Positions 1-64,000 of a stretch of DNA of 64,000 nt are shown piece by piece. The DNA is from Halobaculum magnesiiphilum. Its GTDB lineage: Archaea > Halobacteriota > Halobacteria > Halobacteriales > Haloferacaceae. Each line of letters starts with the position of its first letter. The first letter of the stretch is position 1. The DNA is taken from contig NZ_CP081958.1 in the NCBI RefSeq assembly GCF_019823105.1, positions 434,001 through 498,000 of the forward strand, written 5' to 3'. The position numbers were made by a program, and so were the translations under genes. Below the pieces are notes generated by a model. That model made no database searches. It was not told the DNA's origin and saw only the letters and a list, made by a program, of their open reading frames with translations.

Positions 1-471
1 CAGACGGACCACTTCCGACGCCGCCTGCGCCAGCAGGGTCGGTACATCACCCTCCCAGTGGCAGGTGAGGCTATCAGGAACGGCCAGCTCCGGTGGAACA
101 CCTCCGACGGCTGGCGGTTCGCGCTCGTGCGCGACGGCGTTCGCTACGTGATCGTCGTCGGCGACACGGAGACCCCCTCGCCGGTGCTGGTCACCGGCTG
201 GACGGAGATCGCCGACTGGGACGCGGCGACGGCGTCCGACCGCTGGGACGAGGCCGACATCAACACGATCCAGCTGCGCGCGGACCTCTCGGAACACAAG
301 GAGCGGCAGATCCCCGGGCGGATCCGGCCGCGCGTCGTCACCCGTCCGTTCACGGTCGGCGGCCACCGCGTCCGCACCGGCGCCGGCGACGGGCACGTCG
401 ACTGCGTCGACTGCGGCGCGCGGTTCCGCTCGAAGCGCGAGCTGTGCGAGCTTCCCTGCGGCGCGCGCTGA
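1..471 (+). CDS. Hypothetical protein with C-terminal cysteine cluster (5' partial)
   Basis: The reading frame is open from the first base, so the gene probably begins upstream of the window; a GTG at 58 is the first start codon inside it, but the residues before it (QTDHFRRRLRQQGRYITLPV) look coding. The visible part has a mixed alpha/beta character and ends in a short cysteine cluster (CVDCGARF, then a Cys in the last ten residues, CELPC) that could bind zinc. No family is recognised. It ends 85 bases before the helicase gene, which has its own TATA-like box, so the two are probably separate units. Confidence 0.6.
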   Translation, partial: QTDHFRRRLRQQGRYITLPVAGEAIRNGQLRWNTSDGWRFALVRDGVRYVIVVGDTETPSPVLVTGWTEIADWDAATASDRWDEADINTIQLRADLSEHKERQIPGRIRPRVVTRPFTVGGHRVRTGAGDGHVDCVDCGARFRSKRELCELPCGAR

Positions 472-555
472 CCGCGGGGGACACCGCTTCTCGGCGTCCG
501 CCGGAGCCGGCCGCCGAGCGCGGTTCCTTTACGCGCCGGCGACGTACCGCGAGCA

Positions 556-2493
556 ATGACTGACGACGGCGACGAGCCGCCCGTGGGCGGTGGCGTCGAC
601 GAGGACGGCGACGGCGTCAACGTGAACGACGACGACGGCGTCGGCACGGACGACGACATCGTCAACGAGGGCGTCGCCGACGAGACCCCCGCCGACCTCA
701 CGATCGACGGCTTCTACGACGCCGTCGAGGCGGCGGGACGCCCGGTGCTCACCGCCTCGGGGGTCGCACGCGAGACCGACCGCACGCAGGCGGCGGCGCG
801 CGACCACCTCGACGCGCTCGCCGCGGAGGGGTCCGTCGAGCGCGTCGACGTGGAGGCGGACCCGGTGGTGTACTACCCGAGCAGCTGGGGCGACCTCGCC
901 GAGCGCGAGCGGGTGGTGATGTTCCCGACGCGCCGGCAGATCGTGGTGGACCAGCCGACGCAGTACACCCGCGCGATGCTCGCGGACTTCGCCCACCTCG
1001 TCGACTCGACCGGGACCGAACCCGGCACCCGCGGCTACCTCTATGAGATCCGCCAGGAGGACATCTGGGCGGCGCCGTTCGAGGAGTTCGCCGAGTTGCT
1101 CGCGCGGATGCGGTCGGTGCTGCCGCGGCGCTCGCCGCATCTGGAGGAATGGGCGGAAAACCAGTGGAAGCGCGCGCGGCAGTTCCGCCTTCGCACCCAC
1201 GAGGACGGCTACGTGATCCTCGAGGCCGACCGCGAGGAGCTGATGGGCAACGTCGCCCGCCAGAAGCTCGACGGGTCGGCGCTGCAGGCGGAGCTTTCGG
1301 ACACCGAGTCGTGGGTGAACGACGAAGAGATCGGCCACGTGAAGCGCGTCCTCTACGAGGCGGGCTACCCCGTCATCGACGAGCGCGACCTCGAATCGGG
1401 CGACCCCCTCGACGTGACGCTGGAGGCGGACCTCCGCGCGTACCAGACGGACTGGGTCGACCGCTTCACCGAGCAGCGCGCGGGCGTGTTCGTCGCGCCG
1501 CCGGGGTCGGGCAAGACCGTCGCCGCGTTGGGCGCCCTGGAGGCGGTCGGCGGCGAGACGCTGATCCTCGTCCCCTCCCGGGAACTCGCCGGACAGTGGC
1601 GTTCCGAGATCCTCGCCCACACCGACCTCGAGGACGCCGATATCGGCGAGTACCACGGCGGCGAAAAGGAGATCGCGCCGGTGACGATCGCCACCTATCA
1701 GACCGCCGGGATGGACCGGCACCGCTCGCTGTTCGACTCCCGCGAGTGGGGGCTGATCGTCTACGACGAGTGCCACCACATCCCCAGCCCGGTGTTCAAA
1801 CGCTCCGCCGACCTCCAGAGCAAACATCGCCTCGGCCTGTCCGCGACCCCGATACGGGAGGACGACAACGAGGAGGAGATATTCACGCTCATCGGGCCGC
1901 CCATCGGCACCGACTGGGGCGCGCTGTTCGACGCCGGGTTCGTTCAAGAGCCGGAAGTCGAGATCCGGTACGTCCCGTGGCGCGACGACGAGGCCGAAAA
2001 CGAGTGGGCCAGCGCCGACGGCCGCCAGCGCCACATGGCCGCCGCACGAAACCCCGCGAAGGCCGACGAGGTGCGTCGCCTGCGCGAGCGTCACGGCGAC
2101 GCGAAGGCGCTCGTGTTCGTCGACTACCTCGATCAGGGCGAGGCGCTCGCGGCCGAGTTGGGCGTCCCGTTCGTCTCCGGGGAGACGCGCCACCACGTCC
2201 GACAGCGTCTGTTCGAGGAGTTCCGGCAGGGCGAGCGCCGGACGCTCGTCGTTTCGCGGATCGCCGACGAGGGGATCGACCTCCCGAACGCGGAGCTGGC
2301 GGTCGTCGCGTCCGGGCTCGGGGGGAGTCGCCGACAGGGCGCACAGCGTGCAGGGCGGACGATGCGTCCCGCGGGATCGGCGCTCGTGTACGTGCTCGCG
2401 ACCCGGGGGACCAGCGAGGAGGACTTCGCACAGCGGCAGATGAACCACCTCGCGGAGAAGGGGATCCGCGTCCACGAGCGGACCGTCGAGTAG
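556..2493 (+). CDS. XPB/Rad25-type superfamily 2 DNA helicase
   Basis: DNA-dependent ATPase/helicase of the XPB (Rad25) family, expected to act in DNA repair or transcription-linked unwinding in the cytoplasm. About 90 residues with a winged-helix look come first, after an acidic Asp/Gly-rich tail. The helicase core follows: Walker A APPGSGKT near residue 314, motif Ia LVPSRELAGQW, motif II DECHH near 404, motif III SATP, directly followed by RED near 434, an XPB hallmark. Motif VI is QGAQRAGRTMRP near 595. At 645 residues it is longer than minimal archaeal XPB because of the N-terminal part. A T-rich TATA-like box at 525-532 lies about 28 bases before the ATG, which supports a leaderless start. 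It converges on the cupin gene with an 18-base gap. Confidence 0.88.
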   Translation: MTDDGDEPPVGGGVDEDGDGVNVNDDDGVGTDDDIVNEGVADETPADLTIDGFYDAVEAAGRPVLTASGVARETDRTQAAARDHLDALAAEGSVERVDVEADPVVYYPSSWGDLAERERVVMFPTRRQIVVDQPTQYTRAMLADFAHLVDSTGTEPGTRGYLYEIRQEDIWAAPFEEFAELLARMRSVLPRRSPHLEEWAENQWKRARQFRLRTHEDGYVILEADREELMGNVARQKLDGSALQAELSDTESWVNDEEIGHVKRVLYEAGYPVIDERDLESGDPLDVTLEADLRAYQTDWVDRFTEQRAGVFVAPPGSGKTVAALGALEAVGGETLILVPSRELAGQWRSEILAHTDLEDADIGEYHGGEKEIAPVTIATYQTAGMDRHRSLFDSREWGLIVYDECHHIPSPVFKRSADLQSKHRLGLSATPIREDDNEEEIFTLIGPPIGTDWGALFDAGFVQEPEVEIRYVPWRDDEAENEWASADGRQRHMAAARNPAKADEVRRLRERHGDAKALVFVDYLDQGEALAAELGVPFVSGETRHHVRQRLFEEFRQGERRTLVVSRIADEGIDLPNAELAVVASGLGGSRRQGAQRAGRTMRPAGSALVYVLATRGTSEEDFAQRQMNHLAEKGIRVHERTVE

Positions 2494-2510
2494 CCGACGC
2501 CGGCGCCGTC

Positions 2511-3080
2511 CTATCGTTCCAGCGGCGCGTCGTCGAACCGCGCCCCACAGTCGCCGCACTCGACGACCGGGTCGTTCGCGTCGTCCGTCGTGAACCCGAG
2601 GTCGTCTCTCCCGCAGTCCGGACACGGCGCGGGCGTGTGTTCCGCCTCGCAGGCTGGACACGCGAACGTCAGGTCGCCGTCGGTGGCGAGCCGGAGCGAG
2701 TCCGCCCCGCAGTCGGGGCACGTCGCCGGGACGCGCACGTCGTCGCTGTCGCGGGGCGCGCCGAGCGCGAACGCGACGAGGTCGTCGTCGCCGTCGCCGT
2801 CGTTGTGTCCGGTCTGGAACTCGCCGGGCGCGAACCGGATCGCCTCGCCCGCCTCTACCCGAACGTCCCCCTCGAGCGTCTCGAACGTCGCCGACCCGGC
2901 GACGACGACGAACACTTCCTCCTGATCGGCGTGTGCGTGGAGGCCGCTCGGGAACCCGTCGCCGGGAGCGATCCGGTAGCGGTTGATCGCGACGTGTTCG
3001 GTTCCGAGCGCGTCGCCGAGCCGGACCGTTCCCCGCTCCTCGTCGCCGCCGTCGCCGCCGTCGCTGCCGTCGCGAAACAT
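2511..3080 (-). CDS. Cupin domain fused to zinc-ribbon repeats
   Basis: A 189-residue protein in two parts. Residues ~20-105 form a cupin barrel: a metal-site-like histidine pair (GLHAHADQEEVFVV), the glycine-rich EGDVRVEAGEAIRFAPGEFQTGHN turn region, and alternating short beta strands. The C-terminal part carries CxxC pairs (CPDCGAD, CPACEAE, CPDCGRD, CGDCGAR) forming two zinc ribbons. The substrate is unknown. ATG at 3080 was chosen because GGAG sits six bases upstream; a GTG at 3092 is an alternative. It starts just after the stop of the upstream gene, so the two are probably co-transcribed. Confidence 0.75.
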   Translation of the reverse strand: MFRDGSDGGDGGDEERGTVRLGDALGTEHVAINRYRIAPGDGFPSGLHAHADQEEVFVVVAGSATFETLEGDVRVEAGEAIRFAPGEFQTGHNDGDGDDDLVAFALGAPRDSDDVRVPATCPDCGADSLRLATDGDLTFACPACEAEHTPAPCPDCGRDDLGFTTDDANDPVVECGDCGARFDDAPLER

Positions 3081-3094
3081 AGCGTACTCCACGG

Positions 3095-3877
3095 CTACTC
3101 GCCTTCGCCGTCGTCGAACTCCGGTTCCGCCCACTTGTCGTCGGCGTCGACAGGGTCGACCGCGTGGGCCACCTGCGCGCCCGAGAAGTCCACGTCGTGC
3201 AGCGCCATGTTGAGCCGCTGCCAGCGGGCGCTTTGCTCGTCCTCCCCGGTCGGACCGACGCGGGCGCCGTGGGTCTTGAAGAACTCCCCGTCGCGGCCCA
3301 TGCGGCTCCCCTCCCCCGTGTGCTTGTCGAACGCCACGTCGTACTCGCCGCCGGGCTCGAACTCGCCGACCGGGAAGTCCACCTGCGGCTCGCCGCCCGT
3401 TTCGCGCGCCTCGGCACGCTCGGCGGCGGCGTTTCGGAAGAACTCGTCGGCGTTCGGCGCCTCCCGGGAGGAACTCGCGCGTGCGCACGCCAGCGCGGCG
3501 TGGATCGCACACAGTCGGCCGCGCCACTCGGCGGGGTCCCAGCGGTCGGTCGCGAGCGTCTCGTAGCGGTCGACCAGCAGCGCGACCTCCTGGCCGGCAC
3601 GGAGGTCCTCGACGACGTACAGGTGGAGGCGCTCCCAGAGGTTCCACGCGAACCCCGAACGGGCCAGTTCCCAGGCGGCCCACGCGGCGACCTCCTCGTC
3701 GGAGCGGCGGACCGCCTTCTGGAGCAGGCTGGACACCGCATAGCGGTTGTACCCGCCCTGCGTCTCGTCGGCGTCCATCGGTTCGCCGAAGTCGTTCGTG
3801 TCGTCGGCGTCCGGGTCGCGATCGGAGAGTTCCCCGTCGGCGCCGAACGTCGTCTGTCGGCTCGCGTCGTCGCCCAT
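3095..3877 (-). CDS. RarA/MgsA C-terminal-like helical protein lacking the ATPase
   Basis: A 260-residue acidic protein. From about residue 45 the sequence (YAVSSLLQKAVRRSDEEVAA, then a Trp/Leu-rich helix and AIHAALACARA) resembles the C-terminal helical tetramerisation region of RarA/MgsA/WRNIP1-type AAA+ proteins. A later stretch (AFDKHTGEGSRMGRDGEFF) fits the same region. There is no Walker A or B, so it cannot be the full ATPase. Start: a TATA-like box on the minus strand at 3904-3911 places the transcript start at ATG 3877; a GTG at 3895 is possible. The role is inferred only from resemblance; it may assist replication or repair. Probably co-transcribed with the cupin gene. Confidence 0.6.
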   Translation of the reverse strand: MGDDASRQTTFGADGELSDRDPDADDTNDFGEPMDADETQGGYNRYAVSSLLQKAVRRSDEEVAAWAAWELARSGFAWNLWERLHLYVVEDLRAGQEVALLVDRYETLATDRWDPAEWRGRLCAIHAALACARASSSREAPNADEFFRNAAAERAEARETGGEPQVDFPVGEFEPGGEYDVAFDKHTGEGSRMGRDGEFFKTHGARVGPTGEDEQSARWQRLNMALHDVDFSGAQVAHAVDPVDADDKWAEPEFDDGEGE

Positions 3878-3960
3878 GACATCCGCGCTGTCCACGTCGC
3901 GTGCGATAAACCCCCCGACGGGGGCGTGGCTCGGCGTGACGTAGTGGGGTCGAATGAGAA

Positions 3961-3971
3961 CCCTTAAGTCC
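3961..3971 (+). promoter_or_regulatory. TATA-type promoter of tRNA-Tyr
   Basis: CTTAAG within ACCCTTAAGT lies about 30 bases upstream of the mature tRNA 5' end, the usual position of an archaeal TATA box. The same CTTAAG/ACTTAG/ATTAAC type of box precedes the other tRNA genes of the window. Confidence 0.7.
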
Positions 3972-3997
3972 GAATCGGCGGGTATCTGTTGATGTAT

Positions 3998-4071
3998 CCG
4001 GGTTTAGCTCAGCCTGGTAGAGCAGCCGACTGTAGATCGGCTTGCCCCCCGTTCAAATCGGGGAACCCGGA
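3998..4071 (+). tRNA. tRNA-Tyr (GTA)
   Basis: A full cloverleaf of 74 bases: acceptor CCGGGTT pairs with AACCCGG, the discriminator base is A, the anticodon loop is CTGTAGA (anticodon GTA) on a GCCGA/TCGGC stem, and the T-arm is CCCCG/CGGGG. C1-G72 is the archaeal tyrosine identity pair. No intron and no encoded CCA. It is followed by an unusual repeat that copies its 3' portion. Confidence 0.96.
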
Positions 4072-4234
4072 CTTTCTGTCGCCGCCACGGCGAGGGAGCG
4101 GAGCGACCGAGCCGGCGGCGACGAAGCCGATCCGTGAACCGATTTGAAGAGACGAGTCGCAGTCCGGAACGGCGAGCGGAGCGAGCCGCATGCCCGAACC
4201 GTCTCGGCGTATTCAAATCGGGGAACCCGGACTT
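4072..4234 (+). repeat. Structured repeat ending in a copy of the tRNA-Tyr 3' part
   Basis: The 228 bases between tRNA-Tyr and the lipoprotein gene hold no gene. They contain, in order: a hairpin 4078-4122 (outer arms GTCGCCGC/GCGGCGAC, apical loop GAGCGGAGCGA at 4096-4106); an inverted T-loop sequence CCGATTTGAA at 4139-4148; a second hairpin with the same loop at 4174-4184 closed by CGGC/GCCG; and a direct copy (4212-4234) of tRNA positions 4052-4071 plus the next three bases. The inverted and direct T-loop sequences are complementary and close a large stem. The same order of parts occurs after tRNA-Glu. It could be a captured attachment site, a mini mobile element or a structured RNA. Confidence 0.85.
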
Positions 4235-4298
4235 CTGTTGCTGCCGTCGCTCCCGACCACGACCATATATAATCGTTTCCACGAGTTGTCGAGCCGAC

Positions 4299-5177
4299 AT
4301 GGTTCGTCACCGGTTGAAGGGGTGGGCTGTCGAACGCGAGAGCGTGAGCCGAGATCTCACGCGTCGCCGCGTCCTCGCGGGCGGCGCAACGGCCCTCCTG
4401 GCATCGATCGGCGGCTGCAGCGGCGCGACGCCGTTCGTCGGCAAGCGAACCGAGCGCGACGAGACGGTCGCCGTCGACGGAGCCGAACGGCTCGTCGCTC
4501 GAACCGACTTGGGCGACGTGACACTTCGTGCCGAAGCGCGCGACGACATCGGCGTGCGGATCACGAAGCAAGCCAGCAGCGTCACGGCGGACCTCTCGGA
4601 TCTCTCCTTCCGGGTCGAGCGGTCGGGGGGCGATCTCGTCCTCCGTTCGGAGTTCACCGGGGACACGGAGTTCTTCGGCGGCCGCCCGTCGATGTCGCTC
4701 GACGTGACGCTGCCCCGGTCGCTGCCAGTGTCGGCCGTCCGGAGTTCCGTCGGCGACATCTCCGTCGACGGCGTCGACGGCGACGTGGACGCCGAGACGG
4801 ACACCGGTGACGTCCGCCTCCGCGGCGTCTCAGGGTCGGTCCGGGCGGCGGCGTCGACCGGCGACGTGACGGTGGCCGATCCTGACGCGATCCGAGGCGC
4901 GCGGACCCAGACCGGCGACGTGACCGCCGATGTCCCCGACCTCGACGGCGACGTCCGGGTCGAGTCGCGAACCGGCGATGTCGCGGTCGCGGTCGGCGGG
5001 AACGTCGACGCCGACCTCCGGGTCGCCACCAGCACCGGCGACGTGTCGGTCGACGGGGTGTCGCTGTCGGAGGCGACCCGGACCGACGACCTCGTGACCG
5101 GCACGCTCGGCGACGGCGGCCCCTCCCTCGCCGTCGAGACCCGTACCGGCGACGCGTCGGTCTCCCCGCTGAACTGA
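4299..5177 (+). CDS. Tat-exported lipoprotein with DUF4097-like beta-repeat domain
   Basis: A 292-residue predicted cell-surface lipoprotein. The N-terminus has a twin-arginine signal (TRRRVLAGG), a short hydrophobic stretch and a lipobox ending in GGC, the usual haloarchaeal Tat-lipoprotein layout. The rest consists of regularly repeated strands with recurring TGDV turns (for example DTGDVRLRG, STGDVTVA, RTGDVAVA, STGDVSVDG), typical of the DUF4097 right-handed beta fold. The function is unknown; such proteins are usually adhesin-like or accessory to membrane sensors. TATATAAT at about 4265-4272 lies ~27-30 bases before ATG 4299, supporting a leaderless start. A GTG at 4344 would remove residues before the Tat motif. 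Confidence 0.8.
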   Translation: MVRHRLKGWAVERESVSRDLTRRRVLAGGATALLASIGGCSGATPFVGKRTERDETVAVDGAERLVARTDLGDVTLRAEARDDIGVRITKQASSVTADLSDLSFRVERSGGDLVLRSEFTGDTEFFGGRPSMSLDVTLPRSLPVSAVRSSVGDISVDGVDGDVDAETDTGDVRLRGVSGSVRAAASTGDVTVADPDAIRGARTQTGDVTADVPDLDGDVRVESRTGDVAVAVGGNVDADLRVATSTGDVSVDGVSLSEATRTDDLVTGTLGDGGPSLAVETRTGDASVSPLN

Positions 5178-5293
5178 GCCCCCGCCGAACACCGTCCCCC
5201 GATTCGGCCCTCCCCTCGTTCTCGATCGGTTCCCCGACGGCGAGCCGCATCACGTCGCGATCGCCACGGCGAACCTCCGGGTCGACGAGTCAC

Positions 5294-5314
5294 AAAAAAG
5301 CGCGTGCCAGCGTA
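5294..5314 (-). terminator. T-run terminator after the sensor-domain gene
   Basis: On the minus strand, a GC-rich stretch (GGCACGCGC) followed by six Ts begins 15 bases after the stop codon at 5315. Short T-runs are the usual archaeal intrinsic termination signal. Confidence 0.5.
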
Positions 5315-6040
5315 TCAGGCGTCGGTTCGCGCGTCGGCGTCCGAAGCGTCGTCTCCGTCGCCCTCCGCGTCTCCGTCACCCTCCGTGTCCCTGTTTCCCT
5401 CGGCGGCGACGACGGAGCTGTCGTCGACGAGCGTCGACGTGACCGCCGCGGCGACGCGCCCGAGGAGGTTCGCGGCGTAGAGGGTGAGCAGGCCGACGAG
5501 CGCACCCAGACCCGCGGCGCCGAGCGCCCGCGGGAGCGTGTTCACGCGGTACACCCCGAGCTGATAGTCGATCAGCAGGAACTCGCCGTACGCCAGCGGC
5601 GCGACCAGCAGCCCCGACGCCAGCGACAGGCCCGTCGTCAACACGACGAGCGCGATCACGGCCAGCACCATCCGCCAGCAGAGGTACAGCAGGCCGGTCC
5701 ACGTCGGGCGAGCGAACACGAGCCGCTTGCAGAACTCCGCGATCCCGAGGTCCCGCGACGGGAACCACGGCGACACCTCGACGCCGAGCAGGCCGGCCGT
5801 CAGCTTCGCGTCGGCCCAGACGACCGCGACCGCCAGCAGCAGCGTTCCCAGCACCGCCACCGGGGCGAGGATCGTGACGCTCAGCCCCAGCGTCAGCGAC
5901 CCGGCCGCCGAGAACGCGATCAGGTAGCCGAACCCGAGCGGGACCGCGAGCGCGAGGTACAGGAGGCTTCGGTACGTGCGGGGATCGAGGGGCGCGCCCG
6001 CGAACGAGGCGAACGCGTCCCGGTAGTTCGTCGTCGTCAT
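5315..6040 (-). CDS. Membrane protein, putative-sensor (PF13796-like) domain
   Basis: A 241-residue integral membrane protein. It has a short cytoplasmic start with TYRSLLYLALAVPLGFGY leading into the first membrane segment, then about four to six membrane segments including two hairpins, and an acidic Asp/Gly/Glu-rich tail of ~35 residues. The opening 'R-x-Y-x-x-L-x-Y-L-A-L-A-V-P-L-G-F' is shared with the protein at 7265-8032, so the two are paralogues. This matches the 'putative sensor' domain often found in front of histidine kinases in other organisms, but here it stands alone. It probably senses envelope or membrane state. Its neighbours are two small membrane proteins and a DNA-binding regulator. 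Confidence 0.72.
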   Translation of the reverse strand: MTTTNYRDAFASFAGAPLDPRTYRSLLYLALAVPLGFGYLIAFSAAGSLTLGLSVTILAPVAVLGTLLLAVAVVWADAKLTAGLLGVEVSPWFPSRDLGIAEFCKRLVFARPTWTGLLYLCWRMVLAVIALVVLTTGLSLASGLLVAPLAYGEFLLIDYQLGVYRVNTLPRALGAAGLGALVGLLTLYAANLLGRVAAAVTSTLVDDSSVVAAEGNRDTEGDGDAEGDGDDASDADARTDA

Positions 6041-6134
6041 GCGACGGCGGGTACTGCGGCCCGAAGCCCGGTAAAACGGGAGCGCCGGCTGTTCGCCCGG
6101 CGGACCGTCGAAGGATACAAGTAGGGGTCCCCGG

Positions 6135-6419
6135 TCAGGTGCCGTCCAGCGAGTAGATCAGCGCGAGCAGGCCGGCGACGTTCGCACACAGCACCGCGAG
6201 GAGCGTCGTCGCGTCGTCGAGTCCGACGAGCGGCGCGACGCCGTAGGTGATCGGGAACGGCGCGACCGCGACGAGGGCGATGCCGACGGCGAGGTATCGC
6301 ATCATCGCGCTGTCGTGTCGGCGGTACCCCCGGTAGGCCGTCACGGCGACGGCGGTGCCGGCGAGGGCCGTCGCCGCGGCCGTCAGGAACAGCAGCGTGC
6401 CCGCGTCAACGGCGGTCAT
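6135..6419 (-). CDS. Small membrane protein, DUF7521-like (first)
   Basis: A 94-residue protein with three hydrophobic segments and a polar Tyr/Arg-rich loop (AYRGYRRHDSAMMRYLAVG) between segments one and two. It resembles small haloarchaeal membrane proteins of the DUF7521 type, which are usually encoded beside a winged-helix regulator. Its ATG lies inside the 3' end of the preceding gene (14-base overlap), so translation is likely coupled. The function is unknown. Confidence 0.65.
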   Translation of the reverse strand: MTAVDAGTLLFLTAAATALAGTAVAVTAYRGYRRHDSAMMRYLAVGIALVAVAPFPITYGVAPLVGLDDATTLLAVLCANVAGLLALIYSLDGT

Positions 6420-6756
6420 AGATCACCCCCAACACGACGAGGAGCCCGACGAGCTGGCTGGCGGTCACCGCGAGCGAGCGAACCGTCGGGTCGGTTCCGG
6501 GGACGTTCGACAGCAGCAGGCGCAGGAGGATCGGAACCGTCGTCACGAGCACCAGCCCGACGCCGAGCAGGAGCCTCCGTCGTCCGCCGCTGTCCCGGTA
6601 GCCGTCGTACAGGCGACGGGCGAGATACAGCGAGAGCACGACGGCCACGAACAGCGCGGCGAAGACCAGCAGGACGACCGTCGGCGACCCGCCTGTCGTC
6701 GTCTGGAGCGTCGGGAGCGTCGGGACCGCGGCCGATCCGGCGAGCGCGCCCGTCAT
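6406..6756 (-). CDS. Small membrane protein, DUF7521-like (second)
   Basis: A 116-residue protein with three membrane segments and the same polar pattern as its neighbour (ARRLYDGYRDSGGRRRLLLGVG between segments one and two), so the pair probably arose by duplication. The ATG at 6756 overlaps the stop of the regulator gene by four bases (ATGA), indicating one operon: regulator, membrane protein, membrane protein. The function is unknown; it may signal membrane state to the regulator. Confidence 0.65.
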   Translation of the reverse strand: MTGALAGSAAVPTLPTLQTTTGGSPTVVLLVFAALFVAVVLSLYLARRLYDGYRDSGGRRRLLLGVGLVLVTTVPILLRLLLSNVPGTDPTVRSLAVTASQLVGLLVVLGVIYDRR

Positions 6757-7097
6757 TTGAATCCCTCGTACAGCCGCGTGAAGCGGTCGGCGGCGTCGGA
6801 TTCGGGTCTGTCGACCGTCACCTCGAACCCCTCGTCGGACAGTTCGAGGTGGACCGCCCTGACGCTGGCGCGATACGTCTTGTAGTGGTGACCGCCCGGA
6901 TCGAGCTGCTGTTCGTCTTCCAACAGACCGGCGTCCTGGAGGCGCTGGACCCGACGGTAGACGGTCGAGGAGTCGGCGTCGCACGCCTCAGTGAGCGACT
7001 CGACGGACTTCGTGTCCCCGTACGTCTCCCGGAGGATCGTCCGGGCGTAGTCGTCGCCGAGGAGGTCGACGATCCCGTCCCCGTCGTCCCCGGCCAT
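6753..7097 (-). CDS. Winged-helix transcriptional regulator
   Basis: A 114-residue ArsR-like winged-helix protein. Residues ~10-60 form the helix-turn-helix (DDYARTILRETYG, then ESLTEACDADSSTVYRRVQR as the recognition helix region, then LQDAGLLEDE), followed by wing strands (HHYKTYRASVRAVHLEL). There are no metal-binding cysteines. ATG 7097 was chosen because a T-rich box lies about 31 bases upstream and the residues before it look non-coding. It heads an operon with the two small membrane proteins and is divergent from the sensor paralogue at 7265, so it may control both units from the shared ~170-base region. Confidence 0.75.
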   Translation of the reverse strand: MAGDDGDGIVDLLGDDYARTILRETYGDTKSVESLTEACDADSSTVYRRVQRLQDAGLLEDEQQLDPGGHHYKTYRASVRAVHLELSDEGFEVTVDRPESDAADRFTRLYEGFK

Positions 7098-7264
7098 GAT
7101 CACAGTCGTGTCGAGCAGCCGGCAAAAGCGTCCCGAATCCACGGTCGGTGTCGACACATCGTCCACGCGTACCCGGACGACACCCAAAACGACGGGCACA
7201 CGGTTGCAGCGCCCCCGGATCGACCCGAACGTTTATGTCCTCAGATCGGACTGTTTTCGCGTGT

Positions 7265-8032
7265 ATGTCCCTCCGAGCGAGCGTCGGCGTCGGACGGGGA
7301 GTCGCCGCGTTCCTCCTGTCGCCGTTCCGCCGCCAGACGTATCGCAACCTGGCGTACCTCGCGTTGGCGGTCCCGCTCGGGTTCGCCTACTTTCTCCTCG
7401 TCGCGGTCGGCGTCCCGCTGGGGATCGGGCTGGCGTTCGTGGTCGTCGGGATCCCGCTGCTCGCGCTCCTCGTCGCGTTCGCCCTCGGGCTGGCGGGGGT
7501 CGAGCGGTGGCTCGCGACGGCGCTCCTGGACGTGGAGATAGACCGCTCCGGCCCCGAACTCCCCGGGGACTCCCGTCGCGAGCGCCTCGTCTCGCTCGCG
7601 ACCGACCGCTCCACGTGGACGGCGCTCGTGTACCTCCCGACCAAACTAGTCCTCGGGACGGCGTCGTTCACCCTGATCACGAGCACACTGACGACCGGCG
7701 TCAGCCTCCTGCTCGTGCCCCTGTACTACGACCAGCCGGGCCTGTACGTCGGCGTGGTCACCGATCGACCGGTGGAGTTCCACCCCGCGCTGTACGTCGG
7801 CTGGAACCGCCTGCTCGTCGGCTACGAGACGGTGTTTCGTCTCGACGCCTGGCGCGTCACGACCCTCGCGGAGGCGGTGGCCGTCGCGCTCGTCGGCGCG
7901 TTCGTCCTGCTGGTCGGGCTGCAACTGCTGAACTGGCTCGCGCGCCTCTCGGGGTGGTACACGCGGCTGATGCTCGATGGGACGTACGACATCGCGGGCG
8001 CGGTTCGACGGGCGGTCGGCGGTCGCGCGTGA
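7265..8032 (+). CDS. Membrane protein, putative-sensor (PF13796-like) domain
   Basis: A 255-residue membrane protein, paralogue of the one at 5315-6040: the shared opening is RRQTYRNLAYLALAVPLGFAY, followed by paired membrane segments, a soluble part around residues 90-130 (LLDVEIDRSGPELPGDSRRE), further paired segments and a C-terminal amphipathic end. A T-rich box (GTTTATG) about 30 bases upstream of the ATG supports a leaderless start at 7265. It lies divergently from the winged-helix regulator. A sensory role is inferred from the family name only; no kinase is fused or adjacent. Confidence 0.7.
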   Translation: MSLRASVGVGRGVAAFLLSPFRRQTYRNLAYLALAVPLGFAYFLLVAVGVPLGIGLAFVVVGIPLLALLVAFALGLAGVERWLATALLDVEIDRSGPELPGDSRRERLVSLATDRSTWTALVYLPTKLVLGTASFTLITSTLTTGVSLLLVPLYYDQPGLYVGVVTDRPVEFHPALYVGWNRLLVGYETVFRLDAWRVTTLAEAVAVALVGAFVLLVGLQLLNWLARLSGWYTRLMLDGTYDIAGAVRRAVGGRA

Positions 8033-8044
8033 CCGGACGGCCGG

Positions 8045-8245
8045 CTACTCGCGCCCACCCCACACCCGTTTATCGGTGACCAGCTCGACCGTCATCGCCT
8101 CCCGGACGACGACCTGACACGACAGCCGCGGATAGCCGAACCGCTCGGCGGGTCGGTCGTGCCGTGGGACGGCGCCGGTCGACAGTCCTCGGACGCCGCA
8201 GGTGGCACAGAGACCCCGCCCGCCGTCGGCGACTCCCTCCCTCAT
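8045..8245 (-). CDS. Small [2Fe-2S] ferredoxin-like protein lacking the first cysteine
   Basis: A 66-residue protein matching the C-terminal half of plant-type ferredoxins: GRGLCATCGVRGLSTG resembles the CxxC cluster loop and YPRLSCQVVV resembles the final cysteine segment. Three of the four usual ligands are visible; the first cysteine of the Cx4CxxC loop is replaced by Gly. The ~40 N-terminal residues of a normal ferredoxin are missing. A TATA-like TTTAC box 27 bases upstream of ATG 8245 suggests the short form is the real start, not a fragment. It may bind a cluster with another ligand, or may have lost it. Confidence 0.6.
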   Translation of the reverse strand: MREGVADGGRGLCATCGVRGLSTGAVPRHDRPAERFGYPRLSCQVVVREAMTVELVTDKRVWGGRE

Positions 8246-8323
8246 GTCGAGAGGCTCGGCGCCGAACCGTAAAGGCCCCCCCGCGGACGCGACCGGCCCG
8301 GTCGACCCTCACAGAGTGAACAG

Positions 8324-8333
8324 GGATTTATAC
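8324..8333 (+). promoter_or_regulatory. Promoter of the queDEC operon
   Basis: GGATTTATAC holds a TATA box (TTTATA at 8327-8332) 23-28 bases before ATG 8355. The 60 bases around it are much more AT-rich than their surroundings. The position implies a leaderless transcript. Confidence 0.7.
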
Positions 8334-8354
8334 TGTGCTGGATATTCCACAGAT

Positions 8355-8843
8355 ATGACTAAGAGAGTATCTAAGGAACATGGGAACCGGACCGCCCCCG
8401 ACGACGCGGTCGCCGAGCGGCTGGCCGACGCCGGCGAGCGAGAGTTGGTCGTCGGCGGGGACCGGCCGATCCGGATCTCCGCGGGCCATCGGCTCCTGCG
8501 ACACGACGGGAAGTGCAGCCGGCCGCACGGCCACAACTACGAGGTGACCGTCCGGGTGACGGGCAAGCTCAGCGCCGAGGGATGGGTCGTCGACAAGGGC
8601 GAGGTGACCGCCGTCATCGACGAGTGGGACCACCGGTTCCTCGTCGAGTCGGGCGACCCGCTCGTCGATGGGTTCGAGGCGTCCGGCGACGACGACGCGC
8701 TCGTCGTCCTCGACGCGCCGCCGACAGCGGAGGTGATGAGCGTCGCACTGGAGGAGAAGCTCACCGAGCGCCTCCCGGACAGCGTCTCCGAGGTCGCCGT
8801 CGAGGTGTCGGAGACGAGCGAGCTGTGCGCGGGCGGGATCTGA
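8355..8843 (+). CDS. queD: 6-carboxytetrahydropterin synthase (QueD)
   Basis: It converts dihydroneopterin triphosphate to 6-carboxy-5,6,7,8-tetrahydropterin, the second step towards preQ0 for archaeosine in tRNA. The 162-residue protein shows the 6-pyruvoyl-tetrahydropterin synthase fold signatures: zinc-binding histidines (SAGHRL and PHGHNYEV), the catalytic cysteine just before (GKCSRPHGH), DKGEVTAVIDEWDHRFL, and the late PTAEVMSVAL and ETSELCAGG motifs. It is first gene of an operon with queE (two bases later) and queC (five bases after queE). The extra ~30 N-terminal residues are hydrophilic. Confidence 0.92.
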   Translation: MTKRVSKEHGNRTAPDDAVAERLADAGERELVVGGDRPIRISAGHRLLRHDGKCSRPHGHNYEVTVRVTGKLSAEGWVVDKGEVTAVIDEWDHRFLVESGDPLVDGFEASGDDDALVVLDAPPTAEVMSVALEEKLTERLPDSVSEVAVEVSETSELCAGGI

Positions 8844-8845
8844 CG

Positions 8846-9676
8846 ATGCCCGTCAGCGACGAGGTCGACGCCTCGACGACTGCCCCCGAGGGGCCGGCGC
8901 TCCCGATCAACGAGCTGTTCGCCTCCCTCCAAGGCGAGGGGAAGCTGGCAGGCGTCCCGAGCACGTTCGTCCGCACGAGCGGCTGCAACCTCCGGTGTTG
9001 GTTCTGCGACTCGTATCACACCTCGTGGGAGCCGACGCACGCGTGGATGGGCGTCGAGGATGTCGTCGCGGCCGTGGACGAGCGCGACCCCGACCACGTC
9101 GTCCTCACCGGCGGCGAGCCCACGATCCACGAGGAGAGCTTCGAACTGCTCCGACGCCTCGGGGACGACTACCACCTGACCGTCGAGACGAACGGAACCG
9201 TCGTTCCGCCCGAGGACACTCCGATCGACCTCGCGAGCATCAGCCCGAAACTGGCCACCTCGACGCCGACGCCGGACCGACCTCCCGCGGGGGCCGGTGG
9301 CGACGGCGTCGCCGACGCTGCCGACGCCGAAGCTGCCGACGCCGACCCGAAAGCGACCGACTGGACCGAGCGCCACGAGGCGAACCGGATCGACGTCGAC
9401 GCGCTCGTGACGCTCGTCGAGCGCTACGAGAGCCAGCTGAAGTTCGTCGTCACCGGGCCGGAGGACATGTCGGAGATCACCGACCTCGTCGAGCACGTTC
9501 GCGACGCCGCGAGCGTCCAGATACCCGACCACGAGGTGCTCCTCATGCCCGAGGGACAGACCCGCGAGCAGTTGGCCGAAACCCGGACGACGGTCGCGGA
9601 GTTGGCCGCCGAGTACGGCTTCCGGTACACGCCGCGCATTCACGTCGACCTCTGGAACGACGCCCCCGAAACCTGA
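8846..9676 (+). CDS. queE: 7-carboxy-7-deazaguanine synthase (QueE), radical SAM
   Basis: It forms 7-carboxy-7-deazaguanine from 6-carboxytetrahydropterin using a [4Fe-4S] cluster and S-adenosylmethionine. The 276-residue protein begins with the conserved INELFASLQGEGKLAG and has the cluster motif CNLRCWFC. It then shows LTGGEPTIH (SAM contact), VETNGT and SISPKLATS, all typical of QueE. An Ala/Asp-rich insert of ~30 residues around residue 155 is a common haloarchaeal expansion. It lies between queD and queC in one operon. Confidence 0.93.
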   Translation: MPVSDEVDASTTAPEGPALPINELFASLQGEGKLAGVPSTFVRTSGCNLRCWFCDSYHTSWEPTHAWMGVEDVVAAVDERDPDHVVLTGGEPTIHEESFELLRRLGDDYHLTVETNGTVVPPEDTPIDLASISPKLATSTPTPDRPPAGAGGDGVADAADAEAADADPKATDWTERHEANRIDVDALVTLVERYESQLKFVVTGPEDMSEITDLVEHVRDAASVQIPDHEVLLMPEGQTREQLAETRTTVAELAAEYGFRYTPRIHVDLWNDAPET

Positions 9677-9681
9677 TCGCT

Positions 9682-10494
9682 ATGACCGACACGGAACCCA
9701 CCGATACCACCGATTCAGTCGATCGAACCGACACGGAAGCATCGACCGCCGACCGCTCCGACCGGTCCGACCGCCCCGGAGCGGTCGTCCTCGTCTCCGG
9801 GGGGATGGACTCCGCGACGACGGCCTACGAGGCCCGCGAGCGCGGCTACGACCTCCACTTCCTGCACACCTCCTACGGGCAGAACACCGAGACGAAGGAG
9901 CGCGAGTGTGCCGAGGCGCTTCGCGACGAACTCGGGGTCCCGACCGATCGGTTCCTCCACATCGAGACGGACCACCTCGCACGCATCGGCGCCTCGTCGC
10001 TCACCGACGCCTCGATGGCCGTCGAGGACGCCGACATGGACGGCGAGGGCGACGAGATCCCCTCCTCGTACGTCCCCTTCCGCAACGCGAACCTCCTCTC
10101 GATGGCGGTCTCCTACGCCGAGGCGAACGACTGCGAGGCGGTGTTCGTGGGCGCCCACTCGGAGGACTACTCCGGCTACCCCGACTGCCGCCCCGAGTTC
10201 TTCGAGGCGTTCGAGCGCATGGTCGACGTCGGGACGAAGCCCGAGACGACCATCGACATCGTCGTGCCGTTCGTGGAGGACTCCAAGACCGACATCGCCG
10301 AGCGCGGGACCGAACTGGGCGTTCCGTACGACCTGACCTGGAGCTGCTACCGAGAGGAGGCGCCCGCGTGTGGCACCTGCGACGCCTGCGCGTTCCGGCT
10401 GCAGGCGTTCCAGCGGCTCGGGATCGAGGACCCGATCGAGTACGAGGAACGCCCGGACTACACCGGCGACGAGGACCCGACCGCCGGGGTGTAG
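9682..10494 (+). CDS. queC: 7-cyano-7-deazaguanine synthase (QueC)
   Basis: ATP-dependent conversion of 7-carboxy-7-deazaguanine to preQ0, which an archaeal tRNA-guanine transglycosylase inserts at position 15 of tRNA before conversion to archaeosine. The 270-residue protein has the PP-loop SGGMDSATT near residue 40, the FRNANLLSMA and GAHSEDYSGYPDCRPEF motifs, and the C-terminal zinc site CYREEAPACGTCDAC. The first ~30 residues are a Thr/Asp-rich acidic tail. It closes the queD-queE-queC operon; the transglycosylase and the amidating enzyme are not in this window. Confidence 0.93.
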   Translation: MTDTEPTDTTDSVDRTDTEASTADRSDRSDRPGAVVLVSGGMDSATTAYEARERGYDLHFLHTSYGQNTETKERECAEALRDELGVPTDRFLHIETDHLARIGASSLTDASMAVEDADMDGEGDEIPSSYVPFRNANLLSMAVSYAEANDCEAVFVGAHSEDYSGYPDCRPEFFEAFERMVDVGTKPETTIDIVVPFVEDSKTDIAERGTELGVPYDLTWSCYREEAPACGTCDACAFRLQAFQRLGIEDPIEYEERPDYTGDEDPTAGV

Positions 10495-10748
10495 CGTCGC
10501 CCCGTCCCGAAGAGAGCGACGCCGCCCCCGGCGGGCTCGCGAACCTTCTTCAGCGATCACGGATCCAGACGCACCGTGACACCGTGACCTGACCCTGACC
10601 CGCGGGCGTGAAGCGGTCGCGCGACGCACCGCCCGCGGTTCCGCCGGCTCGCGCCGCAGCGCCGCGGCCGGCGTTCGCGTCGCCAGTTCGCATCTCCCTG
10701 ACAGACCGGAACCGCAAGGGATTCCCGCACACTCGCGTAGCCTCGGGT

Positions 10749-11672
10749 GTGCCGACCGTCGCCGCCATCGACGCGCTCGAGGATCGGGTGCCGCCGCTGG
10801 TCGGGCTCGCAGTCGCTGTCGTGGCGATCTCGACGAGCGCCATCCTCGTCGAGTTGAGCGGCGCCCCGAGCCTCGTGAAGGCGCTGTACCGCGTCGTGTT
10901 CACCACCGCGCTGCTGCTCCCGATCGCGGTGTCCCGACCGAGCGACCGCGCCGCCTTCGGCGACCTCGGCCGTCGAGATCTCCTGCTCGCGGGGGTTTCG
11001 GGCGTCGCGCTCGCGGTCCACTTCGCGTCGTGGTTCGAGAGCCTGCGCTGGACGAGCGTCGCCGCCAGCGTGACGCTCGTCCAGGCGCAACCGCTGTTCG
11101 TCGTCGCCGGGGCGTGGGCGGTGCTCGACGAGCGTATCGGCCGGACGACGGTCGTCGGCGTCGGCGTCGCGCTCGTCGGCATGGCTGCCATGAGCGTCGG
11201 CGACACGCTGCTGGGCGCCGCGCCCGCCATCACCGGGCCGGACCCGCTGCTCGGGAACGCGCTCGCGGTGCTCGGCGCCGCGGCCGCCGGCGCGTACGTG
11301 CTTCTGGGTCGGTCGCTCCGCCAGCGATTGCCGTTGCTCCCGTACGTGATCGTCGTCTACGGGACGTGTGCGCTCGCACTGCTCGCGGCGACGATCGCCC
11401 GCGGGCACCCGCTCGTGGGGTACGGGACCGACGAGTGGCTACTCTTCCTCGCGATGGCCGCGGGGCCGGGCGTGTTCGGCCACACGGTGATCAACTGGGC
11501 GCTCGCGCACGTGGAGTCCAGCGTCGTCTCGGTCTCGCTGCTGGGAGAGCCAGTCGGCAGCACGATCCTCGCGATGGTGCTGCTCGCGGAGTACCCGTCG
11601 CTGGTGACGCTGGTCGGCGGCGCCGTGGTGCTCGCGGGCGTCGTCACGACGACGCGGGCCCGCGAGACGTAA
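10749..11672 (+). CDS. EamA/DMT-family transporter
   Basis: A 307-residue integral membrane protein with about ten membrane segments in two EamA repeats. The first repeat ends near AGAWAVLDERIGRTTVVGVGVAL and the second has the matching VSVSLLGEPVGSTILAMVL and VVLAGVV end. DMT proteins export or import small metabolites; the substrate cannot be read from the sequence. GTG 10749 was chosen because the residues upstream are Pro/Ala/Arg-rich and unlike a membrane protein. The 250 bases before it hold no gene. Confidence 0.8.
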   Translation: MPTVAAIDALEDRVPPLVGLAVAVVAISTSAILVELSGAPSLVKALYRVVFTTALLLPIAVSRPSDRAAFGDLGRRDLLLAGVSGVALAVHFASWFESLRWTSVAASVTLVQAQPLFVVAGAWAVLDERIGRTTVVGVGVALVGMAAMSVGDTLLGAAPAITGPDPLLGNALAVLGAAAAGAYVLLGRSLRQRLPLLPYVIVVYGTCALALLAATIARGHPLVGYGTDEWLLFLAMAAGPGVFGHTVINWALAHVESSVVSVSLLGEPVGSTILAMVLLAEYPSLVTLVGGAVVLAGVVTTTRARET

Positions 11673-11716
11673 CCAAGGGTCGCGGTCGGATCTCGTCGAC
11701 AGTGTCGCGGGCGACC

Positions 11717-12202
11717 TCACTCCAGCAGTTCGCGCGTCTTCCGGTGACGATACCGGAACATCGCCTCGAACCCCGGCCAGCCGAGCGGCGACGCCGTCCG
11801 GCCGAGCGAACCGCCGGGGAGTTCGTACCGGACCTCGTCGTCGACGACGGCCTCCTCGCCGCTCTCGTAGAAGCGGTGGGTGTGGCGCCACGTCGGGAAC
11901 GGGCCCCCGTCCATGGTGTCGACGAACCGCGCGCGTCCGGCCTCCGGGTCGACCTCGCGTTCCTCGATGTGCGAGGTCCACGACTGGCGCGGGCCGACGC
12001 CGAACGGTCGGGCGCTCATCTCGATAGCCGTGCCGGCGGTCAGCACTTCCGGGCTCTCCTCGCCGTCAGGTCCGACGACGCGCTCGACACGGAGATTCAT
12101 AAATCCGGGCGTCAGCGCTTCGAGCCCGCCGATGCCGGAGTGGAACTCCCACACCTCGTCGAACGGCGCCGCGACTCGCACGCGTCGTCGGTACGTCGCC
12201 AT
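11717..12202 (-). CDS. SRPBCC-fold protein
   Basis: A 161-residue protein of the START/SRPBCC (polyketide cyclase-like) superfamily. It opens with VRVAAPFDEVWEFHSGIGGLE, the usual first strand and helix, and continues with strand pairs such as SWTSHIEEREVDPE and a closing helix (FRYRHRKTRELLE). Such proteins bind hydrophobic ligands or serve as dehydratases; no specific role is evident. ATG 12202 (MATYRRR) was preferred over a start 30 bases upstream because a T-rich box lies ~26 bases before it. Confidence 0.75.
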   Translation of the reverse strand: MATYRRRVRVAAPFDEVWEFHSGIGGLEALTPGFMNLRVERVVGPDGEESPEVLTAGTAIEMSARPFGVGPRQSWTSHIEEREVDPEAGRARFVDTMDGGPFPTWRHTHRFYESGEEAVVDDEVRYELPGGSLGRTASPLGWPGFEAMFRYRHRKTRELLE

Positions 12203-12341
12203 GGTCGATACAAGGGTCGCAGGGTGAAACACGCATCGGCGGCGGCGATCGCTCGGTCTTTCACGAAGCCGTCGGGCACCTGATTGCGACAGGAGCGACG
12301 AAGGGGAGGTGGGGAAAGGGTCGGAGGAACGCGATCGGGCG

Positions 12342-12518
12342 TCACCGCGTAGCGGCGACGCCGACGGCGCCGACGAGCGCGCCGACGAGGAAGGCGGGTT
12401 CGGCCAGCGCGAACAGCGTCAGCGGGAACGCGGCGGCGACGGCGAACGCCGTCGCGAGGTCCGTCGGAGGGCGGTACGTGTCGTCGTGCCGGCCGTGGGC
12501 CGACTGTCGGGGATACAT
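12342..12518 (-). CDS. Small membrane protein (58 residues)
   Basis: A short gene: MYPRQSAHGRHDDTYRPPT is followed by two hydrophobic stretches (LATAFAVAAAFPLTLFALA and FLVGALVGAVGVAA) and a stop. Basic/polar N-terminus, two possible membrane segments. GCTAACC about 24 bases upstream may be its promoter. The third codon position is strongly GC-biased, as in genuine genes here. The function is unknown. Confidence 0.6.
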   Translation of the reverse strand: MYPRQSAHGRHDDTYRPPTDLATAFAVAAAFPLTLFALAEPAFLVGALVGAVGVAATR

Positions 12519-12691
12519 CGTCCTGGATGTGGTGTCGGTTAGCTGTCGATCCGGGGCCCGTCGCCCCTCGTGACACCCATTAGCTGAGTCACACTTGAAC
12601 GTGAGCCAGCCGTGTCAACACACCCCGCGCCTTCCGGCGACACACGGCCGTATCGGTGGCTTTTACGACCGCTCCCCCCGAGGCGTCGCGT

Positions 12692-14116
12692 ATGAGCGAG
12701 GACACCGACGAGAGCCAGGAGTTCCGCACCGAGTCCGACAGCCTCGGCGAGATGCAGGTTCCGGCGGACGCCTACTGGGGCGCCCAGACCCAGCGCGCCG
12801 TCGAGAACTTCCCCATCAGTGGCGTCACGTTCGGGCGACGCTTCGTCCGCGCGCTCGGTGTCGTGAAGAAGGCCGCCGCGCAGGCCAACCGCGACCTGGG
12901 GCACCTGGATGAAGACACGGCTGCGGCGATCGTCGAGGCAGCGGACGAGGTCATCGCCGGCGAGCACGACGACCAGTTCCCGGTCGACGTGTTCCAGACC
13001 GGCTCGGGCACCTCCTCGAACATGAACGCCAACGAGGTCATCGCCAACCGCGCCGCCGAGATCTCCGGGGCGGAGATCGGCGACCGCGTCATCCACCCGA
13101 ACGACCACGTCAACTTCGGGCAGTCGAGCAACGACGTGATCCCGACGGCGATGCACGTCGCCGCGCTGGAAGCGGTCGAGAAGGACCTCATGCCCGCGCT
13201 GGAGGAGCTCCACGCCGCCCTCGAGGAGAAGGAGGCTGAGTTCGACGGCGTCGTCAAGACCGGCCGCACGCACCTGCAGGACGCGACGCCCGTCCGCCTC
13301 GGCCAGGAGTTCGGCGGCTACCGCGCGCAGATCCAGAAGGGGATCAAGCGCGTCGGCGACACGCGGTACCACCTCCGCGAGCTCGCGCTCGGCGGGACGG
13401 CCGTCGGCACCGGCCTCAACACGGACCCGGAGTTCCCCGAACTCGCCGCGGAGTACATCTCCGAGGAGACGAACACGCAGTTCCGCGAGGCCGACAACCA
13501 CTTCGAGGCGCAGGCGGCCCACGACGCGATGTCGGAGGCACACGGCGCGCTCCGCACCGTCGCCGGGAGCCTCAACAAGATCGCCAACGACCTGCGGCTG
13601 CTCGCCTCCGGTCCCCGGAACGGCCTCGGCGAGATCGAACAGCCGGAGAACCAGCCGGGCTCGTCGATCATGCCCGGGAAGATCAACCCCGTCGTCGCCG
13701 AGGCGGTGAACCAGGTCCACAAGCAGGTCGTCGGCAACGACGCCGCGGTCTCGGCGGGCGCCGCCGAGGGGCAGATCGACCTCAACCTCTACAAGCCGGT
13801 GCTGGCGCACAACTTCCTCCAGTCGACGGCGATGCTCGCGAACGCGAGCTCGGTGTTCGGCGAGCGCTTCGTCGCCAAGCTCGAGGCCAACGAGGAGTAC
13901 GCCGCCGAGCGCGTCGAGCAGTCGATGGCGCTGGCGACGGCACTCAACCCCGCGATCGGCTACGACAAGGCCAGCGAGGTCGCCAAGACCGCGCTGAAGG
14001 AGGACAAGACGGTCCGAGAGGTCGTGCTGGAGAAGGGGTACCTCACCGAGGAGGAGGCCGACGAGGTGCTCGACCCCGAGGCGATGACCCACCGCGGGAT
14101 CCTCGGCGAGGAGTAA
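12692..14116 (+). CDS. fumC: Class II fumarate hydratase
   Basis: It catalyses reversible hydration of fumarate to malate in the citric acid cycle. The 474-residue length is normal for class II fumarases. Visible signatures are the N-terminal VPADAYWGAQTQRAVENFPISG, the GSGTSSNMNANEV loop, the HPNDHVNFGQSSNDVIPTA region with the B-site, the KTGRTHLQDATP strand, and the superfamily signature GSSIMPGKINPV. ATG 12692 is preferred because a TTTTA box lies ~30 bases upstream; an in-frame ATG 36 bases earlier would sit on that box. Confidence 0.95.
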   Translation: MSEDTDESQEFRTESDSLGEMQVPADAYWGAQTQRAVENFPISGVTFGRRFVRALGVVKKAAAQANRDLGHLDEDTAAAIVEAADEVIAGEHDDQFPVDVFQTGSGTSSNMNANEVIANRAAEISGAEIGDRVIHPNDHVNFGQSSNDVIPTAMHVAALEAVEKDLMPALEELHAALEEKEAEFDGVVKTGRTHLQDATPVRLGQEFGGYRAQIQKGIKRVGDTRYHLRELALGGTAVGTGLNTDPEFPELAAEYISEETNTQFREADNHFEAQAAHDAMSEAHGALRTVAGSLNKIANDLRLLASGPRNGLGEIEQPENQPGSSIMPGKINPVVAEAVNQVHKQVVGNDAAVSAGAAEGQIDLNLYKPVLAHNFLQSTAMLANASSVFGERFVAKLEANEEYAAERVEQSMALATALNPAIGYDKASEVAKTALKEDKTVREVVLEKGYLTEEEADEVLDPEAMTHRGILGEE

Positions 14117-14138
14117 CTGAAACGGAGCTGACCGCGGC

Positions 14139-14741
14139 TCAGTCGGATTCGGCCGCGCCCTCCTCCATCCGTTCGTAGCGCTCTCGGAACGTCGACTCGC
14201 AGGTGGGACAACAGAAGTGATACAGCGTCCCGCCCACCCGGCTCGCCACGCCCTCGCTGGTGACGCTGTTGCCGCACTCGGCACACTCCAGGGCGAACTC
14301 GGTCGCCGTTACGCTCGGGCTCCAGTCGACATCGGAGACGAGCTCGACCGTGTAGTCGTCGATCGCGTCGGCGCCGACGACCTCGGCGACCCACTCGTCG
14401 ACCGCGTCGTCGGCGACCCGAGCGAACGCCAGCACGTCGCTCCCGGCGGTCGTGAACACGTGTTCGACCGCCTCGCTCGTCCGAAGCGACTCGCGGAGGG
14501 TGCCGGCGTCGCCCGGCGGGAGTTCGAACCTGAGCAACACCGGGGTGCCGGCCCGCAGCAGCGACCGGTCCACGTCGATCGTGAACCGCCTGATGACACC
14601 CGACTCCCGGAGCCGCGAGACGCGGTCCGACACCGCGGGCGCCGAGAGGTCGACCGCGTCACCGATCTCGCTGTAGGAGCGCCGGCCGTCGGCCGCGAGC
14701 ATCCGGAGGATCTCCATGTCGGTCTCGTCGAGGTCGCGCAT
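14139..14741 (-). CDS. Lrp/AsnC-type regulator with C-terminal TRASH metal-binding domain
   Basis: A 200-residue regulator. Residues 1-60 are an AsnC-type helix-turn-helix (DLDETDMEILRMLAADGRRS, then EIGDAVDLSAPAVSDRVSRL). The middle is a RAM-like effector fold. Residues ~155-195 carry four cysteines (CAECGNSV, then FCCPTCESTF) in the arrangement of the TRASH domain, which is thought to sense heavy metals such as copper. Related proteins control copper ATPases in archaea, but no metal transporter is adjacent here. A T-rich box 29 bases upstream of ATG 14741 supports the start. It converges on fumC. Confidence 0.82.
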   Translation of the reverse strand: MRDLDETDMEILRMLAADGRRSYSEIGDAVDLSAPAVSDRVSRLRESGVIRRFTIDVDRSLLRAGTPVLLRFELPPGDAGTLRESLRTSEAVEHVFTTAGSDVLAFARVADDAVDEWVAEVVGADAIDDYTVELVSDVDWSPSVTATEFALECAECGNSVTSEGVASRVGGTLYHFCCPTCESTFRERYERMEEGAAESD

Positions 14742-14955
14742 CGATCGGGGCGACGCGCGGGGCGGTGAAAAACGACTCCCCCGCCCGGTCCCGGCGACGC
14801 GGCGTCGGTCGGCCGCGGCGGGTGGCCTCCGATCATGACGACTGAAGGCCCCCGATCGCCGCGCCGGCTGTCGATCCGTCAAACATCCGATCCCGACAGT
14901 CTACGGGCCGGAACAGACCGGTACGTTCAATTCCTCCCGCTCGAAGGTATCAGGT

Positions 14956-15123
14956 ATGCCTCAGCTCACAGCGAGAGCCACCGGTCGGGATCTCCTGCGA
15001 TGTCGACGATGCGGGACGGAGTTCCCCGAGGGACGTGCGACCGAGGACGGCTGGCACTACGCGTGTCCCGAGGACGGCTGTGACGCGAAGGGGCTCGGGA
15101 AGGGCCTCAAGCGCGTCGAGTGA
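14956..15123 (+). CDS. Zinc-ribbon microprotein (55 residues)
   Basis: A very short gene with its own promoter-like box (GTTCAATTCC, ~28 bases upstream). The sequence starts MPQLTARATGRDLL and has CRRC and CPEDGC pairs about 18 residues apart, enough for one zinc site, then a Lys/Gly-rich end. Haloarchaea carry many such two-CxxC microproteins; a function cannot be assigned. It precedes gatE by 101 bases but the TTTTT box between them suggests separate transcription. Confidence 0.7.
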   Translation: MPQLTARATGRDLLRCRRCGTEFPEGRATEDGWHYACPEDGCDAKGLGKGLKRVE

Positions 15124-15224
15124 CGGGAGCGGCGCGGCGACGCCGCGGCCGACGGGTGTGGTGACGATCGGGTTCCCGCACGGACTCACACCCTTTTTCT
15201 CCCCGGCCGCCGCAGGTTCGCGCA

Positions 15225-17099
15225 ATGACCGATCGCTCGTTCGACCCCGAGGAACTCGGCCTCGTCGCGGGGCTGGAGATCCACCAGCAGCTCGACACGG
15301 CGACGAATCTCTTCTGTGACTCGCCGACGGCGCTCCGCGAGCCCGAGGAGGCCGAGCACACGATCACGCGCTACCTCCACCCGACGAAGTCGGAGCTGGG
15401 CGAGATCGACGACGCCGCACTTGAGGAGTCGCAGGTCGATCGCACCTTCGAGTACCTCGCGTACGACTCCACCTGTCTCGTCGAGGAGGACGACGAGCCC
15501 CCCCACGAACTCGACGGGGAGGCGCTCGAGGTGGCGATGCAGATCGCCGACCTGCTCGACATGCACGTCGTCGACCAGGCGCACGTGATGCGCAAGATCG
15601 TCATCGACGGGTCGAACACCTCCGGGTTCCAGCGCTCGACGCTGCTCGCCCAGGAGGGCGAGATCGAGACCGCCGACGGGCCCGTCGGGATCGAGGACCT
15701 CATGCTGGAGGAGGAGTCGGCGAAGCGCGTCGAGGAGACCGAGGAGGGCGTGCGCTACTCGCTGGATCGGTTGGGAATTCCACTGGTCGAGATCGGCACG
15801 AAGCCGGACATCACGACGCCCGAACAGGCCCGCGAGGCCGCCCAGCGCATCGGGATGCTGCTGCGTTCGACGGGCACGGTGAAGCGCGGGCTCGGCACGA
15901 TCCGTCAGGACGTGAACGTCTCCATCGCGGAGGGCGCCCGCGTCGAGATCAAGGGCGTGCAGGCGCTCGACCAGATCGACGAGATCGTCGAGACCGAGGT
16001 ACGCCGCCAGAAGGAACTCGTCGACATCGCCGCGGAGCTCCGCGAGCGCGACGCCGCCGTCGGCGACCCGGTCGACGTGACCGACACCTTCGCGGACACC
16101 GACTCCGGCGTCATCGCGGGCGCGCTCGACTCGGGCGGCGTCGTCCACGCGGTCCGGCTCGCCGGCTTCGACGGCCTCGTCGGGAAAGAGATCGCCCCCG
16201 ACCGCCGGCTCGGCACCGAACTCTCCGATCACGCGAAGCGCCACGGCGCCGGCGGTATCTTCCACACGGACGAGCTGCCGGCCTACGGTGTCACCGAGGC
16301 CGAGGTCGAGGCGCTGCGGGAGGCCGTCGACGCGGCGGAGAACGACGCGGTCGCGCTCGTCGCCGACGATCCCGAGACAGCCGAACTCGCCATCGACGCG
16401 GCCGCCGAGCGCGCGGAGACGGCCATCAACGACGTTCCCGAGGAGACGCGCGGCGCCAACGACGACGGCACGACCCGCTACATGCGTCCGCTGCCCGGCG
16501 CCGCTCGGTTGTACCCCGAGACCGACGTGCCGCCCGTGGAGCCGGATCCCAGCGAGGTCGAGACGCCCGAACTCCTGACCGAGAAGGTCGAGCGGTATCA
16601 GGAGGAGTACGAGCTGGGCGCCGGGCTGGCCGAGCAGGTCGCGTACGGCCGCCGGATGCCGCTGTTCGAGTCGGTCGTCGCCGACGGCGTCGACACCACC
16701 TTCGCGGCGACGACGCTGGAGTCGACGCTGACGGAGCTGCGCCGCCACGACGTGCCGGTCGGCGAGCTGACCGACGACCACCTCCGCGACGTGCTCGCGC
16801 TCGTCGAGGACGGCGAGTTGGCGAAGGAGGGCGTCGGCGACGTGCTGACGGTGCTCGCGGAGCAGCCCGACCTCGACGCCGAGGAGGCGGTCGAGGAGGC
16901 GGGACTGTCGGGCGTCGACGAGGACGAGGTGCGCCAAGCGGTCGCAGAGGTCGTCGAGCGCAACGCCGAACAGGTCGAGGCCGAGGGGATGGGCGCGTTC
17001 TCGGGGCTGATGGGCGAGGCGATGGGCGCGCTGCGCGGGAAGGCCGACGGCGAGGTCGTCAGCGACGTGCTCCGGGAGGAGATCCAGAAACGGGCGTAA
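15225..17099 (+). CDS. gatE: Glutamyl-tRNA(Gln) amidotransferase subunit E
   Basis: With GatD it converts Glu-tRNA(Gln) to Gln-tRNA(Gln), needed because archaea lack a glutaminyl-tRNA synthetase. The 624-residue protein opens with the GatB/E-type LVAGLEIHQQLDT, has FCDSPTALRE, the IGTKPDITTPEQAREAAQRIG region and RQDVNVSI, then an insertion domain around residues 270-420 (GAD-like, present in GatE but not GatB) and a C-terminal YqeY-type helical tail. A T-rich box ~32 bases upstream supports ATG 15225. gatD is not in this window; gltX, which makes the mischarged substrate, is at 61436-63229. Confidence 0.93.
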   Translation: MTDRSFDPEELGLVAGLEIHQQLDTATNLFCDSPTALREPEEAEHTITRYLHPTKSELGEIDDAALEESQVDRTFEYLAYDSTCLVEEDDEPPHELDGEALEVAMQIADLLDMHVVDQAHVMRKIVIDGSNTSGFQRSTLLAQEGEIETADGPVGIEDLMLEEESAKRVEETEEGVRYSLDRLGIPLVEIGTKPDITTPEQAREAAQRIGMLLRSTGTVKRGLGTIRQDVNVSIAEGARVEIKGVQALDQIDEIVETEVRRQKELVDIAAELRERDAAVGDPVDVTDTFADTDSGVIAGALDSGGVVHAVRLAGFDGLVGKEIAPDRRLGTELSDHAKRHGAGGIFHTDELPAYGVTEAEVEALREAVDAAENDAVALVADDPETAELAIDAAAERAETAINDVPEETRGANDDGTTRYMRPLPGAARLYPETDVPPVEPDPSEVETPELLTEKVERYQEEYELGAGLAEQVAYGRRMPLFESVVADGVDTTFAATTLESTLTELRRHDVPVGELTDDHLRDVLALVEDGELAKEGVGDVLTVLAEQPDLDAEEAVEEAGLSGVDEDEVRQAVAEVVERNAEQVEAEGMGAFSGLMGEAMGALRGKADGEVVSDVLREEIQKRA

Positions 17100-17157
17100 G
17101 ACGGGACGGTTCGGCGGCTCCGACACGATTCTCCCGTTAATCAGGCAGCCGTGGTGG

Positions 17158-17240
17158 CGCGCGCCGGCGGGCCTCCGTGCCCGCCGGGAGCGCGCGAGGG
17201 ATGAGCACCGCAACGCGAGCGGAGCGAGCGTGAGGAGCGC
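17158..17240 (+). repeat. Structured repeat, copy C (partial relative of copies A and B)
   Basis: First part of the 413-base gap between gatE and the glycosylase gene. A strong hairpin (GCGCGC 17159-17164 with 17190-17195; GGCGGG 17166-17171 with CCCGCC 17180-17185) precedes GAGCACCGCA. Then comes the GA-type hairpin ACGC-GAGCGGAGCGA-GCGT (loop 17217-17227) and GAGGAGCGC. The same order of short motifs recurs in copies A (17291) and B (34541), but this copy lacks their long terminal helix. Confidence 0.7.
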
Positions 17241-17290
17241 AATCGGTCGGGGAGGACGAGGCGGCGGTGCGGTCGCCGGGGGTGGGACTG

Positions 17291-17398
17291 AAAGGGGCCG
17301 CGGGGCTCGGCGAAGGAGCGGAGCGGTGAGCACCGCAGGCGAACGGAGTGAGCCGAGGAGCGCGCCGCCCGCACCGAGTCGAGCCCCGCGGGGGCTTT
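17291..17398 (+). repeat. Structured ~108-base repeat, copy A
   Basis: The ends pair: AAAG/CTTT, a symmetrical GGG/GGG internal loop, then 12 perfect pairs (17298-17309 with 17380-17391). Inside lie GAGCACCGCA, the small hairpin GGC-GAACGGAGTGA-GCC (loop 17341-17351) and GAGGAGCGC. Copy B at 34541 has the same parts with compensatory changes in the outer helix. The remaining bases to 17513 hold only the promoter of the next gene (ATTAAAC at ~17482-17488). Confidence 0.8.
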
Positions 17399-17512
17399 CG
17401 CGGTCGGCACCACGGTAGTCCGATCCAAGCCAGTCCGAACCGATACGCCACCGACGGCCACTCGTCCCGATCAACCACACGATTAAACCCCGCAACCACC
17501 GAACCAGGATCA

Positions 17513-18145
17513 GTGCCGCATCAGGAGGAACTCTCGAACCCCTACGGGATGGACACCGACTGCCGACACTGTCCCGCGCTCGTCGACTGCCGCGAGCGCG
17601 TCGTCCACGGCTACGGCGACGCCGAAGCGGAAGTGCTGGTCCTCGGGGAGGCGCCCACCGCGGGCGCCGAGCGCACGGGCGTCCCGTTCACCGGCGACGA
17701 GGCGGGCGAGCGGATCCAGGGGATCCTCGCCGAACTCGGCCTCTCACGGTCGCCGCCCGACGCCGACGAGCCCGACCTCCAGAACGTCTACACCACGTAC
17801 CTCACGCGGTGTCGCCACCCCGACCGGGGACCGACCGACGAGGAGGTGGCGAACTGCGACGCCTTCCTCACCGCCGAGGTCCGGATGATCAACCCCGAGC
17901 TGATCGTTCCCGTCGGCCAGCGCGCGCTGGAGGCGCTCGCGATCGAGTACACCACCCGCGCGCCCGACTCCTTCGACGCCGAGGCCGAACACGCGACCAC
18001 CGTCCGCGGCCGAGGGTTCGAGCTCCTGCCGATGAAGGACCTCGACGACCTCACCGACGCGGACGCGGACCGGTTCCTCGAACACGTGCGGGAGAACGTC
18101 TTCTCGCGCGACTACCGCCAGACGAAGGGCCGGCGCAGTCGCTGA
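17513..18145 (+). CDS. Uracil-DNA glycosylase superfamily protein (family 4/5-like)
   Basis: A 210-residue protein with the iron-sulfur type N-terminus (DCRHCPALVDCRERV) and motif 1 GEAPTAGAERTGVPFTGDEAG, equivalent to the GEAPG...G.PF.G.AG active-site loop of family 4/5 glycosylases. The YTTYLTRCRHP and IVPVGQRALEAL stretches match the middle of the fold. The usual second active-site loop with His-Pro-Ser is not visible near the C-terminus, so activity may differ. GTG 17513 was chosen from the ATTAAAC box ~27 bases upstream. A base-excision repair role is inferred. Confidence 0.75.
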   Translation: MPHQEELSNPYGMDTDCRHCPALVDCRERVVHGYGDAEAEVLVLGEAPTAGAERTGVPFTGDEAGERIQGILAELGLSRSPPDADEPDLQNVYTTYLTRCRHPDRGPTDEEVANCDAFLTAEVRMINPELIVPVGQRALEALAIEYTTRAPDSFDAEAEHATTVRGRGFELLPMKDLDDLTDADADRFLEHVRENVFSRDYRQTKGRRSR

Positions 18146-18181
18146 CCGCGGGCGATCACGGGTCGTCGACGCGCGGATGGC

Positions 18182-18400
18182 TCACCAGTACGGCGTTTCC
18201 CAGCGAGCGGGCGCGGTTCGGCGTCCCCACGCGACCGCGACAGCGACCGCGCCGGCGACGAGCGCGAACGTGGCGAGCAGCCCGAGTACCGGAACGCCGT
18301 CGGCGCCGACGCCGCCAGCGGCCAGCAGCGCGAGCGCGGCCGCGGCGGCGAGCACCGACACGAGCGAGCCGAGTCGGACGAGGGCGGCGGTCAGGTCCAT
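18182..18400 (-). CDS. Small two-helix membrane protein
   Basis: A 72-residue protein with two hydrophobic segments (SLVSVLAAAAALALLAAG and VPVLGLLATFALVAGAVAVA) separated by a short glycine-rich turn, and a basic end with Trp/Tyr (ARWETPYW). Its start lies in the divergent region shared with the DUF2064-like gene, where GATAAAC can serve as a TATA box. The function is unknown. Confidence 0.6.
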   Translation of the reverse strand: MDLTAALVRLGSLVSVLAAAAALALLAAGGVGADGVPVLGLLATFALVAGAVAVAVAWGRRTAPARWETPYW

Positions 18401-18460
18401 GCCGACGCTGCGGCGCGGCGTTTGATAAACCCCTTTGCCGCTCGCGCCCCACCACGCCGT

Positions 18461-19207
18461 ATGACCGTCGTCGCCGTCCTCGCCGACCCGCCACGTCCCG
18501 GACTCGCCCTGCCAGACCTCGTCGAGACGACCCCGCTGTCGGCCGCGGACGCCGCCGACCTGTACGCGGCGTGCCTGAAGGACGTCTTCCGCGCCGTCGA
18601 GCGCTCCGGCGGCGACCTGCTCGTCAACTACCGTCCCGACGACCTCCTCCCGGACGAGCACGTGACCGACACGTCGAGCGAGGCACAGCTGCGCGCGCTC
18701 GCCGGCGAGACGCTCGACGACGTGACCGAGGCGCGCATCGAGCCGCAGGTCGGCTCGACAGTCTCGGCGCGCGCGGGCAACACCGCGACGCATCTCCTGC
18801 GCGAGGAGGGCGTCGACTCCGTCGCGGTGACGCGGGGGACCGCCCCGCTGCTCACCCGCACCGTGATCGACTCGGCGGCGATGAAGCTCCGCGGGAACCA
18901 GACCGTCCTCGGTCCCTCGACGCGCGGGCGGACCTACTACGCGGGCTTCACGGCCCCCGTCGACTACGAGGACGCCTTCGGGGGGCCGGAGCTGGAGACG
19001 CTCATCGACCGCGCGAACGACGCCGGCCACCGCGTCGAGTTCCTCCCGATGCACGTCGGCGTCGAGACCGCCGCGGACCTGCGTGACCTGCTTCCGGTGT
19101 TGTGGAGCCGGATCGAATCCGAGCGGGTCGTCCCCGAGCACACCGCGACGTTCGTCCACGAGCGCGGCCTGCGGGTGCGCGACGGGGCAGTCGTGCTCGA
19201 CGGCTGA
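18461..19207 (+). CDS. DUF2064-like nucleotidyltransferase-fold protein
   Basis: A 248-residue protein resembling DUF2064/CofC-like glycosyl- or nucleotidyl-transferase folds. The opening MTVVAVLADPPRPGLALPDL corresponds to the usual first strand; TRGTAPLLTRTVIDSAAMKL and VLGPSTRGRTYYAGFTAPV fit the 'G-P-S-x-x-G-x-Y-Y-x-G' substrate region of the family. The substrate is unknown. TATA-like TTTGATAAAC at ~18421-18430 lies just over 30 bases before ATG 18461. Transcribed away from the small membrane protein. Confidence 0.65.
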   Translation: MTVVAVLADPPRPGLALPDLVETTPLSAADAADLYAACLKDVFRAVERSGGDLLVNYRPDDLLPDEHVTDTSSEAQLRALAGETLDDVTEARIEPQVGSTVSARAGNTATHLLREEGVDSVAVTRGTAPLLTRTVIDSAAMKLRGNQTVLGPSTRGRTYYAGFTAPVDYEDAFGGPELETLIDRANDAGHRVEFLPMHVGVETAADLRDLLPVLWSRIESERVVPEHTATFVHERGLRVRDGAVVLDG

Positions 19208-19322
19208 CCGAAGGAAGCCGGCGATCCGCTCGGAACTCGGCACCAAGCGGTGAATCGCTCGGACATCGACGCCGGCCGGCGACCGTTAGGACTTAGACGC
19301 GGACCGCGGAAGGACCGAGTGT

Positions 19323-19404
19323 GGTGGGGTGGCAGAGTGGCCTATTGCGTCTGCCTTGAAAGCAGATGGCGCAAGCCTCCTGGGTTCGAATCCCAGCCCC
19401 ACCG
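19323..19404 (+). tRNA. tRNA-Ser (TGA)
   Basis: A class II tRNA of 82 bases: acceptor GGTGGGG/CCCCACC, discriminator G typical of serine, anticodon loop CTTGAAA (anticodon TGA) on TCTGC/GCAGA, a long variable arm (GGCGCAAGCC) and a T-arm with TTCGAAT. An ACTTAG box lies ~32 bases upstream. Unlike tRNA-Tyr and tRNA-Glu, no copy of its 3' end follows. Confidence 0.95.
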
Positions 19405-19451
19405 AACTTCTCGAAAAACAGCGACACGTGAGCGGTTCGACCGCCCCGACC

Positions 19452-19886
19452 CTACAGGAACTGCCCGGCGACGTACCGCCAGACGCCCAGCGACACCGAG
19501 CCGACGATCAGCATCACGGCCGCGAAGGTGATCGCGACGCCGCCCTCGACGACCGGGGTCGCGCGGACGAGTAGTCCGATGACGGCCGCGGGGATCCACG
19601 ACCGGATCGCCAGCGGCACCGACGCCTTCGCCGACTCGGCGGCGCCGGCGGAGTACGCGCCGATCAGCGGCGCGGCGACGACCCATCCGAGGAGGAACGG
19701 TGCAGCCACCGACAGCAGCGTGAGCACGTCGCCCGCGCCGGCCGGCGGGAACGGGACGGTTCCGTGCTGGATCGTGCCGGCGTAGATGAACGCGACGATG
19801 ACGAGCAGGTCGCCGACCGCGAGCGGGAGCGCGGCCCTGTCGACCCGGTTCGCGAGGAACGAGCCCGAGCCAGTGTCCGTTGCCAT
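19452..19886 (-). CDS. DUF3054 membrane protein
   Basis: A 144-residue protein with four membrane segments: LPLAVGDLLVIVAFIYAGTI, LLSVAAPFLLGWVVAAPLIG, WIPAAVIGLLVRATP and VAITFAAVMLIVGSVSLGVWR. The 'GDLLVIVAFIYAGTIQHG' opening and the IGAYS turn are typical of DUF3054, widespread in haloarchaea and actinobacteria with unknown function. A GTTAAG box lies ~27 bases upstream of ATG 19886. Confidence 0.8.
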   Translation of the reverse strand: MATDTGSGSFLANRVDRAALPLAVGDLLVIVAFIYAGTIQHGTVPFPPAGAGDVLTLLSVAAPFLLGWVVAAPLIGAYSAGAAESAKASVPLAIRSWIPAAVIGLLVRATPVVEGGVAITFAAVMLIVGSVSLGVWRYVAGQFL

Positions 19887-19946
19887 ACCCGTCCGTTCGT
19901 CCGATCCGGCTTAACGCCCGCGTTCCGCGATCGGTGCCAGCCGGCG

Positions 19947-20531
19947 TTATGGACTCGGCTTCACGCCGGCGACGGTGTACCCGAAGCCGGGCTCGACGAC
20001 GTGTCCGCGCAGCCCCGCGTCGTCGAACAGCTCGGCGAGCGCGTCCGCCTCGAAGAACCGCGAGTCCATCCCCGCGACCGACTCCAGCGTCGCGAGCGCC
20101 CGTCCGCGGCGAGTCGAGGGGTCGAACTCCCTGATCACGAGCACGCCGCCGGGCGCCAGCGCGCGTTCGACCTCCCGGATCGCCGACTCGGGGTCGGGGA
20201 AGTGGTGAAGCGCGTCGGCGACGACGACTGCGTCGAGGCTCGCGTCGCGGACCGGCAGCGTCGCGGCGTCGGCGCGGACGCCCTGAAACCCGTCCTCGCG
20301 GGCGCGCCGGAGCATCCCCGCGGAGTAGTCGAACACCGTCGCGTCGACCCGCAGGTCCCGGAGCGTTCGGCTCGCGCGGCCGGTCCCGCCGCCCAGGTCC
20401 ACGACGCGTTCGAGCGGGCGGTGCGCGAACGCCAGTCCCGCGCGCAGGTCCTCGGCGCGCGCCGGCGGCATGAACACGTCGTACAGGGGAGAGATCCGGT
20501 CGAAAAAGCCCACGTCGCCGTGACCGTACAT
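19947..20531 (-). CDS. Class I SAM-dependent methyltransferase (UbiE-like)
   Basis: A 194-residue methyltransferase. It begins with GFFDRISPLYDVFMPP, a UbiE/menaquinone-methylase-like opening, followed by SAM motif I VVDLGGGTGRASR. Motif II-like VRADAATLPVRDASLDAVVV then leads to DALHHFPDPESAIREVERALAPGGVLVIREF, the standard post-motif region. The substrate is unknown; a quinone or small-molecule methylase is plausible. It is divergent from the acetyltransferase gene, 66 bases away. Confidence 0.82.
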   Translation of the reverse strand: MYGHGDVGFFDRISPLYDVFMPPARAEDLRAGLAFAHRPLERVVDLGGGTGRASRTLRDLRVDATVFDYSAGMLRRAREDGFQGVRADAATLPVRDASLDAVVVADALHHFPDPESAIREVERALAPGGVLVIREFDPSTRRGRALATLESVAGMDSRFFEADALAELFDDAGLRGHVVEPGFGYTVAGVKPSP

Positions 20532-20597
20532 ACCCGACCCGACGGGGCGCGGGAGATTAGGCGTGGCGCTGAAGTCGCGGCCGCGCGTAGCCGACGC

Positions 20598-21242
20598 GTG
20601 GAGTTCCGACTGCTCGGCTGGCCCGAGGACGGAGTCGTCCTCCGGCTCGACCACCGCGAGTACGCGTACGCGGGGAAGTTCGTCATGTCGAGTACGGGGA
20701 AGGCTGTGGCCGTCGGCTCCGACGGCGACGCCGATACCAGCGACCGCGGCGACACGGATACCGACGACGGCGGCGCCACCGACGACGACGCCGTGTTCCG
20801 GCTCCCGGACGACCCGAAACGGGAGTACGTCGTGCCCGCGGGAGCGGTGGCGTTCAACGAGGACCGAAGCGACGCCGACGCGCTGTGGCTCCGCTACGTG
20901 ACCGTCCGCCGCGGGCGACGCGGCGAGGGGATCGGTCCGCGCCTGTGCGCGTTCGTCGTCGCCCGCGCCGCGGAACGCGGCTACGAGCGCGTCCGCATCG
21001 CCGTCAACAACGCCTACAGCTACGAGGCGCTCCACAAGGTCGGGTTCGCATGGACGGGTCGCGAAACGGGGATCGCGGAACTCGTACTGGAACGCCCCTC
21101 GGGTGAGCCTGCCGTCGTCGACTCGGCCACCTATCGCGAGGGGCTGGCGACTATCGTCGCCCGCGACGACGTGGACGACGGCGAGCGGGCGTTCGCCGAG
21201 CGAAAGCGCGAGCGCGGACCGCCCGCGGTCGATGTCGCCTGA
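20598..21242 (+). CDS. GNAT-family N-acetyltransferase
   Basis: A 214-residue protein. The acetyl-CoA binding motif [16 protein letters not shown] (R/Q-x-x-G-x-G/A) is near residue 110, followed by the second GNAT motif ([18 protein letters not shown]). An acidic Thr/Asp/Gly-rich insert of ~35 residues around residue 45 is probably a disordered loop. GTG 20598 was chosen as the first start codon compatible with the divergent promoter region. The acceptor substrate is unknown. Confidence 0.75.
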
Positions 21243-21331
21243 GCGGTCGCCGACGGTTGCGGACGGTCCCCGACGGTCGCCGCCCGCAGCGACTCGGGAG
21301 CTTCAAACGCCGCGGGCCCCACACGCCGACA

Positions 21332-22309
21332 ATGGGAAACGCGGACCTGCGTGACATCGCGCACATCGAGGCGGTCGCCTTCGAGGACCTCTCCGGGGTG
21401 GTCGCCGTGGACGCGCACAACTGGCTGTATCGCTACCTCACGACGACGGTGAAGTTCACCAGCGACCACCGCTACACGACTGACGCGGGCGAGGAGGTCG
21501 CGAACCTCATCGGCATCGTGCAGGGGCTGCCGAAGTTCGTGGAGAACGACCTCACGCCGGTGTTCGTCTTCGACGGCGGCGTCACCGACCTGAAGGACGA
21601 CGAGGTGGCGAAGCGCCGCGAGGCGCGAGAGAAGGCAGAGGAGCAAAGGCAGGCGGCCGAGGAGCGCGGCGACTCCGTGGAGGCCGCCCGGCTGGAGGCG
21701 CGCACGCAGCGACTCACGGACACGATCCACGAGACATCCCGGGAACTGCTCCGCTTGCTCGACGTGCCGGTCGTCGAGGCGCCCGCCGAGGGCGAGGCGC
21801 AGTGCGCGTACATGAACCGCGTCGGCGACGCCGACTACTCGGGCAGCGAGGACTACGACACGATGCTGTTCGGCGGCCCGCGCACGCTCCGCCAGCTCAC
21901 CTCGAAGGGGGATCCCGAGCTGATGGACCTGGAGGCGACGCTCGCCGACCACGACATCACCCTCGAACAGCTCGTCGACGTGGCGATGCTGTGCGGGACG
22001 GACTTCAACGAGGGCGTCTCCGGGATCGGCCCGAAGACGGCGCTGAAGGCGGTGAAAGAGCACGGCGACCTGTTCGCGGTGCTTTCGGCGCGCGACGCGG
22101 AGATCCCCAACGCCGAGCGGATCCGGGAGTTCTTCCATTCGCCGCCGGTGACCGACGACTACGACCTCGACGCGACGATCACCCCGGACGTGGACGCCGC
22201 CCGCGCGTACGTCGTCGACGAGTGGGAGGTCGACCCCGACGAGGTCGAGCGCGGCTTCGAGCGCATCGAGGAGGCGCTCACCCAGACCGGGCTCGACGAC
22301 TGGACGTAG
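21332..22309 (+). CDS. fen: Flap endonuclease 1
   Basis: A structure-specific 5' nuclease that removes RNA primers and flaps during Okazaki fragment maturation. The 325-residue size is normal. Visible are the N-terminal nuclease region ([18 protein letters not shown]), FVFDGG with the first metal-binding acids, the internal nuclease motif [23 protein letters not shown], the helix-hairpin-helix [20 protein letters not shown], and a C-terminal PCNA-binding PIP-like motif QTGLDDWT (final Thr in place of Phe). ATG 21332 gives the canonical MGNADLRD start, with a T/A-rich box ~30 bases upstream. Confidence 0.95.
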
Positions 22310-22413
22310 GCGCCCCTATGGCGGCCGCTGTTCGGAACCGATGCGACCGACGCTCCGACGCTTTCGGTCGGATCCGATGGGATTAACACTGCCCGCCGGA
22401 TAGTCGGAGACGC

Positions 22414-22488
22414 GCTCGGTTGGTGTAGTCCGGCCAATCATGTTGGCCTTTCGAGCCGACGACCAGGGTTCAAATCCCTGACCGAGCA
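22414..22488 (+). tRNA. tRNA-Glu (TTC)
   Basis: A cloverleaf of 75 bases: acceptor GCTCGGT/ACCGAGC, discriminator A, anticodon loop CTTTCGA (anticodon TTC) on TTGGC/GCCGA, T-arm AGGGTTCAAATCCCT. GATTAAC about 32 bases upstream is the likely TATA box. The 3' part from 22467 is copied exactly at 22588-22609. Confidence 0.95.
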
Positions 22489-22609
22489 TGGTTCTCGGAA
22501 CGGAGTGGAGAGAGCCACGCGCAGCGTCGGGATTTGAAGTAGACGGGACGCAGCGACCGAGCGGAGCGAGGTCGACCGTCCCGGTGTGGTTCAAATCCCT
22601 GACCGAGCA
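22489..22609 (+). repeat. Structured repeat ending in a copy of the tRNA-Glu 3' part
   Basis: Directly after the tRNA, in order: hairpin TCTC/GAGA (22493-22496 with 22510-22513) with a GGA-AC-GGA-GT-GGA apex; inverted T-loop GGGATTTGAA at 22529-22538; a hairpin with CGGGAC/GTCCCG (22544-22549 with 22578-22583) enclosing CGACC-GAGCGGAGCGA-GGTCG (loop 22559-22569); then an exact 22-base copy (22588-22609) of tRNA positions 22467-22488. TTCAAATCCC in the copy is complementary to the inverted block. The order of parts matches the region after tRNA-Tyr. Confidence 0.87.
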
Positions 22610-22636
22610 CTTCTCGCGAACGGCTCCCGACCAACC

Positions 22637-23437
22637 TTAGCTCCCTTCACGCGGACCGTCGTACGCGTCGAGCCAATCCCCCACCACCGACTGGACCGCC
22701 CCGGCGGTGCTCCCCAGATTGAGGATCCGGTAGCCGTCGCCGACCTTCTCGTTCACGTCGTCCATGCCGAAGCCGAGCCCGCCGACCGGAACGTCCGCCT
22801 CCAGCGCCGCGGTCCGGACGCGTTCGACGGCGTCCTGAACCGCCGGGTGGTCGAGTTCGCCCGGGTGGCCGAGGCCCACCGACAGGTCGAGCGGGCCGAT
22901 GAACACGAACCCCAGATGGGGGACATCGAGGATCGATTCGACGTTCTCGACGGCCTCGACCGTCTCGACGGTGGTGCCGACGAGCGTCTCGCGGTCCTCC
23001 GCCTCGACGTAGTCCTCCTTGAGCCCCCAGCGACGCGCGCGCGGCGCGGCGAGGCCGCGGTCCCCCGGCTCGCCGTCGTAGCGAAACCGGGCGGACCTGA
23101 CGGCCGCCTCCACCTCCGCGGCCGTCTCCACCCGCGGGAGAAACAGCGACCGGACGCCGAGATCCAACGCCTTCCGCACGAGCGTCGGATCGGTGTCGGG
23201 GAGGCGCACGAGCGGCTCGATCCCGGTTCGCTCGGCCGCCCGCAGGAGACCTTCGACGGTCGCGCCGTCCCAGGGGTCGGGCCCGCCGTGCTCCATGTCG
23301 AGCCAGACGAAGTCCAGCCCGAGCTCCCCGTACAGTTCGACCATCGAGGGGTCGTACGTCGAGTCGAGCACGCCCAGCGCGACGCCGCCGTCCTCGATCC
23401 GGGCGCGAAGGCCGTTTCGGGGCTCCGAGATCGTCAT
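22637..23437 (-). CDS. HpcH/HpaI-family aldolase
   Basis: A 266-residue class II (metal-dependent) aldolase of the HpcH/HpaI/citrate-lyase superfamily, which cleaves or forms 2-keto-acids using pyruvate enolate. Signatures: LDFVWLDMEHGGPD near residue 40 (catalytic region), PLVRLPDTDPTLVRKALDLG, GVRSLFLPRVETAAEVEAAV with the metal-binding Glu, and GFVFIGPLDLSVGLGHPG with the metal-binding Asp. The natural substrate is unknown. A TTTTCC box ~28 bases upstream of ATG 23437 supports a single-gene transcript. Confidence 0.87.
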   Translation of the reverse strand: MTISEPRNGLRARIEDGGVALGVLDSTYDPSMVELYGELGLDFVWLDMEHGGPDPWDGATVEGLLRAAERTGIEPLVRLPDTDPTLVRKALDLGVRSLFLPRVETAAEVEAAVRSARFRYDGEPGDRGLAAPRARRWGLKEDYVEAEDRETLVGTTVETVEAVENVESILDVPHLGFVFIGPLDLSVGLGHPGELDHPAVQDAVERVRTAALEADVPVGGLGFGMDDVNEKVGDGYRILNLGSTAGAVQSVVGDWLDAYDGPREGS

Positions 23438-23539
23438 GCGGTCGGTTCGACGGCGTGTCGGAAAAGCGCCCCGCGGATTCCAACCGGGCGGGGGCGAGGT
23501 GAGGTGAGATGTAGTGAGGGTGACTGTGTGACCGGCGGT

Positions 23540-25531
23540 TCAGGCCAGCCATTCCTCGGGCGTGGTGTCGTAGTCGACTTCGTCGGCCGCGATCTGTTCG
23601 GCCAGCTCCGGCTCCAGCGCGTGGCGTTCGACCGCCTCGCCGTCGTAGCGGAGCCGGATCGGCACCTCCTCGCCCTCCGGCTCGTGGCCTCGCCGGCGCG
23701 CGATCTCCACCTCGTGGTCGTCGTACTCGGTGACGATCGTCGCGAGGTTCACCGGCCGCCCCCACAGGTCGAACACGCGTTCGAGCGTCTGTTTCGCCTG
23801 CTCGATGTCGAGCGCGACGCCGTTGTAGCGGTGACCCAGGAGGAGCTCCCCGCGGTTGTCGTAGTTACCGTCGTACACCGCGACCGTCGGCTTCCCGAAG
23901 TTCGTGAACCGGAGGAGGAGCTTCCGCTTCACGTCGTCTGGGTCGACGCTGGCGACGCGGTACCCCTCGGCGGCCTCGGAGTACTCGTAGGTGAAGTAGT
24001 TCCCCTCGACGACGAACTCCTCGGTGAGGAACTCGTCGATGAACGTCACGTCGTTGTGGCTCTCGCGCACCTCGCGCATGCGCTCCCAGCCGGCGCCGTA
24101 GTCCACGTCCGCCAGCGCCGACGCCACGTCCGGGTACACCTCGTCGTCGAACATGTACCGCCCGATTCGCTCCAGCTCCGAGCGGCCGATCCGTTCGAGG
24201 AAGCCGCGGTTGGCCGGCTTCGACAGCGAGAAGTGCCGCTCGCACAGCCCCTCGTAGGTGAGGACGGCCCACGGGTACGCGTCCGCGTCGAGCTCGCCCT
24301 CTTTGGCCGCCGCGAGCGCGTCGGCGTCGACGCGGGGATCCTCGGGATCCAGTTCGTCGAGCGTGTCGGCCGTGACGCCCGCGATCTCCGGGTCGGGCTC
24401 CAGAAGGTCGGCGACCTGCTCGAAGTCGATCACGTCGTGGAAGGTGCGCCACGTGACCCCCTCGACGCGCAGCAGCTTGTCGACGACCTCGCGGCGGTTC
24501 GCGCCGTTCTCGACGTACCGCCAGATCTCGAAGCCGAGCTTGTAGGGGTTCAGCCCGGGCGAGCCGAGCACCCGCGCCATGTGGTCGGCGTAGGTGACGA
24601 ACTCGTCGTCGCCGGCGAAGCGCTCGTCGCCCATCATCAGCGACTCCCAGTAGCTGGCCCACCCCTCGTTCATGACCTTCGTGAGCCGCTGTGGCGCGAA
24701 GTAGTACGCCTCCCGGCGCAGGATCTCGATCACCTCGTCCATCCACGGCTCGCGTTCGACGGCTTTCCCCTCCTCCTCGTCGTACCGCTTGCCGTGCTCG
24801 CGGAGGTACGAGAGCACGTCCGGGCGGGGCTCGGGCAGGCGGTCGCGGTCGCGCTGGGCGTCCACCCAGTCCTGGTCGAACACCTGATCGCGCACGTCCG
24901 CCGACAGGCCGAGCCGGTCGAGCCGCTCCTCGATGTCGGCCAGATCCTCCTCCAGCTCCTCGTCCCCGCCGCGCTCGGCAGCGAGCGCGCGGTGCTGATC
25001 GATGGTGTCCTCGACACACAACACGGCGTCGATGAGGCGCTCGACGTCCTCGCGGTCGATCTCGGGGTCGTCGACGTGGTCGGCGACGGTCTCCGCGTGG
25101 CGCTCCAGCATCGCGGCGGCGTCGGGGTCCTCGCGCTCGCCCGCGAAGCGGCCGAACCACTCGTTGTTGCGGAAGAAGTCCGCGTGCGCCTCGACGTGGG
25201 TGATCACCGCCTTCTGGTCGGCGGGCGCGTTCGACTCCTGCAGGAACGCGTGACAGGGGTTGTCGTTGTTGACGATCTCGAACGCCTTCCCCATGCCGAA
25301 GGTGTCCTGCTTGCGCTGGCGGTCGTACTTCATCCCCCACCGCCAGTGCGGGTACCGCGTCTGGAACCCGTCGTAGGCGATGAGCTCGTTCATCTCGTCG
25401 TGGGTCACGACCCAGTAGTTCACCGGGTACGGCCGGAGGCCCAGCTTCCGGGCGAGTTCCCTCGCCCGCTCGGCCGGCTCCTCCAGCTCGGCGGCGACGC
25501 GTCGGGTCGCGACTCTGTCGTCGTGGATCAT
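23540..25531 (-). CDS. spoVR: SpoVR family protein
   Basis: A 663-residue soluble protein of the SpoVR/YcgB family. It has the typical start LGLRPYPVNYWVVTHDEMNE, the long acidic helical middle with FIDEFLTEEFVVEGNYFTYEY and HNDVTFIDEF, and the C-terminal RYNGVALDIEQAKQTLE. The biochemical role is unknown; in bacteria it is encoded with PrkA (YeaG) and YeaH and expressed under starvation or sporulation. It is the last gene of the four-gene operon, with its ATG one base past the stop of yeaH. Confidence 0.92.
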   Translation of the reverse strand: MIHDDRVATRRVAAELEEPAERARELARKLGLRPYPVNYWVVTHDEMNELIAYDGFQTRYPHWRWGMKYDRQRKQDTFGMGKAFEIVNNDNPCHAFLQESNAPADQKAVITHVEAHADFFRNNEWFGRFAGEREDPDAAAMLERHAETVADHVDDPEIDREDVERLIDAVLCVEDTIDQHRALAAERGGDEELEEDLADIEERLDRLGLSADVRDQVFDQDWVDAQRDRDRLPEPRPDVLSYLREHGKRYDEEEGKAVEREPWMDEVIEILRREAYYFAPQRLTKVMNEGWASYWESLMMGDERFAGDDEFVTYADHMARVLGSPGLNPYKLGFEIWRYVENGANRREVVDKLLRVEGVTWRTFHDVIDFEQVADLLEPDPEIAGVTADTLDELDPEDPRVDADALAAAKEGELDADAYPWAVLTYEGLCERHFSLSKPANRGFLERIGRSELERIGRYMFDDEVYPDVASALADVDYGAGWERMREVRESHNDVTFIDEFLTEEFVVEGNYFTYEYSEAAEGYRVASVDPDDVKRKLLLRFTNFGKPTVAVYDGNYDNRGELLLGHRYNGVALDIEQAKQTLERVFDLWGRPVNLATIVTEYDDHEVEIARRRGHEPEGEEVPIRLRYDGEAVERHALEPELAEQIAADEVDYDTTPEEWLA

Positions 25532-25532
25532 C

Positions 25533-26873
25533 TCAGGTGTCCTCCGTTCCGTCCTCCGTCGAGAGGATCGTCCGGATCGCCTCGGGCACGTCGTCGCTCC
25601 CGGCGACGCGGGCGACGGCGACGTTGTCGCGGTCGGCCAGTTCCCGTTCGATCTCCTCGGCGTGGGTGGCGTTGATCGTGTTGCCGCCGGGCTGGGTCTC
25701 CACGTACGCGTGGAGGTTCGCGTCGATCTCGCGCATCAGCGGCACGACGTTCTCGACGGTGTCGTTGCTGGAGTTCTCGGAGTCGCCGGCGGCGAACACG
25801 TAGCGGTTCCACTCGCTCCAGGGGTACTCCTCGAGGATCTCGGCGGCCAGCTCGTAGGCGCTGGAGATGCGGGTCCCACCGCCCGAGCGGATGCCGAAGA
25901 ACTCCCCGCGCTCGACCTCCCACGCGTCGGCGTCGTGGGCGACGTAGCGGAACTCCGCCTCGTCGTACTTGCCGGTGAGATACCAGTCAAGCGGCGTGAA
26001 CGTGCGCTCGACGAGCTCGCGTTTCGTCTCGCGCATCGACCCGCTCACGTCGCGGATGTTGACGACGACGACGTTCTTCTGCTTCTTCTCGATCACCTCG
26101 GGCTGGCGGTAGCGCTCGTCCTCGCGGCGGAACGGCACGTCCCGCAGTCCGTCGCGCCGGATGCGCTCGATGACCGGGTCGCGCTCGACGCGCGCTGTGA
26201 AGTCGTCGAAGTCGGCGTACTCGTCCAGCGAGACGCCCGCCGCCTCGAGGTCGCTCACCGCCTCGCGGATCCACGCCAGCGAGACGAGCACGTTCCCCTC
26301 GCGGCAGAACTCGAAGACGTCGCGGGCGTCGGCGCCGGCGACCCGGCACGCCTCCTGGACGTACGACTCGTCGAAGTCGGTGGCGAGCTTCCGCTTGAGC
26401 CCGCGCTTGAACAGCTGCTCGAAATCGAGCGTGGAGTTGGGTCCCGCGCGCGTCAGCTCGGTGAAGTCGCCCTCCACCTCCTCGACGACGCGTTTGCCCT
26501 TCGGCTCCAGGTCGAGCCCGAGCTCCTCGTCGAGCTCGCGGGCGAACTCCTCGGGGTCCATCTCGTAGTAGCCGTGCTCGCCGCCCTCCTCGCCGGGCTC
26601 GCCCTCCTCGTCGCCGTCGCCGTCGGCGTCCCCGGGGTCGCCGGGCACGTCGACGGGCTGGCCCGGCTCGGGCGTGTCGCCGTCGCCCTGGCCGACGCCG
26701 CCCATGTCGCGGCGGTCGTACTCGAAGCCCGGGAGGTCGACGAGCTTCACCGGGATCCGAACCCGGTCGCGCGAGGAGCCCGAGAGGTCGCCCTCGCGGA
26801 TGAACTCCTCGAGGTCGGGCCGGCGCTCGTCGCCGATCTCCCGGAACCGTTCGAGGTCCTCCCTCAGTCCCAT
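25533..26873 (-). CDS. yeaH: YeaH/YhbH (DUF444) family protein
   Basis: A 446-residue protein of the DUF444 family, the partner of PrkA/YeaG. The N-terminal ~130 residues are charged and Gly/Asp/Glu-rich. The C-terminal half is a von Willebrand A-like domain with a MIDAS motif ([11 protein letters not shown]), [13 protein letters not shown] and [17 protein letters not shown]. It begins inside the 3' end of the second prkA gene (10-base overlap), so translational coupling is likely. In enterobacteria YeaG-YeaH acts in nitrogen starvation and stationary phase; the target in archaea is unknown. Confidence 0.92.
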
Positions 26874-29149
26874 CGTCCCTTCACCTCGCGCATCACGCGC
26901 CTGCTTGCCAGCTCGGCGGACGCCTCGCTGTACCCCTGTTCGGTCGTCATGTGTTCGATCGCCGCCCGCTTCACCCGGGCGGTCTCGGTGTTCGCCGGCG
27001 GATCCTCCCACTGTGCGGGGTCGAAGTCGTCGTAGATGCGGCGGACGTCCTCCCACGAGTGCGCCTCCAGCACGGCGCGGATCACCGGGACCGTCGAGAG
27101 GTCCACGTCCTCGACGGCGAACTCGTCGTCGCGGTGCTCCCACGCGTAGCGGTTCAGCGCCGTGATCACCGTCTCCCTGCGGAACTCCTCGACGGCGTCG
27201 CTCGGTTCGTTGCCGGCGTACTCGTCCTCGTCGAACCGACCCAAGTGCTCGGTTTCGAACACATTCATCAGCAGCGGGTCGGGGTCGACCGGGCCGCGGT
27301 CGGTCTCGACCTGTTCGTCGGCGTCCCAGGCGAACACGTGCTCGACGTACTCGGCGACCGTCTCCTCGGGGACGCCCTTGTCCGAGAGTACCGCGTCGAG
27401 CACGTCCGCCTCCTGGAGCTCGAAGGCGTGATCCTTCACGGTCGCCAGCCGGCTCTCGTACTCGGCGATCTCCGCGCGCGAGAACACCGGCGCCGACGAC
27501 AGCCCTTCGGCCATCGCGTTGAGCACGTCCTCGGGGGTGAGCACGTCCTCGACGGGAAGCTCGGGGTGCGCGCGGTCGGTCTCGCCGTGGAGCAGGTCCG
27601 CGATCGTGTCGCGGGTGTACGTCACGGGGATGCCGTGGGCGCCGTCCTCGCCGTCGAAGTCGAACTCGTCGGCGTCGATCCGCTCCTCGCCGTCGGCGAT
27701 CGTCCCCGTGTCGAACAGCAGCGCCTTGTCGAGCAGGCCGATCGAGGCGGGGAGGTCCTCCCCGTCGAGCCGGCTGACGACGGCGTACGTCGCCGCCGCC
27801 TCCAGCGCGTGGGGCGCCAACTCGCGCTCGCGGAGTTGGCCGCGGTCGTCGCGCATCCGCACCGACAGCGGCGCGGCCATCCGCTCGCGCAACCGCTCGT
27901 GTTCGGTCTCGGGGTCCGCCGCGTCGATGTCGGCCGCCCAGACGGTCGTCTCGTCGGTCAACTCGCGGTGGATCAGCTCCGTCTCCAGCGAGACGCTCGT
28001 GAGATAGCGGAACTCGTGGCGGTCGAGGCGACGCTTGAGCGCCTTCAGCGGGTCGCGGTCGTTGCGGTCGGCGAACTGCTCCAGCTCGGCGTCCAGATCG
28101 GGGTTCGAGATGACGACCAGCTGGGTGTCGAGGTCCATCCCGATGCTCTTGTCGAGCTTCACCCGCTTCTCGTCGGGGACGTTGAGCAGCTTGCGCAGCA
28201 GGTCTGCGTGCTGGCTGGCGTCCTCGACGACGGTGAGCAGGCCGTTGCCCTGCGAGAGCACGCCGTCGTAGCTGAACGCGCGGGCGTCCTTGCGGCCGCG
28301 GGCGCCCAGCTCGCGGAGCATCCCGGGCATCCACGAGCCGACGAGTCGCTCCTTCGGGCTGCCGTCGTCCTCGGCGTGGAGGACGCCGACGCCGCGGCCC
28401 ACGTCGACGACGTAGTTCTTCACCCGGAGGTGGCGGCGATCGGTCGCCGCCGAGAACAGGTCCCGGCGGCCCTCCCGCCGGTACCGTTCCTCGAGGATGT
28501 CGAACGCCTCGCGGCTGAACGGATCGAGGTCCGACTCCGCCCGGATCGGGACGTGGTCGTCGTGGGCCTCGTTGAGCGCCGCCACGAGGTCGTCGCGGAC
28601 CTCCTCGGGGAACACCGACAGCGGATTCGCCTGCACGGGCGACTCGTACCAGTCGTCCTCTGCGTCGTCGCCGGCGGCGTAGCTCAGCCCGCGCTCTTCC
28701 TCGCGGGCGGCGATGTTCCACTCGATCGTGTACCGCCGGCCCTCCTCGGTCCGCGAGTACGCTCGCAGGCCGTTGATCAGACAGCGCTTCAGCTCGGACT
28801 TCCCGGTCGCGGTCGGCCCGTCGAACCAGTGGATCTTCTCGTCTTTCCCGCGGCCGGCCGCGACCGTGCGGAGGTCGTCGACGAAGGCGTTGAGCACGCC
28901 CGTGTTGCCGAGGACGGCGTGCTCGCCGTCGTTCGCCGGGTCGTCGAAGAAGCGGTAGCGCTCGCGCTCGACGCCCTCCTCGACGACGGTTCGCGTGCCC
29001 ATCGACTCGATCGCCGACAGGAGGTACTTGGCGGCGTGGCTGACGGCGTCGGGGCGCTCGAACGCGAGGTCGACGAACTCCGCGAGCGAACGCGGCGGCT
29101 CGTAGGCGCCCTCCAGCGCCTCGTCGGCGCGCGCGAGGTAATCGGTCAT
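26864..29149 (-). CDS. PrkA-type serine kinase/AAA protein (second paralogue)
   Basis: A 761-residue member of the PrkA (YeaG) family. The AAA part has a Walker A-like loop [10 protein letters not shown] near residues 111-118, in place of the GxxGxGKS form in the neighbouring paralogue. It also has the [17 protein letters not shown] region and a C-terminal kinase-like helical domain. It is longer than the paralogue upstream, with insertions in the middle. Only two bases separate its ATG from that gene's stop. PrkA proteins have been described both as serine kinases and as AAA proteases; which applies here cannot be decided from sequence. Confidence 0.87.
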
Positions 29150-29151
29150 GC

Positions 29152-31266
29152 TCACTCCTCGAGTTCGCTCTTGGCGACCTCCGCGCCGGCGAACTCCAGT
29201 ACCTCGCGGGCGCCCTCGGCGGAGTACCCCTGCTCCGTCAGGGCGTCGACCCACGCGGCGCGCTCGTCGTCGTCGAGTTCTCCGGCCGACACCAGCGCGG
29301 AGAAGTTGATGTTGTGTTTCTTGTCCTCCCAGAGCTTGCGCTCGAGGGCGCGCCGGAGGCGGTCGTTCTCCTGGGGATCGAAGCTCGACCCCTCGCGGGC
29401 GCGGCGGCTCACCCAGTTGGCGACCTCCTGGCGGAAGTCGTCCTTGCGGTCGCCGGGCACCTCCAGCTTCTCCTCGACCGACCGGAGGAACGTCTCGTCG
29501 GGCTCCTGCTCGCGCCCGGTGAGGTCGTCCTCGACGGTGGTGTCGTCGATGTACGCCATCACGTGGTCCATGTACTTCTCGCCCTGGCGGCGGATCTCGT
29601 CGACGTCGTACGCCAGCGCGTGGCGCACGTCCTCGATGGCGCGCTCCTTGTACTCCTCGCGGACGAGTTCGAGGTAGCGGTGATAGGTGTCGAGGTTCTC
29701 CTCGGGGATCGACCCGTGGTTCTCGAGGTTCGTCTCGAAGTGTTTGAACACCGCCAGCGGCGAGAGGTAGCCGCGGTCCCTGTGGCGGGAGTCCATGATC
29801 GCCTCGGCGATCTCGTCGCCGATGAACCGGGCGGAGACGCCCTCCATTCCCTCGGCGATGTCGGCGGCGCGGTCGCCGTTCTCCCTGAGCTTGCGCTCGT
29901 CGATCTCGTCGGTCTCGTCGATCTCGCCGTTGTACGCCTTCGCCTTCTGGACCAGCGAGACGGACTCGTCGGTCGGCTCCTCGATCCGGGTGAGCACGCC
30001 GAAGAGGCCGGCCATCTCCATGGCGTGGGGCTCGATGTGAATGTCGGGCACGTCGGCGTTGCGGAGCATCTTCCGGTAGATCTCCGCCTCCTCGTCGTAC
30101 TCCAGGACGTACGGGTAGTCGATCCGCTTCGTGCGGTCGTTGAACGCCTCCATCTTCTCGTCGCCCTTCTTGTCGCGGTACTCGGGCATGTTCGTCCGGC
30201 CGACGATCACCTGGTCGATGTCGATCCGCGGGTTGTTTCGCGGCTTGATCGTCTGCTCCTGGCTGGCGTGCAGGAAGTCGTAGAGGAACTCCCGCTGGAG
30301 CTTCAACAGCTCCTCGCCCGAGAAGATGCCGCGGTTGGCGTTACAGAATGCCCCCGCGTAGTCGAACGCTCGCGGGTCGTTCTCGCCGTACACCGCGAGC
30401 TTCGAGTAGTTCACGTCGCCGGTGAGCTCCGTCTCGTCCTGGTTCTTCTTGTCCTTGGGTTCGAACGTCTCGATGCAGCGGCGCTGGTTCTCGTCGGCGA
30501 CGAGCCGCACCACCTCGACGTGGTTCTCCAGCACCGCCTGCAGGTCGTCCTCGTAATGGGCGAGCAACTCGTCCATGTAGAAGCCAGACGCGGGGTCGAG
30601 GCTCTGCTCGTTGCGGACGGTGTAGGGCGCGTCGAGGTTCCCGTTCAGCTCCGCGATCACCTCGTCGCGCTGTTCCTGCGGAAGCAAGACGAGGGGCTCC
30701 TGGTTCATCGCCGAGCGAACGGTGTCGTCGGCGGGGTCCTGGTCCTCGATGACCGAACAGAGGTCGGTCCACCTGAAGGTGTACATCCGGCCCTCGTCGC
30801 TGCGGGTGTAGTCCTCGAAGTACCGCCGGACGAGCCAGTCGAAGTGGCTCTTGCCCGAGCCGACCGGGCCCAACAGCAGCTTGATGCGCTTCTCGGGGCC
30901 GAGCCCCCGCGCGCCGGATTTCACCTTGTTGACGAACTCGTGGATCGACTCGTGGACCTCCCGGCCGTAGAAGGCGTTCTCGCCGTCGTGAAGCGGGTCC
31001 TCCGAGGCGAGGAGGTACTCCACGACGCCCGCGTCCTCGTCGTAGCGCGTGCCGTAGTGGTCGAACATGTCGGCGACGCGCTGGTGGGTGTTGCGTGCGA
31101 CTCTGGGGTCGGCCGTGACCTCCCGGAGATACCATTCGAACGGCTTCGCCTCCCGGAGGTCCTCCGGGACCGATCGCTTGTACTCCCGGCTGAGCTCCTC
31201 GAGTGTGTGCGTGCTCGATACCTCCCCTGACGCGCGGTCGTTCGCGTTGTCGGTCTGTTCACTCAT
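29152..31266 (-). CDS. prkA: PrkA-type serine kinase/AAA protein (first paralogue)
   Basis: A 704-residue protein with the full PrkA layout: N-terminal helices; P-loop [15 protein letters not shown] at residues ~131-145; the long AAA core (NEPLVLLP-like [64 protein letters not shown]); and the C-terminal segment [25 protein letters not shown]. It is the first gene of the operon prkA-prkA-yeaH-spoVR, in which all genes overlap or abut. There is no TATA-like box within 40 bases of the ATG; the nearest good promoter is ~230 bases upstream, so the operon may have a leader. Confidence 0.92.
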
Positions 31267-31694
31267 TGTTAGCCACGTGTGCGGGGACGACCGCGACGGT
31301 CCCGCTCCGCAGGCACCCGGTGTCGACGCCGACGCCCGCTCCGTCGGCTGACCCCGATCCGAGCGCCGCCGGACCGTCGTGTCCGCTCGTGCCACACGAC
31401 CGCGCGGGGATCCGGCGTGGGCGGCGTCTCCAACAGAACTCGTCGTGAGGGCGGCCGGTGGGGGTCGTTGCCTCCGTCCCGTGGTCGGACCGAGACTATA
31501 TGTTGTGGTGGGTGTTAACACACATAAGCCTGTCGGCAAACGGGGCCGGTACCGTCGCGCCCTCGATCGGTTGTGCGATCGACGCATGTGCCGAATACCA
31601 CCGAGAGGGCCCCGTTCATCGTATTTACCGGACGACACCGTCGTCGCGGACACGCGAGCGTGGCGCCTAAGCCGCCGGGCGGGCAAGAGCCGCC
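31267..31694. other. Intergenic region between the divergent prkA operon and the DUF5820-like gene
   Basis: 428 bases without a gene. On the minus strand a TATA-like CATATAG sits at 31494-31501, about 230 bases before the prkA start. The + strand has TATTTA at ~31622-31627 for the gene at 31695. The palindrome between them is listed separately. The bases from 31267 to 31490 have no convincing reading frame with haloarchaeal codon use and would form the prkA 5' leader if transcription starts at that box. Confidence 0.5.
31493..31522 (-). promoter_or_regulatory. TATA box plus perfect palindrome upstream of the prkA operon
   Basis: On the minus strand the perfect 10-base palindrome GTGTTAACAC (31512-31521) lies ten bases upstream of CATATAG (31494-31501). 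This is where archaeal regulators that contact BRE/TATA-bound factors usually bind. The surrounding bases are conspicuously AT-rich. The regulator is unknown. Confidence 0.45.
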
Positions 31695-32222
31695 ATGACC
31701 GACGACGGCGACGGGCGGCCCCCGGTCGACGGACCCGGGATCGGCGACGAGAGCGGGGAGGCGACCGAGGGCAGCGCGCTCGATGGCGACGGGCTCGACA
31801 CGGGCGCGCGCGACGCCGACGCGTTCGATCTGGACGCCCTCGACCCCGACGAGCTCGCCGACGGCTGGCGGCTGTGGAACGAGGAGCCGAACGGCCGCGC
31901 GATCGTGGTGTTCCGCCCCGACGTGTTCGACGCCGATCGGTTCCCCGCGCCGTGTCTCCCCACGGTGTATCTCACGAACGGCTCCCGCCGCGCGCGACCG
32001 GGGTCGGGCCAGCGGACCACCGACGAGTGGCACGTCATCCTCTTCCTTGAGCCCGAAGTCGAGGTCGAGTCGACGACGTTCGACGACCGGACGGCCGCGC
32101 TCGACGGCGTTCGCGACGTGACCGAGCGGTTCGTCGCCGGCGACATCGACCACCGCGGCGCCTACCAGGTCCCGCGGGAGGCGTACCTCGACGCGCTCGA
32201 CGACCTGCTCGGCGAGGAGTGA
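31695..32222 (+). CDS. Haloarchaeal conserved protein (DUF5820-like)
   Basis: A 175-residue acidic protein. The first ~55 residues are a Gly/Asp-rich tail. The folded part runs from LADGWRLWNEEPNGRAIVVF through PCLPTVYLTNGSRR and DEWHVILFLEPEVEVE to a helical end. It resembles a haloarchaeal family catalogued as DUF5820; this assignment rests on memory of the pattern and is tentative. No catalytic motif is visible. The gene lies 109 bases before the UPF0179 gene on the same strand. Confidence 0.6.
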   Translation: MTDDGDGRPPVDGPGIGDESGEATEGSALDGDGLDTGARDADAFDLDALDPDELADGWRLWNEEPNGRAIVVFRPDVFDADRFPAPCLPTVYLTNGSRRARPGSGQRTTDEWHVILFLEPEVEVESTTFDDRTAALDGVRDVTERFVAGDIDHRGAYQVPREAYLDALDDLLGEE

Positions 32223-32331
32223 CGCGGCGCCGGGTCGCCGCCGGCGGCGACGCCCTGTCGGAACCGCGGGGGACGACGACCCGGAGCCCCTCGGCGACGC
32301 CGTTATCTGCGGCGCGCGGGATGATCGAGAC

Positions 32332-32787
32332 ATGTCCACCGTCACGCTCATCGGCACGCGACTCGCGTCCGAGGGCACCGAGTTCGTTTACCGAGGGGAG
32401 TCGAGCGCCTGCGAGGGCTGTCCCTACCGCGGGCAGTGTCTCAACCTCGTCGAGGGGCGACGCTACCGGGTGACCGGCGTCCGCGACGGGACGCAGGCGC
32501 TCGACTGCGCCGTCCACGCCGACGCGAGCGTCCGCGCCGTCGAGGTCGAACCCGCCGAGATCACCGCGAACGTCGCCTCGCGCGGCGCGTACGCCGGGTC
32601 GCGGGCGTCGCTGGAGGGGCCGTGTCCGCACGTCGACTGCCCGAGCCACGAGCTGTGCGAGCCACTGGGAGCCGATTTCGACGAGGAATATCGTATCGCG
32701 GAGGTACAGGGCGACCCGCCCCACGAGGTGTGCCACCTCGACCGCGACCTGACGACGGTGACGTTCGAGACGACAGACGGGGGATAG
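32332..32787 (+). CDS. UPF0179 family cysteine-rich protein
   Basis: A 151-residue archaeal protein of UPF0179. It opens VTLIGTRLASEGTEFVYRG, followed by a cysteine cluster (ACEGCPYRGQCLNL), then DCAVHADASVRAVEVEPAEI and a second cluster (CPHVDCPSHELCEPL), suggesting an iron-sulfur or zinc site with six to eight ligands. The function is unknown. A G/T-rich box ~25-30 bases upstream (GTTATC) may be its TATA. Confidence 0.85.
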   Translation: MSTVTLIGTRLASEGTEFVYRGESSACEGCPYRGQCLNLVEGRRYRVTGVRDGTQALDCAVHADASVRAVEVEPAEITANVASRGAYAGSRASLEGPCPHVDCPSHELCEPLGADFDEEYRIAEVQGDPPHEVCHLDRDLTTVTFETTDGG

Positions 32788-32802
32788 CAGGGTCCCGTCG
32801 CG

Positions 32803-33612
32803 ATGCGTCGTCCGGCCGCGGTCCTCGCGTGTCTGTGTCTCGTGCTCGCCGGGTGCGGCGCGACGGGGTCGCCCGGGGGCGACGCGCGGACCGTCGCTCC
32901 CGCGCTCGCGGGGACCCCGACCCCCACCGCGACCCCGGAGACGCCGGTCCGGCCGCCCGGCGTGAACGCCAGTGCATCCGGAATCGACCGCCGCGCCCTG
33001 GTGGCGGCCCACGAGGAGGCGCTCGACGGCCGGTCGGTGACGGTTCGGACGAGCCGCCGCGTCGTCGCGGACGACGGGACCGTGATCCTCGACGGGTTCC
33101 GGCGCTCCCGGACGGACGGGCTCGCACAGTTCTTCAGCCGACGGATCACCGAAACGCCGTACCGGCGGGCGGACGGTCGGACGTTCAACGTCTCCTACTG
33201 GCGCAACGACACCGTCACCGTCCGTCGGTGGCCCGACGGGAACCGGTCGGTGACGCTCGACACCGACTTCCCGACCCGGCAGTTGTTCGACCGGACGGGC
33301 GCCGCCGCCGTCGAGACCATCCTTTCCGGATACGAACTCCAGTATGCGGGGACGACGACGCGCGACGGGGAGACGCTCCACGTGCTGACGGAGGCGTCCG
33401 CCGAACAGCGGTACCGACCGCTTCGGACGAATGTGTGCCTGCGCGTGCTCGTCACCGGGGAGGGCGTCGTTCGGTCGATCACGGCGACCTACCGGACCGA
33501 CGAGTACGGGCGGTCGGCGCGTGTGACCGTCGAGTTCCGCGTCACGAACGTCTCGGATACCGAGGTCCCCCGGCCGGAGTGGGTCGACGAAGCGCTCGCC
33601 GAGGACGGCTGA
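32803..33612 (+). CDS. Sec-exported lipoprotein (DUF7537-like)
   Basis: A 269-residue predicted cell-surface lipoprotein. The N-terminus is a classical signal with lipobox (RRPAAVLACLCLVLAGC), then a Thr/Pro-rich linker, then a beta-rich domain with repeated strands (SVTVRTSRRVVADDG, YWRNDTVTVRRWPDGNRSVT, LQYAGTTTRDGETLHVLT, VVRSITATYRTDEYG). This layout is typical of abundant haloarchaeal lipoproteins with an outer-membrane LolA-like fold. The function is unknown. It begins 15 bases after the UPF0179 gene and may be co-transcribed. Confidence 0.72.
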   Translation: MRRPAAVLACLCLVLAGCGATGSPGGDARTVAPALAGTPTPTATPETPVRPPGVNASASGIDRRALVAAHEEALDGRSVTVRTSRRVVADDGTVILDGFRRSRTDGLAQFFSRRITETPYRRADGRTFNVSYWRNDTVTVRRWPDGNRSVTLDTDFPTRQLFDRTGAAAVETILSGYELQYAGTTTRDGETLHVLTEASAEQRYRPLRTNVCLRVLVTGEGVVRSITATYRTDEYGRSARVTVEFRVTNVSDTEVPRPEWVDEALAEDG

Positions 33613-33680
33613 CGGGTGACGGATGAGCCGTGTCCCCGGCCGGTCCGGGCCCCAGATACGCAGGTCGTCCCCGCTCGACG

Positions 33681-34382
33681 CTACTCGTCGCCCCGGGGCG
33701 TTCGGGTGCCGCTGGCGTTGACCGCCGCCAGCTCCTCGCTGTCGAGTTCGCGCATGGGGTCGGGGAGGTGGTCGGCGGCGGCGTCGAGGGCGGCCATCGC
33801 CTCGCGGACGGCGTCCGACTGCGGCCCCTCGCCGAGGTTGAGCTGCCGGAGGTACCCCCGAGCGAGGGCGGTGTAGACGCCGGCCTCCGCGAGATACGAG
33901 CAGCCGAGCATGTTCGCCCAGACGTGGCCCGGGCGGTTCACGGTCCGGTGGAACGCGTACGACCCGCCCAGCTCGCCCTCGATCGCCGCGACCGCGAGCG
34001 TCGACAGCCGCGACTTCGCCTCGACCCACGTGTCGAGGGAGCCGCCCCAGTAGCCGCGGAGCCGCTCGGCGTCGTACGCGAGGTCGACGTCGTAGGCGTC
34101 GTCGGGGACCGCCCGCGCCGAAAGCGCGTCGCCGGCGTCGGCGCCGGCGACCGCCGGGTCGACCCCCTCCTCGACGCCGCAGACGACCCGCAGGGTCGGC
34201 ACCTCATAGCGGCCGGCGGCGTCCCAGAAGGAGTGAAACCACAGCGCCACCGCCCCCTCCGCCGCGGCCTCCCGCATCGCCGGCGCGACCGTCCGCGTGA
34301 GCACGCGGTGTTTGCCCGCCAGCGCGCCGTCGGAGTCGGCCGCGAGCTCGCGCCAGCGCACCGCGACCGCGAGGTAGTCCAT
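33681..34382 (-). CDS. Haloarchaeal conserved protein of unknown function
   Basis: A 233-residue acidic protein with no recognised family. The first ~60 residues look like an alpha/beta fold (LAGKHRVLTRTVAPAMREAA, then GAVALWFHSFWDAAGRYEVP). The C-terminal half is helical and resembles a substrate-binding four-helix region (AFHRTVNRPGHVWANMLGCSYLAEAG, then TALARGYLRQLNLGEGPQSD). No catalytic motif is visible. A GTTTATC box 27 bases upstream of ATG 34382 gives a leaderless start. It faces away from the Dna2-like gene. Confidence 0.65.
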   Translation of the reverse strand: MDYLAVAVRWRELAADSDGALAGKHRVLTRTVAPAMREAAAEGAVALWFHSFWDAAGRYEVPTLRVVCGVEEGVDPAVAGADAGDALSARAVPDDAYDVDLAYDAERLRGYWGGSLDTWVEAKSRLSTLAVAAIEGELGGSYAFHRTVNRPGHVWANMLGCSYLAEAGVYTALARGYLRQLNLGEGPQSDAVREAMAALDAAADHLPDPMRELDSEELAAVNASGTRTPRGDE

Positions 34383-34540
34383 ACCGCGTGATCCGCGGTC
34401 CCGTCGGATAAACACCGATGGATGCGCGGACGACACCGGACGGGAACCGACACCCCGCCGCGGCGTCTCTCGGGTGTCCGTGCGTTCACGAGTCCAGACG
34501 GCTGCCGGCGACGATCCTCGTTCGTCCGAGGGCGGGAATG

Positions 34541-34646
34541 GAAGGGGCCGCGGGGGTGCGCGAAGGCGCGGACGGACAAGCACCGGAGCGAACGGAGTGA
34601 GCGAGGAGCGCAGCCGCCGCACCGAGCGCACCCCTGCGGGGGCTTC
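34541..34646 (+). repeat. Structured ~106-base repeat, copy B
   Basis: It lies in the 391-base region between divergent promoters (34409 for the minus gene, ~34742 for the Dna2-like gene). The ends pair: GAAG/CTTC, a GGG/GGG internal loop, then CCGC(G)GGGGTGCGC with its partner, containing one G-T wobble (34541-34561 with 34626-34646). Inside are AGCACCG, the hairpin GC-GAACGGAGTGA-GC (loop 34590-34600) and GAGGAGCGC, as in copy A. The rest of the region holds no gene. Confidence 0.8.
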
Positions 34647-34773
34647 CGCGGTCGTCGGAACGCAGTCCGCGAGGACCTGAGACGGGGAACGACGGTTCGA
34701 GCCCGGGACAACCCACGGGGCCGACGGGGTTCGCACCGACACCGTTTTTCCCGAGCACCCGCCCACTCCGGTA

Positions 34774-37572
34774 GTGAACGTTCGCGGTCCCCTCCTGGAG
34801 GTCGGCGAGATCCGGCAGGTGAGCACGAAGTACGGCGAGCGCGACCTCGCGGAGTTGACGGTCCGACCGGATGGGGGTGCCGCGGACCCCGTCACCGTCA
34901 CCCTCTGGGGAAAGTGGACCCACACCGCCGAGCACGCCGAGCCGGGGATGGAGCTGCTCGTCACGGACGCCGAAGTCGACGATTACGGCGACCGCGAGGG
35001 GTACACCACCTCCGCGGACTCGTACGTCGTCCTCGAACCGGACTTCCTCGTCGACGTGACCGACATCCGCTCGTGGGTGCAGTGCCCGCGGATGTACTAC
35101 CTGAACAAGCTCTCGGGCATCCCGCTGAACTACCCGGTCGTCAAGGGGACGGTCGTCCACGAGGTGTTCGGCGACCTGCTTCGCGGGGTCGAGTTGGAGG
35201 AGTCCATCGACGACCGCGTCGCGGAGGCCGGGCTCGAACTCGGCCTGCTCGGGATGGAGCGCGAGGAGGTCGCCGACGAGGTGCGCCGCAACGCCGCGGC
35301 GATCGAGGGATGGCTGAATCAGGGGACGCTCGCGACCGACGGCGACGCCTCCGCGGGCGCAGAGGGCGAAACCACGGTCGTCGGCAGCGACGCGTCCACT
35401 GAAGCCTGCGACGACGCATCGACGAACACCGCCGCCGACGAAAACGCCTCCCGCTCGGAGTGGGACGGCGGCCCCGACGAGTCGGAGTGGCGCTCGGAGT
35501 ACACGCTCATCTCGCCGACCTTCGGCGTGAAGGGGCGCGCAGACGCGCTCCGCCGCGGGCAACCCGTCGAGCTCAAGACGGGCAAGAACACGAACCGCGA
35601 GCCGCGGTTCCAGGACAAGATCCAGGCGGCCTGCTACGCGCTCCTGTTGCGCGAGCGCGGCATCGACGCCGACACCGGCACCCTGCTGTATACCAAGAAC
35701 ACCGCCCTGGAGCGCGGCGAGGAGTCGGGCGACCTCTCGCCGGCCAAGGAATTCTCCGTCGGGAAGGGGCTGCTCGATTTCGTCGTCCGCCAGCGCAACG
35801 AGATAGCCGCGACTGAGTTCGACATGAGCGTCCCGACGGGCTACGAGGCCGACGCGAAATGCGAGTACTGTTTCGAGCAGGACACCTGCATGGTCGTCTC
35901 GGGCCGCCTCGATCAGGAGTCGAAGGCCGGGCAGATCGGGACGGCACTCTCCGAGGAGGAGCGCGAGTACTTCGATGAGACCTATCGCGCGCTGGAGGAG
36001 GAACGCCGCGAGACACACGCCGAGTACCGGAAACTGTGGGAGCAGACCGCCGAGGAGCGCGCGGCCGACGACCGCGCGCTGATCGACCTGGAGCCGGTCA
36101 GGGAGGAGCCGCTCGGCGACGGCCGGTGGGGACTCACCGCCCGCAAGGAGTCCGACGCCGTCTCGAAGCTCCGCGAGGGCGACGTGGCGCTCGCCTCGGA
36201 CGGCGATCCCGCGTCGGGCCACTCCGAGTTGGGCCGGATCCAGAAGCTGGGCGAGGAGGTCGTCGTCGAGACGGACGAGCCCGTGAAGCTGTGCCGTCTC
36301 GACGTGTACCCCTCGGAACTGTCCGTCTCGCGGATGCACACCGCCGTCCACGACTTCGTACTCAAGGGCGACCCCGACCGAAAGGACGTGCTGTTCGGCC
36401 GCCGGGAGCCCGCCTTCGGCACGCGTGACGACGACGCGACGCCGTTCATCGACAACAACGAGGCGCAGAACGCCGCCGTCGAGCGGGCGGTCACCGCCGA
36501 GGACTTCGCGCTCGTCCACGGTCCGCCGGGGACGGGCAAGACGTACACCATCGCCCGCATCGTCCGCGCGCTCGTCGAGCGCGGCGACAGGGTCCTCCTG
36601 TCGGCGTTCACGAACCGCGCGGTCGACAACGCCGTCGAGGCGCTGCGGGCGCAGGGCTTCACCGATGTCCTCCGCGTCGGGACGGAGACGGGCGTCCGCG
36701 GCGACATGCAGGACATCCGTCTCGTCACGCGCGGGGAACCGAACGACCGCGCGGCGAAGCTGAACTCGGCGCCCGTCGTCGCCGCCACCACCTCCTCCTG
36801 TGGGTCGCGGACGATGCGCGAGCAGGAGTTCGACGTGGCGCTCGTCGACGAGGCCTCCCAGCTTACCGAGCCGGGGACCCTCGCAGCCATCAACCTCGCC
36901 GACCGGTTCGTGCTCGTCGGCGACCACGAGCAGCTTCCGCCCGTCGTGCGCGCCGAGAACCGCCTGCGCGAGTCGCTGTTCCAGCGCCTCATCGAGGAAC
37001 ACCCCGACGCGGGCGTCATGCTCGACCGCCAGTACCGCATGAGCCAGCGCATTCAGGCGTTCTCCTCGCGGGAGTTCTACGACGGGAAGCTCCGTCCCGC
37101 GACACCCGAGGTGGCCGGGCAGACCCTCGCGGATCTCGGCGTCGACACCGCGGACCTCCCGCCGGAACTCCGGGATCCCGTCTCGTTCGTCGACCCCGAC
37201 GGCGCCCGCGAGGGCAACGCCAACCCCGCCGAGGCCGACCGCGTGGCCCAGGTCGTGGAGGCGTACGTCGCCGCCGGCGTCGACCCCGACGACATCGGCG
37301 TCATCGCGCCGTTCCGCGCGCAGGTGGCGGAGATCGGTCGCCGGACGGACGTGACCGTCGACACGGTCGACCGCTTCCAGGGGTCGAGCGAGGAGGTGAT
37401 CGTGGTCTCGTTCGTCGCGACGGGCGACCTCGACGGCCCGATCTTCGAGGACACCCGCCGCGTCAACGTCGCGCTGACGCGGGCGAAGAAGGCGCTGTGT
37501 CTCGTCGGGGACGCCGAGGCGCTCGCGTCCGAGCCGTTCTACGCGCGGATGCTCGATTGGGCGCGACGGTAG
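34774..37572 (+). CDS. Dna2-like nuclease-helicase with N-terminal OB fold
   Basis: A 932-residue protein with three parts. Residues 1-90 look like an OB fold (LLEVGEIRQVSTKYGERDLA). Residues ~95-375 form a Cas4/RecB-type PD-(D/E)xK nuclease: Cys104 (WVQCPRMYYL), GTVVHEVFGDLL, GVKGRADALRRGQPVELKTGK and a three-cysteine cluster (CEYCFEQDTC near 363-372), the usual four-cysteine [4Fe-4S] layout. Residues ~550-932 form a superfamily 1B helicase: GPPGTGKT near 584, DEASQ near 692, GDHEQLPPV, DTVDRFQGSSEEVIVVS and VALTRAKK. This is the architecture of Dna2, which trims long flaps and resects ends. An insert of ~50 acidic residues follows nuclease motif I. GTG 34774 is supported by a TTTTT box ~30 bases upstream. 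Confidence 0.88.
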   Translation: MNVRGPLLEVGEIRQVSTKYGERDLAELTVRPDGGAADPVTVTLWGKWTHTAEHAEPGMELLVTDAEVDDYGDREGYTTSADSYVVLEPDFLVDVTDIRSWVQCPRMYYLNKLSGIPLNYPVVKGTVVHEVFGDLLRGVELEESIDDRVAEAGLELGLLGMEREEVADEVRRNAAAIEGWLNQGTLATDGDASAGAEGETTVVGSDASTEACDDASTNTAADENASRSEWDGGPDESEWRSEYTLISPTFGVKGRADALRRGQPVELKTGKNTNREPRFQDKIQAACYALLLRERGIDADTGTLLYTKNTALERGEESGDLSPAKEFSVGKGLLDFVVRQRNEIAATEFDMSVPTGYEADAKCEYCFEQDTCMVVSGRLDQESKAGQIGTALSEEEREYFDETYRALEEERRETHAEYRKLWEQTAEERAADDRALIDLEPVREEPLGDGRWGLTARKESDAVSKLREGDVALASDGDPASGHSELGRIQKLGEEVVVETDEPVKLCRLDVYPSELSVSRMHTAVHDFVLKGDPDRKDVLFGRREPAFGTRDDDATPFIDNNEAQNAAVERAVTAEDFALVHGPPGTGKTYTIARIVRALVERGDRVLLSAFTNRAVDNAVEALRAQGFTDVLRVGTETGVRGDMQDIRLVTRGEPNDRAAKLNSAPVVAATTSSCGSRTMREQEFDVALVDEASQLTEPGTLAAINLADRFVLVGDHEQLPPVVRAENRLRESLFQRLIEEHPDAGVMLDRQYRMSQRIQAFSSREFYDGKLRPATPEVAGQTLADLGVDTADLPPELRDPVSFVDPDGAREGNANPAEADRVAQVVEAYVAAGVDPDDIGVIAPFRAQVAEIGRRTDVTVDTVDRFQGSSEEVIVVSFVATGDLDGPIFEDTRRVNVALTRAKKALCLVGDAEALASEPFYARMLDWARR

Positions 37573-37614
37573 TCGGTCGGCGACATCGCCTCCGGCGTCC
37601 GCATCGCCCGCGAC

Positions 37615-39621
37615 TCAGTCGTCCCGTTCCCCGTCGCGGTCCGATCGTCGGTCGGCGGCGTCATTGCCGCCCTCAGTTTCGTCCCCCTCGGTGTCTTTCC
37701 CCCCATCGCCGTCCTGGGTGTCGCTCTCCTCGTCGCCGGACCCCCGGCCGTTGGTCGCGACCGAGTCGGGTCCGTATGGCAATCCGTGGTCTGGCCCGAC
37801 GGCGTCCGTCGTCGCGTCCGAACCCGCGTCCGGACCGATATCCGAAGTCGCCTCCCCCTCGGTCGCGCCTCCCTCGGCGCGACGACGGCGGTCGTGCCGC
37901 ACGCGCCGGCGAGCCGCGAGGTCGTCCTCCAGCCTGTCGAGCAGTTCCTCGCGGAGCGCGTCGGCGTCCGCGGCGTCGAGGTCGTAGGCGATCGCGTCGC
38001 CGCCGAGCAGCCCCGAGGAGGACGCCGAGTCGCCGACGACGGACGCGAGGTTCCGTCTGCGCTGGAAGACGGTCCGGGAGACGAACACCGTCTGGAGCCG
38101 GAAGTACGGCACCAGCCGGGTGTGTCGACGCAGCACCCCGGTCCGGGTGACGAACCCGTCGCCGACGGTGGTGTGCCCGCGGTTCGCCCACGTCAGGTGC
38201 CCCGCGATCGGTGCCAGCGCGACGCCGACCAGCGGGAGCAGGGGGAGGGCCCCCGGGAGGTCGAACACGAGCCGGTCGACCCCGACCGCGAGGGCCGTCG
38301 CCACGAGCGCAGCGATCGCGTAGCGGGCGACGTACCGGCGTCTGGCGCGCGTCGGCGGGCGCGCGACCGTGTCGACGCCGAAGGCGTCGTCCGGGTCGTC
38401 AGGATCGTTCGGGCTGTTCGGGGCCTCCAGGTCGTCTACCTCCGCGTCGGCGTCCGTGCCCAGCTCCGCCCGCACGTCGTCGGCGAGCGCGACGACCCGA
38501 GACCGGGTGTCCAGCGGAACCGCCGTCTCGGCGCCGCCGTCGCCGCCGCCCCCACCCCCCGAACCCGGGGCGTACCCGGCCGTCTCGATCGCGAGGCTCG
38601 CGTAGCCGAGCCGGCGCATGACGGCGTTCTCTGAGACGGTGACCGTCTGGACCTTCGAGAGGGGGACCGTCCCGCTGTAACGGCCGAGGAGGCCGCGCTC
38701 GTAGCGGAGCTCGTCGCCGACGCGCTCCAGCCGGAACCCGTAGTAGCGGACGAACGTGAGCGCGGCACTGACGACCCACACGACCAGCAGGAAGCCGACT
38801 GCGCCGAGCAGACCCAGCGACAGCAGGTCGCCCGTCCCGAGCGAGGGCACGTCGCCGGGGCCGACCTCGACGTCGATGATCCCGTAGCGCACGAGCAGCC
38901 GGCCGCCGTCGAACAGCAGGTCGTCGAAGAGGCTCGCGCCGACGAACGGCGCGATCACCGCGCCGGGGCGGAACGACACCGCACACAGCGTCGCGAAGCG
39001 CCGCCCCGTGAGCTCGTACAGCGTCTCCGACTCGGCGGCGACCCCGCCCGACTCAGCGGAACCCGCGGATCCCGTCGCCGCGGTCGCACCGGCGGCGGTC
39101 GCCGACGGTCGCGTCCCGGCGCGTTCGGCCGTGGAGGCGTCGTCGGACGCCGACTCGCGGTCGTCGCGGGACTCGTCACCCCGGCCGCGGCGACCCAGTT
39201 CCGCCCGGAGCCGGTCGGCCTCGTCGCTCCCGACGGCGTCGAGGGTCGCCTCGGTGGCGCCGCCGCCGGCGGTCTCGACGGTCACGGTGGCGAGCCCGAG
39301 CGCCCGCTGGAGGATGCTGCGGCGCACGTCCACGTTCTGAACGCGGTGGAGGGGGATCTCCCGGTCCTGTCGGGAGACGACGCCGGATCTGACGACCAGC
39401 CGGTCGGACAGCACCTCGTACTCGAACCGGTACCAGCGGGCGAGCGCGGCGCCGGCGCCGACGAGGAACGCGGCCGGGACCGCGAGAAACGCCACCGGTC
39501 CGGGGCCGTCGCCGCCGCCCATCCCGGCGAAGGCGGTGCTCGCGAACAGCGCGAACAGCGCCAGCTGGCCGCCCGAGCGGAGCGCGCTGACGGCGGCAGA
39601 GGCGGGATGCAGTCGGGTCAT
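37615..39621 (-). CDS. Membrane protein with three bacterial PH (YdbT/bPH2) domains
   Basis: A 668-residue membrane protein. The repeated unit is a pair of membrane helices followed by a bPH2 domain with the 'RxG...R...L..VQ.V.V..S..QR..G.A...V.TAG' pattern. It is seen three times: RSGVVSRQDREIPLHRVQNV, RGLLGRYSGTVPLSKVQTV and RTGVLRRHTRLVPYFRLQTV. Asp/Ser-rich linkers separate the units and the C-terminal ~110 residues are an acidic disordered tail. The function is unknown; the Bacillus homologues YdbS/YdbT protect against peptide toxins. It overlaps the upstream gene by one base (TGATGA). Confidence 0.82.
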   Translation of the reverse strand: MTRLHPASAAVSALRSGGQLALFALFASTAFAGMGGGDGPGPVAFLAVPAAFLVGAGAALARWYRFEYEVLSDRLVVRSGVVSRQDREIPLHRVQNVDVRRSILQRALGLATVTVETAGGGATEATLDAVGSDEADRLRAELGRRGRGDESRDDRESASDDASTAERAGTRPSATAAGATAATGSAGSAESGGVAAESETLYELTGRRFATLCAVSFRPGAVIAPFVGASLFDDLLFDGGRLLVRYGIIDVEVGPGDVPSLGTGDLLSLGLLGAVGFLLVVWVVSAALTFVRYYGFRLERVGDELRYERGLLGRYSGTVPLSKVQTVTVSENAVMRRLGYASLAIETAGYAPGSGGGGGGDGGAETAVPLDTRSRVVALADDVRAELGTDADAEVDDLEAPNSPNDPDDPDDAFGVDTVARPPTRARRRYVARYAIAALVATALAVGVDRLVFDLPGALPLLPLVGVALAPIAGHLTWANRGHTTVGDGFVTRTGVLRRHTRLVPYFRLQTVFVSRTVFQRRRNLASVVGDSASSSGLLGGDAIAYDLDAADADALREELLDRLEDDLAARRRVRHDRRRRAEGGATEGEATSDIGPDAGSDATTDAVGPDHGLPYGPDSVATNGRGSGDEESDTQDGDGGKDTEGDETEGGNDAADRRSDRDGERDD

Positions 39622-40079
39622 CAGACGGCGTCGAACTCCGATTCGGTCGCGAGCTCGCGCAGGCGCTCGCGGAGCTCGCTCGCCCGCGCCGGCGTCAGCC
39701 CGGGGATCGTGATGTCGGCGCCGCGGGAGCCGGCCGTGTAGACGACGACCGAGGCGAGCCCGAGGGCGCGCTCGACGGGTCCGCGCCGGGTGTCGACGTG
39801 CTGGACGCGCACGTACGGCACCGACGTGTCGACCCGGGTGAGGACGCCGCGAACGAGATACAGCGAGTCCTCGCGCACCTCGAAGCGCCACACGCGATAG
39901 CGAACGACCGCGGCCCCGAGCCCGAGCACGACGACGCCGAGCGCGACCGCCGCGGCCCACGCCGGCGACACCGGAGCGCCGACCCGTTCGGCGACCAGTC
40001 CGGCGGCGAGTATCACGCCGCCCGGGACGAGTGCGCCGACGACCCACGCGAGGCGGACCCGCGGATCCAGCGATTCCAT
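39621..40079 (-). CDS. Membrane protein with one bacterial PH domain (YdbS-like)
   Basis: A 152-residue protein with two membrane helices ([20 protein letters not shown] and [20 protein letters not shown]), then a single bPH2 domain ([44 protein letters not shown]). It forms a YdbS-YdbT type pair with the next gene. A GTTTACC box ~28 bases upstream of ATG 40079 is the promoter of the pair. The function is unknown. Confidence 0.82.
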
Positions 40080-40162
40080 ACCCGGCGTTCGGTCGCCTCC
40101 GGTAAACGCTGTGGGGTTGCCCGACCGGACGTGGTCGCGGCCGCGGTCAGGCCGCGGGTCGC

Positions 40163-43100
40163 TCAGTCGCGACCGGAGTCGGTCGGCGTCTCCGAATCGG
40201 CGAGCACGCCCCCGAGGTCGACGCCGTCGTACCCGTCGCCCCCGTCGTCGACCCCCTCGGCGTCGGCCGTTTCGTCGTCCAACTCCTCCATCACGCGGGC
40301 GTGGAACTCCGCCAGCGCCGCGTCCTCGTCCTCGGCGAGCACCGTGTCGCTGGCCGACAGCGTCGCCAGCCCGAACGCCCGCGGCGAGGGCGCGTCGACC
40401 TCGTGGCGGACCACCTCGATCTCGCCGGCCCGGATCGCCGCGAGCACCTCGCGGATCCCCGAGAGGTTCAGCTTGTCCTCGACGATCTCGCGGTACGTCT
40501 CCTCCAGCACCGCGAACGAGTCGAGGCCCTCGGCGAAGGAGACGAGCATCTCCGCGGACACCTGCTGTTGGGCGGCGGACTTCTCGTACCCTTTGTACCG
40601 CTTCAGGATCATCAGCGACCGCGTCGCGTTGATGCGGAAGTAGCGCTTCAGCAGGTCGGTCCCCCGGAGCGCCGACCGGAAGTCCGGGTACGCCTCCTCG
40701 GAGTCGATCGAGGCGATCACGTCCGCCACGTCCACCTTCCGGTTCAGCGGCATCGTGACGGTGAAGCCGTTGTCGGCGACGGCGACCTGGACGTTCGCGT
40801 TCGCCCGCCGCGAGCAACGGTACGCGACGAGCCGCGAGAGGCCGTCGTTGAACTCCCGGCCGTAGGCGCTGTGGACGTGGTAGTGGCGGCGGTACTCGGT
40901 TCGGTCGAGCACCTGCTCGACGACGAGCCGGTCGGGCGTCGACACCCCCTCCGGGCCGAGATACCGGCGCTGCTCGTCGAACATCCGGGTGATCGCGCGC
41001 ACGGCGTTCTCGTCGAGCGGGAGCCGCCTGAGCCACCGGCGCGCGTCCGCCGGTCCGCCGGCGCCGAGCCGGTCCGTCACCTCCGCTTGGAACGCCAGGA
41101 TCTCCCGGCCGAGGTCGTAGCTGAGCGGGAGCCGCTCGGAGAACCACGAGGGAACCGTCGGCCGCTGGCTCGACGGGTCGACGTACACCTTCGAGCCCCG
41201 GCGGTAGCTGTACTGGTACGTCGACCCGCCGAGTTGGAACACGTCGCCGGGCTCCAGCGTGTCGAGGTAGCCCTCGTCGAGTTGCCCGACCCACTCGTCG
41301 CCGCCGCGGACGAACACGTCGATCGTGAACGAGTCCGGGATCGTGCCGATGTTCGTCATGTAGATGACGCGCGCCAGCCGGCCTCGCTTCCCGATCAGCG
41401 GCTCGCCAACGTCGAACTCCTCATAGTGGTGCTCGCCGTCGGGCGGGTCGTTGGTGTCGCGCCACACCTTCGCGTACGCGTTCCGCTCCTCCATCCCCTC
41501 GTAGTCGGCCGTGAGATACCGCCGGAGCTGCTCCCACTCGGCGTCGGAGTAGTTCCGGTACGGGTACGCCGACCGAAGCGTGTCGCGCACGTCCGCCTCC
41601 CGCTTCACGCCGTTGATCGCCATGCCGTACACCTGCTGGGCGGCCACGTCCTGGGCGTTCTCGGGGACGAACACGCGGTCGACGAACCCCTCCTCGGCCT
41701 TGCGGAGCATCACCGCACACTCGACGAGTTCGTCGCGGTCGAGCGCGATCACCCGGCCCTCGACGGTCCGCCCGAGGCGGTGGCCCGCGCGACCGACCCG
41801 CTGGAGCAGCGAGGCGACCGACTTCGGGGAGCCGACCTGTACCACGAGGTCGACGTGCGGCATGTCGATCCCCAGCTCCAGCGACGTGGAGGTGGTGACC
41901 ACGTCCACGTCGCCGGACTTCAGCTTCTCCTCGACCGCCTCGCGGTGCTCCTTCGACATCGAGCCGTGGTGACAGCCCGAGTCGGCCTCGTCGTAGCCGT
42001 AGCGCTCGCGGAGGTTCGTCAGTACACGCTCGGCGCCCGAGCGCGTGTTCGTGAACACGAGGGTGTTCTCGTGGCCGTCGATCAGCTCGCGGAGGCGGTC
42101 GTAGAAGCGCTCGTTGACCACGTCGCGGGGCGTGTCGATCAGGTCGTCGGTCGGGCACTCGAGCCGGAGGTCGAAGTCGCGGACGAACCGCGTGTCGACG
42201 ATCTCGCAGTCGCGTGGTTTCCACTCGTCGCCGTCTGTCCCGTCTGCCGCGTCGATCGTGCCGTCGCCGGCGGCGTCGACCTCGCCGTCCCCCGCCTGCC
42301 CGCCAACCAGGAACGTCGCCATCGTCGACAGCGGCTCGATCGTCGCCGAGCAGCCGATCCGCGTCGGCGACCCCTCACACAGCCGTTCGAGCCGCTCCAG
42401 CGAGACCGCGAGGTGGGTGCCGCGCTTGTTGTCCGCGAGCGAGTGGATCTCGTCGACGACGACGTACTCGACGCTGCGGAGCGTCTCCTTGAACTTCGGG
42501 GAGTTCAGCAGGATGGCGAGCGTCTCCGGCGTCGTGTTGAGGACGTGCGGCGGCGACTCCAGCATCGCCCGGCGCTCCCCGTCGGGGGTGTCGCCGTGGC
42601 GGATCGCCTGGCGGATCCCGGTGTCGTGGCCGCGGTCAGCGAGGTTCGCCGTGATCCCCTCGATCGGCTCCGCGAGGTTGCGGGTGATGTCGTTCGCGAG
42701 CGACTTCAGCGGCGAGACGTACAGGCAGTAGACGCCGTCGTCGAGGCCCTCCTCCGCCTCGCGTTCGCGGCGAAAGAGGTCGTTGAGGATCGCGGTGAAG
42801 CTCGCGAGCGTATTGTGGAGATACATCGCACCTCGACCCCCGACAAAGTTGTGCGTATCCGGAACGCTGAGATCGACGATTTCACCGCTGTATGAAACGG
42901 TTCCGGTATCGGTCACCTCGAGCCACATGACGTTCTCGTCCCGCCGTCGGTTTACCTTGGAAGCGAGTTCGGTCGTAAAGGGGTCCGTAGGAAGATCAGA
43001 CAGGACCTCTTCGAGGGCCGCCAGTGCACGTCCTGTCGCGTAACCGCTCCGTCTGACGACTTCGTATACGTTACCGAGCGCGTCGTCGAACGCCTCATCG

Positions 43101-44749
43101 TCCTCAAAGTATCGAGAGAGCCGTCTGATGTCCCGGTAGTCGAAGGCGTACTTGTCCGTCCACGTACCCGAACTTCCCCCGTCAGTATACGTCACGAGAG
43201 AGTCCCAGTTCTGGTGCTGTACATCGAACTCAGCGCACAGCTTCCGGAGGTTCGGCTTGCCTCTCACCGCGAGTTCGAAGTAGATACGTTCGGTCGCGTC
43301 TTCGGTGTTCGTCGCCGACTTCTGCATCGATCTGCGGGAACAAGTGATCCCGAACGAGAGGAAGAGGGCGTTCAGCTGTTCGATCTTGATCTCGTTCGCT
43401 TGGGTAACGCGAACTTCGTTCTCACGAACCTCCGACTCTAAGGACAGGAATGTCGATACGAACGCCCGTTTCACGTCGTCAGGAGCGTTCAATACCCAAT
43501 CCGGGAACCGTACCTGACGCCCGCGTCCCGGGTCGATACTGAGATACGTTGAGAGGAAGACTGCGAACGCGCTCCCGCCGACCGTGTAGTTCGGACCGTC
43601 GTGGTGACGAACCTCCAGATCGAACCGATCCCGGACGGTCTCTCGGACGGTGTCCAGCACACCGTCACGGACGCTCTGTGCAATCATCACGCTCTCGTTG
43701 CGTTCGTACTCGCCGATGAGTCCCTCCGCGAGCACGAACGCGGCGAACGTCGCGATGTCCTCATCGACCGTTCGCGGCGAACGGAACCGCTCAACGGTGC
43801 CGTTCCCTTTCTTCGTGAGAATCTCGCGCTCGTCGAGCGACTCGGCCTCTCTTTTCAGGAGATTCACAAACTCCGTCGACCGGTGATCCGAGCGCCCAGT
43901 CACGAGATTGTACACTGTGGCAATGCTGACCCCGAGGCGCTTGGAGACATCCTCCATCGATAGCTCTGCGAGGGCCAGCGAGTCTCTGAGTTCCTCCTCG
44001 GATACGTCGGCAGTATCGTCAGCGGCCGAGAGCGCCGATAGGATCCGGTCCGCATCCGATCCCGTGAGAACCCTCGAAAATCGCTCACGAAGCCGTTCGA
44101 TCGCGGCTGCTCGATCCGGTTCGATCGTTTGGGAGGGGAGATCGATCCGTTTCGGAACGCCGATCCGGTCGCCCTCGGAGACATCCGAGGCACTGACCCA
44201 CTCTCTCCCGTCTGGACGCTCCATGAGCAACGGGTGATCCGGAGTCACCTCGACTTCGCGTCCGTACACCGTCTCGATCCGCCTGAGCTCGCCGTCGTAC
44301 TGCTCCGTGTATACGAAGGAGTCCCTCGTTTCGACGTCGTCACCGTGTAGGGAGTACGCCGAAACGTCACTATCGTAGAGCTCACCCGTCTCTTCCACGT
44401 CGGCGAGTTTGTCAGTCCGCCGCTGCTTCAACTCCTCGGCGCGTATCACCCTCGCCTCACCAGCAGCTGTGACGACCATCGGAGTGTCGGGCCGCACGCA
44501 CTTCCCGCTCCCCGTCGGCGACGCGACCAGACAGTTCTCGCGGTCGTCAATGAGGGGGATCGCCTCGCGCTGTGGCGGCGTGAAGAAGCCGCCGTTGCCC
44601 CCGACGTACGGGCCGAACTGGTCGACCCACCACTCGCGAACGCTCGGTTCCAGCCGGTCGAGCACGTCGCCGTCGGCGATCTCGACGGTTTCGGGATCGA
44701 AATCGTAGTCGGCGTCGGTCGCGGCGAGCAGCTCCCGACCGTCGGTCAT
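40163..44749 (-). CDS. Lhr-type large DEAD-family helicase, intein-interrupted
   Basis: A 1528-residue precursor; after removal of a 563-residue intein (residues 84-646) the mature helicase has 965 residues. The N-terminal extein has the Q-motif-like [13 protein letters not shown] and ASPTGSGK; rejoining with TLASF restores Walker A GSGKT. Downstream are [85 protein letters not shown], the winged-helix part and the C-terminal Lhr-specific domain with an acidic end. Lhr helicases unwind DNA or RNA-DNA hybrids in repair. An ACTTACC box ~26 bases upstream supports ATG 44749. The intein insertion in the P-loop means activity depends on splicing. Confidence 0.92.
42812..44500 (-). other. Intein in the Walker A motif of the Lhr helicase
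   Basis: 563 residues, from Cys (codon at 44498-44500, after ...SGK) to Asn (codon at 42812-42814), followed by Thr (+1). Splicing block A is [10 protein letters not shown]. Block B contains TPDH (intein residues ~86-89), block F is [16 protein letters not shown] and block G is MYLHN. Between them are a helix-turn-helix-like segment (~170-215), an LAGLIDADG-type motif ([12 protein letters not shown], ~252-263) and a weaker second copy ([14 protein letters not shown], ~346-358). The DNA is visibly less GC-rich and uses more A/T third positions than the exteins, which suggests separate origin. Confidence 0.93.
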
Positions 44750-44881
44750 TGCGATCGCCAGGGGCCGCGGCGGTAAGTGGGTTGTGGGGGTCAGGGGCGC
44801 GCGAGCGACGCCGCCCGAGCGATACGGTGCGTCGTCCGCCCGAACCGCAACCCCTTCCCCGACCGACGCGGACCCACGACC

Positions 44882-45754
44882 ATGCGCGTCACGTTCCTCG
44901 GGACCGGCTCGGCGATGCCCGTCGCCGACCGCGTCCAGACCGGCCTGCTCGTGGAGTCCGCGCCGGGCGACCGACGCCCGCTGCTGGTCGACTGCGGCGC
45001 CGGGATCGTCCACCGGCTCTCCCAGACCGACCCCGGCTACGAGGCCGTCTCGACGGTCCTGTTGACGCATCACCACCTCGACCACGTCTCCGACCTCCTC
45101 GCGCTGCTGAAGGCGCGCTGGCTCGCCGGCGAGGAGCGCCTCCACGTCGTCGGCCCGCCCGGCACGAAGGCGCTGCTCGACGACCTGCTGTCGGTCGGCG
45201 CCTACGAGTACCTCGACGGCCGCGCGGACCTGAGCGTCCGCGAGGTCCACCCCGGCGCCGAGTTCTCGCTGGCCGGCCTGGACATCGAGGCGTTCGAGAC
45301 CCGCCACTCCAAGCAGTGTCTCGCCTACCGGTTCGCGGATCGGGGCGGCGAAGCGGACACCGCTGACGACGGGGGCGACGCCGAGGCGACGGACGACGAC
45401 CCGACGGACGGCGACACGGACCCGGATGCGGCGGAAGATACGACCGACGACGCCGCCGGCGGCGACTTCGTCTTCTCGGGCGACTCCGAGGCGTTCGCGG
45501 GGCTCGCGAACTTCGCCGAGGGGGCGCGCGTGCTCGCGCACGACTGCTCGTTCCCCGACGAGGTCGACGTGGACAACCACCCGACGCCGACGCAGTTGGG
45601 CGAGGCGCTCGCCGGCCGCGACATCGACCGCGTCTACCTCACGCACCTGTACCCCCACACCGAGGGTCGCCACGAGGAGATGCTCGAATCGATCGGCCGC
45701 CACTTCGACGGCGACGTGCGGGTCGCACGCGACGGGCTCAGGTTCGAGCTGTGA
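44882..45754 (+). CDS. rnz: Ribonuclease Z-like metallo-beta-lactamase
   Basis: A 290-residue metallo-beta-lactamase-fold hydrolase. It has FLGTGSAMPVADRVQTGLLV, the metal motif THHHLDHVSD at residues 63-68, the HSKQCLAYRF strand-turn, HDCSF, and a late THLYPHTEG. The order fits tRNA 3' endonuclease (RNase Z), which trims tRNA precursors lacking encoded CCA, as is the case for the tRNAs in this window. An Asp/Glu/Thr-rich insert of ~40 residues lies near residue 160. Substrate specificity is not proven by sequence; a related nuclease function is possible. Confidence 0.82.
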   Translation: MRVTFLGTGSAMPVADRVQTGLLVESAPGDRRPLLVDCGAGIVHRLSQTDPGYEAVSTVLLTHHHLDHVSDLLALLKARWLAGEERLHVVGPPGTKALLDDLLSVGAYEYLDGRADLSVREVHPGAEFSLAGLDIEAFETRHSKQCLAYRFADRGGEADTADDGGDAEATDDDPTDGDTDPDAAEDTTDDAAGGDFVFSGDSEAFAGLANFAEGARVLAHDCSFPDEVDVDNHPTPTQLGEALAGRDIDRVYLTHLYPHTEGRHEEMLESIGRHFDGDVRVARDGLRFEL

Positions 45755-45767
45755 GCGAGGGCACGCG

Positions 45768-46751
45768 GTGAACCGCGACGCGCTCGGGTTCCTCACGCTC
45801 GCGGCGCTGTGGGGCACGGCGTTCGTCGCGACGAAGGCTGCGCTCGCGGAGTTCCCGCCCGTATTGCTCGCGGCGCTACGCTTCGACATCGCCGCCGCGG
45901 TCCTCGTCGCCGTCGCGGTCGCCTCGGGCGGGCGGTTCAGGCCGACGGGGTGGGGAGACCTCGCGCCGATCCTCGCCGGAGGGACGTTCAGCATCGGCCT
46001 CCACCACGCGCTGTTGTTCACCGGACAGCAGTACGTCCCCAGCGCCGTCGCGGCGACGCTGCTCGGGCTGATCCCCGTGCTCACGCCCGTCGCCGCCCGC
46101 GCGGTCCGGCCGGACGAGCGGATCGACGCCGTCGGCGCCGTCGGCCTGCTCGTCGGCTTCGCCGGGCTCCTCCTGATCGCCGACCCCGACGCCGGTCGAC
46201 TCGCGGTCGAGGCGGTGCTCGCACGCGGCGACGGCCTGCTCGTGGGCGGAGCAGGTACGGGGCTGGGGGCGGTCCTCGTCGGCGGATCGGCCGCGAACCT
46301 CGGCGCGCTGTTCGTGTTCGGGTCGGCCGTCGCGTGGGTCGCGGGCGCGGTGACGACCCGCGAGGACGACGCGACGCTGGGGCCGCTCGCGTTGCAGGCG
46401 TGGATGGCCGTCGTCGGCGCGGTGTTGCTCCACGTCGCCGCCGCGGTCGTCGGCCAGTCGCCCGCCGCGCTCGACCCGTCGACGACCGGGCTGGCGTGGC
46501 TCGCGTACCTCGCGGTCGTCCCCGGCGCCGGCGGGTTCCTGTTGTACTTCCGACTGCTCGACCGGCTCGGCCCGATCCGGGCGGGGCTGTTGGAGTACGC
46601 CATCCCGCCCTTCGCCGCGCTGTTCGGGTTCCTCGTGCTCGGCGAGACGCTCGCGGCCAACACCGCATGGGGGTTCGGCTGCATCTTCGCCGCGTTCGTC
46701 CTGGTCCAGCGCGCGCCGATCCGGGGGGCGCTCCGGCGACAGTTCGGGTGA
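45768..46751 (+). CDS. EamA/DMT-family transporter
   Basis: A 327-residue protein with about ten membrane segments in two EamA units: the first unit has LWGTAFVATKAALAEFPPVLL and a GLLLIADPD end, the second YLAVVPGAGGFLLYFRLLDRLGPI and LVLGETLAANTAWGFGCIF. It belongs to the same superfamily as the protein at 10749-11672, but identity looks low. The GTG start lies 13 bases past the RNase Z stop, so co-transcription is likely. The substrate is unknown. Confidence 0.82.
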   Translation: MNRDALGFLTLAALWGTAFVATKAALAEFPPVLLAALRFDIAAAVLVAVAVASGGRFRPTGWGDLAPILAGGTFSIGLHHALLFTGQQYVPSAVAATLLGLIPVLTPVAARAVRPDERIDAVGAVGLLVGFAGLLLIADPDAGRLAVEAVLARGDGLLVGGAGTGLGAVLVGGSAANLGALFVFGSAVAWVAGAVTTREDDATLGPLALQAWMAVVGAVLLHVAAAVVGQSPAALDPSTTGLAWLAYLAVVPGAGGFLLYFRLLDRLGPIRAGLLEYAIPPFAALFGFLVLGETLAANTAWGFGCIFAAFVLVQRAPIRGALRRQFG

Positions 46752-46858
46752 GTTCGTCGGCTCGGATCCACGGACTCGACGCCGTCGGCGACTTGTTGGC
46801 TGAGTGAGGACTCATGGCGAAACGGAGGGTTAATCCGTTCGTACTGTCAGTTCTCGGT

Positions 46859-48403
46859 ATGTACGGGACGCCCGCCGATCGCGCGCTCGCGGTCCTCGCG
46901 GTCGGAGCGGACGCGAGCCGGGTGGGTCCGTCGTCAGCTCTCGAACGTGCCCTCCCCGAGTCGTCGTCCGTCGCGACCGTCGACTCGATCGCCGCCACCC
47001 TCGATCGCGACCTCGACGCGATCGATTGCATCGTCACCGCGTTCACGCTCGCCGACGGCACCGCGGTCGACCTCCATCGGCGGCTGTCCACGCTGACGGC
47101 CCCGCCGCCCGTCGTGCTCGTCGTCGACGCGAGCGACGGATCGGTGCCCGCGGGCGCCGTCTCGACGCCGTTCGCGGATGTCTTCGCCGCCGACCGTGAC
47201 GAGGACGAACGCACCGACCGAGATCGGTCCGATCCCGCCCGCCTCGCGGCGGCAGTCACGTCCGTCGTCCCCGGCGACGACGGCCCGACGGTCGCCGACG
47301 GGCTTCCCCGGGACAGGCGCTCGCTCGACGCCCTGAAGGCGACCCTGTTCGACCGACTCTTCACCGAGATCCCGCTGCACTCGTACGTCAAGGACGGGGA
47401 GGCGCGACACGTGATGGTGAGCGAGGCGCCCGTCGACAGGCGGATCCACCGGTTCGGCGAGGAGTACCTCGGCCGACGCGACATCGACGGCGTCGTTCCG
47501 GAGTCGGACGCGCGCGAGCCGTACGAGGACGACCTGCGCGTGATCGAGACCGGAACGCCGATCGTGAACAAGGAGGAGCACTACGCGTCGGCCGACCGGT
47601 GGTTCCGGACCTCGAAGGTGCCGTGGACCGACGGCGACGGCGAGGTCGCCGGCCTGATCGGCATCTCCCAGGAGATAACCGCCCGAAAGGACCGCGAGCG
47701 CCAACTGGAGATCACCCACCACGTCGTCCGGCACACGCTCCGGAACAAGCTGAACGTGATCCTGGGTCGGTGCGACCGCATCCGTCGGGGCGGCCGCGTC
47801 ACGAACAACGTCGAGCGGATCGCCGAGGCCGCCGCGGCGCTGACCGACACCGTCGACAACCAGCAGACGATCCTCGGGATGATGCTCGGGGACCCGGACC
47901 CGACGCCGACGGACCTCACGTGCCTCGTTCGCCACCGGATCGAGGCGGCCCGGACCCGTCGACCGGACGCCGAGATCGACGCCGCCCTCGACGACGGCGT
48001 CGTCGGGCTCGCTACCGAGAGCGTCGACCGCGCGGTCGACCAGCTCCTCGGCAACGCGTTCGACCACGCCGACGGCACCCCGGAGGTGACGGTCACGCTC
48101 GAGGACGGGGACGACGAGGCGCGGCTGTGCGTCCGCGACGGGGCGCCGGAGATCCCGGCGTTCGAGGTCGAGGTGCTGACCGGTCGCCGGTCGATCGACC
48201 ACCTCAACCACACCGCCGGCCTGGGGCTGTGGATCGTTCAGTGGGCGATGAAACACTCGGGCGGGGAGGTCTCGTTCGACCGGACCGACGACGGCGGCAA
48301 CGAGGTCACGCTGACGTTCCCGTATCCCGAGGCCGAGCGTGACGCCGTCGCGGACGACGGAACCCCCGAAAAAGTCGGGTCGGACGGCGCGGACGGCGCC
48401 TGA
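46859..48403 (+). CDS. Sensor histidine kinase with pseudo-receiver and PAS domains
   Basis: A 514-residue soluble histidine kinase. The first ~115 residues look like a degenerate receiver fold (RALAVLAVGADASRVGPSS, IDCIVTAFTLADGTAVDLH, VVLVVDASDGS). Residues ~160-290 form a PAS domain (FTEIPLHSYVKDGEARHVMV ... VPWTDGDGEVAGLIGISQEIT). The H-box is THHVVRHTLRNKLNVILGR; the ATPase domain has QLLGNAFDHADG and GLGLWIVQWA. There are no membrane segments, so it senses internal signals or a partner. ATG 46859 was chosen because GGTTAATC sits ~30 bases upstream; an in-frame ATG at 46814 is an alternative. No response regulator is adjacent. Confidence 0.82.
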   Translation: MYGTPADRALAVLAVGADASRVGPSSALERALPESSSVATVDSIAATLDRDLDAIDCIVTAFTLADGTAVDLHRRLSTLTAPPPVVLVVDASDGSVPAGAVSTPFADVFAADRDEDERTDRDRSDPARLAAAVTSVVPGDDGPTVADGLPRDRRSLDALKATLFDRLFTEIPLHSYVKDGEARHVMVSEAPVDRRIHRFGEEYLGRRDIDGVVPESDAREPYEDDLRVIETGTPIVNKEEHYASADRWFRTSKVPWTDGDGEVAGLIGISQEITARKDRERQLEITHHVVRHTLRNKLNVILGRCDRIRRGGRVTNNVERIAEAAAALTDTVDNQQTILGMMLGDPDPTPTDLTCLVRHRIEAARTRRPDAEIDAALDDGVVGLATESVDRAVDQLLGNAFDHADGTPEVTVTLEDGDDEARLCVRDGAPEIPAFEVEVLTGRRSIDHLNHTAGLGLWIVQWAMKHSGGEVSFDRTDDGGNEVTLTFPYPEAERDAVADDGTPEKVGSDGADGA

Positions 48404-48428
48404 CTCGCCCGATCCGCGTCCCGCTGAC

Positions 48429-49175
48429 TCACCCGATCCGCGTCCCGGCGTCCCCGCCCGCGAGGAACGTCCCGACGGCGTCGGGACCGAACACGTACGC
48501 CGGCGAGCCGAGCGCGAGCAGCTCCCGCACCTTCGCGGCCATCCCCCCGGTCACGTCAGTCGAATCGCTGGCCCCGAGCGCGTCGGCGACCTCGTCGAAG
48601 TCGTCGATGTGGGGGATCACCTCGTCGTCGCCGTCGAGAACGCCCGGAACCGTCGAGCAGAGCCCCACGCGGTCCGCGTCGAGCGCGCTCGCCAGTTCCG
48701 TGACGAGTTCGTCGCCCGAGAGGACGGTGACGCCCTCGCCGGCGTGGACGACGCCGTCGCCGTGGAGCACCGGCACGAACCCCTCGTCGACCATCGTCGC
48801 GACCTGCTCGGTCATCAGCGTGAGGTCGCCGTCCGCGTCGCGGGCGGCCGCCGAGAACGGGTGCACCGGGACCGCGGGCACGTTTTCGCTATCCAGCCGC
48901 GAGAGGACGAACTGGTTCAGCGTCTTCATCGCGCCGTGGACGGCCATGATGCCGCCAACGTCGCGGATGCCCTCGCTCGCGCTCACGCCGTGTTCGGCGG
49001 CGTGGTGGTGGCCGAATGAGCCGCCGCCGTGGACGACCACGAGGTCCTCGACGGCACCGTCGTCGAGGGCGGCCGCGATCGCCTCCGCCAGCGCAGCGAG
49101 CGCCTCGCCGTCGAGCGTCTCCGGCCGGTCCTTCTCGGTGATGACCGACCCGCCGAGCTTTACGATTGTGACCAT
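48429..49175 (-). CDS. ipk: Isopentenyl phosphate kinase
   Basis: It phosphorylates isopentenyl phosphate to isopentenyl diphosphate, the last step of the archaeal (alternative) mevalonate pathway for ether lipids. The 248-residue amino-acid-kinase fold shows VKLGGSVITEK, the catalytic histidine in VVHGGGSFGHHHAAEHG, VHPFSAAARDADGDL, GVVHAGEGVTVLSGDELV and DVTGGMAAKVRELL. It starts right after the mevalonate kinase stop codon, so both are in one operon. Confidence 0.93.
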   Translation of the reverse strand: MVTIVKLGGSVITEKDRPETLDGEALAALAEAIAAALDDGAVEDLVVVHGGGSFGHHHAAEHGVSASEGIRDVGGIMAVHGAMKTLNQFVLSRLDSENVPAVPVHPFSAAARDADGDLTLMTEQVATMVDEGFVPVLHGDGVVHAGEGVTVLSGDELVTELASALDADRVGLCSTVPGVLDGDDEVIPHIDDFDEVADALGASDSTDVTGGMAAKVRELLALGSPAYVFGPDAVGTFLAGGDAGTRIG

Positions 49176-50192
49176 CTACGCCGCCTCCACGCGGACGCCC
49201 TCGGTCGCCAACTCGGCGCGGAACGACTGCTCGCACTCGGCGGTGTAGCCGAGCGCGTGCTGCGTCTCGTCGGTCGGATCGAGCGCGACGATGCAGCCGC
49301 CGCCGCCCGCGCCGGTGAGCTTCGCGCCGGCGGCGCCCGCGTCCCGGGCGGCCCACACCATCGCGTCCAGCGAGCGGGCCGAGACGCCGAGCGCCTCCAG
49401 CAGCCCGTGGTTGAAGTTCATCAGCTCGCCCAGATCGGCGAGCAGGTCGTCGCCGGGCTCGCGTTCGGGGTCGGCATCCGACAGGAGCCGCTCGCCCTCC
49501 CGGGTGAGGTCGCCGACCGTCTCGACGGTGTCGGCGGCGAACGCGTGCTCCTCCCGAAGCGCGCGAACCCCCGCGACGAGTTCGCCGGTGTCGCCGGCGC
49601 CGCCGTCGTAGCCGACGACGAACGGCAGCGGCGGGGCGTCGATCGTCCGCGTGTCGTCCCCCTCGACGCGGACGGCCCCGCCCATGGCGGAACAGAACGT
49701 GTCCGCGCGGGAGGCCTGGCCCTCCTGCACCTCGTACTCCGCCTCGTAGGCGCGCCGGGCGACCTCCTCGGGGTCGAGTTCGGTCCCGAGGGCGCGCGTC
49801 GCCGCGTCGATGCCGGCGACGACGACGGCCGCCGAGGACCCCAGTCCCGCGCCCAACGGGATCGCCGACTCGACGGTGATGTCGAAGCCGGCGTCGGGAC
49901 GGTCCGCGGCCTCGCGCGCCTGTCGGACCGCCGCCTCGATGTACTCCATCGCCGCCTCGACCAGCGGCGCCGGGGCGTCGATGTCGGGTCGGTCGTCGAT
50001 GCTCCCGCCCCAGGTGACGGTGAAGCCGTCCAGCGAGAGGTCCGCCGCGTCGACGCGGACGCGGCCGTCCTCGCGCGGCTCGACGGTCACCCGCGCGCGG
50101 CGCTCGACCGCACACGGCACCGCGGGCTCGCCGTACACGACCGCGTGCTCGCCGAAGAGGTACACCTTCCCCGGCGCGCTGCAGGTTGTCAT
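49176..50192 (-). CDS. mvk: Mevalonate kinase
   Basis: GHMP-family kinase that makes 5-phosphomevalonate. In haloarchaea it is followed by decarboxylation and then isopentenyl phosphate kinase, encoded next. The 338-residue protein has APGKVYLFGEHAVVYGEPAV, the phosphate loop ESAIPLGAGLGSSAAVVVAG and the third GHMP motif KLTGAGGGGCIVAL. ATG 50192 gives the canonical MTTCSAPGK start; a start 15 bases upstream would add five residues. Confidence 0.93.
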   Translation of the reverse strand: MTTCSAPGKVYLFGEHAVVYGEPAVPCAVERRARVTVEPREDGRVRVDAADLSLDGFTVTWGGSIDDRPDIDAPAPLVEAAMEYIEAAVRQAREAADRPDAGFDITVESAIPLGAGLGSSAAVVVAGIDAATRALGTELDPEEVARRAYEAEYEVQEGQASRADTFCSAMGGAVRVEGDDTRTIDAPPLPFVVGYDGGAGDTGELVAGVRALREEHAFAADTVETVGDLTREGERLLSDADPEREPGDDLLADLGELMNFNHGLLEALGVSARSLDAMVWAARDAGAAGAKLTGAGGGGCIVALDPTDETQHALGYTAECEQSFRAELATEGVRVEAA

Positions 50193-50550
50193 ACCCGCGA
50201 CCAACACCCCGCGCCTAACAGCCGTTTCGACTCCCGCCGGCGAACCCCGCTCTCGACTTCGATACGCGCTGCGGTACGATTATATGAGACGCCCTCCCGT
50301 GTCGAACTGTGGTGCGGGGGAACCGCCCTTCGGCGGCGCCCGTCCGGCCACGCTCGAAACCGCGGACACGCGACCCGGGGAAAGAGGGAACGCACGCCGT
50401 CGCGACCGCGATCCGGTCCGATCGGCTCCGCGGTGGCGACTTCGACACGACGGCCGTCCCGACCCGATCGGCCGCACGCGAGTCGCCCCGATTATCTCGT
50501 TCGATACTATGGGCGCTGGAATTATGTGGGCGGCCGTGCCAGCGGATCGC
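50193..50550. other. Intergenic region between mvk and the STAS-like gene
   Basis: 358 bases. The minus strand near 50213 has GTTAGG as a likely mvk TATA box. The + strand holds GATTATATG at 50278-50286, then a strong hairpin CCGCC-CTTC-GGCGG (50327-50340), and an ATTATG box at ~50521-50526 for the gene at 50551. The frame is open from 50284 into that gene, but its residues are Arg/Pro-rich and unconvincing as protein. Confidence 0.45.
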
Positions 50551-50898
50551 ATGAGTTCGACGACGCCGAACGCCGCCCCGAACGTGGACCGAAGTCGGGA
50601 CGGCACGTGCTTGCGGGTCGAGCTCTCGGGGGAGTTCGAGGCCGCGGACGTCGTCACCGCGATGGCGCGTGCGCGCCACGTCGCCGAGGACTGCGACGCC
50701 GAGTTCGGTGTCGTCGTCGACGTTCGCGAGTTCACCGCCCGCGGGACCGCCCTCGCCGCGCTCGGCGAGTGGGAGACGTTCCTGCGCATGGCGGGCGCGA
50801 CCGCGGTCGTCCGCGTCGGCGACGACGACGACGCCGTCGGCGGCGCCGACCGTCGTGCGTCGTCGATCGAGGAGGCCGAACGGATGATCTCCCAGTAG
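50551..50898 (+). CDS. STAS/SpoIIAA-like small protein
   Basis: A 115-residue acidic protein with alternating strands and helices that resembles a STAS or SpoIIAA-like fold: GTCLRVELSGEFEAADVVTA, then AEFGVVVDVREFTARGTALA, then AGATAVVRVGDDDDAVGGAD and an amphipathic end. The assignment is by pattern only. No phosphoacceptor serine context is clear. An ATTATG box ~28 bases upstream of ATG 50551 supports a leaderless start. It sits in the opposite strand between mvk and rps2. Confidence 0.5.
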   Translation: MSSTTPNAAPNVDRSRDGTCLRVELSGEFEAADVVTAMARARHVAEDCDAEFGVVVDVREFTARGTALAALGEWETFLRMAGATAVVRVGDDDDAVGGADRRASSIEEAERMISQ

Positions 50899-51086
50899 AC
50901 ACCGCGCTCGCTCGTTCCGATTCCGAGTTCAACCCGCGAGCGACGGCGTCGGTCGACTTCGCCACGACGCGACGGTGCACCGATGGGGAGCGACGGCGCC
51001 AGGACGCATCGACGCACCGGCGGGGGACGGCGCCGCCGCTGGCGGGCGTGAAGACAAAGGAGTGATCGCGAAATCCAGCCGCCGGC

Positions 51087-51863
51087 TTACAGCTCGGCCT
51101 CGAAGTCCTCGAGGGCGTAGCCGGGCTCGGCGCCGCGGTTGTCGAGCGTCTCGTTGGCGAGCAGCCAGTAGACGACCGACAGGGCGCGGCGACCCTTGTT
51201 GTTCGTCGGGATGACGAGGTCGACGTTGGAGACCTGGTTGTTCGAGTCGCACATCGCGATGACGGGGATGCCGACCGTGATAGCCTCCTTGACCGCCTGC
51301 GCGTCGCCGATGGGGTCGGTGACGACCACCACGTCCGGCTCGATGTAGCCGGCGTACTGGGGGTTCGTCAGCGTCCCCGGAATGAAGCGCCCGGTGCGGG
51401 CGCGCGCGCCGATCGCGTCGGCGAACTTCTCTGCCGGGAAGCGACCGTACTGGCGCGAGGAGGTGACGAGCACCTGCTCGGGGTCGTAGTTCGCCAGGAA
51501 CGAGGCCGCGGTGCGGATGCGGCCGTCCGTCTTGCTCACGTCGAGCACGTACAGGCCGTCGTCGCGGACGCGGTGGATGAACCGCTCCATGTCCTTGGTC
51601 TTCTGCTGGGTCCCGATGTGGACGCCGGCGGAGAGGTAGTCCTCGACGGGGATGAGGAGGTCGGCCTCGTCGTCGGGCATGACGTCCTCGTCGAAGCGCG
51701 GACCGGCGTCCGCCTCCTCGTCGGCGGCCCCCTCGGCCCCCTCGGTCTCCTCGGGCTGTGCGTCTGTCTCGTCGGGCGACTCCTCGGCCGCGGCGGTCTC
51801 TGCGACCTCCTCCTCGGCGTCGGGCGCCTCTTCGGTGTCTGCGTCGTTCTCGGATTCGCTCAT
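51087..51863 (-). CDS. rps2: 30S ribosomal protein S2
   Basis: A 258-residue small-subunit protein. The conserved part begins near residue 70 ([28 protein letters not shown]) and includes [37 protein letters not shown] and [25 protein letters not shown]. The first ~65 residues are an acidic Glu/Asp/Ala tail not present outside haloarchaea. It overlaps the enolase stop by four bases and is last gene of the operon. Confidence 0.95.
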
Positions 51864-53071
51864 ACTGCCTCCTCCGCGATGCGGATGAGTTCGTTCAGCT
51901 TTGCGGTGCGCTCGCCGCCGACCGTCCCCGTCTTGATGAACGAGGCGCCGGTCGCGACGGCGAGGTGTGCGATGGTCGTGTCCTCGGTCTCGCCCGAGCG
52001 GTGGGAGACGACCGCGTCCAGCCCGTTGCGCTGGGCCAGCTCGACGGCGTCGAACGCGTCCGACAGCGTCCCGATCTGGTTCGGCTTGATCAGGATGCTG
52101 TTGGCCGCGCCCTCGTCGATCCCCCGCGAGAGGCGCTCGACGTTCGTCACGAACAGGTCGTCGCCGCAGATCAGCGTGCGGTCGCCGACCTTCTCCGTGA
52201 GCTCGGCGAACCCGTCGTAGTCGTCCTCGTCGAGGGGGTCCTCGACGTACGCGAGGTCGTACTCGTCGACCAGCTCGGCCATGTAGTCGACCTGCTCGGC
52301 CGAGGTCCGCTCCGTGTCGCCGTAGCGGTAGACGCCGGCGTCGGCGTCGTACAGCTCGGAGGCGGCCACGTCGAGGCCGAATCTGATCTCGAAGCCGAGC
52401 GCGTCCTCCACGCGGGAGGTCGCCTCGTCGACGATCTCGAACGCCTCGGCGTCGGAGACCGCCGGCGCCCACGCGCCCTCGTCGCCCTTCGCGGCGGCGA
52501 CGCCGCGGTCGTCGAGGATGTCGGCGACCGCAGCGTGAACGTCCGCGTTGGCGAACACCGCCTCCGCGACGGAGGGGGCGCCCACGGGCGCCGAGAGGAA
52601 CTCCTGGATGTGCGTCGCGTCGGCGGCGTGCTCGCCGCCACCCACGACGTTCCCCAGCGGGATCGGGAACGACCGGTCCGCGTCCCGGAAGGTGCCGCCG
52701 AGGTGCTGGAACAGCGGCGCGCCCAGCACGTCGGCGCCGGCCTTCGACGCCGCCATGCTGATCGCGACGGCGCTGTTCGCGCCGATCTCCGAGAAGTCCT
52801 CGGTGCCGTCGGCGCCGTGCAGCGCCGCGTCCACGTCGCGCTGGTTGCCCGCGTGGACCGAGCCGACGAGCCGCGGGACCGCGTGCTCGCGGGCCCTAGC
52901 GATCGCCTCCTTGGGCGGGAGCTCGATCGCCTCGTACTCGCCCGTCGACGCCCCGGAGGGCGCCGCCGCGCGGCCGAAGCCGCCCGACTGGGTGAGCACG
53001 TCCGCCTCGACGGTCGGGTTGCCCCGCGAGTCGAGCACGCGCCGCAGCGACACCGACTCGATCAGCGTCAC
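51860..53071 (-). CDS. eno: Enolase
   Basis: It converts 2-phosphoglycerate to phosphoenolpyruvate in glycolysis/gluconeogenesis. The 403-residue protein has [63 protein letters not shown] and [17 protein letters not shown], all enolase landmarks. The start is GTG 53071, one base past the rpoK stop. Enolase within an S9-RpoN-RpoK-S2 cluster is the usual archaeal order. Confidence 0.95.
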
Positions 53072-53072
53072 G

Positions 53073-53255
53073 TCACTTCCCCTCCCGCCGGACCGTGAAC
53101 GGCAACACGCCGGCGTCGTACTCCTCGGCCGCGATGAGGATCGGCTCGGACTGGTCGCTGTCGATCAGCGCCGGCGCGCCGTACGCCAGCTGGAGCGACC
53201 GTGCGCCCAGGATGCGGGCCTTCTCGTACCGGTTGTATTCGAGGTTCCCGCTCAT
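53073..53255 (-). CDS. rpoK: DNA-directed RNA polymerase subunit K (Rpb6 homologue)
   Basis: A 60-residue subunit with [21 protein letters not shown], the conserved assembly segment of Rpb6/omega, and a C-terminal [18 protein letters not shown]. It stabilises the largest subunit. Its ATG overlaps the rpoN stop by four bases. Confidence 0.93.
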
Positions 53256-53446
53256 TGGTAGGGGGAGACGACGTCAACTAGGTCTGTGTGACTCACCATC
53301 ATCCGCCGGCAGCAGTGGCGGTCCACGCCGAGCTCGTCGAGGACCGCCGCGGGGTCCTCGTCGCCCTCCTTGGCGCGGGCCTTGAACTCCTCCCAGTGTT
53401 CACCGATGACGTTGCCGCACGTGAAACACCGGACAGGGATCATCAT
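53252..53446 (-). CDS. rpoN: DNA-directed RNA polymerase subunit N (Rpb10 homologue)
   Basis: A 64-residue zinc protein. It has the family signature [14 protein letters not shown] and the second half of the site, [12 protein letters not shown]. It acts with subunits D and L in the assembly platform of RNA polymerase. Two adjacent Met codons (53446 and 53443) could each be the start. Confidence 0.94.
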
Positions 53447-53458
53447 GGGTGGATCACC

Positions 53459-53857
53459 TCAGCGGTACGACTTCTGGTAGCGGGCGCGCGCGCCGGGCCC
53501 GCCCCACTTCTTCGGTTCGCTCTGCCGGGAGTCGTTCACCAGCAGGGAGCGGTCGAACTCCATGAACGCGTCGCGCAGCTCCGCGTCGTTGCGGTGCTGC
53601 ACGAGGCCGCGCGCGATGGCCGTGCGGACCGCGTCCGCCTGGCCGGCGAAGCCGCCGCCGTTGACCGACACCTCGACGTCGACCTCCGAGCGGAGGTCCT
53701 CGCCGGCGACGCGGAACGGCTCCAGCATCTTCAGCCGGGCCATCTCGGGTTCGACCAGCTCGACGGGCTGGGAGTCGATACGCACTCGCCCCTCGCCGTC
53801 CGTGACGGTGGCGCGGGCGACGGCGGTCTTCTTCTTACCGGACGTGTTCGTTACCAT
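53459..53857 (-). CDS. rps9: 30S ribosomal protein S9
   Basis: A 132-residue protein. It begins with [23 protein letters not shown], contains [22 protein letters not shown], and ends in the conserved [18 protein letters not shown]-type tail that reaches the decoding site. Its ATG lies within the rpl13 3' end (7-base overlap). Confidence 0.95.
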
Positions 53858-54318
53858 GTGACGTTAGCCCCCAGGTCCTCGGCGATCGCGCCGAGGGTGG
53901 TGAACTTGATGTTCGACAGGCGATCGAGGGAGGTGCCGTCGAGCACCTCCGGCTCCGGGGCGTCCTCGTCGGGCGAGGTCGTCTCGGAGTCGAACGGGTT
54001 GCCGACGTACACGCGGACGTTCTCGAACGCCTCGCGACCCTTCGTGGTCTTGTACGGCAGCATGCCGCGGACCGACCGCTTGAAGATGCGGTCGGGCCGC
54101 TTCGGGTAGTACGGCCCCGAGTCGGAGCCGAGGTTCGCGCGGGTGCGGTACTTCTCGAGCGTCGCCTCGGTGTTGCCCGTGATGACCGCGCGCTCGGCGT
54201 TGACGATCGCGACGCGCTCGCCGTCGAGCGCCTTCTGTGCGACCTGCGACGCGACGCGACCCATGATGGCGTCGCGTCCGTCGACGACCACGTCGGCCTC
54301 GAACTCTGCGAGACTCAT
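53851..54318 (-). CDS. rpl13: 50S ribosomal protein L13
   Basis: A 155-residue protein with [21 protein letters not shown] at the start and [28 protein letters not shown] in the middle, the archaeal L13 landmarks. The C-terminus is acidic. Overlaps the rpl18e stop by four bases. Confidence 0.95.
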
Positions 54319-54671
54319 CGGATCACCCGGACGTCGGTTCCTTCGGGGTTGTTCGACAGCGCTTCCTCCAGCCGGACGGCCTCGCCGGCCTGGTCGATCT
54401 TCGTCTCGGCGGTGCCGGAGAAGTCGACGGCGGCGACGGTAACGTCCTTACGGAGCACGCCCGAGCCGAGCACCTTGCCCGGCACGACGACGGTCTCGTC
54501 CTCGTTCGCGTACCGCTCGATGCGGCCGAGGTTGACCTCCGCGTGCGTGCGCCGCGGCTTTTCGAGCCGGTCGGCGACGTCCTGCCAGACGCTGGCATCG
54601 GACGAGCGCGCGACCGACTTCAGTTCGGCGATGAGGTTCTGAAGTCTCGGATTAGTCTTGCTACTACTCAT
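54315..54671 (-). CDS. rpl18e: 50S ribosomal protein L18e
   Basis: A 118-residue protein: [48 protein letters not shown] and [17 protein letters not shown] are L18e signatures, shared by archaea and eukaryotes. It is the first protein gene after tRNA-Leu, 64 bases downstream, so the tRNA and the ribosomal genes are probably one transcript. Confidence 0.95.
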
Positions 54672-54734
54672 AACGTAACCTCCTGAGTGGGAGTCGGTGA
54701 CTCGGTAGCGACCGAGTCGATGTGAGAACGGGAG

Positions 54735-54819
54735 TGCAGGGGGCAGGATTTGAACCTGCGAACCTCTACAGGACAGCGCCCTGAACGCTGCGCCGTTGGC
54801 CAGACTGGGCTACCCCTGC
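54735..54819 (-). tRNA. tRNA-Leu (CAG)
   Basis: A class II tRNA of 85 bases: acceptor GCAGGGG pairs with CCCCTGC, discriminator A, anticodon loop TTCAGGG (anticodon CAG) on CAGCG/CGCTG, long variable arm and GGTTCAAATCC T-arm. GGTTATCC about 30 bases upstream (near 54850) is its TATA box and may also serve the rpl18e-rps2 genes. Confidence 0.95.
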
Positions 54820-54963
54820 TCGCGTCCCGTCGTTTGCCGTCCCACCGGATAACCCCTTCGGTCCACCCCGTCCGTGCGAGACGGTGACGGCGGGTCCGCT
54901 GGCCGGTCGAACCCGACGCGGGGGCGGACGTTCGGTGGGTGTGGTGAGACGACATGTGTTCGG

Positions 54964-55713
54964 TTAGACTGCGACCTTGTCTGCGAGTTCGTCCGCGCGG
55001 TCGCGAAGCGACCGGACCGCACGGAGAGTGAGTTCATCGACGGACATCGACCCGTCCGTCTCGATGTGGAAGACGAACGCGCCGGGAACGTCCTCGATAT
55101 CCAGCTCCTTGCCGGGGTATCGGTTGGTGAGGTCGGACCCGAACTCCTCGGTGTGGACGAGCTCGCCGTCCTCGGTCTCGATGACGCCGCGGAGGATGTT
55201 CGGCTCCTCCTCGTCGAACTCGTCGGCGTCGCCGACGACGGTCACGCGCTGCAGGTGGCGGTAGCCGACGGCCACGCCGCCCTGGTGTTTCGCGTGTTCC
55301 TTGCCGGAGTCGAGCACCGCGTCGGCCTCGAACTCCAGGCGCTGTCCCTCCTTCAGCTCGATGATGGGGACGTTCTCGTCGGCGGGCTGGACGAGGTCGT
55401 CGGACGTCTCGATGTCGCCCGAGTACGCCGTCGCCGGCCCCTCGACGTCGAGCGCGAGGGTGACGGTGTCGCCGACCTCGTAGTCGTCGAGCGGCGTCGT
55501 CAGCGGGACGAGCCCCAGGCGGAGCCCGACCATCTCGTCGAACATCACCGACGAGTTCTCGACGAACCGGACGGTGTCGATCGAGAACGTCGGGACTTCC
55601 GAGAGGATCGTCCGGCGCAGACCGTTCGCTACCGCGGGGGTGAGCCCGCGGACGAGCAGCCGCGCGGATCGGTCGTCTCGGCTAACTACCTCGACGTCGA
55701 AGTCGTCCGCCAT
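54964..55713 (-). CDS. rpoD: DNA-directed RNA polymerase subunit D
   Basis: A 249-residue homologue of Rpb3/alpha that nucleates polymerase assembly with subunit [25 protein letters not shown] is the dimerisation signature and [18 protein letters not shown] follows it. The insertion domain around residues 165-205 contains no cysteine, and the whole protein has none. It therefore lacks the iron-sulfur cluster present in some archaeal D subunits. It starts three bases past the rps11 stop. Confidence 0.95.
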
Positions 55714-55716
55714 GGG

Positions 55717-56112
55717 TTACAGGCGGTTCTTCTTGGGCGCACGAGTGCCGTCGTGCGGGATCGGGGTCACGTCCTCGATGCGACCGATCTCGATCCCGGC
55801 GCGGGCGAGCGCGCGGATGGTCGGCTGCGCGCCCGGCCCGGGGGACTTCTGGGCGTTGCCGCCGGGACCGCGGATGCGGACGTGGACGCCCTCGATACCC
55901 TGCGCCTTGAGCTGCTCGGCGACGCCCTCGGCCATCTGCATGGCCGCGTACGGCGACGCCTCGTCTCGGTTCTGCTTCACCACGGCGCCGCCCGAGGACT
56001 TGATCAGCGTCTCGGCCCCGGTGATGTCGGTCACCGTGATGAGGGTGTTGTTGAACGACGCGAACACGTTCGCGATCGCCCAGCGACTCTCGGTGGTCTC
56101 TGATTCGCTCAT
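55717..56112 (-). CDS. rps11: 30S ribosomal protein S11
   Basis: A 131-residue protein with [46 protein letters not shown] and the C-terminal [23 protein letters not shown], which is highly conserved. It abuts rps4 without a gap. Confidence 0.95.
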
Positions 56113-56637
56113 TTACTGACCCTCCGCGCGTTCGGGGTGGAGTTCGTCGGCGAGCGGGGAGATCTCGTCGAAGTCGACGAGGTCCTCCTCGGCCGTCTCG
56201 ACCTTGTACGACGGGCGCGTGACGCGGGCGTCCCCGACGACCACGTGGCCGTGGAGGATGAACTGCCGCGCCTGCTTCGTCGAGTTACCGACGCCGTTGC
56301 GGTACGCGACCGTCTGGAGCCGGCGTTCGAGCACGTCGGTCACGTCGAGCGACAGGACGTCCGTGATGGCGTCCGTGTCGTCGAGGATCCCGAGGCGCTG
56401 CAGTCGCGCGACGAAGTCGGCGCCGGCCTCGTTGGCCGCCTCGACGTCGCCCTGCGACTCGCCGATGAGGCTCCGCGCCTCGCGGCGGTAGCGACGCAGT
56501 TCCGACTGCGCACGCCACAGCTCCTCCTTGTTCTTCAGGCCGTAGCGGGAGAGCAGGTCCGACTCCTCGTCGATACGCTCGCCCTGGTACGGGTGGTTCG
56601 GCGTCTCGTAGCGCTTGGTGGAGGTTCCGGTACTCAT
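56113..56637 (-). CDS. rps4: 30S ribosomal protein S4
   Basis: A 174-residue primary rRNA-binding protein. The S4 RNA-binding domain is visible as LERRLQTVAYRNGVGNSTKQARQFILHGHVVVGDARVT. The N-terminal part (ETPNHPYQGERIDEESDLLSRYGLKNKEELWRAQ) is the archaeal/eukaryotic S9e type. Overlaps rps13 by four bases. Confidence 0.95.
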   Translation of the reverse strand: MSTGTSTKRYETPNHPYQGERIDEESDLLSRYGLKNKEELWRAQSELRRYRREARSLIGESQGDVEAANEAGADFVARLQRLGILDDTDAITDVLSLDVTDVLERRLQTVAYRNGVGNSTKQARQFILHGHVVVGDARVTRPSYKVETAEEDLVDFDEISPLADELHPERAEGQ

Positions 56638-57170
56638 TCGCCTTCATCCTCCGCGGCCGCTTCCTCCTCGGCCTGTTCTTCGCGGATCTCCTCGACGTTG
56701 ACTCCGATGGTGCCCTCGGTCCGGCCCGTGGACTTGGTCCGCTGTCCGCGGACCTTCTGCCCGCGCTTGTGGCGGACGCCTTTGTAGGAGTCGATCATCT
56801 TCATCCGGTTGATGTCGTGGCGGCGTTTCTCGTTGACGTCCGCGCCCACGATGTGGTCGGTCTCGCCGGTGAAGAAGTCCTTCTGCCGGTTGACCATCCA
56901 CTCGGGCACGTGCTCCGAGAAGTTCTGGACGACGTCGACGACGGCGTCGATGTCGTCCTGATCGAGTCGGCCGAACGTGGCTGTCCGGTCCACGTCGGCC
57001 GTCTCGGCCACCAGGCGCGCCGTGCGCTGGCCGATGCCTTTCATGTCGCTGAGGCTGCGCTCGACGGTCTTCGTCCCGTCCAGGTCCGTCTGGCCGATGC
57101 GGACGAAGTACTGGAGGTCCTCGTCGTCCTCCTCCGCGTCGGGCGCGTTCTCTGGTTCTTCTGCACTCAT
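56634..57170 (-). CDS. rps13: 30S ribosomal protein S13
   Basis: A 178-residue protein, archaeal S13/S18e. It has YFVRIGQTDLDGTKTVERSLSDMKGIGQRTARLV with the helix-hairpin-helix, HVPEWMVNRQKDFFTGETDH and the basic SYKGVRHKRGQKVRGQRTKST tail, plus acidic ends typical of haloarchaea. It starts 20 bases after tRNA-Ser and heads the protein part of the operon. Confidence 0.95.
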   Translation of the reverse strand: MSAEEPENAPDAEEDDEDLQYFVRIGQTDLDGTKTVERSLSDMKGIGQRTARLVAETADVDRTATFGRLDQDDIDAVVDVVQNFSEHVPEWMVNRQKDFFTGETDHIVGADVNEKRRHDINRMKMIDSYKGVRHKRGQKVRGQRTKSTGRTEGTIGVNVEEIREEQAEEEAAAEDEGE

Positions 57171-57189
57171 GTCTTGGGTGTGTGGTCAG

Positions 57190-57273
57190 CGTTGCGGCGG
57201 GGATTCGAACCCCGGAGGCTTGCGCCACTGAGTTAGCAACCCAGCGCCTTGGGCCAGGCTTGGCTACCGCAAC
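57190..57273 (-). tRNA. tRNA-Ser (GCT)
   Basis: A class II tRNA of 84 bases: acceptor GTTGCGG/CCGCAAC, discriminator G, anticodon loop TTGCTAA (anticodon GCT) on CTGGG/CTCAG, long variable arm, GGTTCGAATCC T-arm. A TATA-like GCTTAAG about 100 bases upstream (57374-57380) may start a common transcript with rps13-rps4-rps11-rpoD. Confidence 0.95.
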
Positions 57274-57515
57274 ACCGTGTGCTGTGTTATCGTCGCCTCG
57301 CGAGCCGCCGCGGCTCCGGACTCGGGACCCGATGCCCCTACAGTGTCTGCGTTCGGTGTAACTCGGAGCCCGCACTTAAGCATCACGAAACCCCCGGTCG
57401 CCGTGCCAGGGCGTCACGACCGTGTGAACGACCGACACGCCCGGGGCGGCCGGAGCCGATCGATCGGGGCACCCTGCGTGGCAGCGACCGTCTCGGATCT
57501 CAGGCGTGGTACATT

Positions 57516-59066
57516 TCAGGCGGACTCCACGTCGAGGAACTCGAACCGGGCACCGCCGGCCCCCGAGGCCGTCGCCGACGCGGTCCAGCCGTGGGCCGTC
57601 GCGATCCCGCGGACGATGCTCAGGCCGAACCCGGTCCCCTCCTCGTGGGTGGTGTATCCGTGGTCGAACACTGCCTCGCGATCTCCCTCGGGGATCCCCG
57701 GGCCGTCGTCGGCGACGTAGAACCCGGAGCGGTCGGGGTCGTCGATCCGACCGACGGTCACGTGCACGTCGTCGCCGCCGTGTTCGACCGCGTTGCGAAA
57801 GAGGTTCTCGAGGAGCTGCACCAGCCGACTCCGGTCGGCCCTGACCGACGGCGCGTCCGACGCGTCGAGCGTCGCCGCGGCGGTATCGACGGTCGACCAT
57901 GCCTCCGGTGCCGCAGTCGACAGGTCGACCGGCTCGGTCTCCTCGACGACGCTGCCCGTCCGGGCCATGGTCAACACGTCGGAGATGATCCGCTCCATCC
58001 GCTCGTGCGCCCGAGCAGCCTTCTCCAGACGTTCGTCGTCGACCGATTCGGCCGCCAGCTCCGTCTGTCCCTTCGCGACCGCCAGCGGGTTCCGGAGGTC
58101 GTGGCTCACGATCGTCGCGAACTCCTCCAGCCGGTCGTTCTGGCGCCGGAGGTCCTCCTCGACGACCTGTCGCTCCAGCTGCGCGGACACCCACACGGCC
58201 ATCAGCTCCACGAGCGTCACCTGCCAGTCCTCGAACGGCTCCTCGCGGGCGTCGCGGTCGTAGAAGCAGAACGTGCCGTACACCGATCCGTGGACGCGGA
58301 CCGGCGCGCCCAGATAACACGAGATCCCCCACTCCGCGTGGCCGACACGCGCAGCAAGCTCCTCGTCGTCGCTCACGTCTGCCAGCGCCAGCGACTCCTC
58401 GGCGAGGACCACGCGCTCGCAGTTGGTCGCCGACAGGTCCACGGCGTCGCCGGCCTCGACGCTGTCGTCGGGGGCGTACACCACCTCGAACACGTACCGG
58501 TCCTCGCGGATCCGCGAGAGCGTGCCGTACTCGGTGTCGAGCATCTCCGCGCCGATCCCCAGCAGCTCGGAGACGCGCTCGTCGAACGGCCGGTCGGCGG
58601 CGACGAAGACCTCCGTGATCGCGGTCAGCGCCTCCTCGTGCATCCGGAGGCGCTCGCGCCGGTCGTGCTCCTCGGTTACGTCCCGGACGAACGCCGACAG
58701 CCCCGACGCCGACGGGTAGGCTCGGACCTCGAGCCAGGCGTCCAGCGGTTCGTAGCGCGTCTCGAACTCCACGGGCGACTGCGACTCCATCGCCTCGACG
58801 TATCCCTCGTGGACCTCGGTGTCGACGAACTCGGGGAGGAGTTCCCGGACGTCACGACCGACCAGCTCTTCGTCCGGGTCGGCGTCGGCGGCGTTCCGGA
58901 CCATCTCGGCGGCCTGTTCGTTGAGATAGGTGAGCCGCCATTCGTCGTCGAGCGCGAGGAACGCGTCCGTCATCCGGTCGAGGAGCGCGGGTTCGATCAG
59001 CGAGTCGGCGTCGACGCCGGACATCTCGCCTCGCTGTGGGGTTCCCTCCTCGCGGTTCGTCATCAC
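57516..59066 (-). CDS. Sensor histidine kinase (PAS-GAF-HisKA-HATPase)
   Basis: A 516-residue soluble kinase. Domains in order: PAS (LLDRMTDAFLALDDEWRLTYLNEQAAEMV), GAF (LDTEYGTLSRIREDRYVFEVV, ISCYLGAPVRVHGSVYGTFCFYD), HisKA with phosphorylatable His in EFATIVSHDLRNPLAVAKGQ, then the ATPase (LLENLFRNAVEHGGDDVHVTVG, VADDGPGIPEGDREAVFDHGY, GFGLSIVRGIATAHGW). No membrane segment, so the GAF or PAS part probably binds an internal ligand. A CTTTATCC box ~27 bases upstream supports the start at 59066 or 59063. An IS6-type element sits 80 bases upstream, just beyond this promoter. Confidence 0.88.
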   Translation of the reverse strand: MMTNREEGTPQRGEMSGVDADSLIEPALLDRMTDAFLALDDEWRLTYLNEQAAEMVRNAADADPDEELVGRDVRELLPEFVDTEVHEGYVEAMESQSPVEFETRYEPLDAWLEVRAYPSASGLSAFVRDVTEEHDRRERLRMHEEALTAITEVFVAADRPFDERVSELLGIGAEMLDTEYGTLSRIREDRYVFEVVYAPDDSVEAGDAVDLSATNCERVVLAEESLALADVSDDEELAARVGHAEWGISCYLGAPVRVHGSVYGTFCFYDRDAREEPFEDWQVTLVELMAVWVSAQLERQVVEEDLRRQNDRLEEFATIVSHDLRNPLAVAKGQTELAAESVDDERLEKAARAHERMERIISDVLTMARTGSVVEETEPVDLSTAAPEAWSTVDTAAATLDASDAPSVRADRSRLVQLLENLFRNAVEHGGDDVHVTVGRIDDPDRSGFYVADDGPGIPEGDREAVFDHGYTTHEEGTGFGLSIVRGIATAHGWTASATASGAGGARFEFLDVESA

Positions 59067-59145
59067 CGGTGGGGGGTCAGGAACACGGATAAAGTGTGCG
59101 CCGAACGAGCCGTCCGATCCGGATTAATTTTGGCTCTCCGTCGGA

Positions 59146-59842
59146 GGTAGTGTTCAGATAAGCTGATTCCATGCGAAGGCGAACGCTTGAAGCCAATTTT
59201 CGGCAGTCTCTGCTTCGGCGTGGCTGAAACAGTTTGAGAACTGGTTGGTTCGGCGTTTTAGTTCTCGAAAGACACGTTCGACGCTGTTCCGAGTACCGTG
59301 TTTCTCGTACCTGTACTCGAGGCTGTGGCGGTGGAGAGCTGCTTGCAGCCACGGTGCAGAATCGACGAGAAAGACCGCGTTATCGACGAGATGTTTGTCG
59401 CGGAGTTCGGCGAGGAACATCTCGGTGATCGCTTGATTTCTCGTCGGAGAGAGCTTGACGTGCAGCAATCGGTTCGTGTTGGGATCGACAGCAGCGTACA
59501 GCCAGAAGCGTTCGTCGTTGAGTTGGATCACGGTCTCGTCAACTGCGACGTGATCCGGGTTCGCACCATCGAGGGGCTGTAGATCGGCCTTCTGCACCCA
59601 GTTATGGACGGTCGTCCGACAGCGCTTGACACCCAACCTATCGAGAATCGAAACGGTATCCGAAAGTGATAGTCCAGCCAGATGGAGTCGGATACCGAGC
59701 TTCATCGCGGGCTCGGGTGTCGCCTCTCGCTCCAGAAAATCTAACTCGAAGCAGTCGCTACCTCCGTTGAGGCGGGCGATTTCGAGCATGAACCACTCAA
59801 ATATCGTTCCGCCTCACTCTTCATCCTTATCTGAACACCGCC
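59146..59842 (-). mobile_element. IS6-family insertion sequence, complete
   Basis: 697 bases bounded by 17-base imperfect inverted repeats: GGTAGTGTTCAGATAAG at 59146-59162 and its counterpart at 59826-59842 (15 of 17 identical). It is flanked by a perfect 8-base target duplication CCGTCGGA (59138-59145 and 59843-59850), the length typical of IS6. The single transposase gene fills it. Intact ends and exact duplication imply a recent insertion. The original mmsA-kinase gap was about 87 bases. Confidence 0.93.
59154..59789 (-). CDS. IS6-family transposase
   Basis: A 211-residue DDE transposase. N-terminal helix-turn-helix part GIRLHLAGLSLSDTVSILDRLGV; catalytic Asp in HVAVDETVIQLNDERFWLYAAVDP; second Asp in NAVFLVDSAPWLQAAL; Glu in NSVERVFRELKRRTNQF. 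It is full length, as IS6 transposases go, with no frameshift. Codon use is less GC-biased than the neighbouring genes, indicating transfer. Its stop lies eight bases inside the left end of the element. Confidence 0.93.
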   Translation of the reverse strand: MLEIARLNGGSDCFELDFLEREATPEPAMKLGIRLHLAGLSLSDTVSILDRLGVKRCRTTVHNWVQKADLQPLDGANPDHVAVDETVIQLNDERFWLYAAVDPNTNRLLHVKLSPTRNQAITEMFLAELRDKHLVDNAVFLVDSAPWLQAALHRHSLEYRYEKHGTRNSVERVFRELKRRTNQFSNCFSHAEAETAENWLQAFAFAWNQLI

Positions 59843-59857
59843 CCGTCGGAGGATCGA

Positions 59858-61327
59858 TCAGTTGTCCGGCCAGCGCTCGATGTACACCGTCTCGTCGGTG
59901 TAGAAGCGCACGGCGTCGTCGCCCTGGGCGTGCAGGTCGCCGAAGAACGAGTCCTTGTCGCCGCCGAAGTGGAAGAACGCCATCGCGGCGGCGGTGCCGA
60001 CGTTGACGCCGACGTTGCCGGCGTCGATCTCCAGACGGAACCGCCGGGCCTCGCCGCCGGCGCTGGTGAACAGCGACGCGGCGTTGCCGAACTGCGAGCG
60101 GTTCACCAGCGAGAGGGCGTCGCCGAAGTCCTCCGCGCGGATCAGCGCCAGCACCGGGCCGAAGATCTCCTCGCGGGCGATCGTCGCGTCCGGATCCACG
60201 TCGCCGAAGACGGTCGGACCGAGGTGATATCCCGACTCGGGCACGGCCTGCTCGCGACCGTCGAGCAGCACCTCCGCGCCCTCCTCGACGCCGGTCTCGA
60301 CGTACTCCAGCACGGACTCGCGATGCGGGCCGGACACGAGCGGACCCATGTCGGTCCCCTCCTCCAAGCCGGGACCGATCTCCATCGACTCGGCCTCCTC
60401 GACCAGTCGCTCGGCGAACTCGTCGTACACCTCGTCCTCCACGACCGCGACGGGGTTCGCGAGACAGCGCTGGCCGGCGTTGGCGAACGCGGACGAACAG
60501 GTCTGCTCGGCCGCGAACTGCAGGTCCGCGTTCGCGCTCACGACGACGTGGTTCTTCGCGCCGCCCTGCGCCTGCACGCGCTTGCCGGCGCCGGCTGCCG
60601 TCTCGTACACGTGCTTCGCGATCGGCGTCGACCCCACGAACGAGACCGCCTCGATCCCGTCGTGCGTGATGAGCCGGTTCACCGTGTCGGGGCCGCCGTG
60701 GACGACGTTGACGACGCCGTCGGGGAAGCCCGCCTCGTCGACGAGGCTCGCGATCCGGTTGGCCGTGAACGGGTCGCGCTCGCTCGGCTTGAGGACGAAC
60801 GTGTTGCCCGTCGCGACCGCGTACGGCAGGAACCACAGCGGGATCATCGCGGGGAAGTTGAACGGCGTCACCGCCACCACGGTGCCGAGCGGCTGTCGGA
60901 CGGCCGTCTCGTCGATGTCCGGCGCCGCGTGCGGGAGGTGGCCCGCCTGCATCATGGTCGGGATGCCGCAGGCGACCTCGACGTTCTCGATCCCCCGCCG
61001 TATCTCGCCCATCGCCTCCGCCTTCGTCTTGCCGTGTTCGGTGACGAGTACCTCCGCAAGCGACTCCTGGTGCTCCTCGAGGAGCGCCTTCAGTCGGAAC
61101 AGCGGCTGAATTCGCTCCTCGACGGCGGTCGTGGACCACTCCTCGAACGCCTCGTTCGCCAGCGCGATCGCCTCGTCCTCGTCGTCGGCCGACGAGAACG
61201 CGACCGATCCGACCCGCTCGCCGGTCGCGGGGTTTTCAACGTCCAACGACTCGTCGCCGGTCGCCTCGCGCCACTCACCGCCGACGTAGTTGTGAGCCAC
61301 TTCGCCGTCCCCGATAGGGCCTACCAT
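59858..61327 (-). CDS. mmsA: Methylmalonate-semialdehyde dehydrogenase (CoA-acylating)
   Basis: NAD-dependent oxidation of methylmalonate or malonate semialdehyde to propionyl- or acetyl-CoA, in valine and beta-alanine breakdown. The 489-residue aldehyde dehydrogenase has NFPAMIPLWFLPYAVATGNTFVLKPSERDP, the GSTPIAKHVYETAA cofactor loop, QAQGGAKNHVVV in place of the usual catalytic Glu segment (ELGGK) of other aldehyde dehydrogenases, and the catalytic FANAGQRCLANPV, all features of the MmsA subfamily. The IS6 element lies 15 bases past its stop, so the gene itself is intact. Confidence 0.9.
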   Translation of the reverse strand: MVGPIGDGEVAHNYVGGEWREATGDESLDVENPATGERVGSVAFSSADDEDEAIALANEAFEEWSTTAVEERIQPLFRLKALLEEHQESLAEVLVTEHGKTKAEAMGEIRRGIENVEVACGIPTMMQAGHLPHAAPDIDETAVRQPLGTVVAVTPFNFPAMIPLWFLPYAVATGNTFVLKPSERDPFTANRIASLVDEAGFPDGVVNVVHGGPDTVNRLITHDGIEAVSFVGSTPIAKHVYETAAGAGKRVQAQGGAKNHVVVSANADLQFAAEQTCSSAFANAGQRCLANPVAVVEDEVYDEFAERLVEEAESMEIGPGLEEGTDMGPLVSGPHRESVLEYVETGVEEGAEVLLDGREQAVPESGYHLGPTVFGDVDPDATIAREEIFGPVLALIRAEDFGDALSLVNRSQFGNAASLFTSAGGEARRFRLEIDAGNVGVNVGTAAAMAFFHFGGDKDSFFGDLHAQGDDAVRFYTDETVYIERWPDN

Positions 61328-61435
61328 GACGATCGATCACGCACCTCGTGGGAAAGAGCTACCGTTGCCGGTAGTGTTGTGCGGGATCTCGGTCGGGAGC
61401 CGCGAACGGAACAGGACGGAGAACTGATTCGCCAG

Positions 61436-63229
61436 TTACGGGTGCGCGTAGAACGCGAGGTACTCGCCGGCGTCGGCCTCCTCGGCGTCGCCCGGGGCGG
61501 CGTCGAAGCGGGCGAAGCCGACGCGCTCGAACTGCACCAGGTCGTCCACGTCGTAGTCGGCGTAGCCGGGCTCGGCGTGGCCGACCACGTCGCCGTCCAT
61601 CGTTCGGAGGCGCACGCGGACGTGCTCGTCGTCGCCGGCGCCGACCCAGTGGACCACGGGGACGCCCTCCTCGCGCACGAGGTCGATGTCGGTGCCGACC
61701 CACGCGAGCTCGTCGCCGTCGCGGCGCAGACAGCCGAGGCCCTTGAGCCAGACGCGCTCGCCGTCCGCGGGCGCGTCCTCCGACTCCAGCAGGACGCCCT
61801 CGCTCGCGGGCACGTCGCGGTCGCCGCGGTCCTCGTGGTTGGGGTGCAGCGGCGGGTGTCCGGCGTCGGGTACGTCGCCGGCGAGCGCGAACTCCTCGGG
61901 CGCGCCCGCGGGGAGCCGGTCGCGGTCGGTCGCGTCGGAGGCGTCGCCGTCGCGGACGAGGAACCGGCGGTCGGTGTCGTCGTCGATCAGGTCGCGGTTG
62001 TTCGCGTAGATGCTCGACATCGCCAGGTCGACGTTGCTCGTGGAGACGCCCAGTTCGACCATCGCGTCGACGATGGCCTGCCCGCGGATGCCGCGGCGCT
62101 TCACCGACGCCAGCGTCGGCGCGCGCGGGTCGTCCCAGCCGGTCAACTCGCCGGCGTCGACCTTCTCCTTGATCGTCGAAGTGGACATCGGCACGTCGTA
62201 GGCGTCGATCTGGACGTGCCCCCAGTGGACGACCTCGGGGTACTCCCAGCCGAAGTAGTCGTAGACGAACCGCTGGCGCTTGGCGGAGTCCTGGAGGTCG
62301 ATGCCGCGGATGATGTGCGTGACGCCGGTGAGGTGGTCGTCGATGCCCGACTGGAAGTCGAGCATGGGCCACGCGCGGTAGTCGGCCGCCTCCTCGCGCG
62401 GGTGGGGCGTGTCGACCATCCGAAAGGCGACGAAATCGCGCAACGCGGGGTTCTTGTGGTGGATGTCGGTCTTCACGCGGAGGACCATCTCGCCGTCCGA
62501 GTACTCGCCGTCGACCATCGCCTCGAACTCCTCTCGAACGGTCTCGACGGACTTGTCGCGGTGCTCGCAGGCTTCGGCGTCGGCCTTCAGGCTCCGGAAG
62601 TGCTCGGCCGGACACGAGCAGGTGTAGGCGCCGCCCTTCTCGATCAGTTCACGGGCGTGGTCGTAGTACGTCTCGACGCGGTCGCTCGCCTTCAGCACCT
62701 CGTCGGGCTCGAAGCCGAGGTAGCCGATGGCGTCGAGGATCTCGTCGTAGGCGTCGAGATCCGGGCGCTTGGTCTCGGGGTCGGTGTCGTCGAAGCGGCA
62801 GAGCATCCACCCGTCGTAGATCTCCTTGTACGTCCCGATAACCGCGGGCATGCGCGCGGAGCCAAGGTGCCACGGGCCGTTCGGGTTCGGCGCGAGGCGC
62901 ATCCGGATCTCGTCGTACTCGTCGGCGTTCGGGAGGTCCGGGAGGACCGACTCGTCCTCCTCGTCGTCGGCCTCCAGCTCCTCGACGAGGTCGGGGTCGA
63001 GTTCGAGCAGTCGCTCGCGGCGCTCGTCGTCGCTCATCCCCGAGACCTCCGCGACCACCGGCGCGACGACGCCGGGCACCTCGTCGCCGTGCGGTCGGAA
63101 GTCGGGGTTGTCGCCCATCAACGGGCCCATGATGGCGCCCACCTCCGGGTCCGAACCGTGCTTCAGAGCGTTGTAGAGCGCGTGCGTCTCCGCCTCGGCG
63201 CGCACGCGCTCCTCGAGATCGTCGTCCAT
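61436..63229 (-). CDS. gltX: Glutamyl-tRNA synthetase (archaeal, non-discriminating type expected)
   Basis: It charges tRNA-Glu and, in archaea lacking GlnRS, also tRNA-Gln, whose product GatDE amidates (gatE is at 15225). The 597-residue class I enzyme has RLAPNPNGPWHLGSAR, equivalent to HIGH, CRFDDTDPETKRPDLDAYDE, HIIRGIDLQDSAKRQ and the KMSKS-equivalent VPMSTSTIKEKV. The N-terminal ~100 residues are the archaeal helical appendix, and the C-terminal beta-barrels resemble GlnRS, as is usual for archaeal GluRS. ATG 63229 is supported by GGTTTTGG ~28 bases upstream. Confidence 0.95.
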   Translation of the reverse strand: MDDDLEERVRAEAETHALYNALKHGSDPEVGAIMGPLMGDNPDFRPHGDEVPGVVAPVVAEVSGMSDDERRERLLELDPDLVEELEADDEEDESVLPDLPNADEYDEIRMRLAPNPNGPWHLGSARMPAVIGTYKEIYDGWMLCRFDDTDPETKRPDLDAYDEILDAIGYLGFEPDEVLKASDRVETYYDHARELIEKGGAYTCSCPAEHFRSLKADAEACEHRDKSVETVREEFEAMVDGEYSDGEMVLRVKTDIHHKNPALRDFVAFRMVDTPHPREEAADYRAWPMLDFQSGIDDHLTGVTHIIRGIDLQDSAKRQRFVYDYFGWEYPEVVHWGHVQIDAYDVPMSTSTIKEKVDAGELTGWDDPRAPTLASVKRRGIRGQAIVDAMVELGVSTSNVDLAMSSIYANNRDLIDDDTDRRFLVRDGDASDATDRDRLPAGAPEEFALAGDVPDAGHPPLHPNHEDRGDRDVPASEGVLLESEDAPADGERVWLKGLGCLRRDGDELAWVGTDIDLVREEGVPVVHWVGAGDDEHVRVRLRTMDGDVVGHAEPGYADYDVDDLVQFERVGFARFDAAPGDAEEADAGEYLAFYAHP

Positions 63230-63564
63230 TACGCCGGCGTTCTCCCCGCGCGCCCAAAACCGGTCCGGATCGGACCCGGATCCGGGTCCGAACCGCGACT
63301 CGCGTGCCCCGGGCTCGGGAGCGGTGAGAAACGGGTCGCGCCGGCGGGCCACCCCACCATGGGTCCGTTCCCGTCGACGCGACCGAGTGGTGTGCGTCGT
63401 GGCACACGCGGGTAGGGGCGTTCGGAGGCAGGGGACTCGCCGATATATGGGCGTCGACCGTTCACGTCGTTTCACGCCGGCGTCGACGCGCGAGCGACCG
63501 GTAGTCCGTGCGTACCGCAGTCGGCCACACCGGGTTTCATGTGCTCGCGAGTGGACCCCCGGCC
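63230..63564. other. Intergenic region between gltX and the MaoC-type gene, with a perfect palindrome
   Basis: 335 bases. The gltX TATA-like box is at 63254-63260 (minus). Eleven bases beyond it lies a perfect 20-base palindrome (63271-63290, CGGACCCGGA and its complement). A GATATATGG box at 63450-63458 has no gene within reach on either strand. GGTTTCATG ~30 bases before 63565 is the likely promoter of the next gene. Confidence 0.55.
63271..63290. promoter_or_regulatory. Perfect 20-base palindrome upstream of gltX
   Basis: CGGACCCGGATCCGGGTCCG is its own complement and is centred about 24 bases upstream of the gltX TATA-like box, 42-61 bases before ATG 63229. A dimeric regulator site or a DNA cruciform are both possible. 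No partner copy was seen in the window. Confidence 0.5.
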
Positions 63565-64000
63565 ATGCCAGTCTACTACGAGGACGTCGAGGTCGGCGAT
63601 GTCGAGACGCACGGCGACTACGAGGTGACTCGCGAGGAAATTCTGTCGTTCGCCGAGCGGTACGACCCGCAGTGGTTCCACACCGACCCCGACCGGGCGG
63701 CCGAGGAGTCGCCCTACGGCGGCGTCATCGCCTCCGGGTGGCACACCGCCGCGATGACGATGCGTCTGCTCGTGGAGGGGACGCTCGCCGAGGCCGCGAC
63801 CGTCGGCGCGAAGGGCGTCGACGAGCTCCGCTGGCCGGAGCCGGTGCGGCCGGGCGACACCCTCCGGATCGAGAACGAGGTGCTGGAGAAGGTGCCAGAA
63901 CGCCCGGAACGGGGGCTGATCCGTGCGCGAACGCGAACGTACAACGGGGACGACGAGGCCGTGTTCTCGATGATCGGGAACGTGATGTACCTCCGCCGAG
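63565..64000 (+). CDS. MaoC-type hotdog hydratase (3' partial)
   Basis: The gene runs off the window; 145 codons are visible. It starts MPVYYEDVEVGDVETHGDYE and carries the hydratase-2 motif SFAERYDPQWFHTDPDRAA, in which Asp and His are the catalytic pair for (R)-enoyl-CoA hydration. ESPYGGVIASGWHTAAMTMRL and ELRWPEPVRPGDTLRIE follow, as in MaoC-like proteins. It may hydrate acyl-CoA in fatty acid or polyhydroxyalkanoate metabolism. GGTTTCATG ~30 bases upstream suits a leaderless start. Confidence 0.88.
   Translation, partial: MPVYYEDVEVGDVETHGDYEVTREEILSFAERYDPQWFHTDPDRAAEESPYGGVIASGWHTAAMTMRLLVEGTLAEAATVGAKGVDELRWPEPVRPGDTLRIENEVLEKVPERPERGLIRARTRTYNGDDEAVFSMIGNVMYLRR

Follow-up and report, generated by a model that had tools for sequence, protein, structure and literature searches.

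In the genome of Halobaculum magnesiiphilum, the gene for tRNA-Tyr is followed by a second copy of its own 3' part, which raises the question of what kind of element sets the end of a tRNA behind that tRNA. We examined this locus in a 64,000-nt stretch of the genome (the window), where sequence comparison confirmed the repeat at the centre of the original prediction: positions 4052-4074 recur at 4212-4234 with 23 of 23 nucleotides identical, and no further site in the window resembles this 3' end at up to three mismatches, the chance expectation being none. The functional copy runs from T54 to the discriminator A73 (Table 1), the trailing CTT being an incidental match. The inverted T-loop block predicted between the two copies is also there, and its ten nucleotides (4139-4148) are an exact complement both of the copy (4212-4221) and of the host tRNA itself (4052-4061). 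Two hairpins with a GAGCGGAGCGA loop are present as predicted, at 4096-4106 and 4174-4184, but this loop is frequent: the GAGCGNAGCGA loop motif occurs five times in the window against 0.85 expected, and the paired GAGCGGAGCGA loops are a common motif and no signature of the Tyr locus. Hairpins of the GAGCGNAGCGA type were also seen outside tRNA tails, at 17217-17227 and 38305-38315.

For searches beyond this locus, a covariance model (R1) was built from 18 aligned cores, its training drawing partly on loci analysed here. R1 reads the Tyr unit on the tRNA strand (Table 1) and scores 15.5 bits on the opposite one. In the same window it also matches a second unit, behind tRNA-Glu, that was absent from the original prediction.

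Table 1 Features of the two units and their host tRNA genes (positions in the window)
Feature	Positions	Strand	Remarks
Host tRNA-Tyr(GTA)	3998-4072	+	ARAGORN; Rfam RF00005 at 3998-4071, 62.1 bits
T54 of tRNA-Tyr	4052		
Discriminator A73 of tRNA-Tyr	4071		
Variable spacer with hairpin	4072-4138	+	Hairpin arms 4078-4086 / 4114-4122; identity among orthologous units only 0.41
Inverted T-arm (P1 5' strand), CCGATTTGAA	4139-4148	+	Complements T-loop/T-stem of host tRNA and copy
R1 match, conserved core and T-arm helix	4141-4223	+	97.8 bits, E 2.4e-23 (window)
P2 5' strand, ACGAG-U-CG	4152-4159	+	Covarying NNN, invariant AG, U.U mismatch, CG
P3 hairpin	4163-4198	+	Apical CGGC-GAGCGGAGCGA-GCCG
P2 3' strand, CG-U-CUCGG	4200-4207	+	
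tRNA-Tyr 3'-end copy, T54-A73	4212-4231	+	P1 3' strand is first 8-10 nt; exact repeat to 4234
Spacer remnant of a next unit, CTTCTGTTGCTGCCGTCGC	4234-4253	+	Equals spacer of unit 2 in sister genome G007
tRNA-Glu(TTC), host of second unit	22414-22488	+	ARAGORN
Second unit	22489-22609	+	R1 match 22531-22601, 53.4 bits, E 1.3e-11
Inverted T-arm of tRNA-Glu unit	22529-22538	+	
tRNA-Glu 3'-end copy	22588-22609	+	Exact, 22 nt

The units follow one order: a variable spacer, an inverted T-arm, a conserved mismatched hairpin as core (NNNAGUCGCAG...CGUCUNNN) and, last, the tRNA-end copy. This copy extends from host G53/T54 exactly to the discriminator N73, with 97% identity to the host at G53 and at least 90% at each position from T54 to N73, and past its discriminator identity falls to about 0.6 and then to 0.3-0.4. 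As positions past 65 lie outside R1, their conservation was not built in by the model. Copies are perfect in 99 of 156 cases, across 23 isoacceptors, and match their own tRNA at 94% identity as against 39% for another isoacceptor. The inverted arm is tuned in the same way, its complementarity to T-stem positions 62, 63 and 64 being 0.90, 0.74 and 0.53 for the own tRNA, compared with 0.29, 0.35 and 0.26 for other tRNAs.

Variants of this frame were also observed. At five loci (L192 at 1136-1450, behind the tRNA-Ser CGA of genome G000; L036, L050, L237 and L297) a second core type, in which AGGGAGUG...GGAACGACCG replaces AGUCGCAG...CGUCU, stands in a like frame that retains the inverted T-arm and the tRNA-end copy. 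The core of one unit in about 220 (L245, around 500-780) is inverted relative to tRNA-Glu and lies between inverted T-arms. Finally, two loci of the MAG Halobacteriales archaeon QS_4_69_31 (L322 and L325; the MAG of L244) carry the core directly inside tRNA-Asp, following its T-stem 5' strand or its base 10, with the 3' end coming from the copy alone; no intact tRNA-Asp was found in this MAG, and the two loci may represent an assembly error, a deletion or an intron-like case.

Each unit folds into one long irregular hairpin made of three helices. P1 is a T-arm helix between the inverted T-arm and the T-loop part of the copy, followed by an asymmetric 2 nt / 3 nt loop. In P2, where NNNAG-U-CG pairs with CG-U-CUNNN, the NNN positions of NNNAG/CUNNN covary, a near-invariant U.U mismatch follows, and the G-C of the CG/CG part becomes A-U in some lineages by change on both sides; P3 is a variable GC-rich hairpin. 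Across 109 distinct sequences 94.7% of cells are paired, and double-change cells number 235 compared with 73.5 in shuffles (0/500), counts that are influenced by both the MAFFT and the CM-fitted alignment and that lean towards structure, since alignment A3 was fitted to R1. A smaller unfitted alignment gave covariation in agreement with the larger set, and pairing collapses in every slid register of the helices. Helix positions hold 65 G.U as against 17 A.C combinations, and folding is more stable for the sense than for the antisense strand (p=1.4e-4), which together show that it is the tRNA-sense strand that forms the structure. RNA fits this strand best, the alternative being folded single-stranded DNA of the same strand.

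The presence of the element in relatives and at other tRNA genes, proposed in the original prediction as a check, was found on a wide scale. When relatives were searched with this locus as query, many genera proved to carry a like frame, frequently as tandem units, following their tRNAs for Tyr, Phe, Ser, Gly, Arg, Val and Asp. In the H. magnesiiphilum genome all 12 R1 matches (E<=1) lie downstream of a tRNA gene, on its strand and within about 300 bp, a zone that amounts to only about 0.2% of strand positions by the estimate for this genome, so that chance does not account for the placement. Among named species, whose loci were picked by a pattern containing TTCAAATC, so that only the H. magnesiiphilum census is free of selection, 87 of 97 non-edge matches fall within 600 bp behind a same-strand tRNA, representing 20 isoacceptors; carriers include Natrinema, Halorubrum, Haloarcula, Halosimplex and Halovivax. 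Most of the other ten matches either neighbour a degenerate tRNA or a tRNA fragment or are orphans. One orphan unit (L261, 593-802) is without an inverted arm, carries a tRNA 3'-end copy, by eye that of tRNA-Val, and lies, also by eye, just upstream of a putative tyrosine integrase gene. The retrieved loci, an enriched set, hold 204 distinct tRNA genes, of which 155 carry between one and five copies, the units forming tandem arrays of one to five with a median period of 145 bp, and the host tRNAs comprise at least 23 isoacceptors.

At the level of genomes, R1 matches were detected in 371 of 392 Halobacteriales, or about 95% (334 of 345 good genomes). A sample of the phylum gave matches in 51 of its 294 genomes, all of them Halobacteriales, and in none from any other order; in both searches the matches per genome were counted up to a cap. 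When 13 genomes, mostly match-free, were rescored with laxer filters, weak matches appeared in G001, a member of the same genus, and in several others; G014, G044 and the small genome G036 gave none even then. The units are dispensable, as several genomes of good quality (G001, G014, G044) carry weak remnants at most. Their recurrence at so many tRNAs and in so many genomes marks a widespread element and no one-off scar. Rfam covariance models gave no match to the unit in the window, and literature searches, in which subscription journals were partly covered, returned no description of a haloarchaeal tRNA-tail unit. A 14-mer scan of viral contigs produced 105 scattered matches, the chance level for so short a pattern, and was set aside. 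We think it probable that the units form an undescribed, haloarchaea-wide family of structured RNAs in the 3' tails of tRNA genes that are co-transcribed with the tRNA and released.

We then considered how the units are inherited. Nine Tyr units from several genera, a set that includes one array whose unit 1 has a different core, have mean identities of 0.95 in the copy, 0.83 in the core, 0.41 in the spacer and 0.32 in the flank, the tRNA with 30 bp upstream reaching 0.87 at the nine loci; core and copy have thus been kept in place while their surroundings were lost. At the syntenic Tyr locus within the genus, there is no unit in G004, a spacer only in G005, one unit in G000, G003 and G010, one plus a truncated unit in G008, and two units in G007. 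The difference between G000 and G007 is a clean 137-bp block, one unit long, whose edges are the repeated inverted T-arm, so that arrays grow and shrink via recombination between units. Furthermore, nearest-neighbour cores of at least 0.9 similarity sit on the matching isoacceptor in 20 of 20 cases, with matching declining towards random at low similarity, in keeping with vertical inheritance in recent times and slow shuffling over long ones; no different-locus pair tested had cores of at least 0.93 similarity on different isoacceptors.

This history weakens the proposal, made in the original prediction, of a small mobile element able to pick up the ends of tRNAs. Such a selfish noncoding element would be inserted at tRNA 3' ends by an unrecognised recombinase or RNA-based machinery, duplicating those ends, and its fold would serve mobility, as a folded single strand, and not the host. 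An uneven distribution over tRNAs and species, arrays of one to five units, sister genomes that are apart by exactly one unit, genomes practically free of units and the orphan unit adjoining a putative tyrosine integrase are all as it would predict. However, recombination between repeated inverted T-arms accounts for the one-unit difference, the 20 of 20 isoacceptor matches speak for vertical inheritance, and cores have been retained at their sites between flanks that are randomised. In addition, plasmid and phage searches gave no match to the unit, and none of the eight neighbouring proteins tested has a recombinase or integrase domain. As the recent spread was vertical, active hopping is unlikely, and we regard this explanation as a whole as an unlikely one.

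Of the known systems compared, the closest in layout is RtT RNA (RF00391), the distal repeats of the E. coli tyrT/tyrV operon, in which tandem units likewise stand behind a tRNA, the copy of the mature 3' end comes last, and an inverted tRNA-end segment pairs with the copy. As a positive control, RF00391 identified three RtT units behind tyrV of E. coli K-12, with a period of 178 bp and scores of 134-137 bits; one other E. coli strain is without the tyrT repeats. Each K-12 unit comprises a spacer, an inverted GGGGAAGGAT, a core and a copy AATCCTTCCCCCACCACCA, the inverted segment pairing as GGGGAAGGAT/ATCCTTCCCC, and the annotated rttR ncRNA stops precisely with the final base of the copy's CCA. 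The haloarchaeal copy ends at the discriminator, the tRNA genes shown being without CCA, whereas the RtT copy reaches CCA, so that both end where the encoded tRNA ends. The haloarchaeal copy starts at G53/T54 and its P1 covers the T-loop, whereas the RtT copy starts in mid T-loop; the RtT core is unlike the haloarchaeal one in sequence and fold; and the haloarchaeal units, unlike RtT, occur at at least 23 isoacceptors in nearly all haloarchaea. RF00391 gave no match to positions 3980-4320 even at E<=10 and none in the window at its gathering score, and R1 did not detect RtT: the unit is RtT-like in layout, and the models give no sign of homology. RtT is reportedly released from tRNA transcripts, visible on Northern blots and also found beside other tRNAs in Pasteurellaceae (PMC4986893); in Salmonella it forms a 175-bp variable-number repeat (PMC2658671). 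A Salmonella indel table also contains a 220-bp variable-number repeat at tRNA-Gly beside the rtT RNA repeat (PMC2658671), possibly another RtT-like array.

If the haloarchaeal units are released tail RNAs, as we favour, the tRNA and its unit or units would be read as a single transcript, in which the T-loop of the copy, being paired in P1, would tie up the extra tRNA end. RNase Z-type cleavage at tRNA 3' ends would then free each unit as a small RNA that, like E. coli RtT RNA, ends in a mature tRNA 3' end, and that could act on, or compete for, proteins handling tRNA 3' ends or T-arms. Against this reading stand the dispensability of the units, the T-rich signals and the pairing and energy results given below, and the mutual failure of R1 and the RtT model to detect each other. 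The decoy or processing substrate for tRNA 3' enzymes that the original prediction raised from the sequence is a possible role. The t-elements of Haloferax volcanii are reportedly tRNA-like elements recognised by tRNase Z and would be comparable with the units as tRNA-related haloarchaeal RNA segments able to meet the 3'-processing machinery. They differ in that the unit's copy lacks 5' strands of its own for the T-stem and the acceptor, and neither ARAGORN nor the Rfam tRNA model scored the unit as a tRNA-like fold.

The unit could also work purely in cis, affecting how the tRNA transcript to which it belongs folds, is cleaved at its 3' end or terminates, and then be degraded, with no function in trans. 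The strictly same-strand placement behind tRNAs, the host-specific pairing, the copy as a competing acceptor strand and the filing of RtT by Rfam as Cis-reg all agree with such a tail, which we nevertheless consider improbable. Units stand at about 10 of the 50 tRNAs of the H. magnesiiphilum genome, and the roughly 40 without them argue that maturation does not depend on units. No selection is evident for pairing between the copy's acceptor part and the tRNA 5' strand, mismatches in the copy leaving it preserved in 25 cases against 24.5 expected, and a terminator signal is not clear, T-rich signals showing no clear shift away from the tRNA towards the last unit. Partition-function calculations put equilibrium pairing of the acceptor strand at 0.89 with the copy and at 0.08 with its own 3' end. 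Scrambling the inverted arm has little effect on this preference, and these energies lend little support to P1, or the inverted arm, as a protector of tRNA folding.

An attachment-site scar, left by an integrative element whose attB was the tRNA 3' end, is very improbable: a tRNA 3'-end copy is the expected leftover of integration, and haloarchaeal integrases use tRNA genes (PMC3119063), but a scar explains neither the inverted block and hairpins, as the original prediction had argued, nor the host specificity of the inverted T-arm, the conserved covarying core at 23 isoacceptors, the median periodicity of 145 bp or the conservation in place; the interval here is 160 bp with no integrase among the eight neighbouring proteins tested, the copy, at 0.95 identity against 0.32 in the flank, is no neutral leftover, and occurrence in 371 of 392 genomes, sharply bounded copies and covariation refute the scar as a full explanation. 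tRNA-targeting integrative elements, such as Haloquadratum DV11, likewise have a tRNA 3'-end copy downstream of an intact tRNA; the unit differs in its length of about 145 bp, in having no cargo or integrase, and in its additional inverted block and conserved core. The PATE and SMR elements of Haloquadratum are, like the units, short palindromic noncoding haloarchaeal elements, PATEs resembling IS605-type elements and SMR-A elements targeting PATEs, but identity with either was dropped, as in the accessible part of the source they are neither linked to tRNA 3' ends nor described as carrying copies of them (PMC3119063).

Beyond the released tail RNAs that we favour, we put forward more tentatively, as a possibility with the odds against it, that the units make up a genome-wide set of tail RNAs, each tuned to its tRNA, which once released would act as decoys or regulators in trans of the enzymes that cut, complete or modify the 3' end of that tRNA. 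If this is true, these tail RNAs and enterobacterial RtT would together constitute a general class of tRNA-tail regulatory RNAs in two domains of life. The tail of E. coli tyrT is no local curiosity, an equivalent frame existing in archaea at many tRNAs and tuned to each. About 95% of the sampled Halobacteriales carry the family adjoining much-studied genes, yet Rfam has no entry for it. The archaeal units make the function of RtT-like tails, long an open matter, testable by comparison, and in haloarchaea this could be done in organisms that are genetically tractable.

Follow-up and report, generated by a model that had tools for sequence, protein, structure and literature searches.

Short non-coding units with an inverted T-arm block and a copy of the adjacent tRNA 3' end lie behind tRNA genes in haloarchaea

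Introduction

Integrons place a single-strand-folding attC site beside a fixed double-stranded site and build arrays of shuffled modules, and the rtT repeats behind E. coli tyrT are tandem and contain the 3' terminal bases of the tRNA. Phage Ms6 is reported to exchange strands within the 7-bp T-loop of tRNA-Ala, and a changed core can redirect it to other tRNA-Ala genes (PMC1762012); a review of archaeal integrases lists the T stem-loop among the integration regions (PMC8371274). The SMR-A repeats of Haloquadratum are about 110 bp long, non-coding and palindromic, with an unknown mobiliser and a preference for palindromes as targets, and SMRs and PATEs target IS605-type elements without target duplication, SMR ends being fixed (PMC3119063). 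Haloarchaea are also known to lose DNA between short direct repeats, among them a partial tRNA duplication of 22 bp in Haloquadratum (PMC3119063).

Here, we describe a family of units that we encountered behind tRNA-Glu and tRNA-Tyr in a 64,000-nucleotide stretch of DNA from Halobaculum magnesiiphilum (the window). T-loop-crossover tyrosine-integrase elements (Ms6 type; PMC8371274) resemble these units in the tRNA 3'-end repeat reaching the discriminator N73, in a left boundary at the T-loop and in the use of many tRNAs by related elements. The units differ from them in being about 100-160 bp long, in lacking an integrase, in having an inverted T-arm block and a conserved hairpin, and in forming tandem arrays with the same core on different tRNAs. 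Like integron attC sites, they set a folding site beside a fixed double-stranded one within arrays of shuffled modules, and their fold resembles the attC layout when compared by fold rather than by sequence motif, except that the inner boundary differs; in contrast to integron cassettes, they lack a cassette gene, use the tRNA T-arm as fixed site and have ends specific to the host tRNA. With SMR-A they share a small size (~110 bp in SMR-A), a non-coding and palindromic character and a marked target preference, but their ends copy the target tRNA instead of being fixed as described for SMRs. Neither the fixed inverted ends nor the IS605/PATE palindrome target of SMR-A was found, as the inverted ends vary with the tRNA, and all strong model matches but one are tRNA-linked, contrary to SMR-A targeting. 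The rtT repeats, likewise tandem behind a tRNA gene and holding its 3' terminal bases, are restricted to a single locus and tRNA, lack an inverted T-arm block and are unrelated in sequence, whereas the units span a whole class and 28 tRNA species. We found no account of the family in the open literature and group it with short, non-autonomous mobile repeats and with elements directed to tRNAs.

Results

In the window, tRNA-Glu lies downstream of a flap endonuclease gene (91% identity to H. gomorrense) and is followed by two hairpins, an inverted block and a copied 3' end (Table 1). The exact 22-bp repeat (22467-22488 = 22588-22609) is the sole long direct repeat at this gene, and together with the perfect inverted block and the two hairpins it bears out the original prediction of this architecture, which also held for the same order of parts at tRNA-Tyr. 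When folded as RNA, the Glu unit (22489-22609) reached -59.2 kcal/mol (z = -4.5 against dinucleotide shuffles). The two tRNA-Ser genes and tRNA-Leu(CAG) of the window carry no unit, as had been claimed, and an Rfam 15 scan of the window returned nothing above the family gathering cut-offs except tRNA.

Table 1 Features of the tRNA-Glu and tRNA-Tyr units in the window
Feature	Position	Strand	Evidence
tRNA-Glu(TTC), anchor gene; T54-N73 = 22469-22488	22414-22488	+	ARAGORN, Rfam RF00005
Glu-unit hairpin 1, directly after N73	about 22489-22517	+	RNA fold
Glu-unit inverted block GGGATTTGAA	22529-22538	+	perfect reverse complement of 22469-22478 (tRNA-Glu T54-63)
Glu-unit hairpin 2, conserved core ending GTGTGG, covarying stem, contains GAGCGGAGCGA	22539-22589	+	
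Glu-unit covariance model match	22529-22599		84.5 bits
Glu-unit copy of T54-N73	22590-22609; 22588-22609 including two shared G	+	exact repeat
tRNA-Tyr(GTA), second anchor gene	3998-4072	+	ARAGORN
Tyr-unit hairpin 1	4078-4122	+	inverted repeat 4078-4086 / 4114-4122
Tyr-unit inverted block CCGATTTGAA	4139-4148	+	
Tyr-unit hairpin 2	4149-4211	+	model match 4139-4221, 56.2 bits
Tyr-unit copy of tRNA-Tyr 3' end	4212-4234	+	23 nt exact, = 4052-4074

The order of parts in a unit is tRNA, hairpin 1, the reverse complement of the tRNA's own T54-63 (inverted block), hairpin 2 and a copy of T54-N73, in about 100-160 bp of non-coding DNA. Among 81 tRNA loci that have a copy, the match to the tRNA begins at G53/T54 and stops at N73 or a few bases past it, and the spacer is mostly 80-145 nt long. 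The block common to tRNA and copy is T54-N73, since the additional G52 and G53 also occur in most T-arms and at the end of hairpin 2. Pairing in hairpin 1 begins 0-1 nt past N73 in 84/144 units, and its loop carries the motif GAAC-N2..7-GTGA in 59/157 cases, compared to 0 in the reversed control. Hairpin 2 is conserved across the class and has the core AGAC-N-AGTCGCA ... CGTCT-N-G-N-CGTGG. In helix 2 of its stem, 98% of cells are paired and 6/6 pairs have changed on both sides, in an alignment that was fitted to the model, so that these covariation counts lean towards structure; covariation in the stem far exceeds that of slid and shuffled controls. Counting wobble pairs (GT versus AC) revealed no clear strand preference with one doubtful column set aside. 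Copies with an extra T-loop base (TTCA-N-A/C-TCCC), which forms a bulge against the inverted block, occur at different tRNAs, e.g. at L031, L199, L205, L220, and L253.

Throughout the genome of the window, the own 12-nt 3' end (at most one mismatch) recurs within 330 nt downstream at 20/51 tRNAs. Because it recurs upstream at 0/51, and foreign tRNA ends were found in the same regions in only 11/2450 control comparisons (0.45%), chance is excluded. Likewise, the reverse complement of T54-63 is present downstream of 18 tRNAs and upstream of none. A covariance model comprising the inverted block, hairpin 2 and the copy (R1) matched 16 distinct places in this genome at E <= 0.02, each directly 3' of a tRNA and on the same strand. 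Matches were obtained in 11/11 genomes of the genus Halobaculum (1 to 25 per genome), and at least one match at E <= 1e-5 was present in 269/292 genomes of the class (92%) and 70/77 genera, which is a lower bound because few candidates were scored. In a sample of the phylum, 47/53 genomes of the haloarchaeal class were positive, compared to 0/242 outside it. The order of parts is thus enriched behind tRNAs both genome-wide and class-wide, and the lack of enrichment that would speak against the original prediction was not observed.

We inspected 71 loci, namely the best-scoring model matches from the window genome, the genus and the class, and in 66 of them a recognised tRNA immediately precedes the match, on the same strand. 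Among the other five are two with E > 0.3, one parted from its tRNA by a 3.4-kb insert, one behind a tRNA-like sequence missed by ARAGORN (perhaps owing to an intron), and one behind an attR copy. A 37-bit match with 77% G+C and no tRNA nearby (L206; G006:C1:1222711-1222780, minus strand) is possibly a false positive.

Units at 28 tRNA species pass the filter of at most two mismatches in the inverted block. The copy always reproduces the 3' end of the neighbouring tRNA, which supports the claim that the element takes on the 3' end of its tRNA. The inverted block adopts the local tRNA sequence as well, a point that the earlier claim had not made: at tRNAs whose T54-63 is unlike TTCAAATCCC, it is closer to the own tRNA in 61/69 units, closer to the consensus in 3 and tied in 5. 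Where copy and tRNA mismatch, the inverted block agrees with the tRNA (in 16 cases, of which some 12 are informative); a larger count included parse artefacts and came from a search biased towards the tRNA. Decay has changed the inverted block and left the copy intact in 58 units, and the reverse is true of 8. Compensatory evolution between the two was rejected, as no compensatory pair was found among canonical units and the one such site lies in a decayed unit (L050). It was thus the tRNA that set both parts when a unit formed, and mutual pairing does not keep them in step. A fold-back origin of the inverted block by snap-back replication was also rejected, since the reverse-complement similarity ends 2-3 nt past T63 and does not include the acceptor strand.

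A 43-nt hairpin 2 is identical behind Ser-TGA (G038) and Glu-CTC (G053), which belong to different genera, and other genera have it with 1-2 nt changed behind Glu-TTC, Gly-GCC, and a further Ser-TGA. Each of these units has the inverted block and copy of its own tRNA, which supports mobility of hairpin 2. Transfer between genes for the same tRNA is common too, given that the nearest neighbours of hairpin 2 from other genomes sit at the same tRNA in 31 cases, compared to 6.7 expected. In G006, which is closely related to the window genome (95% identity over 900 nt upstream of tRNA-Glu), the number of units differs from that in the window genome at Tyr, Gly-TCC, Leu-TAA, Leu-TAG, Asp, Val-TAC, Lys-CTT, Ser-CGA, and both Met-CAT genes. 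Between these two genomes, hairpin 2 differs at Gly-GCC while the flanks are the same, and at Gly-GCC and Met-CAT the type of hairpin 2 differs between species with hairpin 1 retained. At tRNA-Glu, the same two genomes have a different hairpin 1 and nearly the same hairpin 2, and the Tyr unit of the window genome corresponds to hairpin 1 of the first G006 unit fused to hairpin 2 of the second. Several loci have an orthologous hairpin 1 in different species, and tandem arrays of identical (A-A-A) as well as alternating (A-B-A) units were seen. The part that moves between tRNAs is hairpin 2, and hairpin 1 seems native to its locus where compared.

Decayed or absent units are common in sister species at a given tRNA. 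For instance, units at Met-CAT(intron) and Leu-TAG are present in G002 and G006 and absent from the window genome, and tRNA-Glu of H. litoreum has no unit, CTTCT following directly after the tRNA end as it follows the copy in the window. Among the compared species, no new insertion was seen in a clean state: the empty sites of the window genome look like losses because relatives have units there. The Met-CAT(intron) site, considered as evidence of a clean insertion, was discarded as a probable loss since G002 too has a unit at this position. To a large extent, where units are found today goes back to inheritance in the genus, to tandem duplication and to deletions between the direct repeats. 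The original prediction of targeting rather than chance duplication is partly supported: it stands as far as chance is concerned, but not as a case for a dedicated targeting machine.

The units contain a 3'-end direct repeat as in an att pair, with no integrase gene within the repeats; the spacer of 80-145 nt in the surveyed units is too small for a gene. Conventional integrative elements share unit-bearing tRNAs, namely Gly-CCC (L210, 3.4 kb), Leu-TAG (L211, 6 kb), and Gly-TCC (L257, 3 kb), and such elements, e.g. the one at L210, encode tyrosine integrases. Their attR copies begin in the anticodon arm or further 5' and leave the T-stem intact, in contrast to unit copies, which begin at T54. 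At L257 (G042, tRNA-Gly(TCC), 1347-4385), the element has its own unit at the tRNA-proximal end, with 98.7% identity over 151 nt to the unit behind attR, and units can therefore travel with integrative elements. The L210 element (G006, tRNA-Gly(CCC), 1311-4693) parts an older unit from its tRNA and has an inverted-block-like sequence, AACGGGAATTGATG, near its left end.

At Lys-CTT in G079, a tyrosine integrase gene adjoins a copy that begins at G53/T54 and is followed by two units; the integrase belongs to a family that is common across the class rather than unit-specific. The integrase at L255 was considered as a dedicated enzyme and rejected: genomes contain several members of its family, with attR boundaries that vary, and no link to the units can therefore be claimed. 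On the reverse strand near 2620-2780, L357 and L349 contain tRNA-Arg attR fragments adjoining integrase genes. In these fragments, a hairpin stretch with GTGG or GGC as its last bases before TTCAAATCC interrupts the T-arm at G53/T54. Reading these split T-arms solely as raw insertions was dismissed, as deletions of older units explain them equally. For an excised circular or viral form, blastn searches of plasmids and phages with the 121-nt query, whose sensitivity for diverged sequences is limited, were empty. The pattern GAGTCGCAGC..GACCGTCTC matched only coding DNA of phage-like contigs in viral and plasmid sources, and patterns spanning inverted block and copy gave 0 and 2 matches in IMG/VR, the two being a tRNA-like fragment and an unrelated stretch.

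Discussion

We tentatively favour, with slightly less than even confidence, the interpretation that the family consists of short, non-coding, non-autonomous mobile cassettes located solely behind tRNAs, whose hairpin 2 is exchanged by T-loop recombination, probably by a tyrosine recombinase. Hairpin 2 cassettes would be exchanged or inserted by recombination within the 7-bp T-loop (T54-60), and the enzyme would most likely be one of the tyrosine recombinases for which tRNA genes serve as att sites. T-loop sequence in opposing orientations (T-arm >, inverted block <, copy >) would flank the modules, and a crossover within T54-60 at opposed sites would swap hairpin 2 and spare the tRNA-specific flanks. 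At the gene, T54-N73 would stay intact because a functional tRNA is under selection, and losses would arise through deletion between direct repeats. The boundaries from G53/T54 to N73 are those expected from a T-loop crossover after which the tRNA has to be made whole again. Exchangeable cassettes are also favoured by the identical hairpin 2 on different tRNAs, by module swaps within a locus, by arrays, by a class-wide yet labile occurrence, by the integrase with its T-loop copy beside units at Lys-CTT and by the unit on the L257 element. The generic nature of the integrase family beside units, often with attR copies of other boundaries, speaks against them, as do the searches that found no free circular or viral copy, the lack of a clean new insertion among the compared species and the enrichment of same-tRNA neighbours. 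A more specific picture, of a mobile element of a kind of its own, a gene-free hairpin cassette that would recognise the universal tRNA T-loop, swap its hairpin between any tRNA genes via opposed T-arm sites and always be flanked by direct and inverted host-tRNA copies, class-wide and attC-like, is possible, although we regard it as doubtful.

The strong covariation of the hairpin 2 stem (98% paired, 6/6 pairs two-sided) would also be expected of a functional trailer RNA co-transcribed with the tRNA, whose hairpins would act in 3'-end formation, termination, regulation or as a decoy and whose copy would be a competing alternative 3' half. The invariable sense orientation directly 3' of the tRNA, the presence of units in 92% of the class genomes sampled and the retention of a unit at the tRNA-proximal end of an integrative element agree with this explanation. 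In contrast, the unit at a given tRNA is often missing or decayed in sister species, inverted block and copy drift independently without compensatory change among canonical units, and the wobble count, one doubtful column set aside, favours neither strand clearly; we consider a trailer RNA rather unlikely. Retention on an integrative element also fits general processes acting without a dedicated recombinase, namely inheritance, the horizontal spread of tRNA regions (also aboard integrative elements that carry the trailer), duplication in tandem and loss between short direct repeats. Orthologous hairpin 1 sequences at several loci, identical tandem units, the known short-direct-repeat deletions in haloarchaea (PMC3119063) and the enrichment of same-tRNA neighbours are all accommodated in this way. 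Because only ~10 bp of homology flanks hairpin 2, however, such processes fail to explain an identical hairpin 2 on different tRNAs with adapted inverted block and copy, and we judge them unlikely to suffice alone.

Copies of tRNA 3' ends are a hallmark of ordinary tRNA-targeted integrative elements, and conventional elements do occupy the same tRNAs (L210, L211, L257), as would be expected if units were att remnants left after internal deletion. Conventional copies nevertheless begin in the anticodon arm with the T-stem intact and unit copies at T54, and random deletions would not leave a uniform spacer of 80-145 nt with a conserved covarying hairpin, which makes this origin very improbable; the units are neither chance arrangements nor ordinary att remnants. 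Single-strand transposition as in IS200/IS605 or REP elements, in which the two hairpins would serve as end palindromes and the inverted block as a long guide pairing with the T-arm, would account for the pair of hairpins, the lack of coding potential and the stretch of complementarity to the target, and such elements are abundant in haloarchaea (PMC3119063). The mechanism as known involves neither a target-specific 10-nt guide nor a 20-nt copied end, and we give this possibility hardly any weight.

If exchange of hairpin 2 cassettes by T-loop recombination is true, nearly every haloarchaeal species has a dispersed, unannotated family of elements that is fixed to tRNA genes and whose targeting logic keeps the tRNA functional. 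The units would then provide a simple system for studying how recombination uses the T-loop as well as ready-made sites for archaeal genome engineering, and they would explain many 'partial tRNA' repeats in haloarchaeal genomes. They also bear on tRNA 3' trailers, which are seldom examined.

A dense tRNA array without units (Gln, Asp, Leu, Ser, Met, Glu, Arg) was observed at L045 (G000:C1:720500-725500). It looks like a mobile tRNA array because G006 has a counterpart on another contig (C2:103386-105421), in which tRNA scores and spacing are very similar.
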